40,772 nt of DNA. It comes from Syntrophobacter sp. SbD2 (GTDB taxonomy: Bacteria > Desulfobacterota > Binatia > UBA9968). The notes under the pieces are model-generated. The model did not search any database and had not been told where the DNA came from. It was given only the letters and a program-made list of their open reading frames with translations. The DNA lies in contig CAMDBU010000036.1 of NCBI GenBank assembly GCA_945889495.1, positions 1 to 40,772 of the forward strand. Reading direction: 5' to 3'. The position numbers and the translations under genes are program-made. Positions 1 through 40,772 of the stretch are shown here, in pieces. Within the stretch, counting starts at the first letter, position 1. Each line of letters starts with the position of its first letter.

Positions 1-1
1 G

Positions 2-127
2 CTGAAAGCGAAGGGTAAACTGTTCAAAGTCGCTCTCATCGCTTGCATGCGCAAGCTGCTCACGATTCTCAATTCTATGATCAAACATAAAACTTGTTGG
101 TCTGATACTTTTCTTCAGAAAGCTTGA
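2..127 (+). mobile_element. IS110-family transposase, C-terminal end (cut by window edge)
   Basis: The frame is open from the window edge to a TGA at 125-127 and encodes 41 residues. They include the segment KVALIACMRKLLTILNSMI, which closely resembles the conserved C-terminus of IS110-type (DEDD plus serine-motif) transposases. The catalytic part lies outside the window. The reading stops a few bases before the point where a DGPF/YCII gene resumes in mid-protein, so the element's right end should lie at about 128-140. IS110 elements usually lack terminal inverted repeats, and none is obvious here. Family assignment rests on this short tail only. Confidence 0.72.
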
Positions 128-139
128 CTTGCAAGACAG

Positions 140-367
140 TTGCTACAGACCGCGGCGACGGCGGTCATCGTGCGCGTGCGCGACGGCAAACCCATGGTTA
201 CCGACGGACCGTTTGTCGAGACCCGCGAGCAGATCGCCGGCTATTTTCTGATCGAAGCCAAAGATTTCAACGACGCGATCAATATCGCCGCTAAAGTTCC
301 AGGGGCGCGCATCGGACCGGTCGAAGTGCGGCCGTTGCTAGAGATCGACGGCCTGCCTAACGTTTAA
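140..367 (+). pseudogene. DGPF/YCII-domain protein, 5' part removed by IS110 insertion
   Basis: The 75 readable residues contain the family signature VTDGPFVETREQIAGYFLIEA and match the C-terminal two thirds of the intact paralogue at 1743-2135, starting near that protein's residue 47. The N-terminal part, which should begin with a KYMLLIY-type strand, is missing; the sequence just upstream belongs to an IS110 transposase. A TTG at 140 could start translation but has no ribosome binding site, so the fragment is probably dead. DGPF proteins are known to accompany ECF42-type sigma factor genes; none is in the window, but one could lie upstream of the insertion. Confidence 0.75.
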
Positions 368-381
368 TCGAAGGAGAAGTC

Positions 382-855
382 ATGCAAAAGATCACGCCAT
401 TTCTCTGGTTCGATAACAACGCGGAGGAAGCCGTCACTCACTACAGTGAGATCTTCAAGAACTCGCAGATCCATAAAATCGTCCGCTGTGGCGCTGGCGG
501 CCCCGGGCCCGAGGGTTCGGTGCTGACCATCGCCTTCGAGCTCGAAGGCCAGCATTTCATCGCCCTCAACGGCGGCCCGCTATCCACGTTTAACGAAGCG
601 ATATCGTTATCCGTGGACTGTAAGAGTCAGCAGGAAGTCGACGAGCTCTGGGAGAAGCTGTCCGAGGGCGGTGAGAAAAGTCGGTGCGGTTGGCTCAAGG
701 ATAAGTTCGGACTATCGTGGCAAGTCGTACCTTCAGTCTTGATCGAGATGTTACAAGATCAAGATGCCGAGAAAGCAAAACGAGTCATGGCGGCGATGAT
801 GCAGATGAGCAAGATCGACATCGCGACTCTGAAGCAAGCCTATAACGGCGATTAA
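382..855 (+). CDS. VOC-superfamily PhnB-like protein (3-demethylubiquinone methyltransferase-like domain)
   Basis: This 157-residue protein begins QKITPFLWFDNNAEEAVTHYSEIF, the usual opening of the PhnB-like '3-dmu-9_3-mt' branch of the vicinal oxygen chelate fold. A GLSWQVVP strand follows near residue 115 and a helical C-terminus (VMAAMMQMSKIDIATLKQAY) completes the usual family length. The Pfam name is historical, and members are not shown to be methyltransferases. The start is supported by AAGGAGAAG eight bases upstream. It lies 14 bp after the interrupted DGPF gene and 22 bp before DUF1428, so it is probably part of the same small-protein operon. Its substrate is unknown. Confidence 0.85.
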   Translation: MQKITPFLWFDNNAEEAVTHYSEIFKNSQIHKIVRCGAGGPGPEGSVLTIAFELEGQHFIALNGGPLSTFNEAISLSVDCKSQQEVDELWEKLSEGGEKSRCGWLKDKFGLSWQVVPSVLIEMLQDQDAEKAKRVMAAMMQMSKIDIATLKQAYNGD

Positions 856-877
856 ACTATACCAAAGGAGATTTCCC

Positions 878-1237
878 ATGTACTACGTCGATGGATTTGT
901 CATACCCTTGCCGAAGAAAAATATCGCCGCCTACCGGCGCATGGCTAAGACCGCTGGCAAAGTCTGGCGCGACCATGGCGCCCTGGAGTATGTCGAGTGC
1001 ATCGCTGACGACGTCAAACCGGGCAAGCACACGTCGTTTCCCCAGAGCGTCAAACTCAAAGCCGGTGAGATCGTGATTTTTTCATATATCGTCTTCAAGT
1101 CGCGCGCCCATCGCGACCGGGTCAATGCCAAGGTCATGAAAGACCCGCGCCTGGCCAAGATGATGAACCCAAAGGCGATGCCATTTGACGGCAAGCGCAT
1201 GTTCTTTGGCGGCTTCAAAAGCATCGTTGAATTGTAA
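878..1237 (+). CDS. DUF1428 family protein (YbaA-like)
   Basis: The 119-residue protein matches the DUF1428 pattern across its length: MYYVDGFVIPLPKKN at the N-terminus, HGALEYVECIADDV in the middle, then KSRAHRDRVNAKVMKDPRL and MPFDGKRMFFGGF at the C-terminus. The family has a dimeric alpha-beta barrel (ferredoxin-like) fold and no established reaction. An AAAGGAG sequence precedes the ATG. It sits between two VOC proteins on the same strand with gaps of 22 and 12 bp, an arrangement often seen together with DGPF/YCII genes and ECF sigma factors. It is cytoplasmic, with no signal peptide. Confidence 0.88.
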   Translation: MYYVDGFVIPLPKKNIAAYRRMAKTAGKVWRDHGALEYVECIADDVKPGKHTSFPQSVKLKAGEIVIFSYIVFKSRAHRDRVNAKVMKDPRLAKMMNPKAMPFDGKRMFFGGFKSIVEL

Positions 1238-1249
1238 CGGAGTCAGACA

Positions 1250-1729
1250 ATGAAAACGAAAGTGAGACCGATTCCCCAAGGGTACCACGCGGTGACGCCG
1301 TACTTGAGTATCAAAGGGGCGGCCAGTGCCATCGCCTTCTACAAGAAAGTTTTCGCCGCCAAGGAAATCATGCGCATGCCGGCGCCCGGCGGCGCCATCG
1401 GCCATGCCGAAATCCAGATTGGCGATTCGCGCGTCATGCTCGCTGACGAGTATCCGGACTTGAACTTTCACGGTCCGAAAACCTTTGGCGGCACTTCGGT
1501 GCACATTCATCTCTACCTCCAAGACGTCGATAAGGTCGTCAAGAAGGCGGCCGCTGCCGGCGCCAAAGTGCTGCGGCCGGTGACCGATCAATTTTACGGC
1601 GACCGCAGCGGTTCGCTTGAAGACCCGTTCGGCCATGTTTGGCATGTGGCGACCCACAAAGAAGATATCCCGACAAAGGAATTGAAAAAGCGCGCCGCCG
1701 CGGTAGCCAAGTCGGCGCAGAAACACTAA
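1250..1729 (+). CDS. VOC family protein (PhnB/glyoxalase-like)
   Basis: The protein has 159 residues. The segment YHAVTPYLSIKGAASAIAFY, a central GHAEIQIGDSRVMLADE and a C-terminal GDRSGSLEDPFGHVWHVATH are hallmarks of the PhnB-type VOC fold, in which two beta-alpha-beta-beta-beta halves form one module. The C-terminal extension is basic and alanine-rich (KELKKRAAAVAKSAQ). The start follows an ACGGAG sequence. It is 12 bp after DUF1428 and 13 bp before the intact DGPF gene, so the four genes are likely co-transcribed. Members bind small molecules or fosfomycin-like ligands, but the ligand cannot be read from the sequence. Confidence 0.87.
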   Translation: MKTKVRPIPQGYHAVTPYLSIKGAASAIAFYKKVFAAKEIMRMPAPGGAIGHAEIQIGDSRVMLADEYPDLNFHGPKTFGGTSVHIHLYLQDVDKVVKKAAAAGAKVLRPVTDQFYGDRSGSLEDPFGHVWHVATHKEDIPTKELKKRAAAVAKSAQKH

Positions 1730-1742
1730 TCGCGGAGCGACC

Positions 1743-2135
1743 ATGAAATACATGCTGCTAATTTACCTGGACGAGAAAAGTCCGCTCAGCGAAGCCGAAC
1801 GGCAGGAATGTTACGTCGAGTCCACCCAGATCGCCCATGACCTTCATGCCGCCGGCAAATATCTTGGCGCCGATCCACTGCACCCGACGGCAATGGCGAC
1901 CAGCGTGCGCGTGCGCAATGGCAAACGGCTGGTCACCGACGGACCCTTCGCCGAGACCCGCGAGCAGTTGGGCGGCTATTTTCTCATCGACGCCAAGGAT
2001 CTCGACGACGCACTCGATGTCGCCGCGCGCATTCCCATGGCGCGTAAGGGCGGCGTAGTCGAAGTGCGGCCGGTGATTGAGCTTCCCGGGCTGCCGTTGG
2101 ATTCGTCTACGGAAAACAGAAAGGATAACTTATGA
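1743..2135 (+). CDS. DGPF/YCII-domain protein (intact copy)
   Basis: The protein has 130 residues, begins [14 protein letters not shown] and carries the diagnostic [21 protein letters not shown] near residues 60-80. These are features of the YCII/DGPF family, a dimeric alpha-beta barrel fold related to YciI. It is the undamaged paralogue of the fragment at 140-367, so the IS insertion need not have removed the function. A CGGAG precedes the ATG. Its last four bases overlap the start of the beta-propeller gene (ATGA), suggesting translational coupling. Known DGPF proteins are linked genetically to ECF42 sigma factors, with unknown chemistry. Confidence 0.88.
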
Positions 2136-3310
2136 GCGGCGTAAGAGTATTGGTTGGCACGCGCAAGGGCGCATTTATTTTAACCTCAGACGGTCAGCGC
2201 AAAAAATGGGCGGTCGATGGACCGCATTTTGGCGGCTGGGAGCTGTACCACCTAAAAGGATCTCCCGTCGATCCCGATCGCATCTACGCGTCGCAATCGA
2301 GCAGCTGGTTCGGCCAGATCATCCAGCGCTCCAACGACGGCGGCAAGACTTGGGAAGTGCCGGGCGGGGAAAAGATCCCCGAGCCTTTGGACCCGCCGGG
2401 CGGCGTCAGCAACAAGTTCATCTATGATAGTTCCGCCGCAACCGGCGCGCCGCTGACCACGCACCAATGGTACGATGGCACGCCCCACCCATGGGAATTC
2501 AAACGCGTCTGGCATCTCGAACCGTCCTTGACCGACCCCGATGTGGTCTATGCCGGCGTCGAGGACGCCGCGCTGTTTCGCAGCGACGATGGCGCCAAGT
2601 CCTGGCAGGAAGTCGCCGGCCTGCGCGGCCATGGCACCGGCGCCCAGTGGCAGCCCGGCGCCGGCGGCCTATGCTTGCACACCATCATCCTCGATCCGAC
2701 CAACCCTCAGCGAATCGTCATCGCGATCTCAGCGGCCGGCGCTTTCCGTACCGACGATGGCGGCATGACATGGAAGCCGATCAACCGCGGTCTGCATTCC
2801 CAATACATTCCCGATCCCACCGCCGAGATCGGCCACTGTGTCCATCACATCGCCATGAGCCCGGCGCGACCTAACGTGCTGTTCATGCAAAAGCATTGGG
2901 ACGTTCTGCGCAGCGACGACGGCGGCGACAATTGGCATGAGATCAGCGGCAACTTGCCGAGTGACTTCGGCTTCGTCGTCGATGTCCATGCCCATGAACC
3001 GGAGACGATCTACGTGGTGCCAATCAAGAGCGACTCGGAGCATTTTTCACCCGACGGCAAACTGCGCGTGTACCGCAGCCGCAACGGCGGCAACCAATGG
3101 CAAGCGCTCACCAAAGGGCTGCCGCAGAAGGATTGCTACGTCAACGTGCTGCGCGACGCCATGGCGGTCGATTCCCTCGACCAATGCGGCGTTTATTTTG
3201 GCACCACCGGCGGGCAGGTCTACGCCTCGGCCGATGGCGGCGATAGTTGGTCGGCCATCGTGCGCGACTTGCCGGCGGTGGTCTCGGTGGAAGTGCAGAC
3301 CCTGCGATGA
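2132..3310 (+). CDS. Asp-box (BNR) repeat beta-propeller protein, VPS10/sortilin-like
   Basis: This 392-residue protein carries at least six Asp-box motifs: [49 protein letters not shown] and [10 protein letters not shown]. Such motifs form the turns of a six- or seven-bladed propeller, as in sialidase-like and VPS10-type proteins. The sialidase arginine triad is not evident, so calling it a sialidase would be unsafe. There is no signal peptide, so it is probably cytoplasmic. It overlaps the upstream DGPF gene by ATGA and the downstream MoaD/ThiS-like gene in the same way, forming a tightly coupled trio. Its ligand is unknown. Confidence 0.85.
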
Positions 3311-3603
3311 TTCGCGTCACCCTGCCGGCGCATCTGCGCAAGCTCGCCCAACTGGACGGCGAGGTCGAGCTGCGACTCGAAGGCACAGTCACGCTCGCCG
3401 CGGCCCTCGACGCGTTGGAAGCGCGCTACCCAACACTGCGCGGCACCATTCGCGAACATGAAACCAAGAAACGGCGCCCCTTCGTGCGCTTCTTTGTCTG
3501 CGGCCAGGATTGGTCTCACGAGCCGCAGGATAAGTTGCTGCCCGATGGAGTTGCGACCGGCAAAGAGCCGTTGATCATCCTCGGCGCTATCGCCGGCGGT
3601 TGA
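3307..3603 (+). CDS. MoaD/ThiS-family ubiquitin-like protein
   Basis: The start is the ATG at 3307, which overlaps the stop of the propeller gene, giving 98 residues. The protein has a beta-grasp pattern ([35 protein letters not shown]) and ends in Gly-Gly. That C-terminus is the one adenylated and thiocarboxylated in MoaD, ThiS and related sulfur carriers. No E1-like MoeB/ThiF partner or MoaE is in the window, so the pathway is unknown. It is repeatedly seen beside propeller proteins of this type, which suggests a shared job, but that is inference from context. Confidence 0.8.
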
Positions 3604-3656
3604 AGCTGTGCTATAGCAATCGTCGCGATTAAATCATCAACGAAAGAGTCGTTATC

Positions 3657-4196
3657 ATGATCAAGAAAATCTTCATCGCTCTAGCAGCGATCGTCGCCCT
3701 ATTCATCATCATCGTCGCCCTGCAACCAGCCGACTTTCGCATCTCGCGCTCGACCACCATCGCCACTCCAGCACAAATCGTCTTTGCCCAGGTTTATGAT
3801 TTCCACAAATGGGAGGCCTGGTCGCCCTGGGCGAAACTCGATCCGAGCATGAAAACAACCTACAGCGGTGCGCCGGCCGGCGTCGGCGCGGTATACGCCT
3901 GGTCCGGCAACGATAAGGTCGGCGAAGGACGCATGACCTTGAGCGAAACCCGCCCCAACGAGCTGATCGTCATCAACCTTGAATTCATCAAGCCATTTAC
4001 CGCCAACAACACCACCGAGTTCGTCTTCAAGCCCGAAGCCGACAAAACCCAGGTTACTTGGAACATGTCAGGGAAAAACAATTTCATGAGCAAAGCCTTC
4101 GGCCTGTTCATGAACATGGACAAAATGGTCGGCGGCGATTTTGAAAAAAGGCTGGCGCAACTCAAATCAGTGGCTGAAGCGGCGGTGAAACAGTAG
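3657..4196 (+). CDS. SRPBCC (START/polyketide cyclase-like) protein with N-terminal membrane anchor
   Basis: The protein has 179 residues. Residues 4-22 form one hydrophobic segment (IFIALAAIVALFIIIVALQ) directly after a basic MIKK start, which would act as an uncleaved anchor or signal. The remainder is a helix-grip domain of the SRPBCC type, opening with FRISRSTTIATPAQIVFAQVYDFHKWEAWSPWAKLDP and closing with a long C-terminal helix (GGDFEKRLAQLKSVAEAA). Such domains bind hydrophobic ligands. DoxX follows 17 bp downstream, so the two membrane-associated proteins are probably co-expressed. No enzymatic residues can be assigned. Confidence 0.85.
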   Translation: MIKKIFIALAAIVALFIIIVALQPADFRISRSTTIATPAQIVFAQVYDFHKWEAWSPWAKLDPSMKTTYSGAPAGVGAVYAWSGNDKVGEGRMTLSETRPNELIVINLEFIKPFTANNTTEFVFKPEADKTQVTWNMSGKNNFMSKAFGLFMNMDKMVGGDFEKRLAQLKSVAEAAVKQ

Positions 4197-4213
4197 CCAG
4201 GAGGAATCGTGCC

Positions 4214-4585
4214 ATGAACATCGCGCTGTGGTCGATACAAGTTCTGCTGGCGGCTTTGTTTGCGTTTGCCGGCGGCATGAAGTTAATAACCCCGATCGAA
4301 GAAATGACCAAACAGATCGCGATGCCCGGATGGTTTTTACGATTTATCGGAGCCGCTGAGCTGCTCGGCGCCATCGGCTTGGTTTTTCCCTGGCTGCTAG
4401 GTATTTATCCAGTTCTAACACCGCTCGCCGCCGCCGGACTTACGATCATCATGATCGGCGCAATTGTTGTCACACTCCTGACGGGCGACGTCGTGACGGC
4501 ACTCATGCCATTGGTAACCGGGCTTCTCTTAGCCTTCGTAGCCTATGGTCGAAGACGCGACGCTATCGATCTAAACAAATCTTGA
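4214..4585 (+). CDS. DoxX family integral membrane protein
   Basis: The protein has 123 residues with four hydrophobic segments at about 4-22, 42-60, 68-90 and 95-112. The GGMKLITP segment after the first helix and the RFIGAAELLGAIGLVFP segment in the second are typical of DoxX-like small inner membrane proteins. It starts with an ATG preceded by AGGAGGAATCGTGCC. DoxX family members occur in sulfur, quinone and redox stress contexts, but the function of this subgroup is not established. It closes the + strand small-protein run; the next gene is convergent. Confidence 0.85.
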   Translation: MNIALWSIQVLLAALFAFAGGMKLITPIEEMTKQIAMPGWFLRFIGAAELLGAIGLVFPWLLGIYPVLTPLAAAGLTIIMIGAIVVTLLTGDVVTALMPLVTGLLLAFVAYGRRRDAIDLNKS

Positions 4586-4612
4586 GACCAATCCAGCTAG
4601 CAGGCAGCAAAC

Positions 4613-5452
4613 TCACGACATCCCTTCGGTGATGTACTGAATCACGTTGCCCGCCGGGTCGTCCATGTAGGTTCCAGCGGTGCCGCCGGCATGGCGTCCC
4701 TTGGCCTCTTCGCCGCGGTCACCGTTGGGAATGCCCAACGTGTCCAGTTGCGCCAGCGCATCGCGCCACTGCTGCGGCGCGACGTAAAAACCTAGATGGG
4801 GTCCGGGAATTTTCCGGCTCATCGGATACCCCTTGGGACCGAAAGCGGTTTCGGTGAGCAGCAAATATTGGCCGCTGCCCATGCGCATGCTCGCTTGCGA
4901 CCGATGGGATTTTGGCTCTTCGCCACGGCCAAGCAATTCGAAACCCAACACCGCTTGATAAAACTTGATCGATTCGTCCAACTTGGGCGCTTCCAATTCC
5001 AAATAGCCCACGCCAGTCAGCCGCTGCCCCGTCACCGGCGTGCTTTGGCCATCCACGCTCGGCACATAGATGGCAAAATTGTTGCCCGCCGGGTCGGCGA
5101 AAAACAGCGTCGTGACGGCGAACGGGTGGCTGTTTTTCTGCGGCCCTTCGAAGGTGATTTTCCAGCGCGCCAGAGCGTCGATCACCTCTTCGATGCCATG
5201 CTTGGTGGTGGTGAACGAGTAAGTCGGCGCACCGCGGGTGGCAATCGCTTGGCCGCGTTCGGTCTTTTGCAGATAGACGCCGATGCGCTTGCCGGCGATG
5301 TCCATGAAGGTATGCGGCCCGAGGCTCTGGGATTTGACGTTGAGACCGTTGCGCTTGACGATTTTGCCGCCGAACACGTCGACGTAAAAATCCTCGGCGA
5401 CGACAATATCGTTGACCGGCACGACGAAATGATCGAAACCTTGCACTAACAT
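4613..5452 (-). CDS. Two-domain VOC protein (ring-cleavage dioxygenase-like)
   Basis: I take the start at 5452 (MLVQGFDHFVVPVND) because GGAGG lies five bases before that ATG; a frame extension of ten codons upstream to 5482 has no such site. The 279-residue product has two VOC modules, residues 5-132 and 146-276, the layout of class I extradiol dioxygenases and glyoxalase-like proteins. The metal triad is incomplete: His8 and His219 are at ligand positions, but Tyr78, Tyr150 and Gln272 stand where His or Glu are common. Dioxygenase activity is therefore doubtful. It is divergent from the cysteine hydrolase at 5604, with about 150 bp between them. Confidence 0.82.
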   Translation of the reverse strand: MLVQGFDHFVVPVNDIVVAEDFYVDVFGGKIVKRNGLNVKSQSLGPHTFMDIAGKRIGVYLQKTERGQAIATRGAPTYSFTTTKHGIEEVIDALARWKITFEGPQKNSHPFAVTTLFFADPAGNNFAIYVPSVDGQSTPVTGQRLTGVGYLELEAPKLDESIKFYQAVLGFELLGRGEEPKSHRSQASMRMGSGQYLLLTETAFGPKGYPMSRKIPGPHLGFYVAPQQWRDALAQLDTLGIPNGDRGEEAKGRHAGGTAGTYMDDPAGNVIQYITEGMS

Positions 5453-5603
5453 GGGAGCCTCCAGGAAATAAGCGATTTTCATCCCCTATCAAGGATCGGC
5501 GGCAATTTCGAGTCGGCGCCGTGACTTCAGCGGCTAACTCCGCCTTGACAACCCAACAACGCTCCAGTTACATGAAGAGCGATAAATCTTGAGGAGGCTA
5601 ACC

Positions 5604-6305
5604 ATGACTGCCGATTTCGAAGATCACTGTTGGAAAGACATCGTCACTCCGGAAATTTTAACCACCTACAGCGCCTACCGGCGCGAAACCTTCATTGGCC
5701 AGCGGCCGGCGCTACTGGCCATCGATCTCTACAACCTCGCCTACCAAGGCGGCGCCAAAGAGCCCCATGAATTGATCGACACCTACAAGAGCTCCTGCGG
5801 CGTCTACGCCCATAACGCCATCAAGCCGACCCAAGAACTGTTCGCCCTGGCGCGCAGTCTTAAAATACCCGTCTTCTACACCACCACCGAGACGCGCAAA
5901 GAAGCCAAGCCCGAAGCGATCTACGCGACCAACCGCCAGCGGGTGAAGATCGATCCCGAAGCCTTCGAGATCAAGGAAGAGTTCAAACCCCAGCCCGGCG
6001 ACGTGGTAATCTTCAAGGAGCGCGCCAGCGGTTTCTTCGGCACGCCGTTGGTGGCGCACTTGACCCAGCTCGGCTGCGACAGCTTGATCGTCTGCGGCGA
6101 AAGCACCAGCGGCTGCGTGCGCGCCAGCTGCGTCGACGGCTACTCCCTCGGCTACCATGTCTCCATCGTCGAAGAATGCGTCTTCGACCGCAGCCAACTG
6201 TCGCATAAGGTCAACCTCTTCGACATGCATCACAAATACACCGATGTCATGAAGCTCGAAGAGGTGAAGGAAAAAATTCGCCAAGAGCGACCAAGACAGA
6301 AATAA
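5604..6305 (+). CDS. Isochorismatase-like cysteine hydrolase (N-carbamoylsarcosine amidase type)
   Basis: The chosen ATG at 5604 is preceded by GAGGAGGCTAACC, and the protein has 233 residues. The catalytic triad of the isochorismatase-like hydrolases is visible: Asp41 in LLAIDLYN, Lys138 in VVIFKERASGFFGT, and Cys171 in GESTSGCVRASCVDGY. The long N-terminal part before the first strand resembles N-carbamoylsarcosine amidase and maleamate amidohydrolase rather than true isochorismatases. The likely reaction is hydrolysis of an amide or carbamoyl group on a small molecule in the cytoplasm. An alpha/beta hydrolase follows 58 bp downstream, consistent with a short catabolic operon. Confidence 0.88.
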   Translation: MTADFEDHCWKDIVTPEILTTYSAYRRETFIGQRPALLAIDLYNLAYQGGAKEPHELIDTYKSSCGVYAHNAIKPTQELFALARSLKIPVFYTTTETRKEAKPEAIYATNRQRVKIDPEAFEIKEEFKPQPGDVVIFKERASGFFGTPLVAHLTQLGCDSLIVCGESTSGCVRASCVDGYSLGYHVSIVEECVFDRSQLSHKVNLFDMHHKYTDVMKLEEVKEKIRQERPRQK

Positions 6306-6363
6306 CCCGGTCTGTCGCTCAGTTTAACACCGTCGCATCAAGTCATCAGCGGAAACATCCACC

Positions 6364-7164
6364 ATGCCTTACAGTACATCCAACGGTTTAAAAATTTACT
6401 ACGAAGTCGCCGGCGAAGGCATGCCATTCATCATGGTCCATGCCAACCCCTTCGACCATAACTTGTGGATGTACCAGATCGCCCACTTCTCGACCCATTT
6501 CAAAGTCGTAGCTATCGACATCCGCGGCTACGGCCGCTCAGACAAGCCGGAAACGCCGTTCACTCTCAAGGACATGGCCGACGACGTCCTCGGCGTGTGC
6601 CGGGAATTGCATATATCCGAAGCGATCCTCGGCGGCGTCAGCGTCGGCTCGGGGATGGCGATCCTGTTGGGGCTCGATCATCCGGAACTTTTCAAGGCGA
6701 TCATTCTGGTCGGCGGCAGCAGCGGTCCCGGCGGCTCCATCGACGAGCGTATTCATGGCTATACTCAAGTTGGAATCGAGAAATATCACATTCAACATCT
6801 GCGCGAGTTGGTGGCGCCGGACTTCGCCAACTCCAAGTTGGGCAAGTATCTACTCAACACCTTCGTCGAGCGCGATCCCACGCTGTCGGGCGAATCCATC
6901 GGCCAAATCTTTCGCGCCCGCGGCGGCCTCGATATGACCCCAAGGCTGGCGACCATGAAAGTGCCGACTCTAGTGGTCAACGGCGAGTACGACAACTCGC
7001 TGGCCGGCGGTAAGAAGACCGCGTCCTTGATCCCCGGCGCCGTGCACCGCGTGCTGCCCAAAACCGGCCACGCCTGCAACATCGAAGACCCGGCGACCTT
7101 CGACGACTTCGTGATCGAGTTTCTGCGCGCGAATAAATTGATGCCTTCAGCTCCAAGCAGCTGA
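6364..7164 (+). CDS. Alpha/beta hydrolase
   Basis: This 266-residue alpha/beta hydrolase has its oxyanion-hole region at VHANPF (residues 25-30) and its nucleophile elbow at GVSVGS, giving Ser93. The acid is Asp210 in VVNGEYDNS and the base is His236 in PKTGHACNIED. The sequence DIRGYGRSDKPE near residue 52 is characteristic of the 3-oxoadipate enol-lactonase and haloalkane dehalogenase-like subfamily; a serine nucleophile argues for esterase, lactonase or C-C hydrolase activity. The substrate is unknown. It follows the cysteine hydrolase and has no signal peptide. Downstream lies a repeat-rich intergenic stretch. Confidence 0.88.
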   Translation: MPYSTSNGLKIYYEVAGEGMPFIMVHANPFDHNLWMYQIAHFSTHFKVVAIDIRGYGRSDKPETPFTLKDMADDVLGVCRELHISEAILGGVSVGSGMAILLGLDHPELFKAIILVGGSSGPGGSIDERIHGYTQVGIEKYHIQHLRELVAPDFANSKLGKYLLNTFVERDPTLSGESIGQIFRARGGLDMTPRLATMKVPTLVVNGEYDNSLAGGKKTASLIPGAVHRVLPKTGHACNIEDPATFDDFVIEFLRANKLMPSAPSS

Positions 7165-7169
7165 CGGTT

Positions 7170-7460
7170 TTCACCACGAAGACACGAAGGGCACGAAGGT
7201 TTCGGACAAATTCGCTTCCGGCCCTTGGATTCTTCGTGTCTCCTTCGAAAAGACATGTGTGCTGATGATCTGGGCAACGACAAGTCTCTCCGGTTTCGTC
7301 ATACCCGCGAAAGCGGGTATCCAGGTTAATTCGGTGCAGAACAAACCTGGATTCCCGCCTGCGCGGGAATGACGAACTAGATTAGCACTTCCTATGGAGA
7401 GAAAACCTCCATAGTCATTGTCTGTGGACGGACGTAAGCTCACGAACCCTTCGTGGTGAA
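7170..7460 (+). repeat. Outer inverted repeat of the CACGAAG family enclosing a REP pair
   Basis: The 12-base arm TTCACCACGAAG at 7170-7181 is repeated exactly in inverse orientation at 7449-7460. Further CACGAAG-type units follow the left arm up to 7199, and an inverted CTTCGTGTCTCCTTCG stands at 7232-7247. A different palindromic pair (7297-7374) sits inside. The stretch carries no gene. Confidence 0.75.
7297..7374 (+). repeat. Inverted pair of 31-nt REP-like palindromes (REPIN-like, no gene inside)
   Basis: The left unit is 7297-7327 and the right unit is 7344-7374, in opposite orientation with a 16-bp spacer. Each contains a perfect 8-bp stem with a 4-nt loop: ATACCCGC/GCGGGTAT on the left and ATTCCCGC/GCGGGAAT on the right. 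A CCAGGTT tail points inward in both. The stems differ by a compensatory A-T to T-A exchange. The same palindrome flanks the GIY-YIG gene at 30785-31075. Confidence 0.88.
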
Positions 7461-7542
7461 TGGAATTTCTCTCTCTCCTCGATGTACAGAACTGGAACCG
7501 ACATGCTATAGAAATTACCATTCTAGCCGACGAGGATCTCCC

Positions 7543-8109
7543 ATGGCCGTCAACATCGACAAACTAAAAAACATGGCACCGCCCAAGGGCATGGAATTTC
7601 ACATCGCCAAGGTCGGCCATGTGGTGCTGCAAGTCGCTGATCTCGAGCGCGCCACGGAATTTTACACCAACGTTCTCGGCTTCAAAGTTTCCGACGTCTA
7701 TCCCGACGATATGATGGCCGGCGGCATGGTGTTTTTGCGCTGCAACACCGATCATCATTGTCTGGCGCTAGTCGGCCAGGGCGACGGCACAAATAGCAAC
7801 CGCGAGCTGCATCACCTCGCCTTCGAAGTGCCGACGCTGGCCGAAGTGCTGCGGGCGCGCGACCGGTTGCGGCAATTTAACACCAAGATCGATTTCGAAG
7901 GCCGGCGCCGCGCCGGCTGCCAGATTGCTGTCGAGTTCCGCGACCCGGATAACAATTCGCTGGAAATCTACTGGGGCGTCGACCAAGTGGGCAGCGACGG
8001 CGCCGTCCGACCGGCCAACCAATGGCACGGCGTAAAATCTTTGGACGAAGCGATTGCTAACCCGGTGCCGGGGCAAGACACCCATATTCCCGGCGCACCA
8101 AAGCCGTAA
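7543..8109 (+). CDS. VOC family protein, extradiol dioxygenase-like with intact metal triad
   Basis: The ATG at 7543 follows GACGAGGATCTCCC and gives 188 residues; an upstream in-frame start at 7453 would run through repeat DNA. One VOC module spans about 22-147 (KVGHVVLQVADLERATEFYTNVLGF). Likely iron or manganese ligands are His26, His91 (LHHLAFEV) and Glu141 (NNSLEIYWG), the His-His-Glu set of type I extradiol dioxygenases. The remaining C-terminus to residue 188 is short and proline-rich. Ring cleavage of a catechol-like substrate is plausible, but single-module proteins also include glyoxalase-like isomerases. Confidence 0.85.
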   Translation: MAVNIDKLKNMAPPKGMEFHIAKVGHVVLQVADLERATEFYTNVLGFKVSDVYPDDMMAGGMVFLRCNTDHHCLALVGQGDGTNSNRELHHLAFEVPTLAEVLRARDRLRQFNTKIDFEGRRRAGCQIAVEFRDPDNNSLEIYWGVDQVGSDGAVRPANQWHGVKSLDEAIANPVPGQDTHIPGAPKP

Positions 8110-8133
8110 CCGTAAATTGACTCAGCGCCCAAA

Positions 8134-8187
8134 GGAGCGCGGACATTCTTGTCCGCGATTGAGCGCGGCTTAGAAAGCCCGCGCTCC
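8134..8187 (+). repeat. Compound GC-rich inverted repeat
   Basis: GGAGCGCGG at 8134 pairs with CCGCGCTCC ending at 8187. Inside is a 7-bp hairpin with a TTCT loop (GCGGACA/TGTCCGC, 8139-8156) and a second imperfect hairpin at 8161-8186. It lies between the VOC gene and DUF1152 on the same strand. It could act as an attenuating or terminating structure, though there is no T-tract; this type of sequence is commonly dispersed in environmental genomes. Confidence 0.65.
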
Positions 8188-8241
8188 CGTGAATAACCGT
8201 AAAATATCCCCAGCTCGACAAACCCAAGAATAGCCAGCTGC

Positions 8242-9216
8242 ATGACTTCCGCCGCCACCTCCCTCGAAGACATCATCCGCTCCTCCACTCATGCACTAGT
8301 CATCGGAGTCGGCGGCGGCGGGGATGTCGCCGGCGCGCTAGCGGCGGCGCGTTTTTTTGAATTCTGCGGCCTGCGCTTTACCCTCGGCGGTTTGTCCTGG
8401 GAGCGCAACGTCTACGATCCCATCCCTGGCCCGCGCAAGCTGAGCGAAACCAAGAACGTCAGAGTCCTCCATGAGTTCGCCTGGATGGCGAACTCGCAAA
8501 GCCAGACCAGCACCGGCGTGCCCTTCGCCGAAACCAAGATGGCGGCGGCCATCGGCCAAGAAGTTTTGCTTATCGACATCAACGGTGGGGTCGCGGGCGT
8601 GGTGGCCGGCTTGGAAGTCGCCATGAAAACTCTCGGCGCCGATCTGCTGGTCGGCCTCGATGTCGGCGGCGATTCCTTGGCGGAAGGCTATGAGCCGGGC
8701 CTGCGCAGTCCGCTTGCCGACTCGATCATGCTCGCGGCCTTTGCCGAATTGGAACGGCGCGGCCAACGCACCATCTGGGGAGTGTTCGGTTACGGCAGCG
8801 ATGGCGAACTAACCGTCGACGAGATCGAGTTGGCTCTCAGCAAACTCGGCGCCGCTGGCGGCCTACTCGGCGGCTGGTCACTGACGCCGAAGATCGCCGC
8901 GGAGCTGGAACAAATCATCAAGACCGTGCCGACCGAAGCCAGCGCATTGCCAGTGCAATGCTTTCGCGGTGCCTGGGGAAATCATGACATCCGCCGCGGT
9001 GAGCGTCATGTAAAACTAACCCCACTCACCGCCCTGACTTTTTTCATGGCAACGACGACACTCTATGATACCCTCGCCCGGCCCGCTCAGGCCTTGCGGT
9101 CAAGTGCGTCGCTGGACAAAGCCAACGACGCGCTCCACGCCATCGGCATCCGCACCGAACTGGACTACGAACGGGATTGGTACCGAAACATGATCCAACA
9201 AGGCATGCAGCCGTGA
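8242..9216 (+). CDS. DUF1152 domain-containing protein
   Basis: The 324-residue protein has the DUF1152 landmarks. A glycine-rich loop, VIGVGGGGDVAGAL, lies near residues 20-33; LSWERNVYDPIPGPRKLSE is at 50-68; and LVGLDVGGDSLAEGYEPGLRSPLADSIMLAAF spans about 136-167. The glycine loop and conserved acidic residues suggest nucleotide or cofactor binding, but no reaction is established. Its stop overlaps the GTG start of the first MFS gene (GTGA at 9213-9216), so the two are very likely translationally coupled, and this protein may service or regulate the transported substrate. Confidence 0.87.
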   Translation: MTSAATSLEDIIRSSTHALVIGVGGGGDVAGALAAARFFEFCGLRFTLGGLSWERNVYDPIPGPRKLSETKNVRVLHEFAWMANSQSQTSTGVPFAETKMAAAIGQEVLLIDINGGVAGVVAGLEVAMKTLGADLLVGLDVGGDSLAEGYEPGLRSPLADSIMLAAFAELERRGQRTIWGVFGYGSDGELTVDEIELALSKLGAAGGLLGGWSLTPKIAAELEQIIKTVPTEASALPVQCFRGAWGNHDIRRGERHVKLTPLTALTFFMATTTLYDTLARPAQALRSSASLDKANDALHAIGIRTELDYERDWYRNMIQQGMQP

Positions 9217-10469
9217 TCGAAAAATTCTTCGGCGATTTGCAGCGGGACGCGATCATTCTCATGACCTCGCGGGGTGTGCGCGCCTTCGCGTTTTCCTATT
9301 TGAGCGTGGTCTTCACAATTTACCTGAGCCAGTTGGGCTACACGACCATGACCGTGGGGCTGGTGGTCACCATCGCATACGCCAGTGGCGCGGTGTTGAC
9401 CGCTTTGTGGGGTTTTCTCGCCGACCGCTACGGCCGCAAGAACATTCTCATGCTCTTGGCACTGCTGACCATCGTGTCGAACGTCATCTATATTTTTTTC
9501 GATCATATCATTTTCATCGTCATGGCGGTAATCATCGCCAATGTCGGCGCCGGCGGCTCCGGCGCCGGCGGCCAGGGCGGCGGCCCCATGAGCCCGGTGG
9601 AGCAGGCGCTCCTCGCCGAGAAATGCTCGGCGGAAAATCGCAACAAAGTTTTCGCCGCCAACGCCTTCGTCGGTTCGATGATGGGATCGCTCGGCGCGCT
9701 GGTGAGCGGCCTGCCGCAATATTTGCAAGAGACCCACCACTGGCAAGCGATTCCGTCCTACAAGCCGCTGTTCGCCTTGACCATCGTTTTTAGCTGCGTG
9801 CTGATCTTTGCCTACTCGCGTATCGACGAGCACCATGTCTACCAGAAGCGTGAGAAGAAAAATTACGCTACCAAGGCCAATAAGTTCGTTTTGAAAATGT
9901 CGCTCTTGGGCATGATCGACAATTTCGGCGGCGGCTTGATCAGTCCGCTCATGTCCTACTGGTTTTTCCTGCGCTATGGCGTCGAGTTGAAGTCACTGGG
10001 TTTGATGTTTTTTCTCTCCTACTTTCTCGCCGCCATGTCGTTTCTGAGCGCGCCGCTCATCGCGCGCAGGATCGGCGTCGTGCGCACCATGGCATTTTCC
10101 CATGGCCTAGCATCCCTCACCTGGCTGTGTTTGCCGTTTGCGCCGACCTTCACCGTCGCGGCGACGTTGACGATCATCCGTTCCTATCTCGCCTACATGG
10201 ACAGTCCGCTGCGCAGCTCGTTCATCATGGGTGTGGTCCGCCCCGAAGACCGCGGCTCCGCTGCCGGCTTGACCACCCTGTCGCGCCATGTGCCGGTGAC
10301 CATCAGTCCGACACTGTCAGCCTATCTGATGCAGTCCTTCGCCCTCAACGTGCCGATCTGGATCGGCGGCTCGCTGCAACTATTCCACGACTGCGTTTTT
10401 TATTTCATGTTCCGCGACGTCAAACCGCCAGAAGAGCAAGGCGGCCAGGCGCAAGTAGCCAAAGTGTAA
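9213..10469 (+). CDS. MFS transporter (first of a tandem pair)
   Basis: I start it at GTG 9213, where the product (418 residues) aligns from its first residues with its neighbour at 10473. The first cytoplasmic loop carries the MFS signature ADRYGRKN near residue 70. About twelve hydrophobic segments can be traced. After the fourth helix there is an unusual glycine-rich stretch, NVGAGGSGAGGQGGGP, followed by SPVEQALLAEKC, also present in the paralogue. Overlap with DUF1152 and a 3-bp gap to the second MFS gene indicate one operon. Direction of transport and substrate cannot be inferred. Confidence 0.87.
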   Translation: MIEKFFGDLQRDAIILMTSRGVRAFAFSYLSVVFTIYLSQLGYTTMTVGLVVTIAYASGAVLTALWGFLADRYGRKNILMLLALLTIVSNVIYIFFDHIIFIVMAVIIANVGAGGSGAGGQGGGPMSPVEQALLAEKCSAENRNKVFAANAFVGSMMGSLGALVSGLPQYLQETHHWQAIPSYKPLFALTIVFSCVLIFAYSRIDEHHVYQKREKKNYATKANKFVLKMSLLGMIDNFGGGLISPLMSYWFFLRYGVELKSLGLMFFLSYFLAAMSFLSAPLIARRIGVVRTMAFSHGLASLTWLCLPFAPTFTVAATLTIIRSYLAYMDSPLRSSFIMGVVRPEDRGSAAGLTTLSRHVPVTISPTLSAYLMQSFALNVPIWIGGSLQLFHDCVFYFMFRDVKPPEEQGGQAQVAKV

Positions 10470-10472
10470 ACC

Positions 10473-11705
10473 ATGGAAATCCTCCGTAACCTCCACCGCG
10501 ATGCCAAGTTATTGATGGCTTCCCGCGGTATTCGCGCCTTCGCGTTTTCCTATCTAAATATCGTCTTCGCCATCTATCTCGACCGCCTGGGCTACACGCC
10601 AGTGACTATCGGCGTGGTTTACTCGGTGGCCTATCTGAGCGGCGCCGTGTTGACCGCCCTATGGGGTTATCTGTCGGACCGTTACGGGCGCAGGAAGATC
10701 CTCATGCTGCTGGCGCTATTGACGATCGTCTCCAACGCCATCTTCGTGTTTTTTAGCAGCCTGTTTTTCATCCTGCTGGCGGTGATCATCGCCAACGTCG
10801 GCGCCGGTGGATCGGCCGGCGGCGGTTCCGGCGGCGGCCCGTTCAATCCGGTGGAAGAAGCGTTACTCGCCGAGAAATGCCAGCCGGAAAACCGCACGCA
10901 GATTTTCGGCTTGAATGCCTTTTTCGGTTCGGTGATGGGCTCCTTGGGCGCTTTAGCCGCCGGCGTGCCGCAGTTTCTTCAGGAGCGCTGGGGCTGGGAT
11001 TCGGTTGGCTCCTACAAGCCGCTGTTCATCCTGACGATCTTTTTCAGCTTCGTCCTGTTATGGGTCTACAGCGCCATCGACGAACAGCACCAGCCCAAAC
11101 TTGCCCGCCAGAAAGTCTCCAAAGCCACCGGCGTGTTCGTTACCAAGATGTCGATCTTAGCCTTCGTCGACAACTTCGGCGCCGGCATGGCCGGGGGGCT
11201 AGTCTCCTATTGGTTTTTTCTCCGCTTCGGCGTCGAGCTCAAATCTCTAGGCTTGCTGTTTTTCGTTTCCAACTTTCTCGCCGCGTTATCGTTCCTAAGC
11301 GCGCCGATCATCGCCCGCTGGATCGGCCTGGTGAAAACCATGGCCTTCTCCCATGGCCTGGCCTCGCTGATTTACATCGCGATTCCGTTCGCGCCGACCT
11401 TTTTCACCGCCGCGACCCTGATGGCGCTGCGCTCCTTCGTCGCCTATATGGACAATCCGCTGCGCGCCTCGTTCACCATGGCGATGGTGCAGTCGAGCGA
11501 ACGCGGTTCCGCCGCCGGCGTCACTAGCCTGGCCCGCGTCGTCCCCTACGGCATCAGCCCGACGATCTCGACCTACCTCATGCAAAGTGTCTCGCTGACC
11601 CTGCCGCTCTTCATCGGCGGCGGACTGCAATTGGTCAACGACGTGGTCTTCTATTTAATGTTCCGCCATGTCCGGCCGCCCGAAGAGATCGACCGGAAAT
11701 GGTAA
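10473..11705 (+). CDS. MFS transporter (second of a tandem pair)
   Basis: This 410-residue protein is clearly a duplicate of the upstream MFS gene. Shared segments include SRGIRAFAFSYL at the N-terminus, SDRYGRRKILMLLALLTIVSN, the glycine-rich NVGAGGSAGGGSGGGP, NPVEEALLAEKC, LVSYWFFLRFGVELKSLGL and YMDNPLRASF. Twelve transmembrane helices are likely. The start ATG at 10473 lies three bases after the stop of the first gene. Two retained near-full-length copies suggest either a heterodimeric or division-of-labour arrangement, or related but distinct substrates. No substrate-specific motif is recognised. Confidence 0.87.
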   Translation: MEILRNLHRDAKLLMASRGIRAFAFSYLNIVFAIYLDRLGYTPVTIGVVYSVAYLSGAVLTALWGYLSDRYGRRKILMLLALLTIVSNAIFVFFSSLFFILLAVIIANVGAGGSAGGGSGGGPFNPVEEALLAEKCQPENRTQIFGLNAFFGSVMGSLGALAAGVPQFLQERWGWDSVGSYKPLFILTIFFSFVLLWVYSAIDEQHQPKLARQKVSKATGVFVTKMSILAFVDNFGAGMAGGLVSYWFFLRFGVELKSLGLLFFVSNFLAALSFLSAPIIARWIGLVKTMAFSHGLASLIYIAIPFAPTFFTAATLMALRSFVAYMDNPLRASFTMAMVQSSERGSAAGVTSLARVVPYGISPTISTYLMQSVSLTLPLFIGGGLQLVNDVVFYLMFRHVRPPEEIDRKW

Positions 11706-11748
11706 TTGAATTCCATCGGCCACTAACGACTGGTTGCAATTCGCGCCT

Positions 11749-12180
11749 ATGTTAAATCCATCGCGCCGACAATTCCTCATGGCAACCGCCGGAGCCCTCT
11801 GGTCGCTGGCTAAGACCGCGACGGCCGCCGCGCAATCGCCGCAGGGCCAACTGCGCCGCTGGATAGAAGCCGCCTTCGAGATGAAACGGCGCGCCGAATC
11901 CGCCGGCGATCAACCCTATGGCGCGGTGGTCGTGCTCGACGACACACTGATCGGCGAGGGACCGAGCCGGGTGATCCAGCGCGGCGATTGGAACGCCCAC
12001 GCCGAACGCGAAGCGATCGCCGATGCCCAGCAGCGTTTGGGGCGCAATGATCTATCCGGCGCCATCCTCTACTCCACCTCCAGGCCATGCAGCCGCTGCG
12101 AAGCCACAGCCGCGACAGCGAAGATCGCCCGCATGATTCACGGCGCCGGACTTAACGACGCCGGCAAACCGCAAGCGTAA
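11749..12180 (+). CDS. Tat-exported cytidine/guanine deaminase-like protein
   Basis: From the ATG at 11749 the product has 143 residues. It begins with a twin-arginine signal (SRRQFLM at 5-11, then a hydrophobic ATAGALWSLA segment and a likely AXA cleavage near residue 27). The mature part has the zinc deaminase signature: His84-Ala-Glu86 in NAHAERE, and PCSRC with Cys114 and Cys117. It therefore resembles tRNA-adenosine, guanine or cytosine deaminases but is predicted to fold before export and act in the periplasm. It lacks the C-terminal extension of many family members. It lies 43 bp after the MFS pair on the same strand. Confidence 0.8.
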   Translation: MLNPSRRQFLMATAGALWSLAKTATAAAQSPQGQLRRWIEAAFEMKRRAESAGDQPYGAVVVLDDTLIGEGPSRVIQRGDWNAHAEREAIADAQQRLGRNDLSGAILYSTSRPCSRCEATAATAKIARMIHGAGLNDAGKPQA

Positions 12181-12208
12181 TCGCCCGCCATGAAATCGAC
12201 CGCCACCC

Positions 12209-12241
12209 CGTAAGACGGGTAGAACGAAGCGAAACCCATCA
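12209..12241 (+). repeat. Dispersed repeat (CGTAAGACGGGTAGAACGAAG type)
   Basis: The stretch CGTAAGACGGGTAGAACGAA and the following GCGAAACCCATCA form an imperfect dyad, with GGGT pairing with ACCC. Sequences of this type are widely dispersed between genes of many proteobacteria. It separates the deaminase from the binding protein gene. Confidence 0.55.
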
Positions 12242-12325
12242 TTCACTCGCCCAGGGAAATTTTCTTGCCATGACGAACCCGGCCGCGCTAAAAGATATTC
12301 ATTCACTTCCCAAAAGGAGTTACCC

Positions 12326-13297
12326 ATGAGCCCGCGCAATGTTTTGCTTAGCGTCATCGCCGCCATCGCGATCTCCGCCGTCAATGCACCGGCCGCCGAC
12401 ACGATCACCGTGGCCCTTACCGCCAAGGCGTTTCAATACACGATTCTTCCGGTCGCCCAGGAGCGCGGCTACATGAAGGAAGAAGGGATCGACATGAAGC
12501 TCACCTACATGCAGGCGGGACCGAGCTTGCAGGCGGTGTTGGCCGGCAGCGCGCAGTTCTCCGGCGCCGGCAGCAGCGCGCTGGTGGGAATTTCCAAAGG
12601 CAACGCGCCGCTGAAGACCGTGTTGGCGCTCAACGATCAAGTCCTGCAATGGGTGGTCGCCCGGCCTAATATCGCCGGCCCAGCCGATCTCAAAGGCAAG
12701 CGCATCGCCACCGCCGGCGTGGCGTCCTTGGGAACTTTCATGCTGCGCCAACTCCTCGCGAGCAAATATGGCATCGACGGCAAGGACTTAGTCTTCATGG
12801 ATCCCGGACCGCTCAACCGCTTGCCCTCGCTCATGTCGGGCGCCGCCGATGCCGCCATCGTCAGCGCCGAGGAGCGTTACCAGGCGGTGGAGCAAGGCAT
12901 GAAAGACTTTATGTATCTGGGCAAGGAGTTGAAAAATTCCTGGGGCACCATCGCCACCTCGGACAAGTTTCTCAAGGAACAACCCAAACAAATGCTCGGC
13001 TTCGCCCGCGCCATCATCAAGTCGTTACGCTACTTTCGCCAGGATCGCGAAGGTGCCATCGCCGCCGCGGTCAAGTTCACCGAGTCCGACCGCGCGCTGG
13101 TGAGCCGTATGTACGACGACATGGTCAAGTCGTTCACCGCCGCCGGCCATGTCGACGACGAAACGCAGAGAAACGACCTCGCCATCGTCAAGCTGGTCGC
13201 CGAAGTCAGCGAAGTAGTGCCCAACAACAAAGCTTACGATTTCAGCGCCGCGCGCCAGGCCGAAGCGCAGTTGAACAAACAGGGCTGGAAACCTTGA
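12326..13297 (+). CDS. ABC transporter substrate-binding protein (NMT1/SsuA-like)
   Basis: This 323-residue protein has a cleavable signal (MSPRNVLLSVIAAIAISAVNAPAA, cleavage near residue 24) and the NMT1/THI5-SsuA periplasmic-binding pattern. ERGYMKEEGIDMKLTYMQAGPSLQAVLAGSAQFSGAG is the first-lobe signature, and DLKGKRIATAG marks the second. A strong AAAGGAGTTACCC precedes the ATG. It has no neighbouring permease or ATPase gene. It follows the MFS-deaminase group, so it may bind a nucleobase-like or pyrimidine-precursor ligand, but that is only guilt by association. Members of the family bind sulfonates, nitrate, aromatics and thiamine precursors. Confidence 0.87.
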   Translation: MSPRNVLLSVIAAIAISAVNAPAADTITVALTAKAFQYTILPVAQERGYMKEEGIDMKLTYMQAGPSLQAVLAGSAQFSGAGSSALVGISKGNAPLKTVLALNDQVLQWVVARPNIAGPADLKGKRIATAGVASLGTFMLRQLLASKYGIDGKDLVFMDPGPLNRLPSLMSGAADAAIVSAEERYQAVEQGMKDFMYLGKELKNSWGTIATSDKFLKEQPKQMLGFARAIIKSLRYFRQDREGAIAAAVKFTESDRALVSRMYDDMVKSFTAAGHVDDETQRNDLAIVKLVAEVSEVVPNNKAYDFSAARQAEAQLNKQGWKP

Positions 13298-13487
13298 GCC
13301 AGGGCCGCGCCACCATTTCTCGCGCGACCGAAGCGAAAAGTTTGTCCATCCGATGACATTTTGGCGTGCGAAGATCGCCGGCGCTCTGGGTTTGACCGGA
13401 GCGCACCGCTGAACCGCGGGGAAGCCTCCTTGGCGCGTGAAAAAACTTGACAAGCTGGCGGTAAATCGCGAGGATACTCACCAACAA

Positions 13488-14075
13488 ATGGACAAATCTC
13501 CGTTAACCCAAGCGCTGACCGCGCTGCACCAGCGCCAAAGTAATCCGATCCTAGCTCTCATCACGGTGCTGCTAATTGGCGCCGGCTGCTCTTCCTCTGA
13601 GCCAATCAAAGCCGGCATGTTCTCACCACCGCAGTCGCTCAGCGGCACGGTGGTGCCGGCATCGGCCCGTTCGCTCTCCTCCATGGAAGCGATCAGCCGT
13701 GGCGTCGCCGCGGTGACGCCGCCGGGCGCGCCGTTGCAAGATGTTTATTATCAATTCGACAGTGTCGAGCTCGAAGGCGAAGCGCTGGAAATTTTGAAAA
13801 GCAACGCCGCCTGGTTAAAAGCCAACCCGAAGGCGCGCGTCGAAGTCGAAGGCCACTGCGACGACGTCGGCTCGGCCGAATACAATCTCGCGCTCGGCGC
13901 CAAACGGGCCCAGACCGCCAAGGACTTTCTCGTCAACCAAGGCATCGCCGCCGAGCGCTTGGTGACCATCAGCTACGGCAAAGAAGCCCCCACCTGCTTC
14001 GAGCTCACCGAACCATGCCGCGTGCGCAACCGCCGCGCCCGCTTCGTAATGTTCACCGAACTGCCGACCTCCTAG
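13488..14075 (+). CDS. OmpA/Pal-like peptidoglycan-associated protein, probable lipoprotein
   Basis: I prefer the ATG at 13488 (GAGGA upstream), giving 195 residues; a GTG at 13437 would add 17. A hydrophobic segment at about 20-33 ends in IGAGC-SSS, so Cys34 could be lipidated, although Gly rather than Leu at the -3 position makes the lipobox imperfect. The C-terminal OmpA domain runs from VYYQFDSVELEGEALEIL through VEVEGHCDDVGSAEYNLALGAKRA to RVRNRRARFVM, the peptidoglycan-binding fold of Pal. It probably tethers the outer membrane to the cell wall. No tol genes are nearby. It converges with the FtsX permease gene. Confidence 0.84.
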   Translation: MDKSPLTQALTALHQRQSNPILALITVLLIGAGCSSSEPIKAGMFSPPQSLSGTVVPASARSLSSMEAISRGVAAVTPPGAPLQDVYYQFDSVELEGEALEILKSNAAWLKANPKARVEVEGHCDDVGSAEYNLALGAKRAQTAKDFLVNQGIAAERLVTISYGKEAPTCFELTEPCRVRNRRARFVMFTELPTS

Positions 14076-14090
14076 GAGGTTCGGAAGATC

Positions 14091-14169
14091 AACCACAAAG
14101 AGCACAAAGTACACAAAGCGCGCGCAACGCGCGGGAAAACCCTTTGTGACCTTTGTGCTCTTTGTGGTT
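14091..14169 (+). terminator. Long inverted repeat between convergent genes, probable bidirectional terminator
   Basis: The 28-base arm at 14091-14118 (AACCACAAAGAGCACAAAG and eight more bases) pairs with 14142-14169 at 26 of 28 positions. The centre is GC-rich (CGCGCGCAACGCGCG). It sits between the Pal-like gene (stop 14075) and the end of the FtsX gene (14184), where a two-way terminator is expected. The CACAAAG units make it a member of a dispersed repeat family, so terminator function is inferred from position. Confidence 0.6.
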
Positions 14170-14183
14170 AAAGAATCCGATCT

Positions 14184-16766
14184 TCACTCATAGCCGATCG
14201 CCGTGACCACCGGGGTGGCGGCGGCTTTTTTGGCTGGGCCGTAGCCGGCCAGGAGACAGAGCACCACCGTCGCGCTGACCACCAGGGCGGCGACATCGTA
14301 GGGATAGTAGAACTGAAACGTCCAGCCGGTGAGCAGTTTGGTGTTGTAGACTACATGGTGATAGGCCATCACGCTGCCGGCCAACAAGCCAAGTAATCCG
14401 CCGATCAAACCCATCCAGCCGGCTTCCATAACAATGATCCGGCGCACCTGCGACTGGGTGGCGCCGATGGCACGCAAGACGCCGATCTCGCGGCTCCGGT
14501 CGAGGATCGACGCCAAGAGCGTATTGATGACGCTGAAGATCGCCACCACCAGAGCGACGATTTCAACGGCATAGTTGACCACAAACGACTGCTCCATGAT
14601 GCGCAAGACCGCGTCTTTGAGCTCGCGGTGGGTACTGATGAACAGCTGGTACTGGTCGCCGTAGCCAGCTTTGATTTGTTGCACCAGCGCCGCCATGTCG
14701 GCGCCCGGCTCCAACCATAAATCGAAGGCGTCGACCAGCTCATCGCGCCAATATTTTTTATAGAGCGCGCGGTCGATCAGCACGCTGCCGATGTCGGACG
14801 AATAATCGATATAGATCCCCAGCACTGTGAAACTTACCGGCCCCGACGGCGTGACCAATTCGATTTTATCGCCCACCTGGGCGCCGAAGCGGGTTTGAAA
14901 ACTCTCGCTCACCACCGCGCCTTTGCCTTGGGCCATTTCACGCAGCACGCGGGCGCCGTCGCCCTGGGCCATCGGCAAGGTGCGCACCGGCGCCGAAAGG
15001 GCGGCGGAAAACGATTCGACGACGATGGGCCGGCCCTGATAGTTAGCGCGCACCAAGCGGTAGAGATCGACGATCTTGACGCCGGGCAGCGCGCGCAGCC
15101 CGGCGGCCGGTTCTTCATGCAACGAGACGTTGCGCGGCCCGGCGGTGCGCGCGCCCGAGCTGATGATGATATCGGCGGTGACCATCTGGTCGACCCAAGC
15201 GAGCAAGGAACCGCGCACGCTGTTGACGAAGGCGGCGATGGTGAAGATCGCCGCCAGGCTGATGATCATGGTCGCCACGGTGATCCCCGAGCGCAGCGGA
15301 TTGCGCCGCAGGCTGTCCGCAGCCAGTCGCGTCTCAACCCAAGACACTCCCGGCAGCGCCAGCGTCCAGCGCCATAACCATTGAGCCGCGTAGCGCACGA
15401 TCAGCGGCGCGAAAAACGCCAAGCCGAGGAGAAAAATCAACATGCCGATGACGCCGACGCTGAACTGGCGCACCGCGCCGGTGAGATGAGGCGCGAGCAC
15501 AACCAGCAATGGCGCGATCGATAAGCACAGCACGCCCAAGCGCGTCGCCCAGGATTTCTTGGCGGCGAACACCGGCCGCCACACCGCTTGGCGGGCATTT
15601 TCCAACGGACTGATGGCCAGCGCCTCGATGGCCGGATGCAACGCCGCCAACAGGGCAACGCCGATGGCGCTGGCCAGCGCAATGACCAACTCGCGCGCCG
15701 ACAAACCGCTGCCCGACAAGCCGATGGAGGAAAATAGATTGCGCACGGTTTGGCCCACCGCGACCAACGCGCCTTGAGCCAACAACCAACCTAACAGACA
15801 ACCGATGAGCGCGCCGACCAGCGCCAGGATCAGTGCCTCGGCGACGATCAAGCGGAGTAATTCCGCGCGCCGCATGCCCAGGCAGCGCAGCGTGCCGATC
15901 TCGCGCTTGCGCTGAACGATGGACACCGCCACCGTGTTGTAGATGAGAAAAAAGCCGACGAACAAGGCGATCAAACTGACGAAGAACAGTCCGACGCGAA
16001 ACGATGTCAGTAACGACTCGATCTGCTCGCCGCGCTTTTTCGGCCGCTCGACCTCGGCTGCGCCGGCCAAGCGCTGGCGCAGCCGCGCTTGCACGGTTTC
16101 GACTGTGCTGCCGGTCTCGACGGTGAGGTCGACGATGTCGAGCTTGCCTTCCTTGCCAAACGCCAACTGCGCCACCGGCATATCCATCAAGGCGAAGTTG
16201 CCGCCGAACACCCGCGCCGTGCCCTCTTCTTTGAGCAGCGCGCGAATCACATAGCTCTGCTTGCCCCGGCTGGTGTTGAGGACGACGGTCGAACCGGCGG
16301 CCAAGCCGCGCCGGCGGGCGAAGGATTCAGTGACCGCGATGGAATCGGCCTGAGCGATAAAATCCAGCGCCTGGTCAAAGGCAAAGCCGTCGCCGGCGAA
16401 CTGGTGTTCGCGCATGGTGAAATCGGTGAGCAGATCGACGCCGTAAATATACAAACGCTCACCGCGCTCGCCGCTCACCGGCAAAAATCCATCCACCGCC
16501 GCCGCGACATCGAGCACACCGTCAGTATCGCGCACCAGTGCCAGCACGCGCTCGTCCATGCCGCTCTCGCTGTTGGAAACTTGCAGCACCGCCTTGCCAG
16601 CGATCTGCTCGATGGTCGACTGAAACGAAGTAGTCAGCGCCCGATTGACCAACGCGATGGCGACAATCACCGCCACCCCCAACGCCATGCCGAGAAAAGT
16701 CAGAAACGTGCGCAAGCGATGATGGCGCAAATGACGCCAGGAGATCGTGTTTAGCAGTCGCAACAT
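14184..16766 (-). CDS. ABC transporter permease with two FtsX domains (LolCE/YbbP-like)
   Basis: This is an 860-residue protein. Helix 1 lies at 20-40, a periplasmic MacB_PCD-like domain at about 45-250, and an FtsX domain at about 258-380 (VGLFFVSLIALFVGFFLIYN then KREIGTLRCLGMRRAELL). A middle hydrophobic region is followed by a second helix plus periplasmic domain from about 480, and a final FtsX domain from about 735 (DRSREIGVLRAIGATQSQVRRI). The duplicated KREIG-like coupling motif suits an ATPase of LolD type, encoded immediately upstream. The pair probably works on envelope lipids, lipoproteins or peptides rather than nutrient import. Confidence 0.9.
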   Translation of the reverse strand: MLRLLNTISWRHLRHHRLRTFLTFLGMALGVAVIVAIALVNRALTTSFQSTIEQIAGKAVLQVSNSESGMDERVLALVRDTDGVLDVAAAVDGFLPVSGERGERLYIYGVDLLTDFTMREHQFAGDGFAFDQALDFIAQADSIAVTESFARRRGLAAGSTVVLNTSRGKQSYVIRALLKEEGTARVFGGNFALMDMPVAQLAFGKEGKLDIVDLTVETGSTVETVQARLRQRLAGAAEVERPKKRGEQIESLLTSFRVGLFFVSLIALFVGFFLIYNTVAVSIVQRKREIGTLRCLGMRRAELLRLIVAEALILALVGALIGCLLGWLLAQGALVAVGQTVRNLFSSIGLSGSGLSARELVIALASAIGVALLAALHPAIEALAISPLENARQAVWRPVFAAKKSWATRLGVLCLSIAPLLVVLAPHLTGAVRQFSVGVIGMLIFLLGLAFFAPLIVRYAAQWLWRWTLALPGVSWVETRLAADSLRRNPLRSGITVATMIISLAAIFTIAAFVNSVRGSLLAWVDQMVTADIIISSGARTAGPRNVSLHEEPAAGLRALPGVKIVDLYRLVRANYQGRPIVVESFSAALSAPVRTLPMAQGDGARVLREMAQGKGAVVSESFQTRFGAQVGDKIELVTPSGPVSFTVLGIYIDYSSDIGSVLIDRALYKKYWRDELVDAFDLWLEPGADMAALVQQIKAGYGDQYQLFISTHRELKDAVLRIMEQSFVVNYAVEIVALVVAIFSVINTLLASILDRSREIGVLRAIGATQSQVRRIIVMEAGWMGLIGGLLGLLAGSVMAYHHVVYNTKLLTGWTFQFYYPYDVAALVVSATVVLCLLAGYGPAKKAAATPVVTAIGYE

Positions 16767-16808
16767 TTGTCGCTTTCGCTCTAAGCCGTGGAATTGCTAT
16801 TCGCTTGC

Positions 16809-16890
16809 CGTGATCGTTGCTCGTGCCCGTTGGTCGTGCTCGTCGCTCGTGTTCGTGCTCGGATCCGGACGAACACGAGCCACGATCACG
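16809..16890 (+). repeat. CACGAGCACGAACACG-type inverted repeat between permease and ATPase genes
   Basis: The 17-base arms 16809-16825 and 16874-16890 match in inverse orientation at 16 positions. Nested inside, GCTCGTGTTCG (16845-16855) pairs perfectly with 16870-16880. The 131-bp gap between the ATPase and permease genes is largely this repeat, made of CGTGCTCGT units. A similar tract occurs inside the monooxygenase gene at 38329-38356. Confidence 0.7.
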
Positions 16891-16897
16891 ATTACGA

Positions 16898-17569
16898 TCA
16901 TTCTTCTTTTTCGACCCGCCCATCGCGCAAATAAATCCGCCGCTCAGCATAGCCCGCCGCTTCCTCGCTATGGGTGACCATGACGATGGTGCAGCCATCT
17001 TGGCGATTGACCTGGCGTAGCAAGTCGAGGATCGCCAGACCGTTTTTCGAATCCAGATTACCGGTCGGTTCGTCGGCGAGCAGGATCGGCGGGTTAAACG
17101 CCAGAGCGCGGGCGATGGCGACCCGTTGGATCTCGCCGCCGGAAAGCTCTTCGGGCAGATGCTGGCGGCGATGCTCAAGGCCGACCTTGGCGAGTAGCGC
17201 CGCCGCGCGGGCGTCGGCTTCAGCTTTGCCGCGGCCATCAAGGACGAAGGGCAAGGCGATGTTTTCCGCCGCGGTCAGCGTCGGCAGCAAATTGAAAAAT
17301 TGAAAGATGAACCCGATGCGGCTGCGGCGAAACAGTGTCACTTGATCGTCCGACATCTGGCCGATCAAGCGGTTGTCGACCAACAGCTCGCCGCTGGTCG
17401 GCCGGTCCAGGCCGCCAATTAAATGCAGCAGCGTGCTCTTCCCCGAACCGCTCTGGCCCATCACCGCGGTAAACGCGCCCTGGGGGATCTCCAGGGTCAC
17501 GCCGGCCAGCGCGGTGATCCGGTTATCGCCCTGTTGATAGAACTTGCAAACGTCAGTGCAGCGAATCAT
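16898..17569 (-). CDS. ABC transporter ATP-binding protein (LolD/MacB type)
   Basis: This 223-residue ABC ATPase has Walker A GQSGSGKST at 38-46, a Q-loop at Gln90, the signature LSGGE at 142-146, Walker B ILLADE at 162-167 and the switch His200. The segment ADEPTGNLDSKNG is characteristic of the LolD/FtsE/MacB group, which drives mechanotransmission permeases. It precedes the two-domain FtsX permease on the same strand, separated by a repeat, and lies 11 bp after DUF309. The start ATG at 17569 lacks a strong ribosome binding site, so translation may depend on the upstream gene. Confidence 0.92.
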   Translation of the reverse strand: MIRCTDVCKFYQQGDNRITALAGVTLEIPQGAFTAVMGQSGSGKSTLLHLIGGLDRPTSGELLVDNRLIGQMSDDQVTLFRRSRIGFIFQFFNLLPTLTAAENIALPFVLDGRGKAEADARAAALLAKVGLEHRRQHLPEELSGGEIQRVAIARALAFNPPILLADEPTGNLDSKNGLAILDLLRQVNRQDGCTIVMVTHSEEAAGYAERRIYLRDGRVEKEE

Positions 17570-17580
17570 GCGGTGGGTAA

Positions 17581-17961
17581 TCAGCAGAACATCTGAATGG
17601 TCGGCACAACCAGGGCGCTGGCGGTTATTTGTTGGTCATTTTCTAACGCAATGAGATTGGCGCTCACGGCATCGATCAAAGCATCGACGTTGACGCCGAG
17701 ATAGACCGGACTATAGGATGCAAGCTTGTCGATACCCATGCGCCAGAGCTTCAACGCCCCCGCCGGCACACCTTGCTCCAGCTTGTAATAACCGGCGGCG
17801 ATCTGAATGATCCCCTGATAAAAGCGCCGCTCCTCGCCGTGCTCTTCGAGCCAAATCTCTTCGAGGGTCTCATGGCACTCGAAGTAGAGCCCGCTGTTGA
17901 ACTCCTCGATGCCCTTAATGAACCGCGGATCGTCTTGTAGTTCCATAATCGTTGCAACCAT
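17581..17961 (-). CDS. DUF309 family protein
   Basis: The family signature FNSGLYFECHETLEEIWLEEHGEERRFYQGIIQIAAGYYKLEQG occupies about residues 20-63. DUF309 proteins are small helical proteins of unknown function, and the conserved E-C-H-E and W residues are present. I start at ATG 17961 (126 residues, AGGCAGTA upstream); ATG 17946 is possible, and a longer frame to 18009 reads into repeat DNA and is unlikely. It is the first gene of a group with the LolD-type ATPase and FtsX permease. It is divergent from the rRNA methyltransferase. Confidence 0.84.
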   Translation of the reverse strand: MVATIMELQDDPRFIKGIEEFNSGLYFECHETLEEIWLEEHGEERRFYQGIIQIAAGYYKLEQGVPAGALKLWRMGIDKLASYSPVYLGVNVDALIDAVSANLIALENDQQITASALVVPTIQMFC

Positions 17962-17991
17962 TACTGCCTGATTGAAAGCAACCTCGGAATG

Positions 17992-18180
17992 TCTCTCGCA
18001 AAGGCGCAAAGACGCAAAGTTCGGAATTCATAAATGGGAATATTCCGAATCCGATCTTCCCTCTGTGCTCTCTGTGCCCTCTGTGGTGAAATTCCTATTC
18101 CGACCTTCCCGCCCTGCGCGTCTTCGTGGTGAAGAGTCTTTCCACCCTAGCGTTGCCGCTCCCGACTCTTTGTGGTTAAG
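17992..18180 (+). repeat. Composite of dispersed palindromic repeats between divergent genes
   Basis: TCTCTCGCAAAGGCGCAAAG (from 17992) is followed by an 8-bp inverted pair TTCGGAAT/ATTCCGAA (18020-18027 and 18042-18049). Then come units of the CTCTGTG (18060-18090), CTTCGTGGTGAAG (about 18120-18136) and CTTTGTGGTTAAG (to 18180) types. Open frames of both flanking genes extend into it, but repeat origin makes those extensions non-coding. Promoters for the two divergent genes should lie here but cannot be singled out. Confidence 0.7.
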
Positions 18181-18190
18181 TTGTGCCACT

Positions 18191-19495
18191 TTGATTACCG
18201 AATACAATTCACAACCTACCCCGAAAACCGAACTAGAGCTAGATATCGACCGGCTTTCCTACGGCCCCTATGGCATCGGCCGCAGCGACGGCAAGGCGAT
18301 CATGGTGCCGCACAGCGCGCCGGGCGACCGGGTGATCGCCCGGCTAATCGAAACCAAAGAGCGCTACGCGGTCGGCGAGATCGTCACCGTCGTCACGCCG
18401 TCGGCGCTACGCCAGATCCCGGCTTGTCCCTATGTCGGCGACTGCGGCGGCTGCACCTGGCAACATATCGGCTACCCGGAACAACTCAAAGCCAAACAGC
18501 AGAGCGTCGCCGACGCTCTGCGCCGTATCGGCAAGCTCGACAATTTCGATCTCAAGCCGATCATCGCTTCGCCCAGCGCGGAGCATTACCGCCGGCGCAT
18601 TCGCCTGCAAGTGAGCGCGGTGAAACGGCTGGGCTTTTTCAGCGGCGGCTCGCACCATGTGGTGGAGATCGACAACTGCCTGATCGCCGCCGAGCCGCTG
18701 AGCGCGGCGATCGCGCCACTGCGAACTTGGCTCGACAAAATTGCCGCCACCATCGATCATATCGAGATCGCCAGCGGTGACGAGCCCGGCCAGACCGTCG
18801 TCATCGCCGCGGCCAACGACCGGTTGAACAGCAGCGACGAAGCGCTGTGCGCCAAGCTCGCCAGCAGTCCCAACGCCATCGACGGCGTCATCGTTCAAGC
18901 CGGCGAGTGGCGCAAAACCTGGGGCCAGCCAGCGATCGCCGTCCAGTTGCAAGACGATTTAGCGCTCAAACTTGACGCCGATACGTTCACCCAGGTCAAC
19001 GCCGCGGCCAACCGCTTGATGCTTCGCGAACTGATGAGCGCCGCAGGCTTCGCCAAAGCCGATCGCGTCCTGGAACTCTACGCCGGCGCCGGCAACTTCA
19101 CCCTGGCCATGGCCAAACAAGCTGGCGAAATCACCGCCGTTGAAGGCTCGCGCAGCGCCGTCGCCAGCGGCAAACTCAACGGCCAGCGCAACGGTATCGA
19201 CAACATCCGCTGGAATTGCGCGCCGGTGCCGCGCGCGCTGGCGCAGTTGAAGCAGCAACGGCAAACTTTTAACAAGATCGTCCTCGACCCGCCGCGCATC
19301 GGCGCCAAAGGCATCGAAGCCGACATCGCCGCCCTGGGCGCAGCGAAGATTTTCTACATCTCGTGCAACCCGACCACCCTGGCGCGCGATCTCGCCGCCC
19401 TCAGCCAGAGCGGCTTCAAACTCCAGTCCGTGCAACCGATTGACTTTTTTCCCCACACCTTTCATGTAGAGACGTTGGCGGTGATGACCCGATAA
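18191..19495 (+). CDS. rlmD: 23S rRNA (uracil-5-)-methyltransferase, RlmD/TrmA family
   Basis: The earliest credible start is TTG 18191, because upstream sequence is repeat DNA; this gives 434 residues and the start remains uncertain. A TRAM-like N-terminal domain (LELDIDRLSYGPYGIGR) precedes a four-cysteine iron-sulfur motif, Cys79, Cys85, Cys88 and Cys163. The Rossmann methyltransferase part has VLELYAGAGNFTLAMA (SAM binding), LDPPR, the catalytic nucleophile Cys392 in ISCNPTTLARD and the general base Glu427 in HVETL. It should convert a specific uridine of 23S rRNA to 5-methyluridine. Which of the RlmC/RlmD positions it modifies cannot be told. A binding-protein gene follows after 11 bp. 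Confidence 0.9.
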   Translation: MITEYNSQPTPKTELELDIDRLSYGPYGIGRSDGKAIMVPHSAPGDRVIARLIETKERYAVGEIVTVVTPSALRQIPACPYVGDCGGCTWQHIGYPEQLKAKQQSVADALRRIGKLDNFDLKPIIASPSAEHYRRRIRLQVSAVKRLGFFSGGSHHVVEIDNCLIAAEPLSAAIAPLRTWLDKIAATIDHIEIASGDEPGQTVVIAAANDRLNSSDEALCAKLASSPNAIDGVIVQAGEWRKTWGQPAIAVQLQDDLALKLDADTFTQVNAAANRLMLRELMSAAGFAKADRVLELYAGAGNFTLAMAKQAGEITAVEGSRSAVASGKLNGQRNGIDNIRWNCAPVPRALAQLKQQRQTFNKIVLDPPRIGAKGIEADIAALGAAKIFYISCNPTTLARDLAALSQSGFKLQSVQPIDFFPHTFHVETLAVMTR

Positions 19496-19506
19496 GGAGA
19501 AAACCC

Positions 19507-20490
19507 ATGGCGAAAGTGTTTTCCGTCGGCGTAACATTATTCGCGCTTTGCTTTAGTGCCCGGGCGGCAAGCGCCGCCGCCGCGCCCGAGCGTTTGACCG
19601 GCCTGCACTCGGCCCAAGTGCTGTCGCAATCCATGCCGTGGATCGCTCAGGAAGCCGGGCTGTTCAAGAAATACGATCTCGACTTTCGCTTGGTATTTAT
19701 TTCCTCATCGCCGGTGGCCACCGCGGCAACTCTGAGCGGCGACGCCGAGATCGGCGTCACCGGCGCCATCGGCAACGTGCGCGCGTTTGTCCAGGGCTCC
19801 ACCGACTTGGTGTTCATCGCCGGCATGAAAAACATTCTCACTCACAATCTGCTCGCCAAAGCCGATATCCGCCGGCCGGAAGATCTGCGCGGCAAGAAAG
19901 TCGGCGTCGGCCGCTTCGGCGGCAACACCCATTATTTCGTCATTCAGGCGCTCAAACGGTTGGGCATGGACGCGACCAAAGATATTCAAACCATCCAGAC
20001 CGGCGGCTCGCCGGAAACCGTCGCCGCCCTGGTCGCCGGCAACGTCGATGCAGCGGCGATTGTCGCGCCGGGAGATTTCGTCGCCGCCTCCAAGGGATTT
20101 CGCTACGTCATCAATGGTCCGGAGATGCGCATCCCCTACGGTGCCACCGCCGTGGTGACGCTGCGCTCGCTGATCGCCAAGCGCGGTCCGGCCATCGGCC
20201 GCTTCATGCGCGCCATGGCCGAAGCCTCGAAGATCCTGCACAACGACAAAGCCTTCGTCTACAAAGTGCTGGGCAAATACATGCGCCTCACCGACACCAA
20301 GGTGCTCGACGCTTCGTACCAATCCGAAGTGCCAGCCATGGAGCAGCGGCTGGAAATCCATGAGGCCGCGCTGCAAGCGTCGCTGGACGAGATCGCGCCA
20401 CTCGACGCCCGCGCCAAGACCATCAAACCGGCGGAGATGATCGACCGGCGCTACTTGGTGGAGTTGGAGAAGGCCGGCCTATTCAAATAA
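19507..20490 (+). CDS. ABC transporter substrate-binding protein (NMT1/SsuA-like)
   Basis: The protein has 327 residues with a signal peptide ending near residue 26 (ARAASAAAA). PWIAQEAGLFKKYDLDFRLVFI and DLRGKKVGVGRFGGNTHYFVIQALKRLG are typical of NMT1-like solute receptors. AAGGAG overlaps the stop of the methyltransferase gene, giving an 11-bp gap. The amidohydrolase gene follows 20 bp downstream with its own AAGGAG, so the receptor and the amidohydrolase very likely form a unit in which the receptor captures the enzyme's substrate or a precursor. No permease is present. Confidence 0.87.
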   Translation: MAKVFSVGVTLFALCFSARAASAAAAPERLTGLHSAQVLSQSMPWIAQEAGLFKKYDLDFRLVFISSSPVATAATLSGDAEIGVTGAIGNVRAFVQGSTDLVFIAGMKNILTHNLLAKADIRRPEDLRGKKVGVGRFGGNTHYFVIQALKRLGMDATKDIQTIQTGGSPETVAALVAGNVDAAAIVAPGDFVAASKGFRYVINGPEMRIPYGATAVVTLRSLIAKRGPAIGRFMRAMAEASKILHNDKAFVYKVLGKYMRLTDTKVLDASYQSEVPAMEQRLEIHEAALQASLDEIAPLDARAKTIKPAEMIDRRYLVELEKAGLFK

Positions 20491-20510
20491 GCGCTAAGGA
20501 GCTAAGCATC

Positions 20511-21506
20511 ATGCCGCACACAGCCATCGACATTCACCACCACTACGTGCCGCAACAATTGATCGACGAGACCAAGAAGCATGGCAAGGCGCTGGGCGTC
20601 GAAGTCGCCGACGACAAAGGCAGCTGGTCGCTGTCCTTTGACGGCAGCAAACCGCACCGTTTGCAGCCACCGATCTTCGACGTCAACGGCCATTTGGACA
20701 TCATGGCGAAGGGACAGATTGGCGTCGCCACGCTGGAGGCCAATACAAATAGTTTAGGCTACCGCTTGAACGGTGCCCAGGGCGAAGCCTGGTGCAACCT
20801 CTACAACGACTGCACCAACCTATTGGCCAAAGCGCAGCCCGAGCGCTTCATCGGCATGGCGGTGGTGCCGCTCCAAGACGGCGCGCGCGCTGCAAGAGTC
20901 TTGGAACATGCCATTGTCGACTTGAAATTCCGCGGCGCCTTCATCGGCACCAACGTCAACGGACAATATTATAATACCGACGCCTTCGATCCCTTCTGGG
21001 CCAAAGCCCAGGAGTTGGACATCATGATCGTCATGCACCCCGAACATATCGCCGGCGCGGAAAGAATGAACGAGTACGGTTTGAACGCCGTCTGTGGCAA
21101 TCCCGCCGACTCGACGCTGTCCTTGGGCTACATGTTCTACAGCGGCCTGTTCGATCGTTTTCCCAATCTGAAAATCTGCGCGCTCCACGGCGGCGGCTTC
21201 CTGCCCTTTCACCTCGGCAGGTTTAATAAAGAATTCGAAACCGGCAAGAAAACCCGCCCGGCCCAAGCGAAAAATCCCCCCAGCGCCTATCTGAAAAATC
21301 TCTACTTCGACACCCTGGTCTACGACGTCGACACGCTGGAATATCTCAAAGCCAAAGTCGGCACCGACAAACTCATGGTCGGCACCGATTATCCCTACAC
21401 GCTCGGCGACTGGATGGCGGTGGAGACGGTGCAGAAGCTGAAATGTTCCGAGGCGGACAAAGAAGCGATCTTGGTGGGCAACGCCAAGCGGTTACTGAAG
21501 TTGTAA
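20511..21506 (+). CDS. Amidohydrolase_2 family metal-dependent hydrolase/decarboxylase (ACMSD-like)
   Basis: This 331-residue TIM-barrel protein has the N-terminal metal motif DIHHHYVP (His9 and His11), MIVMHPEH near residue 180, ALHGGGFLPFHLGRF near residue 225 and the C-terminal GTDYPY metal-ligand Asp. The order and spacing match the amidohydrolase_2 family, which includes ACMS decarboxylase and gamma-resorcylate decarboxylase. Non-hydrolytic decarboxylation of an aromatic or muconate-type acid is therefore as likely as hydrolysis. It follows a binding protein by 20 bp. There is no signal peptide. Confidence 0.88.
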   Translation: MPHTAIDIHHHYVPQQLIDETKKHGKALGVEVADDKGSWSLSFDGSKPHRLQPPIFDVNGHLDIMAKGQIGVATLEANTNSLGYRLNGAQGEAWCNLYNDCTNLLAKAQPERFIGMAVVPLQDGARAARVLEHAIVDLKFRGAFIGTNVNGQYYNTDAFDPFWAKAQELDIMIVMHPEHIAGAERMNEYGLNAVCGNPADSTLSLGYMFYSGLFDRFPNLKICALHGGGFLPFHLGRFNKEFETGKKTRPAQAKNPPSAYLKNLYFDTLVYDVDTLEYLKAKVGTDKLMVGTDYPYTLGDWMAVETVQKLKCSEADKEAILVGNAKRLLKL

Positions 21507-21535
21507 AGCAGTTGGCGATAGCCAGTCGTCCGCGT

Positions 21536-21576
21536 TGCCCTCACCCTAGCCCTCTCCCATCAGAATGGGCGAGGGG
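21536..21576 (+). repeat. CCCTCACCCTAGCCCTCTCCC-type dispersed repeat
   Basis: The sequence CCCTCACCCTAGCCCTCTCC is followed by CATCAGAATGGGCGAGGG, whose end pairs back with CCCTC. It is a widely dispersed intergenic hairpin and could terminate the amidohydrolase transcript. There is no clear T-tract. Confidence 0.55.
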
Positions 21577-21603
21577 ACAAAAACTGGAACTATTGGAACA
21601 GGT

Positions 21604-21768
21604 TCAAATGTTTAACAGTTTTTTCGCATTCAAATAATAAATCTTATCTTTGTCCGCCGCCGGCACATCCAACTCCTGCAACGTTTTCAAAGTCATCGGA
21701 TAAAACTGGTCGTCCTGTCCGGCGCGTCCATGGGGATAGTCAGCGCCGAAGAGAATTTGTTCCGCCGA
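21604..21768 (-). pseudogene. C-terminal remnant of an amidohydrolase_2 protein
   Basis: Read on the minus strand, 54 codons end in TGA. They encode EQILFGADYPHGRAGQD, then FYPMTLKTLQELDVP and KIYYLNAKKLLNI, the metal-ligand Asp region and closing helix of amidohydrolase_2 enzymes. An in-frame TAA stands immediately upstream (21769-21771), and no longer frame joins it. Most of the gene has been lost. It lies between the intact amidohydrolase (opposite strand) and a binding-protein gene on its own strand, so a second receptor-amidohydrolase pair once existed here. Confidence 0.72.
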
Positions 21769-21799
21769 TTATCATGATGCGATCCTTATCGCGATATGA

Positions 21800-22789
21800 T
21801 CACTGGTAGAGTTTTTGCACGAACCCTTCCTTCTCGATCTCGTCGATCAAGCTCATGTCGACGAACTCAGTAGCGCTTCTCTGGCCGGCGTTGATCGAGC
21901 TAAGAATATTTTTGATCCCCTCCAGCTCCGTGCGCGGCGTGCGCGGCAGGCGTTTGGCGAAGAATTCGTAAGTGCCATCGATGGCTTCGGCATCGGCGAT
22001 TTGTAAATATTTGCGCAGGATCTTCAAACTGCCTTCTTTGTTGGTTTTGACGTAATGCATCGACTCAATCTGGCCTTTGAGAAAGGCTTTGATCGCGCCG
22101 CGGTTTTGCTGCAACTCAGCGCGGGTGACGATGTTCGAGGTATTGGTGAAATAGCCATAGTCGGCGACATCCGCCAACACGTTCATGCCAAGTTTGCGCG
22201 CCTGATAAATCTCCGGGTAGGACTGCACGGTGGCATCCACCCGCTTGTTCATCAGCGCCGCCATGCGCGCTGAGGTGCCGCCGGTGGGCAGCATGGTGAT
22301 TTCCTTGGGATCGATCTTCCAGGCCTTGAGCGCCATATAGATCGCGGCATCGTTGGAGCCGCCGAAGCGGTTGATGCCGATGACTTTGCCGCGAAGCTGC
22401 TGCGGCTCCTTGATCTCCGGACGAGAAATGATTTGCAAAGGTAAACGGTTCTCAAGTGTGGCAACGATCGCCAACGGTGCGTTTTGCACAGCCGCCAACA
22501 ACGCCGAAGACGCCGCGGTCTGGGTCAATTGCAAGCTACCGCCGAGGATCGCCTGAATATTCGGCGTCCCCGCCGCGATCATGATGATCTCCAAGTCGAC
22601 GCCTTGCTTCTTGCCGAAACCGAGCTCCCGGTTGACCCAGAGCGGCAACTGATAACCGGCAGTGCCGCCGTAACTCACCCGGTAGCGCAGGGCTTCGGCA
22701 GCCTCGCAGATCGACTGGATCGATCCACAAGCGAGCACACACACAATCGCCCAAATCGCAGGCTTTCGAAAATATCGCATCATCTTCAT
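21800..22789 (-). CDS. ABC transporter substrate-binding protein (NMT1/SsuA-like)
   Basis: I start at ATG 22789 with AAGGGAAG upstream; a frame extension to 22813 has no better site. The 329-residue product has a basic, hydrophobic leader (MKMMRYFRKPAIWAIVCVLACG) with cleavage near residue 30. It has the NMT1 pattern with WVNRELGFGKKQGVDLEIIMIAAGTPNIQAILGG and QLRGKVIGINRFGGSNDAAIYMALK. It is upstream of, and co-directional with, the amidohydrolase remnant at 21604-21768. No permease or ATPase lies nearby. Confidence 0.86.
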   Translation of the reverse strand: MKMMRYFRKPAIWAIVCVLACGSIQSICEAAEALRYRVSYGGTAGYQLPLWVNRELGFGKKQGVDLEIIMIAAGTPNIQAILGGSLQLTQTAASSALLAAVQNAPLAIVATLENRLPLQIISRPEIKEPQQLRGKVIGINRFGGSNDAAIYMALKAWKIDPKEITMLPTGGTSARMAALMNKRVDATVQSYPEIYQARKLGMNVLADVADYGYFTNTSNIVTRAELQQNRGAIKAFLKGQIESMHYVKTNKEGSLKILRKYLQIADAEAIDGTYEFFAKRLPRTPRTELEGIKNILSSINAGQRSATEFVDMSLIDEIEKEGFVQKLYQ

Positions 22790-22947
22790 GAACTTCCCTT
22801 TGACACCGACCACCGGAGCAATAAATAAACCGACAACGAACCCTAGCCGATGGCGACTTGTCGCGTCAAGAACGTTTTCCTACTGTCTCTTCGGCCTTGT
22901 GCATGGCGGAAAGTGAAAGTATTCTTGACCGGTATGGAGGGACAAGT

Positions 22948-23247
22948 ATGAATCAAGCAGCCGACATAGGTTCACTCATCGTGCTCACTCCGGAGGTTCG
23001 ATCTGGCAGAGCGAGGATTGCCGGCACCGGTGTCACCGTGCGCCGCATCGTTGAGTGGTATAAGGCGGGTTTAAGCCCTGAAGAAATCGCCAACGAGATC
23101 GGCCATCTAAATTTAGCGCAGGTCTTCGCCGCGCTGGCCTACTACCACGCGAATCGGCAGGAAATAGAAACCGATATCGCACTTGAAAATGAACTGGCTG
23201 AGCACCTGGAGGCTAAACCAGCATCCGTCAATGATTTTGGCTCGTGA
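22948..23247 (+). CDS. DUF433 family antitoxin
   Basis: The ATG at 22948 follows ATGGAGGGACAAGT, giving 99 residues. The core IVLTPEVRSGRARIAGTGVTVRRIVEWYKAGLSPEEIANEIGHLNLAQVFAALAYYHANRQEI is the DUF433 domain, a winged or helix-turn-helix antitoxin domain, followed by an acidic helical tail that could wrap the toxin. It overlaps the next gene by GTGA. Pairs of DUF433 with DUF5615 proteins are a recognised toxin-antitoxin arrangement. The protein probably represses its own promoter; no operator could be identified in the 158-bp upstream gap. Confidence 0.87.
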   Translation: MNQAADIGSLIVLTPEVRSGRARIAGTGVTVRRIVEWYKAGLSPEEIANEIGHLNLAQVFAALAYYHANRQEIETDIALENELAEHLEAKPASVNDFGS

Positions 23248-23603
23248 AGATCCGACTCTACTTGGAGGAAGACTCCATGACCCATGCTCTAGTCCGGGGA
23301 CTACGTGCACGCGGCGTCGATGTAACTACTGCATTAGAGCAAGGAATGATCGAACGGCCAGACGAAGCGCATTTTATCTTCGCAGCCCAAGCAAACCGAA
23401 CTCTATACAGTTTCAACGTCGGCGATTTCTACCATCTACACGGTAAATTCCTCGCCGAAAATCGACAACACACTGGGTTGATTCTCAGTCGCCAGCAACA
23501 ATTCACCGTTGGCGAACAGTTACGCCGCCTGCTCAGGCTCATCGCGACGGTCCCTGCCGAAGAGATGAAGAATCGCGTCGAGTTTTTAAGCGCTTGGGGT
23601 TAA
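23244..23603 (+). CDS. DUF5615 family PIN-like toxin
   Basis: The protein has 119 residues starting at GTG 23244 inside the antitoxin stop. The pattern MKIRLYLEEDSMTHALVRGLRARGVDV, then RPDEAHFIFAAQANRTLYSFNVGDFYHLH, fits DUF5615 (a Mut7-C/PIN-like fold). Candidate metal-binding acids are Glu9 or Asp10, Asp40 or Glu41, and Asp61. The usual 'T-x-D-x-DF' motif is changed to FNVGDF, so one acid normally present is replaced and nuclease activity may be weakened. A ribonuclease toxin role is inferred from the family and from the overlapping DUF433 partner. Confidence 0.83.
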   Translation: MKIRLYLEEDSMTHALVRGLRARGVDVTTALEQGMIERPDEAHFIFAAQANRTLYSFNVGDFYHLHGKFLAENRQHTGLILSRQQQFTVGEQLRRLLRLIATVPAEEMKNRVEFLSAWG

Positions 23604-23694
23604 GAGCCCGAGCTGTGTCGAATTCATGAATCGAAATTTCCAGTTAACCGAAACAACGTTGCTGTAGCTCGCCCCGCAGTTTCCGCGCCGTCAC

Positions 23695-24684
23695 TCACCG
23701 AATAATCCTACTCGCGCGCGCCAACACCTCGGGCGGGATTGTCACGCCGATCTGCTTGGCGGTTTTCAAGTTGATCACGAACTCGAACTTCATCGGCTGC
23801 TCCACCGGCAGGTCGGCGGGCTTGGTGCCTTTGAGAATTCTGTCCACGTAATACGCGGCGCGCTTTAACTGATCGGTTTCGTTGGATGAATAAGACACGA
23901 GGCCGCCAGCTTCTACGAAACCACTTGCGTCGAACATTGAAGGCAGGCGGATCTTGATCGCCAGTTCTGTGATTTGCTTTTCGTAACGATTCATTACGGA
24001 ACTCCCAATCGTGATGAGCGCGCCCGCGCGCCCCTTGGCCGCAGATTGAAATGCGGCTTTGAAATCAGGGTTCGCGTCCGGTAATTCGAGGGATTGAAGC
24101 CGTATCTTCAGAGCGCGCGCCGCAGCCTCATACTCTTTAAACGCAATAGCCGGACCTGGACCTCTCGGATCCCAAAGGACTCCGACGCGTGAGATCCCTG
24201 GGACCACCTCCTTGAGCAATTCAAGGCGTTTTCCATTTAGTTCCCGGGTAAAATTTGTGAGCCCCGTTATGTTTCCGCCCGGTCGTGCCAAGCTATCGAT
24301 TACCCCTTCCACGACTGGATCACCAGAAGTCATCATAACAATGGGGATCGTCGTGGTCGCCTGCTTGGCCGCGCGGATCGATGTTAGAGTTCTTACGATA
24401 AGAACGTTGACCTTGAGTTGCACAAGCTCGGCAACGAGGCCTGGAACCCTGTCCTGTTGCCCCTCAATATAACGAAACTCAATGTGAATGTTTTTCCCCT
24501 CAATATAGCCGAGATCTTGCAGCGCCTGCCGAAATGTCTCAACGCGAGTCCCAGCACCGCCGGGGGTGGCAGTCGTTGACAAATACCCGATCGAGGGAAT
24601 CTTTGCCGGCTGCTGCGCCTCAGCGAAAGAAGCCGTCGTAAAAACTATGCTTACCAATACTGAGACTAGGTATTTCAACTTCAA
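23695..24684 (-). CDS. ABC_sub_bind family substrate-binding protein (TrpX-like), copy 3 of a tandem trio
   Basis: The start is TTG 24684, supported by CGGAGG six bases upstream. The 329-residue protein has a signal peptide (VSVLVSIVFTTASFAEA) and the ABC_sub_bind layout. IPSIGYLSTT is the first strand, FRQALQDLGYIEGKNIHIEFRYIEG the first helix region, VMMTSGDPVVEGVIDSLARPGGNITG the hinge area and PVEQPMKFEFVINLKTAKQIGVTIPPEVLARA the C-terminus. Families of this kind include tryptophan/tyrosine receptors. It has no adjacent permease or ATPase. Its last 130 bp are nearly the same as in copy 2. Confidence 0.87.
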   Translation of the reverse strand: MKLKYLVSVLVSIVFTTASFAEAQQPAKIPSIGYLSTTATPGGAGTRVETFRQALQDLGYIEGKNIHIEFRYIEGQQDRVPGLVAELVQLKVNVLIVRTLTSIRAAKQATTTIPIVMMTSGDPVVEGVIDSLARPGGNITGLTNFTRELNGKRLELLKEVVPGISRVGVLWDPRGPGPAIAFKEYEAAARALKIRLQSLELPDANPDFKAAFQSAAKGRAGALITIGSSVMNRYEKQITELAIKIRLPSMFDASGFVEAGGLVSYSSNETDQLKRAAYYVDRILKGTKPADLPVEQPMKFEFVINLKTAKQIGVTIPPEVLARASRIIR

Positions 24685-24764
24685 GGCTATCCTCCGATGC
24701 TTGGCTGACTACGACCGCTGACTTCGATCATGAATCCCCGCGCCCGCCATGTAATGCCGCATCT

Positions 24765-25733
24765 TCAGCGAATAATCTTGGTCGCCCGCGCCAACACCTC
24801 GGGCGGTATCGCCAGGCCGATCTGCTTGGCGGTTTTCAAATTGATCACAAACTCAAAATTCATCGGCTGCTCCACCGGCAGGTCAGCGGGCTTGGTGCCT
24901 TTCAGAATTTTATCGACGAGGACCGCCACACGACGGTAGCTTTCAGTGCGGTTCTGCGCGTATGATACAAGACAGCCTGAGTTGGTCCACGCCGTCCCAT
25001 CACAGATTGCCGGCAGTCGATGCTTTGCGGCTAGGTCGATGAGCGCTTTTCGGTGCGAGTTCGTGAAAGGATTGCGGGATATGACAAGCGCGTCGGCGCG
25101 GTCCCTGGCCATCGCTGCATAGGCGCTCTGGAACTGGTTAGCCTGTTGCACTTCGCTTGGTTGAATCTTCAACCCCAAAGCGCGGGCCGCAACCTCCAAC
25201 TCGCTTAATTCATCTTTCTCGTGCGGCTGGTGAAGGAAGGCGACGCGTGCCGCCCGCGGAACGATCTCCTTGAGAATTTCCAACCGTTTGCCATTGAGGT
25301 CCAGCGAAATACTCGTCGACCCTGTGATGTTACCACCGGGACGAGCAAGACTTGCGACCAAGCCCCGTCCGACGAGATCGCCAGCACTGGCCACAACGAT
25401 GGGAATCGTCGTGGTCGCGTTCTTAAGCGCGCGGGCGGGTTGCGTTCCCGCAGTTATAATGACATCGGGATTTAGCCTAACTAGTTCCCCTGCGAGTTCG
25501 GGAAGTCGATCCGTATCACCTTTAGCAAAGCGCCATTCAATGACCAGATTCTGGCCGTCGATGTATCCAAGTTCCCGCAGCCCTAGTCGTATTGTCTCCT
25601 CGCGTTCATCGATACCCCCTTCACCACTAAGATAACCAATCCTATAAGTCTTCGCCCGCTGCTGTGCACCAACGAACCAAGCATTTGCCAGGAAGAAACC
25701 AACCAGCAACCCACCAAGGTACTTCTTGTTCAT
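24765..25733 (-). CDS. ABC_sub_bind family substrate-binding protein (TrpX-like), copy 2 of a tandem trio
   Basis: The protein has 322 residues with ATG start (AGAGGGAAAACGC upstream) and a leader of about 23 residues (GLLVGFFLANAWFVGA). The ABC_sub_bind pattern is present: YRIGYLSGEGGIDEREETIRLGLRELGYIDGQNLVIEWRFAKG, ASAGDLVGRGLVASLARPGGNITGS, and the conserved C-terminus. The middle of the protein, which shapes the pocket, differs from both neighbours. Ligands are therefore probably different for each copy. Gaps of 80 and 27 bp on the same strand suggest a common transcript. Confidence 0.87.
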   Translation of the reverse strand: MNKKYLGGLLVGFFLANAWFVGAQQRAKTYRIGYLSGEGGIDEREETIRLGLRELGYIDGQNLVIEWRFAKGDTDRLPELAGELVRLNPDVIITAGTQPARALKNATTTIPIVVASAGDLVGRGLVASLARPGGNITGSTSISLDLNGKRLEILKEIVPRAARVAFLHQPHEKDELSELEVAARALGLKIQPSEVQQANQFQSAYAAMARDRADALVISRNPFTNSHRKALIDLAAKHRLPAICDGTAWTNSGCLVSYAQNRTESYRRVAVLVDKILKGTKPADLPVEQPMNFEFVINLKTAKQIGLAIPPEVLARATKIIR

Positions 25734-25760
25734 GCGTTTTCCCTCTTACTCACGCCTTCT

Positions 25761-26738
25761 TCACCGGATCACCCGATCCGCCCGCACCAGCACATTCGGC
25801 GGAACCGTCACGCCGATCTGCTTGGCGGCTTTGAGATTGACGACAAAATCGAACTTCATCGGCTGCTCGATCGGCAGGTCGGCGGGCATTCTTCCTTTGA
25901 GAATCTTATCCACATAGGTCGCGGCGCGGCGGTACAAGTCCGCGATCGACGTGCCGTAGGACATCAGCCCGCCTTCCTCGACAAATTGTCCGGTTGGATA
26001 GATTCCCGGCAGGCGATGTTTGAGTGCGAGTTCGACAATTCGCTTCGAGTTCAGTGTGACGAGCGGCGACAAAATTATCACGATCGCTTGGTCGCGGGCC
26101 TTGGTCATTGCTCGGAACGCGCGGTCGATGTCATCGGCCGACTTTATTTCCAGCGGATGCAAATGTACGGACAAAGCTTTGGCGGCCTTTTCGGTTTCTT
26201 TCAACTGGATATCCGCTTCGCGGTCGCGCGGACTCCATAGCGCCGCGACGCGGCTTTTTTTGGGAAAGGATTCTTTAAGCAGCTCAAGCCGCTTAACGCT
26301 CAGGTCGAATGGCATCACGGTCAAGCCCGTGACGTTTCCGCCAGGCTTGGCCAAGCTGTCAGCAAGCCCGGTCGCCAGTGGATTGCCAGAGGTCATGACG
26401 ATCGGCAGCGTTTGGGTAACCCGTCGAGCCGCCAGGGCACTGATCGTAGCGGTGGTGACGATGACATCGACTTTCTCACGCACGAGCTCGGCGGCGAGAT
26501 CGGCGAGCCGCTCTTGATTGCCTTCGGCGTAGCGGTATTCGAGGATGATGTTTTGGCCTTCCGTGTAGCCCCGTTCGCGTAGACCTTGCTTGAACGATTC
26601 CAAATGCGGCTGGTCCTTGCCGCCGATGAAAAGAATGCCGATGCGCGGCAGTTTACCTGCCTGCTGCGCGCCGGTGAAACTCGCGCTCGTTGTCAGAACC
26701 GCCATCGCCAGAAAAGAAAGAAATAGATTCTTAGTCAC
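25761..26738 (-). CDS. ABC_sub_bind family substrate-binding protein (TrpX-like), copy 1 of a tandem trio
   Basis: The protein has 325 residues starting at GTG 26738 (GAGAGGCAATCT upstream). The leader MTKNLFLSFLAMAVLTTSASFTGA precedes LPRIGILFIGGKDQPHLESFKQGLRERGYTEGQNIILEYRYAEG, VMTSGNPLATGLADSLAKPGGNVTG and a PIEQPMKFDFVVNLKAAKQIGVTVPPNVL end. It is the first gene of the trio in transcription order and the most diverged at the nucleotide level near the 3' end. The three genes use three different start codons (GTG, ATG, TTG). The substrate is unknown. Confidence 0.87.
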   Translation of the reverse strand: MTKNLFLSFLAMAVLTTSASFTGAQQAGKLPRIGILFIGGKDQPHLESFKQGLRERGYTEGQNIILEYRYAEGNQERLADLAAELVREKVDVIVTTATISALAARRVTQTLPIVMTSGNPLATGLADSLAKPGGNVTGLTVMPFDLSVKRLELLKESFPKKSRVAALWSPRDREADIQLKETEKAAKALSVHLHPLEIKSADDIDRAFRAMTKARDQAIVIILSPLVTLNSKRIVELALKHRLPGIYPTGQFVEEGGLMSYGTSIADLYRRAATYVDKILKGRMPADLPIEQPMKFDFVVNLKAAKQIGVTVPPNVLVRADRVIR

Positions 26739-26789
26739 AGATTGCCTCTCTTCCCATCATCCAATAAGGTCGCCGGGCACTGTCGGTTA

Positions 26790-27629
26790 TCAACTTCGAG
26801 CATGAATCCCCGCACCCGTCACATAGTCGTATAGATTCGCCACGTTCAACTGCATCACCCGCGGCGCCATGCCGTCTTGCTCGACGTCCATCGGATAGCG
26901 GTCGGTGAGCGCCGTCAAATTAGCGACGCATTCCTGCTTGGTCATCCCACGGCCGACGGCGCCGCGCACATAGCCGACCCATTCCTCAAGAAAGCCGCCC
27001 TGTTCCTGCAAATAACTCTTCCCGCACACCGGGCCATGGCCGGGAACAAAAGTATCTTCGCGCAGCCCACGCAAGGCTTCCAGCGACTTGAGCCACTCCT
27101 CCGGCTGCCCTTCTTGTATCCAGGTCTGGACCTGGCAGAAAATATTGTCGCTGGTGAACGTCACGCCCTCCTCTTCGACCACCACCGCGGCTTGGTACGG
27201 CGTATGCCCAGGCATGTGGATCATGCGGAAGGTGTGGTTGCCAACATGCAGCTTCATCTCACTCTCGAAAGTGATCACCGGCGCGTTGGCGCGGTAATTC
27301 TCCAGCAGCGGCGCCTCTTGCGGCCCGAAAGACGACACCCGCTTCACATGCTCGCCCATGTCGGTGCCCAGAATGCGCGCACGCACGCCGGCATGGGCGA
27401 CCACCGGAACATCGAAGAAGCCGTTGCCGGTCCAATGATCGCCATGGGGCTCGGTGTTGATGATGTAGCGCAGCTTGCCGCGCCGCTCGATCTCGGCCTT
27501 CAAACGCACCGCGTCGCTCGGTTTATGCGGCGTGTCGATCAGCACCAGCCCGTCCGAAGTCGCCACGATGCCATGGTTGGCGCCCTTCTGCTGGGTCTCA
27601 ATGAACACGTTACTTGTCAGCTGCTGCAT
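26790..27629 (-). CDS. MBL-fold metallo-hydrolase with variant first metal motif
   Basis: This 279-residue protein has the metallo-beta-lactamase fold. GIVATSDGLVLIDTPHKPSDA gives the opening strands, IHMPGHTPYQAAVVVEEEGVTFTSDNIF contains the later His and Asp ligands, and FVPGHGPVCGKS contains the last His. The usual HxHxDH motif reads EPHGDH in NTEPHGDHWTG, so its first His is Glu. No signal peptide is seen, so it is likely a cytoplasmic hydrolase (for example SoxH or lactonase-like). The ATG follows AAAAGGGTGATCT. It is co-directional with the trio of receptors downstream, 51 bp away. Confidence 0.86.
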   Translation of the reverse strand: MQQLTSNVFIETQQKGANHGIVATSDGLVLIDTPHKPSDAVRLKAEIERRGKLRYIINTEPHGDHWTGNGFFDVPVVAHAGVRARILGTDMGEHVKRVSSFGPQEAPLLENYRANAPVITFESEMKLHVGNHTFRMIHMPGHTPYQAAVVVEEEGVTFTSDNIFCQVQTWIQEGQPEEWLKSLEALRGLREDTFVPGHGPVCGKSYLQEQGGFLEEWVGYVRGAVGRGMTKQECVANLTALTDRYPMDVEQDGMAPRVMQLNVANLYDYVTGAGIHARS

Positions 27630-27666
27630 AGATCACCCTTTTGGAATCATTCCGGAAAAAAGATTA

Positions 27667-27807
27667 TCTCTCGCAAAGGCGCTAAGACGCTAAGTTCGGA
27701 AAGGTTGTCATTTCGACCGGAGGGAGAAATCTCTCTTCCGTTTCTCGCCTCCGATCCGAATGACGGGCGGAGCCCGTCACTTTGCGCCTTCGCGCCTTTG
27801 CGGGAGA
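27667..27807 (+). repeat. CGCAAAGGCGC inverted repeat enclosing a GTCATTTCGACC-type repeat
   Basis: The arms TCTCTCGCAAAGGCGC (27667-27682) and GCGCCTTTGCGGGAGA (27792-27807) pair at 15 of 16 positions. Between them lies the dispersed GTCATTTCGACCGGAGGGAG sequence (from 27707) and a perfect hairpin GACGGGC/GCCCGTC (27762-27768 and 27772-27778). The remaining bases to 27873 contain further CTTTGCG units. No gene is seen in the 244-bp gap. Confidence 0.7.
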
Positions 27808-27873
27808 TACTCCGAGTAGAGGCAATTTTTTCTTTGAGTCCTTTGCGTTCTTTGCGGCCAACACTCCCAATCT

Positions 27874-28830
27874 TCAATCTTTATGGCCGAGTTCACGCGC
27901 CACTTGCAAGGCGATGCGCGCGTCCGCGAGATCTTCGAAGATGAACTTGCGGTCACTGAAACGCCCCTGGGATTGGATGCCCTTCACAATATTTTCCATC
28001 CCGACGCGCGTCGGCACACCACTGCCAGCCCAGGCGTAAGCCATCAGCTCCTGGGTGCGCTGCGCGCTGTCTTGATCCATCTTCATCATCTTGACGATGA
28101 ACTCGGCGGCGCGCTCTTTGGAACTGAGCAACAACTCCTTGGCTTCCTGCAACGCCTTGATGACGCGGCGCACTTGATCGGGCTTGCTGGTCAAAGTCCG
28201 GGTCAGCGTCGTCAAGCCGCCCACCGGCATTTCGACATGGGCGCCGATGTCGAGAACTTTACTGAAGCCCCGCTTGAGCAGGACAAACAGCACCGGTGGA
28301 TCGACGATCATGGCGTCGACGCCCTTGGACTCCATGGCCCGCAGGTGCTGCTGCGGCCCCAGGCCGACAACCACGAAGTCTTTTGGGTTCGCGCCGATTT
28401 TCTCGAGCGCCATGGTGAACGCGGTGTGGGTGGTCGCGCCCAAGCCGCTGACGCCGATGCGCTTACCGCGCAGATCTTGCAGCGACTTGAACTCCGGCTG
28501 GGCGATGACGTTGTAGATCAAGCGATTGGCGACGATCCACACCGCCCGCGACGGACTCCCCGCCATGGTCGCACTCACCGACCCCGGCCCGACGCCGGCG
28601 ACATAATCCAACTCACCGGCATTGAGCGCCACCGCGGAAAGTTGCGAGGTTAGCAAGAGAACTTCGGCTTGCACGCCGTTCTTAGCGAACATGCCAAGAT
28701 CGCGCGCGGCCAAGAGCGGCATGCTGCTGAGCGACAGGCCGATGTAGCCGATGCGAATTTTTTCTTGTCCCGATGCCGCTGTCGAGAGTAGGAGTATCGC
28801 AAATAATGCGTATAAAAGGATTGGTCTCAT
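27874..28830 (-). CDS. ABC transporter substrate-binding protein (NMT1/SsuA-like)
   Basis: The protein has 318 residues with signal peptide MRPILLYALFAILLLSTAASG. The NMT1 pattern includes LAARDLGMFAKNGVQAEVLLLTS, VAGVGPGSVSATMAG and DLRGKRIGVSGLGATTHTAFTMALEKIG. It is closely similar to the receptor at 34765-35751; both share GVGP-SVSAT, AHV/AKV-MP-GGLTT and SGVPTR-GME. Both flank the hydantoinase genes on the same strand. It lies downstream of hydantoinase B, so the cluster may take up and hydrolyse related cyclic amides, but this is inferred only from adjacency. Confidence 0.87.
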   Translation of the reverse strand: MRPILLYALFAILLLSTAASGQEKIRIGYIGLSLSSMPLLAARDLGMFAKNGVQAEVLLLTSQLSAVALNAGELDYVAGVGPGSVSATMAGSPSRAVWIVANRLIYNVIAQPEFKSLQDLRGKRIGVSGLGATTHTAFTMALEKIGANPKDFVVVGLGPQQHLRAMESKGVDAMIVDPPVLFVLLKRGFSKVLDIGAHVEMPVGGLTTLTRTLTSKPDQVRRVIKALQEAKELLLSSKERAAEFIVKMMKMDQDSAQRTQELMAYAWAGSGVPTRVGMENIVKGIQSQGRFSDRKFIFEDLADARIALQVARELGHKD

Positions 28831-28849
28831 GGAGAAGTGTCCGATTGAC

Positions 28850-28925
28850 CTCGCGCCAAGCTCGCCAAGACCGCAAAGGTAAATTTTTTAAACTTCCTTT
28901 CTTTGCGTCCTTTGCGCGAGATATT
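28850..28925 (+). repeat. CGCAAAG-family inverted repeat overlapping the 3' end of hydantoinase B
   Basis: CTCGCGCCAAGCTCGCCAAG and the following ACCGCAAAGG face CTTTGCGTCCTTTGCGCGAG (from about 28901) in inverse orientation around an A/T-rich centre. The right arm encodes the last residues of hydantoinase B on the minus strand, so the repeat has been absorbed into the gene. Confidence 0.6.
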
Positions 28926-30705
28926 CTTTGTTCCCTCCGAGGCTGCGCCGCAACTCCGCCGTCGCCGCGATATTCAACTGGAATCTCCGTCCGTGCTGCT
29001 CGATCTCCACACCATACTCATCGCGCGCCGCGGCCAACGACACATAGCCCGAGCGCACGTCGGCGAGGACGCGCGCGGGATCGCGCTCGATGGCGTTCCA
29101 AAAGCCGCCGCCGCCGCCGACTTCGATCAAGAACCCGTCGCCTTCATTCAAGCCGACAATGCCCGGGGTCTTGCCGGTTTTCATGGTCTCAGACTCACCG
29201 TCCTTGCGCACCACGGTGAAGCGATTGGCGAGCGCGTCCTTGCCGCCATACAAACCCCAGGGCGGGCACAGCGCCCGCTCCATGGCCGACAGCACGCTGC
29301 CCGGCGACAGCAAGCGAACTTCCTGGGACACGCCGAGGCCACCGCGAAACTTTCCCGGCCCGCCGGAGTCCTGGCGCAGCTTGCGGTAGGAGACGAATAT
29401 CGGCGCCCGCCCCTCGCCCGCTTCCACCGGTGTGTTGTGGGTATCGCCGTCGTTGATGCAAAAGGTCGCGTTTTGGCCATCGCGATCCGACAGCGCGCCC
29501 CAGCCGCCGCCCGACAGCATGGGCGGGAAGTGAAACGACCGGCCGGTCTTGGGATCGAGACCGAAGGTGCGCGGCGCCGCCAAGTCGGCGTGATGGCCGG
29601 CCAGCACGTTGTCCGGACAGGCCTGCGCCAAGGCTTTGAAGATCGTATCCGCCACCGTCATCGGCACGGTCATCCAGGTGCGCACCGGCGCCGGCTTGGT
29701 GGCGCTGACAATGCGCCCCGGCGGCAGATTTATTTTCAACGGCCGGAACGATCCTTCGTTGATCGGCAAGAGTAGCGGCGTGGTGAGAAATTTGAACGCC
29801 ACTTCCGACGCCGAGCGCCCCGCCGTCGCCCCGGAATTATACGGCCCGGCGACCTGCGGACTGACGCCGCTGAGATCGACGGTCATCTCGTCGGCCGTCA
29901 CGGTAACGCGAATCTTGATCGGAATCGGCTTGCCGATGTTGACGCCGTCGTCGTCCATGAACGACTCGGCCAGATATTCGCCATCGGGAATTTTCGCCAC
30001 CGCGGCGCGCGCGAGCTTTTCGCTCTGGTTGAAGATCAGTTCGATCGATTGTTTGAACGTCGCCGCCCCGTAGCGTTCGATCAACCGGCTCACCCGCCGC
30101 TCACCGGTGCGGATCGCGGCGATCTGGGCGCGAAAGTCGCCCATCGCGAAGTGCGGCAGCCGGCAATTGCTACGGATGATCTCGGTGAGCTCCATGTCCT
30201 GCTCGCCGCGCTTGAAGATTTTCACGAAGGGCATCTGCAACCCCTCGGAGAAAATATCCCGCGTGACACTTCCTAATACGCCGCCGACATCCTGCCAGTG
30301 GCCCATGGACGACGAGAACGCGATCAGCTCGCCGTCATGAAAAATCGGCAGCGAGAAAATCATGTGGTTCAAATGGCTGCCCATTACCTGCGGGTCGTTG
30401 GTGAGCAGGATATCGCCGGGGTGAATATTTTCTTTGCCCCAATGGGCGAGCTTGGCCTTGACCGCGTCGGACAGACCGCGAATAAACATCGGCAAGCCGA
30501 GCCCGATGGAGATGGTATTGCCGTCGGCGTCGAACAAGCCGACGGTGAAATCCTCCGCCTCGTAGATGATCATGTTGTAGGCGGTGCGCATGAGATTGGT
30601 CTTCATCTCATCGGTGATCGCGACCACGGAGCTGCGGATCACCTCGGCGGTGAAGGCGTCCACCGCGGCCTCGCAAGACGAGGAATTCACGATTTCAGAT
30701 TCCAT
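28888..30705 (-). CDS. Hydantoinase B/oxoprolinase family protein
   Basis: The 605-residue protein has the HyuB landmarks. AYNMIIYEAEDFTVGLFDADGNTISIG is at about 43-70, GDILLTNDPQVMGSHLNHMIF near 97-117, DVGGVLGSVTRDIFSEGLQMPFVKIF near 140-165, YNSGATAGRSASEVAFKFL near 289-307 and DSGGPGKFRGGLG near 450. With HyuA it forms ATP-dependent hydantoinases, 5-oxoprolinases or acetone/acetophenone carboxylases. Both ends are odd: the ATG lies in an ATTCCAAATT-type repeat, and the last dozen residues (EYLAQRTQRKEV) come from a CGCAAAGG repeat. A start a few codons further in is possible. It is separated from HyuA by the GIY-YIG unit. Confidence 0.92.
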   Translation of the reverse strand: MESEIVNSSSCEAAVDAFTAEVIRSSVVAITDEMKTNLMRTAYNMIIYEAEDFTVGLFDADGNTISIGLGLPMFIRGLSDAVKAKLAHWGKENIHPGDILLTNDPQVMGSHLNHMIFSLPIFHDGELIAFSSSMGHWQDVGGVLGSVTRDIFSEGLQMPFVKIFKRGEQDMELTEIIRSNCRLPHFAMGDFRAQIAAIRTGERRVSRLIERYGAATFKQSIELIFNQSEKLARAAVAKIPDGEYLAESFMDDDGVNIGKPIPIKIRVTVTADEMTVDLSGVSPQVAGPYNSGATAGRSASEVAFKFLTTPLLLPINEGSFRPLKINLPPGRIVSATKPAPVRTWMTVPMTVADTIFKALAQACPDNVLAGHHADLAAPRTFGLDPKTGRSFHFPPMLSGGGWGALSDRDGQNATFCINDGDTHNTPVEAGEGRAPIFVSYRKLRQDSGGPGKFRGGLGVSQEVRLLSPGSVLSAMERALCPPWGLYGGKDALANRFTVVRKDGESETMKTGKTPGIVGLNEGDGFLIEVGGGGGFWNAIERDPARVLADVRSGYVSLAAARDEYGVEIEQHGRRFQLNIAATAELRRSLGGNKEYLAQRTQRKEV

Positions 30706-30744
30706 ATTCCAAATTCACGGATAGCCGGCACACTCTGCCCAATC

Positions 30745-31110
30745 CGTCATTCCCGCGCACGCGGGAATCCAGGTTCAAACCGTCCTAAACGATCTCATCG
30801 CACAAATCTTTCCACTGCGGATTGTTCTCTTCGATCAACTCCAGCTTCCAGGCGCGATTCCATTTCTTCAACTGTTTCTCCCGCGCAATAGCTGCCAGCA
30901 TATCGCCGACTAACTCATAGTAAACCAAACGATGCACTCCGTACTTTTTCGTAAACCCATCAACCGCACCGGATCGATGCTCATGCAACCGTTTCAGCAG
31001 GTCGCTGGTGACACCGATATAAAGTGTGCCGTTTGGTTTACTGGCTAGAATATATACAGCTGGCTGCCTATCCATGACAAACCTGGATTCCCGTTTTCAC
31101 GGGAATGACG
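30745..31110 (+). mobile_element. Candidate mobile unit: GIY-YIG gene bounded by inverted REP-like palindromes
   Basis: The bounding repeats are 30745-30775 and 31080-31110, each 31 nt, in inverse orientation. The stem of the first is ATTCCCGC/GCGGGAAT with a 4-nt loop. The second, read on the minus strand, has ATTCCCGT/ACGGGAAT with a GAAA loop. Both carry the inward CCAGGTT tail. The gene stop is 9 bp from one repeat and its ATG 4 bp from the other, so the unit contains little else. No convincing target duplication is seen. Mobility is an inference. Confidence 0.6.
30785..31075 (-). CDS. GIY-YIG nuclease family protein
   Basis: This 96-residue single-domain nuclease has VYIL (residues 7-10) and LYIG (18-21) as the GIY and YIG strands, the catalytic Arg29 in LLKRLHEHR, a conserved YELV segment near residue 53, and the metal-ligand Glu66 in IAREKQLKKWNRAWK. 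It closes with IEENNPQWKDL, as in the YhbQ-like group. Such proteins cut one or both DNA strands using one metal ion. Upstream of its ATG the sequence reads CCAGGTTTGTC, so the AGG of the repeat tail is the only ribosome binding site candidate. It is inserted between the two hydantoinase genes on their strand. Confidence 0.92.
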   Translation of the reverse strand: MDRQPAVYILASKPNGTLYIGVTSDLLKRLHEHRSGAVDGFTKKYGVHRLVYYELVGDMLAAIAREKQLKKWNRAWKLELIEENNPQWKDLCDEIV

Positions 31111-31187
31111 GACCCAGACACCGACTCGCAATATCTCGCCACTCACGATTCTTTTTATGGAATTTGTAATATGAAATCTGACATTCA

Positions 31188-33245
31188 TCATGCACCGTCT
31201 CCGAGGTACATGATGAGATGCCCATACTCGTTCACCGTCACCCGGTCGCCGGGCTCGACCACCGTGGTCGACGCGGTCTCTTCGATTATCGCTGGGCCGG
31301 AAATAACATTGCCGTGGAGCAGCTGGGCGCGGTCGTAGACTGGCGCTGAGAGCGAGCCGGCGCCGTCGAAGTTGACCGAGCGTTCGCCGCGGCGAGCCGC
31401 GGCTGGCGGCGTGGCGGCGCCTTTGGCGATCTGGGGGAATACCGGTTTGGTCAAGCGGCCGATGGCGGAGACGCGCAGGCTGACGATATCGGCGGACTCT
31501 TCCGGGGCGCTGTGGCTGTAGCGCAGGTCGTGGGCCGCGTCGAAGCGCCGCTTTACTTCAGCGCGGGCCGCTTCGTCGCCGACGTTGGCCGGCATCCCCA
31601 CAGCCACTGCGTGTTCCTGGCCGACGTAGCGCATGTCGGCGGCGCGCTCGAAGGCGATGCGGTCGAGCGCGATGCCGGAGTCGAGTAAGGCCTGGCGCCC
31701 TTCGTCTTCCAGAGCTCTGAACTGCGCTTCCAAATCGCTCATCGCTAGATCGTCCAAGCGCTCGAACAGCGTCTGGACATAGTCGCGGCGCAGGTCGGCC
31801 ATCAGCATACCGAGGGCGGAGAAATGGCCCGGCGCGTTGGGAATGATAATCTTGCCGATGGACAATTCCTTGGCCACCGACGCCGAGTGCAGCGGCCCGC
31901 CGCCGCCGTAAGCAACTAGCGTGAAATCGCGCGGATCGAGACCGCGCTCCAAGGTCACATGGCGCACCGCGTTGGCCATCGCCGAGGTCGCCACTTGCAA
32001 CATGCCAGCGGCGGCGCGCTCCAGCGACACGTTCAAAGGCGCGGCGAGCTTTTCCGCCAATGCCGTTTGCGCCGCGGCGCGGTCCAAGCGCATCTCGCCG
32101 CCGAGAAAATTCTCCGGCGACAAGCGGCCGAGCACGACATTGGCGTCGGTCACCGTCGGTTCGGTGCCGCCGCGGCCGTAACTCGCCGGCCCGGGCTCGG
32201 CGCCGGCGCTCTTGGGGCCGACGTGCAAGCCGCCACCTTCGTCGACAAAGGCGATGCTGCCGCCGCCGGTACCGACATCGACAATGTCCAACACCGGGAT
32301 GCGGATCGCCAAACCTTCGTTGTAGCCGCCAATAAAATAATCCGGCGACAAGCTCGGCTCGCCGCGCCGGATCACGCAGGCCTTGGCCGTGGTCCCGCCC
32401 ATGTCGAAGGCGATGGCAGCATCGAGCTCAAGTAATTCGCATAGCGCCATGGTGCCAACCACGCCGCCCGCTGGACCCGACTCCATCATCTGGATGCACT
32501 GGCGGCGCGCCATCTCGACATCGGACAGGCCGCCGTTAGACTGCATAATCATCAAGCTGCCGGCAAATTTGTTTTGCTTGAGGCGCGCTTCGAGATCGGC
32601 CAAATATTGGCTGACTTTGGGACCGACGTAGGCGTTGGCCGCCACCGTCGAAGTGCGCTCGTACTCGCGATACTCGCGCGATAGTTCATGGGACACGCTG
32701 ACAAACAGTTTGGGATTGGCGGCCAGCAGAACCTCGCGCATGCGTAGCTCATGGGCCGGCGCGCGGTAGGAGTGCAGAAACAGGATCGCCACCGCTTCGA
32801 AGCCTTCTTCCTTGATGATCCGCGCCACCTCGCGCGCCTCGGCGTCATCGAAGGGCGTGCGCACTGAGCCGTCGGCGAGCATGCGCTCGGTGATCTCAAA
32901 AATATCCTCCCGCGGGATCAGCGGCCGGTGCTTGCGAAAGCGCGGATTGAACGATTCGGGCCGGTTGATCCGGCCGATCTCGTAAACATCGCGGAACCCT
33001 TTGGTCGTCACCAGCGCCGTCTTGGCCCCCTTGCGCTCGATCACCGCATTGACGACAACAGTCGAACCGTGGATCAACGTCTCGGTCTCCGGGAAACGCA
33101 CCGAAGCCTTGACCAAGCCATCGAGCACGCCTTTAGCCAATTCATTGGGCGTCGAAAGCGTTTTCGCCAGCGACAAACCGCTCTTGGCCTCATCGAACAC
33201 CACTACGTCGGTGAATGTACCGCCTATGTCAACTGCGACTCTCAA
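31188..33245 (-). CDS. Hydantoinase A/oxoprolinase family protein
   Basis: The protein has 685 residues. It starts at TTG 33245, with GGAGG four bases upstream. It opens with the phosphate-binding MRVAVDIGGTFTDVVVFD of the ASKHA-like HyuA fold. LIHGSTVVVNAVIERKGAKTALVTTKGFRDVYEIGR follows at about 57-92, MESGPAGGVVG near residue 261, AFDMGGTTAKACVI near 282 and DVGTGGGSIAFVD near 320. The family couples ATP hydrolysis to opening of cyclic imides or to carboxylation. It is the probable partner of hydantoinase B downstream; the usual short gap between them is about 480 bp here because of inserted repeats and the nuclease. Confidence 0.93.
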   Translation of the reverse strand: MRVAVDIGGTFTDVVVFDEAKSGLSLAKTLSTPNELAKGVLDGLVKASVRFPETETLIHGSTVVVNAVIERKGAKTALVTTKGFRDVYEIGRINRPESFNPRFRKHRPLIPREDIFEITERMLADGSVRTPFDDAEAREVARIIKEEGFEAVAILFLHSYRAPAHELRMREVLLAANPKLFVSVSHELSREYREYERTSTVAANAYVGPKVSQYLADLEARLKQNKFAGSLMIMQSNGGLSDVEMARRQCIQMMESGPAGGVVGTMALCELLELDAAIAFDMGGTTAKACVIRRGEPSLSPDYFIGGYNEGLAIRIPVLDIVDVGTGGGSIAFVDEGGGLHVGPKSAGAEPGPASYGRGGTEPTVTDANVVLGRLSPENFLGGEMRLDRAAAQTALAEKLAAPLNVSLERAAAGMLQVATSAMANAVRHVTLERGLDPRDFTLVAYGGGGPLHSASVAKELSIGKIIIPNAPGHFSALGMLMADLRRDYVQTLFERLDDLAMSDLEAQFRALEDEGRQALLDSGIALDRIAFERAADMRYVGQEHAVAVGMPANVGDEAARAEVKRRFDAAHDLRYSHSAPEESADIVSLRVSAIGRLTKPVFPQIAKGAATPPAAARRGERSVNFDGAGSLSAPVYDRAQLLHGNVISGPAIIEETASTTVVEPGDRVTVNEYGHLIMYLGDGA

Positions 33246-33323
33246 TGGGCCTCCATGCTAAATCAAAATTGCCGACTTTGCGGACCGGTAATCATCGATG
33301 AAAAGAAAAAGACGCACGCCAGA

Positions 33324-33749
33324 CTACCTGCCCACGAGCGTGAAACCGTATTGTTTACTTGCCTCGGAAAAGTGCCGGTCGAACGCAAAAGCTTGCCGGC
33401 AGCCGGTCTCTTCCATTAGCCGAAGACTTGAGCAATCAACGACGCCCCAACTTTTATCTCGATAGCGCCAGAAGAGTTGCAACGCTTCGGATTCCACGCG
33501 CTCGTTGATTTTAATTAGACTCACCACTGACGGCCGGCAAATGCGCTCCCAAAGCCTGCCTGCCTGATGATATCCCAACTTTGTCTTGACGATGCTCAAA
33601 GCCTCGTAAGCCGTCCACGTCGATGTAATGAGCGGAGTTTCAGCACGTAACAAAGTTTGATAGGCGCGTATGCCGTCGGCGTGATAACGGTCCGACCGAT
33701 TCGCAATGGCTACCCACGCGGAGGCGTCGACGAAGACCGGTTCATTCAT
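33324..33749 (-). CDS. PIN-domain ribonuclease toxin (VapC-like)
   Basis: This 141-residue PIN protein has four acids at the expected positions: Asp8 in FVDASAW, Glu49 in TAYEAL, Asp105 in WGVVDCSSLRLMEE and Asp124 in AFAFDRHF. This is the metal-binding set of VapC-type endoribonucleases. Its start overlaps the end of the upstream small gene by four bases, as in many toxin-antitoxin operons. The target RNA is unknown. It lies 78 bp after (on the + coordinate) the start of hydantoinase A and is transcribed in the same direction. Confidence 0.88.
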   Translation of the reverse strand: MNEPVFVDASAWVAIANRSDRYHADGIRAYQTLLRAETPLITSTWTAYEALSIVKTKLGYHQAGRLWERICRPSVVSLIKINERVESEALQLFWRYRDKSWGVVDCSSLRLMEETGCRQAFAFDRHFSEASKQYGFTLVGR

Positions 33750-34015
33750 TTGTCGCCGCGCAAGTAGGCTCGCATATTCTCAGCGAGGTCCTTCGGGCCA
33801 GCGCCGATTCCGGCAATGCCCATGGCCCAGCGAATTTCCTTTGCGTCCCGCTTCACAGGCTTGCCCAGCCGCTTTTTCGCTTGGGCTAAACTCATGGCTG
33901 GACTGAGCGCATCGTTGCGCGACGATGCACGACCATAGCGTACGCCTGCTTCCTGGACACGAGGTTCGGTTTTTTCTCGGCGTGCGTTGTGACCCGAATA
34001 TTTCTTTGCTTTCAT
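33746..34015 (-). CDS. Putative VapB-type antitoxin
   Basis: The 89-residue protein is highly basic at its N-terminus (MKAKKYSGHNARREKTEPRVQ). A helical middle (SLAQAKKRLGKPVKRDAKEIRWAMG) and a C-terminal tail (PKDLAENMRAYLRGDK) follow. I do not recognise a named antitoxin domain. The role is inferred from size, charge and the four-base overlap with the PIN toxin gene. A GGGAGCATCGT precedes the ATG. The protein could bind its own promoter region through the basic N-terminus. Confidence 0.68.
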   Translation of the reverse strand: MKAKKYSGHNARREKTEPRVQEAGVRYGRASSRNDALSPAMSLAQAKKRLGKPVKRDAKEIRWAMGIAGIGAGPKDLAENMRAYLRGDK

Positions 34016-34056
34016 ACGATGCTCCCAGCCACGCCCTTCATTCTATCAAGGCGAAG

Positions 34057-34245
34057 TCAGCCGTCAAACCGAGATTCTGGTGAAGTCCAATCCAATCCGA
34101 TCGTTGAAAACTTGCGCGGCGTCAATTCAGCCAGCGTACCCGATACCAGGACGCCGATGGTCGGCACCTTGCCTAGTCGTTGCGCTTGGACGGATGCACC
34201 CAGCCCCAACAAAAGCACGCATCTAACAATGCGATAACGATTCAT
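34057..34245 (-). pseudogene. N-terminal remnant of an ABC_sub_bind receptor
   Basis: The 62-codon frame encodes a signal peptide (MNRYRIVRCVLLLGLGASVQA) followed by QRLGKVPTIGVLVSGT. This matches the start of the ABC_sub_bind receptors at 23695-26738 (for example AGKLPRIGILFIGG). After about residue 40 the sequence diverges and stops, about 270 residues too early. It is therefore a degraded fourth member of that family, next to the VapBC-like pair. Confidence 0.7.
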
Positions 34246-34333
34246 CCACGCACCTTCCTTGATTCAACCATCTATGACATTTAGACCGAGCTCTGTCTGA
34301 GATATGTAATTTGGAATTTGTAATCGCCGAGCC

Positions 34334-34672
34334 CTACCCGCACCGATGATTGGCGAGAAACTCACCGAGCCAGCGATTCCACGCCAGATCGATCTCATGA
34401 AGCGCCACCGCGTGGCGCTGATCGCCAAGCGCGCCGTCGAGCAAAGTGATTACTCGTAAATCGACCTCGGCCAAATGTGGATCGGCGCAGAAGTTGTCGC
34501 GCACGACCACCGCTCCGGTCGCTTGCAACTCCGCCAGCGCCTGATCCATCTCGACCTTGCCAAGTTTGAAACGCCGCAACCCGGCGAGCAACTCGGTGGC
34601 GAACAGCGCTTTCTTGCCGCGGCCGCTGAGCACTTCGATGACCGACTGCTTGGGACTGGCTGGATCGCTCAT
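34334..34672 (-). CDS. Small protein of unknown function, possible winged-helix fold
   Basis: I do not recognise a family for this 112-residue protein. Its first half (KALFATELLAGLRRFKLGKVEMDQALAELQATGAVVVRDN) has the helix, turn, helix, strand order of a winged-helix domain, with GKVEMDQALAELQATG as a possible recognition helix. The second half (EVDLRVITLLDGALGDQR) is helical. It is downstream of, and co-directional with, the receptor gene at 34765, with 92 bp between. AT-rich ATTCCAAATT-type repeats stand on both sides, and its ATG lies a few bases from one of them. It could be a regulator; confidence in expression is moderate. Confidence 0.55.
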   Translation of the reverse strand: MSDPASPKQSVIEVLSGRGKKALFATELLAGLRRFKLGKVEMDQALAELQATGAVVVRDNFCADPHLAEVDLRVITLLDGALGDQRHAVALHEIDLAWNRWLGEFLANHRCG

Positions 34673-34675
34673 TGA

Positions 34676-34763
34676 TTAATTCCAGATTCCAAATTCCATA
34701 TTCCAAATTTTCGGAAAACCGGAATGCCGACCGACCAATCTGTAATCTGAAATTTGGAATTAC
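34676..34763 (+). repeat. ATTCCAAATTCC-type repeat block
   Basis: AATTCCAGATTCCAAATTCC with ATATTCCAAATTTTC (34679-34712) faces TCTGTAATCTGAAATTTGGA (about 34739-34758) in inverse orientation. The same unit appears at 34299-34322 beyond the small gene and around the hydantoinase gap. It fills the space between the small gene and the receptor gene. Confidence 0.6.
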
Positions 34764-34764
34764 T

Positions 34765-35751
34765 TCACGGCACCTTGTAGCCAAGTTCCCGTGCGACCTC
34801 CCGCGCCAGCCGGTCGTCGGCGATTTCTTCAAAGGCCACCTTGCGGTCGGTGAACTGGCCGGCGGCTTGGAGCGATTTAATAATCAGCTCCATGCCCTCG
34901 CGGGTCGGCACGCCGCTGCCGCTGACGGTTCTTTTGAGCGCCTCGAAGGTATCTTCGGCGGCTTCCTTGTCGACCTGCAATTGCTTCACTATCATCGCCA
35001 CGGATTTTTCCTTGGAGCGCAACACCTCCTGCTTCGCCAGCTGCATGGCGCGTAACACCCGGCGCACTTCGTCGGGCCGGTTGCGGATGGTCGACAGCAT
35101 GGTGGTCAGACCGCCGAGCGGCATCTTGACCTTGGCGCCGACGTCGAGCACTTCGCGAAACTTCTTGCGCTTGGCGTAGAAATCCAACGGCGGATTGAAT
35201 ATCGCCGCGTCCACGGTGCCGGTCTCCAGAGCCGGCAACAGCTGCGGCCCGCCGAGCACGACGTAGACGAAGTTTTTGGGATTCTCGCCGGCCCCTTCAA
35301 GGGCGATCTGCAAGGCCACATGGGATGTGCCGCCCAGGCCGGTAATGCCGATCTTCTTACCGCGCAGCTCGCGCAGGGATTGAATCTCCGGCCGCGCCAT
35401 CAACGAATAGATCAACTGATCCGAGGCGAACCAGACCCCGCGCGATTGCATACCACGCAATGTCGCGCTTACCGAAGCCGGGCCGACGCCGGAAAAATAC
35501 TGAATCTCGTTGGCCATCAGCGCCATGTTGCCGATTTGCGAGCGAATCTGCACGAGTTCAACATGCAAACCGTTCTCTTCGAAGATTTTCCATTGAATGC
35601 CGCCGTACAAGGCCAGGCAACAAATCCCACCGCTCGGATAAGCGATGCGCACACGGGTGAGTTTATCCTGCGCCACAGCACTCGGAGCAAACCCGCCCAT
35701 CAGACCCAGAGCCACACCGAAGCCAACGATTCTCTTTGCCAACATATCCAT
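34765..35751 (-). CDS. ABC transporter substrate-binding protein (NMT1/SsuA-like)
   Basis: The protein has 328 residues with a signal peptide ending near FAPSAVA (residue 27). WKIFEENGLHVELVQIRSQIGNMALMANEIQYFSGVGPASVSATLRG and ELRGKKIGITGLGGTSHVALQIALEGAG place it in the NMT1-like family. It is a paralogue of the receptor at 27874-28830, at the far side of the hydantoinase region. A double cysteine in GGICCLALYGG near residue 42 is unusual for a secreted receptor. It is divergent from the next receptor gene at 35844, with 92 bp between the starts. Confidence 0.86.
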   Translation of the reverse strand: MDMLAKRIVGFGVALGLMGGFAPSAVAQDKLTRVRIAYPSGGICCLALYGGIQWKIFEENGLHVELVQIRSQIGNMALMANEIQYFSGVGPASVSATLRGMQSRGVWFASDQLIYSLMARPEIQSLRELRGKKIGITGLGGTSHVALQIALEGAGENPKNFVYVVLGGPQLLPALETGTVDAAIFNPPLDFYAKRKKFREVLDVGAKVKMPLGGLTTMLSTIRNRPDEVRRVLRAMQLAKQEVLRSKEKSVAMIVKQLQVDKEAAEDTFEALKRTVSGSGVPTREGMELIIKSLQAAGQFTDRKVAFEEIADDRLAREVARELGYKVP

Positions 35752-35807
35752 AGCTAGCTGGTTTACGTCATCGAAATAGAGCCGTCAATCGACGCTCGGT
35801 CAGCGAG

Positions 35808-35836
35808 TTGACAGACTTTCCCGGCGCGTGTTTACT
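35808..35836 (+). promoter_or_regulatory. Candidate sigma-70 type promoter for a leaderless transcript
   Basis: TTGACA (35808-35813) is a perfect -35 consensus. It is followed by 17 bp and then TTTACT (35831-35836), a weaker -10 match. Transcription would start about seven bases later, at or next to the ATG at 35844. No ribosome binding site precedes that ATG, which fits a leaderless message. The prediction rests on sequence alone. Confidence 0.45.
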
Positions 35837-35843
35837 GCCGGTC

Positions 35844-36797
35844 ATGGTTTTGAAACACATTGTCGTTTTGCTCTGCCTATGCGTATGGAGCGCTCCGGTT
35901 TCCGCCCAGTTGAAAAAAGTCCGCTTCTCGGTGGCCGCGCCGTCCATCGCCGAGATGCCGTTCCGCATCGCCCAGATCAAAGGGTTTTACCGCGACGAAG
36001 GTCTCGACGTGGAAGTGATCTTCATCCGCGGTGCAGTGGGCATGCAGGCGTTGCTCGGCGGTTCGGTAGACTTCTCCTCGGCATCGGGATCGACCATCGC
36101 GGCGGCGGTGCGCGGCATTCCGGTCAAACTGGTCTTCACCGCCTCGGCCAAACCGCAGTTCGACATGGTGGCGTTGAAAGAAATCCGCTCCATCGCCGAC
36201 TTGAAAGGCAAATACATCGGTATCTCGTCGCGCGGCGGCGCCATCGATCTGCTGACCCAATTGATGGTGCAAAAGCATGGCTTGGTGCCCAACAAAGATG
36301 TCACCAGCCTGGTCATCGGCGGCCAGGAAGACACCGTCCTGGCGCTGCGCACCGGCCGCATCGCCGCGGCATTGCTAACCCCGCCGCGCCCGCTGATGCT
36401 GGCGCGCGAAGGCTTCAACCGCATCGGTTATTCCGGCGACTACATGCCGACCTACCCGAGCGGCGGCATCGGCGTCACCGACGACACCATCAAGAATAAG
36501 CCCAACGAGCTCTACGCCTTCGTCAAAGCCAGCGTGCGCGGTTTACAGTTCGCGCGCCAAAACCGCGCTGAGGGGAAAAAGATCTTGACCGACTATTTCG
36601 CGATCAAAGATCCTCAGCTTGCCGATCAATTTTTTGAACTGTACCTGAGCCGCCTGCCGGTGAACGGTTCCGCCGACGAAGCCTGGATGAAAGGGGCCAT
36701 TGAATTCACCCAGAAAAGTTTAGGCGACGCCGCCAAGGAAGCGACACCGGCACAGGTGTTCGATTTCAGCTTCGTGAATAAGGCGGCAAAACAGTAA
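35844..36797 (+). CDS. ABC transporter substrate-binding protein (NMT1/SsuA-like)
   Basis: I start at ATG 35844, giving 317 residues and a compact signal peptide (MVLKHIVVLLCLCVWSAPVSA). A TTG at 35808 falls in a promoter-like sequence and is less likely. The mature protein shows MPFRIAQIKGFYRDEGLDVEVIFIRGAVGMQALLGGSVDFSSASGSTIAAAVRG and DLKGKYIGISSRGGAIDLLTQLMV, the NMT1 pattern. It precedes the flavin monooxygenase on the same strand, separated by a perfect inverted repeat. The ligand may be the monooxygenase substrate, by proximity only. Confidence 0.87.
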   Translation: MVLKHIVVLLCLCVWSAPVSAQLKKVRFSVAAPSIAEMPFRIAQIKGFYRDEGLDVEVIFIRGAVGMQALLGGSVDFSSASGSTIAAAVRGIPVKLVFTASAKPQFDMVALKEIRSIADLKGKYIGISSRGGAIDLLTQLMVQKHGLVPNKDVTSLVIGGQEDTVLALRTGRIAAALLTPPRPLMLAREGFNRIGYSGDYMPTYPSGGIGVTDDTIKNKPNELYAFVKASVRGLQFARQNRAEGKKILTDYFAIKDPQLADQFFELYLSRLPVNGSADEAWMKGAIEFTQKSLGDAAKEATPAQVFDFSFVNKAAKQ

Positions 36798-36812
36798 CGG
36801 AGCCGGAGGTTC

Positions 36813-36885
36813 CTCTCGCAAAGGCGCAAAGACGCCAAGTTCGGAAAAATCCGACTTTCTTAACATCTTTGCGCCTTTGCGAGAG
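36813..36885 (+). terminator. Perfect 20-bp inverted repeat after a receptor gene (CGCAAAGG family)
   Basis: CTCTCGCAAAGGCGCAAAGA (36813-36832) pairs at all 20 positions with 36866-36885. Between the arms lies a small hairpin TCGGA-AAAA-TCCGA (36841-36854). It follows the receptor stop by 16 bp and lies before the monooxygenase ATG at 36917. It could terminate or process the transcript, though no T-run follows. Confidence 0.6.
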
Positions 36886-36916
36886 ATAATCCGACTCCGA
36901 AACTCGCAAGATAACC

Positions 36917-38530
36917 ATGACGACAAAACACACTCCCGTTCTCATCGCCGGCGCCGGGCCGGTGGGCTTGGCGCTGGCCATCGAGCTGGCTTACCGCGAC
37001 ATCCACTGCATCGTCATCGAACAAACCGACGGTTCGGTTGATTTTCCGACCACCAACCTCGCCAACACGCGCACCTGCGAACACCTGCGACGCTGGGGCT
37101 TCGCCGATCGCATGCGCTTCGAGTCGGGTTATCCCACCGACTACCCGCGTAATTATTTATTCGTCACGCGCATGGACGGCTTCGAGATCGCCCGCTTCGA
37201 TCATCCGGCCAACGGCGCGCCCGAGTCGCGCTCACCTTACAGCCCTGAAGGGCGGCTGTGGATTTCCAAGCCCTACTTCGATCCGGTCTTGCGCCAACAT
37301 GCGTCGAGGTTACCCCAGATTGAAATTCGCTATTTGACCGAATTCAAATCCTTCGAGCAACACGCCGACAAAGTCCTCGCCACCGTGGCCGACGTGAACA
37401 CCGGCAAGGAAGAGATCATCGAGGCCGATTATCTAGTCGGCTGCGACGGCGGCCGCAGCAACATCCGGCGCGCCCTCGGCATCAAATACGAGGGCGTGTT
37501 CTCCCAAGGCATGAACGTCGCCGTGCTGTTCAGCTCACCGTTACTAAATCTCATCAATCATGGTCCGGCGGTGCAGTATCAAATCATCAACGCCCAGATC
37601 AACGGCGCCATCGCCGCCGTCGACGGCAAGGAGCTGTGGCGCTTGAACGTGCGCAACGTCTTGCAGGAGCAAATCGATAGCTTGAACGCGCCGGAGAAAC
37701 TCCGCGCCGCCCTCGGCCCGGACATCCCATTCGAACTCCTCGCCGTGCGCCCCTGGACCGGCCACTGCGTGGTCGCCGAGCGCTATCAGCAAGACCGGGT
37801 TTTTCTCGCTGGTGATGCGGCGCATTTGAACTGGCCCGCCGGCGGTTTCGGCATGAACACCGGCGTCGGCGATGCCGTCGATATCGGCTGGAAGCTCGCC
37901 GCGGTGCTGCAAGGCTGGGGTGGCGCGAATTTATTGAACAGCTACACCGCCGAGCGCAAACCGATCGCCATGATCAACGTCAATGAGGCCGCCGAGATGC
38001 GCGCCAACTTCGACAACCAAACGCCCTTCTCACCGAACATCGGCGACGACAGCGAAGAAGGCCGCGCGCTACGGGTCAAAGCCCACGCCGCAATCATGCG
38101 CACGCGAGCGAAAGAATTCCAGCATGACTCCGCCGGCATCGAACTCGGCTACCGCTACGACAACTCGCCGATCTGCGTCGCCGACGGCACGCCGGCGCCG
38201 GAGCTCGATCACGGCATCTACGTACCATCTACCTGGCCCGGCGCCCGCGCCCCCCACGCGTGGTTGAACGACGGCCGCTCGACGTTGGATCTTTTCGGCA
38301 AGAGCTTTGTCCTGTTGAATTTCACCGGCACGAACACGATCACGATCACGAACGCGGCCAAGGGCGCAAATGTGCCATTAGAAGTTGTGAGTTTGGACGA
38401 AGCGAAGTTGCGAGAAATTTACGAACGCGACTTAGTCTTAGTCCGCCCCGACGGCCATGTCGCCTGGCGCGGCGACTCAGTACCTGAAAATGTCAGCGAG
38501 ATCATCGACAAAGTCCGCGGCGCGATGTAG
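36917..38530 (+). CDS. FAD-dependent aromatic monooxygenase (PheA/TfdB type)
   Basis: The 537-residue flavoprotein has the three FAD/NADPH fingerprints of class A hydroxylases: GAGPVGLALAIELAYRDIHCIVIE at about 11-34, DYLVGCDGGRSNIRRALGIKYEG at about 172-194, and RVFLAGDAAHLNWPAGGFGMNTGVGDAVDIGWKLAAVL at about 295-332. A thioredoxin-like C-terminal domain (LDLFGKSFVLL to LVLVRPDGHVAWRGD) is as in phenol hydroxylase and TfdB. It should hydroxylate a phenolic or polyketide-like ring using NAD(P)H and oxygen. Inside the C-terminal domain, TGTNTITITN is encoded by an ACGATCACG repeat. The receptors on either side may supply substrate. Confidence 0.9.
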   Translation: MTTKHTPVLIAGAGPVGLALAIELAYRDIHCIVIEQTDGSVDFPTTNLANTRTCEHLRRWGFADRMRFESGYPTDYPRNYLFVTRMDGFEIARFDHPANGAPESRSPYSPEGRLWISKPYFDPVLRQHASRLPQIEIRYLTEFKSFEQHADKVLATVADVNTGKEEIIEADYLVGCDGGRSNIRRALGIKYEGVFSQGMNVAVLFSSPLLNLINHGPAVQYQIINAQINGAIAAVDGKELWRLNVRNVLQEQIDSLNAPEKLRAALGPDIPFELLAVRPWTGHCVVAERYQQDRVFLAGDAAHLNWPAGGFGMNTGVGDAVDIGWKLAAVLQGWGGANLLNSYTAERKPIAMINVNEAAEMRANFDNQTPFSPNIGDDSEEGRALRVKAHAAIMRTRAKEFQHDSAGIELGYRYDNSPICVADGTPAPELDHGIYVPSTWPGARAPHAWLNDGRSTLDLFGKSFVLLNFTGTNTITITNAAKGANVPLEVVSLDEAKLREIYERDLVLVRPDGHVAWRGDSVPENVSEIIDKVRGAM

Positions 38531-38559
38531 CAGAATTACCAAGCCGCACCGCTCCGACC

Positions 38560-38701
38560 TCCTTCCCCTCGACGGGGAAGGAATGAGGAAGGGGTGCCGG
38601 GTGATATCTATGCTGTGCGCAGCACCACCGATCGGATCACCCCTATCCCAACCCTTCGACAAACTCAGGGCAGGCTCTTTCCCCGTCAAGGGGAAAGGAA
38701 C
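38560..38701 (+). repeat. Pair of CCTTCCCC-type palindromes with a CCTTCGACAAACTCAGG repeat
   Basis: TCCTTCCCCTCGACGGGGAA (hairpin CCTTCCCC/GGGGAAGG with a TCGAC loop, about 38568-38582) and CTTTCCCCGTCAAGGGGAAA (about 38677-38698) stand at the two ends of the gap. The dispersed CCCTTCGACAAACTCAGGGC sequence (from about 38649) lies between. The 185-bp stretch between the monooxygenase and the next receptor holds no gene. Confidence 0.6.
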
Positions 38702-38715
38702 AAGAGAACAACCTG

Positions 38716-39714
38716 ATGAACAAAAGCTTTCGAACCGCGATTTTAGCGACGCTGATAGTAAGCACCATCGCCTCCCCCGCCCCAGCCGCCACTAAAGTCT
38801 CCTTTCCCTATACCCCCATCGGCATCGCCAGCTGGCCCTGGTGGATCGCCAGGGACGGCGGCTATTTTGACAAGCATGGCCTCGATGTCGACATGATCTA
38901 CGTCGGCGCCTCACCGGTGATCGTCCAGGCCATGCTCGGCGGCCAAGCCGGCGTCGGCGCCGGCGGCGGCACGCCGCTGGTCACCAACGTGCTCCAGGGC
39001 GGCGACGTCGTCCAAGTCGCGACGATGGTTCCCTACGCGATTCAATCCTTGATCGTGCGCAGCGACATCCGCACGACCAAGGAGTTGGCCGGCAAGAAGA
39101 TCGGCGTCAGCCGGCTCGGCGCGATTCCCCACTTCACTTTGCAAGCCATCGCCAAGCTCTACAACGTCCAAGGCATCAACGTGGTGCAGACCGGCACCAC
39201 CGCCCAAGGCTTCGCGACTTTATCTCAGGGTTTGATCGACGGCATTATCACCTCGGCGCCCTTCACCTTTCGTTTGATCAAAGACGGCTACCGCGAGCTG
39301 GTGAGTCCGAAGGATTTCAAAAAGCTCAATTTCGAGTTCTTGATCAACGGCTTGGTGGCGCGCCGCTCGTTTGGCGCCAAGAATCGCGAGATCGTGGTGG
39401 CGATGATCAAAGCCACCATGGAAGGAACCAAGCGCATGTTTACCGACGAAAAATTCGCCAAGAACATCCTGGCCAAATACACCCGCCAAAACGAAGCCGA
39501 GGTGCTCGACCAAAGCTACCGCTTCGCGCTCGACATCATGGTCAAAGACCCGACGGTCACCGCCAGCTCGATCCAACCCATCGTCCAACAAGCCGCCGAG
39601 TGGAATCAGATCGACGCCAAGCTGGCCGCGTCAACACCCACCAGCGCCTACTACGACAACAGCTACATCGAGGAGATTAAGAAGTCGGGGTTTTTCGCGC
39701 AACTGTGGCGGTGA
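38716..39714 (+). CDS. ABC transporter substrate-binding protein (NMT1/SsuA-like)
   Basis: The protein has 332 residues with a signal peptide ending at about residue 25 (IASPAPAA). The NMT1 pattern is clear: WPWWIARDGGYFDKHGLDVDMIYVGASPVIVQAMLGGQAGVGAGGGTPLVTNVLQGG and ELAGKKIGVSRLGAIPHFTLQAIAKLYN. It is downstream of the aromatic monooxygenase on the same strand, after a repeat block. No ribosome binding site stronger than AAGAGAAC is visible. It is the last of seven NMT1-type receptors in the window, all without cognate membrane components. Confidence 0.87.
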   Translation: MNKSFRTAILATLIVSTIASPAPAATKVSFPYTPIGIASWPWWIARDGGYFDKHGLDVDMIYVGASPVIVQAMLGGQAGVGAGGGTPLVTNVLQGGDVVQVATMVPYAIQSLIVRSDIRTTKELAGKKIGVSRLGAIPHFTLQAIAKLYNVQGINVVQTGTTAQGFATLSQGLIDGIITSAPFTFRLIKDGYRELVSPKDFKKLNFEFLINGLVARRSFGAKNREIVVAMIKATMEGTKRMFTDEKFAKNILAKYTRQNEAEVLDQSYRFALDIMVKDPTVTASSIQPIVQQAAEWNQIDAKLAASTPTSAYYDNSYIEEIKKSGFFAQLWR

Positions 39715-39822
39715 ATGAACCTCCGATCGGCATGACTAATGATCACGGTTCCCGCCCCGACTGCTACCTTCGATAACCCGTGGTTAGCGTTGGCTGGTAT
39801 TTTCCGCGGGAGACGAGATAGT

Positions 39823-39843
39823 TTACAAACGCCCCGTTTGTAA
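39823..39843 (+). promoter_or_regulatory. Perfect 9-bp dyad, candidate operator upstream of the TIR gene
   Basis: TTACAAACG and CGTTTGTAA are separated by CCC. The dyad lies about 100 bp before the TIR-domain ATG and 109 bp after the previous stop. It has no T-run and is AT-rich with a short loop, which fits a dimeric repressor site better than a terminator. The rest of the 231-bp gap shows nothing recognisable. Confidence 0.4.
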
Positions 39844-39945
39844 GCACCAACAAGGAAATGTTAGTGGAATCTAGCGGGAAATAGAAAGGGCCTGCCGATC
39901 AAACGTTCTCCGTCGACACCATATCCATCAACCAACGGAGGTTCG

Positions 39946-40668
39946 ATGAAACTATTTCTTTCTTACGCCCACGAGGATCGCCAGATTGCCATGCGTGCCG
40001 CCCAGGCACTCGAAGCTGAAGATCATCGCGTTTTCATCGACGAACACGACCTTCGGCAAGGCGATCCATACAATCAGCGCATTCGCGACGCGATAGAAGA
40101 CAGTTATGGCTTCGTGTTTCTCATCAGTCCCGATTCGGTTTTGCAAGGTAGATACACCCTGTCCGAACTCGAACAGGCAGTAAAAAAATGGCGGCCAGCC
40201 CAAGGGCATATATTTGCGTTCTTCGCTCGCCCGACGACACAACTCCCCGATTGTCTCCCCGCAACAACGATCGAGCGAACGGACGGACCACTTCCGGCCA
40301 AAATTGCCGAGGTCATTGCAAAATCTAAATTTGGATCACCACGAAAGGCGAAAATATTGGCCGCACAATCCCTGATTAGGGCAGTCCGATCTCTCGACAA
40401 CGCCATCCGAGATCACTTTGCCGCTCTTTCTGCGTTTGATTCATCATGGACAACCGACGACCGGAACCAGAGGATTAACAAAGTGGTTGAGTTTGCCAAC
40501 CGCTCGTTACTGATTGTAGAGGTTCGAGCCGCATATAACGCATTAAAGCCAATGATCACGTGGATGCCCGGAGAAACCGACGAAGTGCTTAGCACCTATC
40601 AGCTAGCTGAGTCTTATCTTCGCAACCTAGCAGCCCGTGGTAGAAGTCCGATTTTCACAAAACGCTAG
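39946..40668 (+). CDS. TIR-domain protein with uncharacterised C-terminal domain
   Basis: The protein has 240 residues. Residues 1-125 are a TIR domain: KLFLSYAHEDRQIAMRAAQALE at the N-terminus, VFIDEHDLRQGDPYNQRIRDAI (BB-loop region), YGFVFLISPDSVL, and YTLSELEQAVKKW, where Glu74 sits at the position of the catalytic Glu in NAD-cleaving TIR domains. The C-terminal half (SLIRAVRSLDNAIRDHF, ITWMPGETDEVLSTYQLAESYLRNLAAR) is helical and I do not recognise it. It has no signal peptide. Bacterial TIR proteins often act as NADase effectors in phage defence, but no sensor gene is adjacent. GGAGGTTCG precedes the ATG. Confidence 0.82.
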   Translation: MKLFLSYAHEDRQIAMRAAQALEAEDHRVFIDEHDLRQGDPYNQRIRDAIEDSYGFVFLISPDSVLQGRYTLSELEQAVKKWRPAQGHIFAFFARPTTQLPDCLPATTIERTDGPLPAKIAEVIAKSKFGSPRKAKILAAQSLIRAVRSLDNAIRDHFAALSAFDSSWTTDDRNQRINKVVEFANRSLLIVEVRAAYNALKPMITWMPGETDEVLSTYQLAESYLRNLAARGRSPIFTKR

Positions 40669-40695
40669 GCATCAGTGCGAGGCGGTGACGAGAGA

Positions 40696-40772
40696 TCATA
40701 AATATTCTCCGATCGAGTCCTCGGCGCCGATGAGCAGCGACTTGGTCACGTAGTCGCACCCACAGAGCAAAA
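40696..40772 (-). CDS. C-terminal end of an unidentified protein (cut by window edge)
   Basis: On the minus strand, a frame open from the window edge ends in TGA at 40696-40698. It encodes LLCGCDYVTKSLLIGAEDSI and a few more residues (GEYL). The composition looks like a real enzyme C-terminus, but it is too short to name. The gene would be convergent with the TIR gene, with a 27-bp gap. Confidence 0.4.
   Translation of the reverse strand, partial: LLCGCDYVTKSLLIGAEDSIGEYL

Follow-up and report, generated by a model that had tools for sequence, protein, structure and literature searches.

Why does a small nuclease gene lie so exactly between two inverted hairpin repeats, inside a pair of hydantoinase genes, and is the enzyme connected with the repeats that frame it? 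The gene is found on contig G000:C36 of the draft genome of Syntrophobacter sp. SbD2 (5.64 Mb, labelled G000 here), and "the window" below refers to the whole stretch of 40,772 nucleotides that was analysed. The following features are used throughout.

7297-7374: gene-less REPIN-like doublet with palindrome cores at 7301-7320 and 7351-7370; inner and outer ends as in the gene unit
28888-30705, minus strand: hydantoinase B gene, downstream neighbour (Pfam)
30690-30720 and 31160-31185: AT-rich strings like GGAATATGAAATCTG (also at 2290-2360 of locus L164)
30745-30775, plus strand: CGTC-1 REP hairpin on the 3′ side of the nuclease gene, 8-bp stem and 4-nt loop, -8.0 kcal/mol; CGTC tag 30745-30748, stem-loop 30749-30768, CCAGGTT tail 30769-30775
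30785-31075, minus strand: single-domain GIY-YIG nuclease gene, 96 aa, PF01541 with E 7.1e-16
31080-31110, minus strand: inverted CGTC-1 REP hairpin on the 5′ side of the nuclease gene, -7.8 kcal/mol; tail 31080-31086, stem-loop 31087-31106, GACG 31107-31110
31188-33245, minus strand: hydantoinase A gene, upstream neighbour (Pfam)

An inverted-repeat search recovered the pair 30743-30775 / 31080-31112, with arms of 33 nt that are 88% complementary and a spacing of 304 nt. When folded, both 31-nt palindromes formed an 8-bp stem with a 4-nt loop, the CGTC overhang pointing outward and the CCAGGTT tail inward. The preliminary description of this DNA had the gene filling the gap between the inverted 31-nt palindromes, apart from spacers of 9 and 4 bp. 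Its coordinates are exact, and the hydantoinase A-B context that it gave is borne out by the Pfam assignment of the two neighbours. A further inverted repeat of 20 nt lies within the nuclease gene (30919-30938 / 31023-31042, 85% complementary), and the spacers around the hyu genes of G000 and of another genome, G011, repeatedly contain AT-rich strings like GGAATATGAAATCTG, in both orientations.

PF01541 was the only domain that Pfam reported in the protein, which lacks the HUH motif and Y1 domain of RAYT/TnpAREP enzymes. Residues Tyr8, Tyr19, Arg29, His33 and Glu66, presumably the catalytic residues of the GIY-YIG domain, are invariant across 50 sequences. The domain and the conserved residues, together with an AlphaFold model of pLDDT 90.8, place the protein in the GIY-YIG superfamily, and the solved folds most like the model are UPF0213 1zg2 (best score), Slx1 and the UvrC N-domain. 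The protein thus resembles YhbQ/UPF0213 in fold and in being a small single-domain GIY-YIG protein. However, the label "YhbQ-like", under which it was first described, had to be dropped, and membership of YhbQ/UPF0213 was rejected: identity to E. coli YhbQ is 29% over 78 aa, no NCBIfam model scored above its cut-off for the window protein, and none of 29 YhbQ-family genes is framed by repeats. A defence family was likewise rejected (one weak partial PADLOC match, E 0.0005), as was a phage family (no PHROGs match at E 0.001). A PDB sequence search returned five chains, of a WD-40 protein and of designed WRAP-T proteins; no stretch passed alone, and we set these matches aside as an artefact.

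G000 contains four PF01541 matches, namely the window gene, one gene each on contigs C201 and C128, and a 660-aa open frame. With the window protein, the C128 protein shares 63% identity and the C201 protein 60%, and each therefore represents a distinct lineage. The C201 gene is framed as the window gene is, and the C128 gene sits between doublets of another palindrome, ATTCCGG..CCGGAAT. Comparison of the C201 gene with its counterpart in genome G009 gave dN 0.079 and dS 0.67, which indicates purifying selection. Distinct lineages have likewise been described for RAYTs (PMC3116915).

The hairpins themselves belong to a described class. As defined in 2013 by Di Nocera and colleagues (PMC3733652), CGTC-1 REPs, with the Neisseria dRS3 among their members, have a CGTC tag, an 8-bp stem starting with AT, a 4-nt loop and a CCA tail, and they occur as inverted dimers. 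The window palindromes show each of these elements, with the CGTC tag unpaired. An Rfam family was rejected for them, the only match being a sub-threshold one to mir-980. The core ATTCCCGN6CGGGAAT has 102 exact copies in G000 as against 0 for a reversed control pattern, and in the window, with up to 2 mismatches allowed, 4 core matches stand against 0.47 expected. A pattern for inverted doublets that lack a gene but share the inner ends gave 48 matches, which correspond to 42 distinct sites in G000 (control 0). The high copy number and inverted dimers of CGTC-1 REPs are thus both present in this genome.

One doublet was folded (7295-7376), and it formed a single long hairpin (-31.7 kcal/mol, z -9.5), as an inverted REP doublet does in a REPIN. 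Association with a RAYT, the other mark of a REPIN, is absent: none of the three Y1-transposase (PF01797) genes of G000 has a CGTC REP in the 2.9-3.3 kb surrounding it. The presence of these three genes could still suggest that HUH-type RAYTs move the REPs in trans and that the GIY-YIG gene is a bystander. We consider this very improbable, given the surroundings of the Y1 genes and the tracking of the GIY-YIG gene by repeat number and repeat type described below. In addition, PMC3733652 states that CGTC REPs were sought beside RAYTs and other transposases, that the few cases found were judged fortuitous, and that the authors found no dedicated transposase for the superfamily.

We collected relatives of the nuclease with a protein-only scan, using one genome per species. 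The scan gave at least 573 relatives, of which the best 80 were kept as loci; the taxa in the record titles include Pseudomonadota, Nitrospirota, Planctomycetota, Anaerolineae and candidate phyla, among others. Within this best 80 of at least 573, an inverted repeat scoring at least 13 across the 120-nt flanks was found at 40 of 78 loci, two with short flanks having been dropped, versus 0 of 400 random windows. A second count, with separately set gene ends and longer flanks of 150 nt, covered 76 of the same best 80 loci and gave 43, compared with 9 of 433 other open frames, and stable hairpins were present on both flanks at 31 of the 76 versus 8 of the 433. A separate phylum sample gave 18 of 29 nuclease loci with a flank inverted repeat and 9 of 29 with two-sided hairpins, both against 0 of 82 other open frames. 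As a control, genes of the YhbQ family were taken from 297 genomes of the phylum and scored 0/29 for inverted repeats, for two-sided hairpins and for two-sided tags. The preliminary description had named homologues that mostly lack palindromes as evidence that would count against it; most of the homologues proved to be flanked. The nuclease-hairpin pairing is therefore general and not confined to the window.

The same controls bear on the simplest alternative, that these are chance hairpins or ordinary transcription terminators around an ordinary gene. REPs do lie frequently 3′ of genes and may act in RNA, as PMC3733652 notes. As a full explanation, however, this reading is contradicted by the 102 copies against 0 for the reversed pattern and by controls in which the framing is rare or nil, whether these were windows drawn at random, other open frames or genes of the YhbQ family, and we give it almost no credence.

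Weaker matches (80-130 bits) presented a different picture. A flank inverted repeat was found at 7 of 20 of these loci versus 0 of 9 control open frames, and perfect hairpins on both flanks at only 1 of 20. GTCAT tags, on the other hand, stood on both sides at 17 of 20, where the YhbQ set had 0/29 and the other groups used as controls had 52/1149 and 11/306 windows. Distant relatives (L028, L031, L032 and L238-L257) lie mostly amid other imperfect palindromes that open with the same GTCAT, of the GTCATTGCGAG, GTCATTCTGAG and GTCATTTCGA types, and these types may be further repeat superfamilies with nucleases of their own. Four Pseudomonas loci (L082, L115, L125 and L132) have no inverted repeat across their 120-nt flanks and have one neighbour gene common to all; this sub-group is possibly a domesticated branch. 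Among seven plasmid-collection loci that were read for flanking repeats, Rhizobium L184 has no evident repeat within 200 nt of the gene and Photobacterium L182 has a repeat downstream only.

If gene and repeats form a pair, the number of repeats should follow the presence of the gene. At the family level, palindromes number 2-145 in the 9 genomes that have a relative at E <=1e-10; the 16 genomes without one have at most 22, and 10 of these have zero (one-sided Mann-Whitney 0.0003). Among the 297 phylum genomes, 35 have a match of at least 130 bits, and 33 of these carry CGTC-1 REPs (median 26); of the 231 without a match, 45 do (median 0), a difference with a Fisher value of 2.8e-18; the 130-bit and 80-bit classes were fixed after the scores had been seen. 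The weaker matches show no link to the CGTC-1 pattern, which is found in 7 of their 26 genomes; genomes with fragments only have it in 5 of 5. Of 19 families that include genomes with and without the gene, 17 showed a higher REP count in its presence, 1 a lower count and 1 no difference, in a comparison that left aside the window's own family f1 (129 vs 0) and the genomes with weak matches or fragments. Exceptions run in both directions, with at least 10 REPs in 11 of the 231 genomes without a match and no REPs in 2 of the 35 with the gene. For the REP-rich genomes without a match, a 300-bp gene missed in drafts, gene loss or another enzyme are possible reasons. Independence of palindrome number from the gene, which had also been named in advance as counter-evidence, is thus not what these genomes show. 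The nuclease gene itself is low-copy, with 1-3 matches per genome, and is in this respect unlike a proliferating transposon.

Repeat type was then compared with nuclease lineage. On a tree of 150 nucleases, with types counted in 11 groups, the repeat types need 43 changes, versus a mean of 77.1 after shuffling, and 0 of 200 shuffles were as low; this tree is built on few columns, leaves many forks open, and tests clustering, not cause. The nearest relative from another genome carried the same repeat type for 104 of 126 nucleases (shuffled mean 42.6, maximum 59, 1000 shuffles). This test dropped 10 nucleases without a type and 14 classed as "other", both of which the tree test keeps as groups. 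For nucleases with a type other than the commonest, agreement was found in 42 of 57. Two types also coexist inside single genomes. In G013, one nuclease goes with TTCCCG repeats and the other with TTCTGA repeats, each agreeing with its nearest relatives elsewhere, and G000 and G009 each hold TTCCCG and TTCCGG nucleases. Host background alone therefore does not explain the association. In one counter-case from G014, the type assigned to locus L026 differs from that of its nearest relatives. As far as sequence comparison goes, these results support the view that nucleases of different lineages each recognise a particular tagged hairpin.

Comparison of related loci revealed sites with and without the unit. 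The C201 unit stands at the matching place in G000, G009 and G007, and is absent there, REPs included, from G008 (same genus) and G017. In Azospirillum lipoferum 4B a unit with a REP doublet on either side lies between sufB and sufC; of five relatives fetched, four were aligned (A. ramasamyi, A. oryzae, B510 and A. thermophilum), and in these the nuclease gene and CGTC REPs are both missing between sufB and sufC. Sphingobium TomMM7A has REP-gene-REP between fnrL and a response regulator, and six further records have the nuclease gene at this place. Here Sphingobium TomTYG64 and TYG74 hold one CGTC-tagged REP instead, and TYG72 and TYG65 only different, untagged palindromes. Finally, in Sinorhizobium C101 the gene and a REP cluster together take up about 840 nt; at the matching place S. 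meliloti Ak57, which is 95% identical, holds a single imperfect REP-like palindrome in about 35 nt. Gene-less doublets also vary: one G000 doublet is absent at the matching place in G009, G010 and G011, with other DNA there in G010, and for a second doublet, in locus L172, the alignment to G009 and G011 stops short of the doublet. At the empty sites compared, the spacers are too diverged to show a target-site duplication or a base-exact junction.

For the window's own site, no hyuB-hyuA stretch read in relatives carries the unit; these stretches have diverged spacers, or an additional hyuB paralogue separates hyuB from hyuA. That paralogue lies between the two genes in G011 (L164, G011:C13) and on a separate contig in G000 (L170, G000:C91), and the operon has therefore probably been rearranged. 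The preliminary description had taken the unit for an insertion and expected empty hyuA-hyuB sites in relatives. Filled and empty sites at related loci speak for an insertion, and the unit is indeed absent from the stretches read, but gene order differs, no simple empty site was found in them, and the window's own empty state is not base-exact. Conserved synteny across distant genomes, which would have weighed against an insertion, was not encountered: a neighbour gene is shared by only 33 of 3160 locus pairs among the best 80 of at least 573 relatives, judged on at most 3 kb per side, which undercounts sharing.

Sites with a single REP invite a homing explanation, in which the nuclease cuts an existing REP and repair copies the gene in; the REP would then be the target and the flanking REPs its two halves. 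GIY-YIG homing endonucleases are known and share the catalytic domain family PF01541 with the window gene, which differs from them as a stand-alone 96-aa open frame between hairpins, with no intron or intein noted beside it. The single tagged REP in Sphingobium TomTYG64 and TYG74 and the imperfect palindrome in S. meliloti Ak57 fit such a course, although recombination between the two flanking copies could equally leave one REP. The empty sites in G008 and G017 have no REP, however, the four Azospirillum relatives have no CGTC REP, Sphingobium TYG72 and TYG65 hold just their untagged palindromes, and gene-less doublets are left unexplained. On this evidence we judge homing improbable.

A host function has a somewhat stronger claim. 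The GIY-YIG family has a Neisseria member, Ssn, which, according to a 2025 paper in Nature Communications, reportedly cuts single-stranded NTS repeats and affects transformation. A relative 64.5% identical to the window protein, probably Ssn, is encoded in N. gonorrhoeae amid CGTC-1/dRS3-type repeats. Our unit would then share with Ssn/NTS the GIY-YIG superfamily, a repeated sequence said to be cut as a single strand, and a location amid repeats. The nuclease might accordingly be a site-specific single-strand nuclease of this kind, with the repeats as cut sites for DNA uptake, recombination or self-marking and spread by some other route. A host function would fit the low number of genes per genome and the purifying selection. 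On the other side, the framing of the gene and the block-wise presence or absence of units and doublets need a spreading route, and a pure host role leaves unexplained why repeat number follows the gene within families. We regard this reading as unlikely, yet worth keeping in view. The work on Ssn reportedly also differs in its emphasis on transformation and biotechnology; the REPtron-like framing, the filled and empty sites and the cross-phylum CGTC link come from the present analysis.

We lean instead, with some reserve, towards a REPtron-like pair, in which the GIY-YIG nuclease is framed by outward-tagged CGTC-1 REPs and would serve dozens of gene-less doublets too. The sequences show that the gene is framed and that such framing is general, that repeat type covaries with nuclease lineage, that repeat number is tied to the gene, and that units are present or absent at orthologous sites. 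RAYT/TnpAREP REPtrons and REPINs are described in similar terms (PMC3116915, PMC8266576): a low-copy nuclease gene by REPs, high-copy gene-less inverted doublets, repeat numbers tied to the gene, and co-evolution of enzyme and repeat. In vitro, TnpAREP, the RAYT of E. coli, cleaves its REP in single-stranded form (PMC8266576). The differences lie in the HUH tyrosine fold and chemistry of RAYTs, to which GIY-YIG is unrelated, and in the tag, which is GTAG for RAYTs and CGTC or GTCAT here. The idea that a small nuclease plays a RAYT-like part thus stands with respect to REP-flanked enzyme gene, linked abundance and co-evolution, and falls short in that the HUH motif and a GTAG-tagged cognate REP are absent. 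The unit works like a REPtron yet is no RAYT.

The most likely interpretation is a RAYT/REPIN-like pair with GIY-YIG chemistry replacing the HUH enzyme, with hairpin cleavage and active mobility as its inferred activities. The nuclease would recognise the tagged hairpin of its own type, probably in single-stranded form at forks or during DNA uptake, and would cut beside it. GIY-YIG enzymes cleave by hydrolysis, and the joining step must thus be supplied by the host, whose repair might join or copy the cut ends. Doublets, and occasionally the gene unit, could in this way arrive at new sites, and the GIY-YIG enzyme would have for CGTC REPs the role ascribed to HUH-type RAYTs for GTAG REPs. A broader proposal, to which we attach a little less than even weight, is that this GIY-YIG family is a dedicated mobiliser of CGTC REPs and of the GTCAT-tagged GTCATTGCGAG, GTCATTCTGAG and GTCATTTCGA palindromes in several phyla, that is, a hairpin-based mobile system without a HUH, DDE, serine or tyrosine transposase, parallel to RAYT/REPIN.

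CGTC repeats still lack an enzyme known to handle them or bring about their spread, and the nuclease gene is so far the strongest candidate. CGTC REPs, dRS3 among them, were left without a known enzyme in 2013 (PMC3733652); a framing, co-varying GIY-YIG nuclease gene sets the present case apart and makes the question directly testable. Should the nuclease move CGTC REPs, a second hairpin-repeat system with unrelated chemistry would have arisen in parallel to RAYT/REPIN. Should it only cut them, many bacterial genomes would hold built-in cognate nick sites, with effects on DNA uptake and genome stability. The lineage-specific nuclease-repeat pairs also amount to a catalogue of hairpin-specific nucleases. 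A search of the open-licence literature, preprints excluded, for a GIY-YIG nuclease linked to REPINs, dRS3, REP palindromes or palindrome transposition returned nothing relevant, and neither Ssn, among the papers listed, nor GIY-YIG enzymes in Neisseria transformation yielded anything further. For Neisseria, the pairing of a GIY-YIG enzyme with repeats is in part already known; what looks new within that literature is its assignment to CGTC REPs in several phyla, together with the co-evolution and the filled and empty sites.

Several minor observations were made on the same genomes. A stretch of about 148 nt (L172 10469-10616; G000:C115:19968-20115) recurs at or near the ends of many G000 contigs with 98-100% identity and is probably a high-copy repeat that breaks the assembly; a similar stretch in L177 has an 84% match in G014. 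A repeat of about 125 nt (L172 3340-3465), separate from the REPs, has dozens of matches in G000, G009 and G010. Lastly, homologues of the nuclease with one internal stop were found at G127:C218, G156:C4, G199:C197, G146:C107, G067:C120 and others, and at L071 and L128; these represent gene decay in place.
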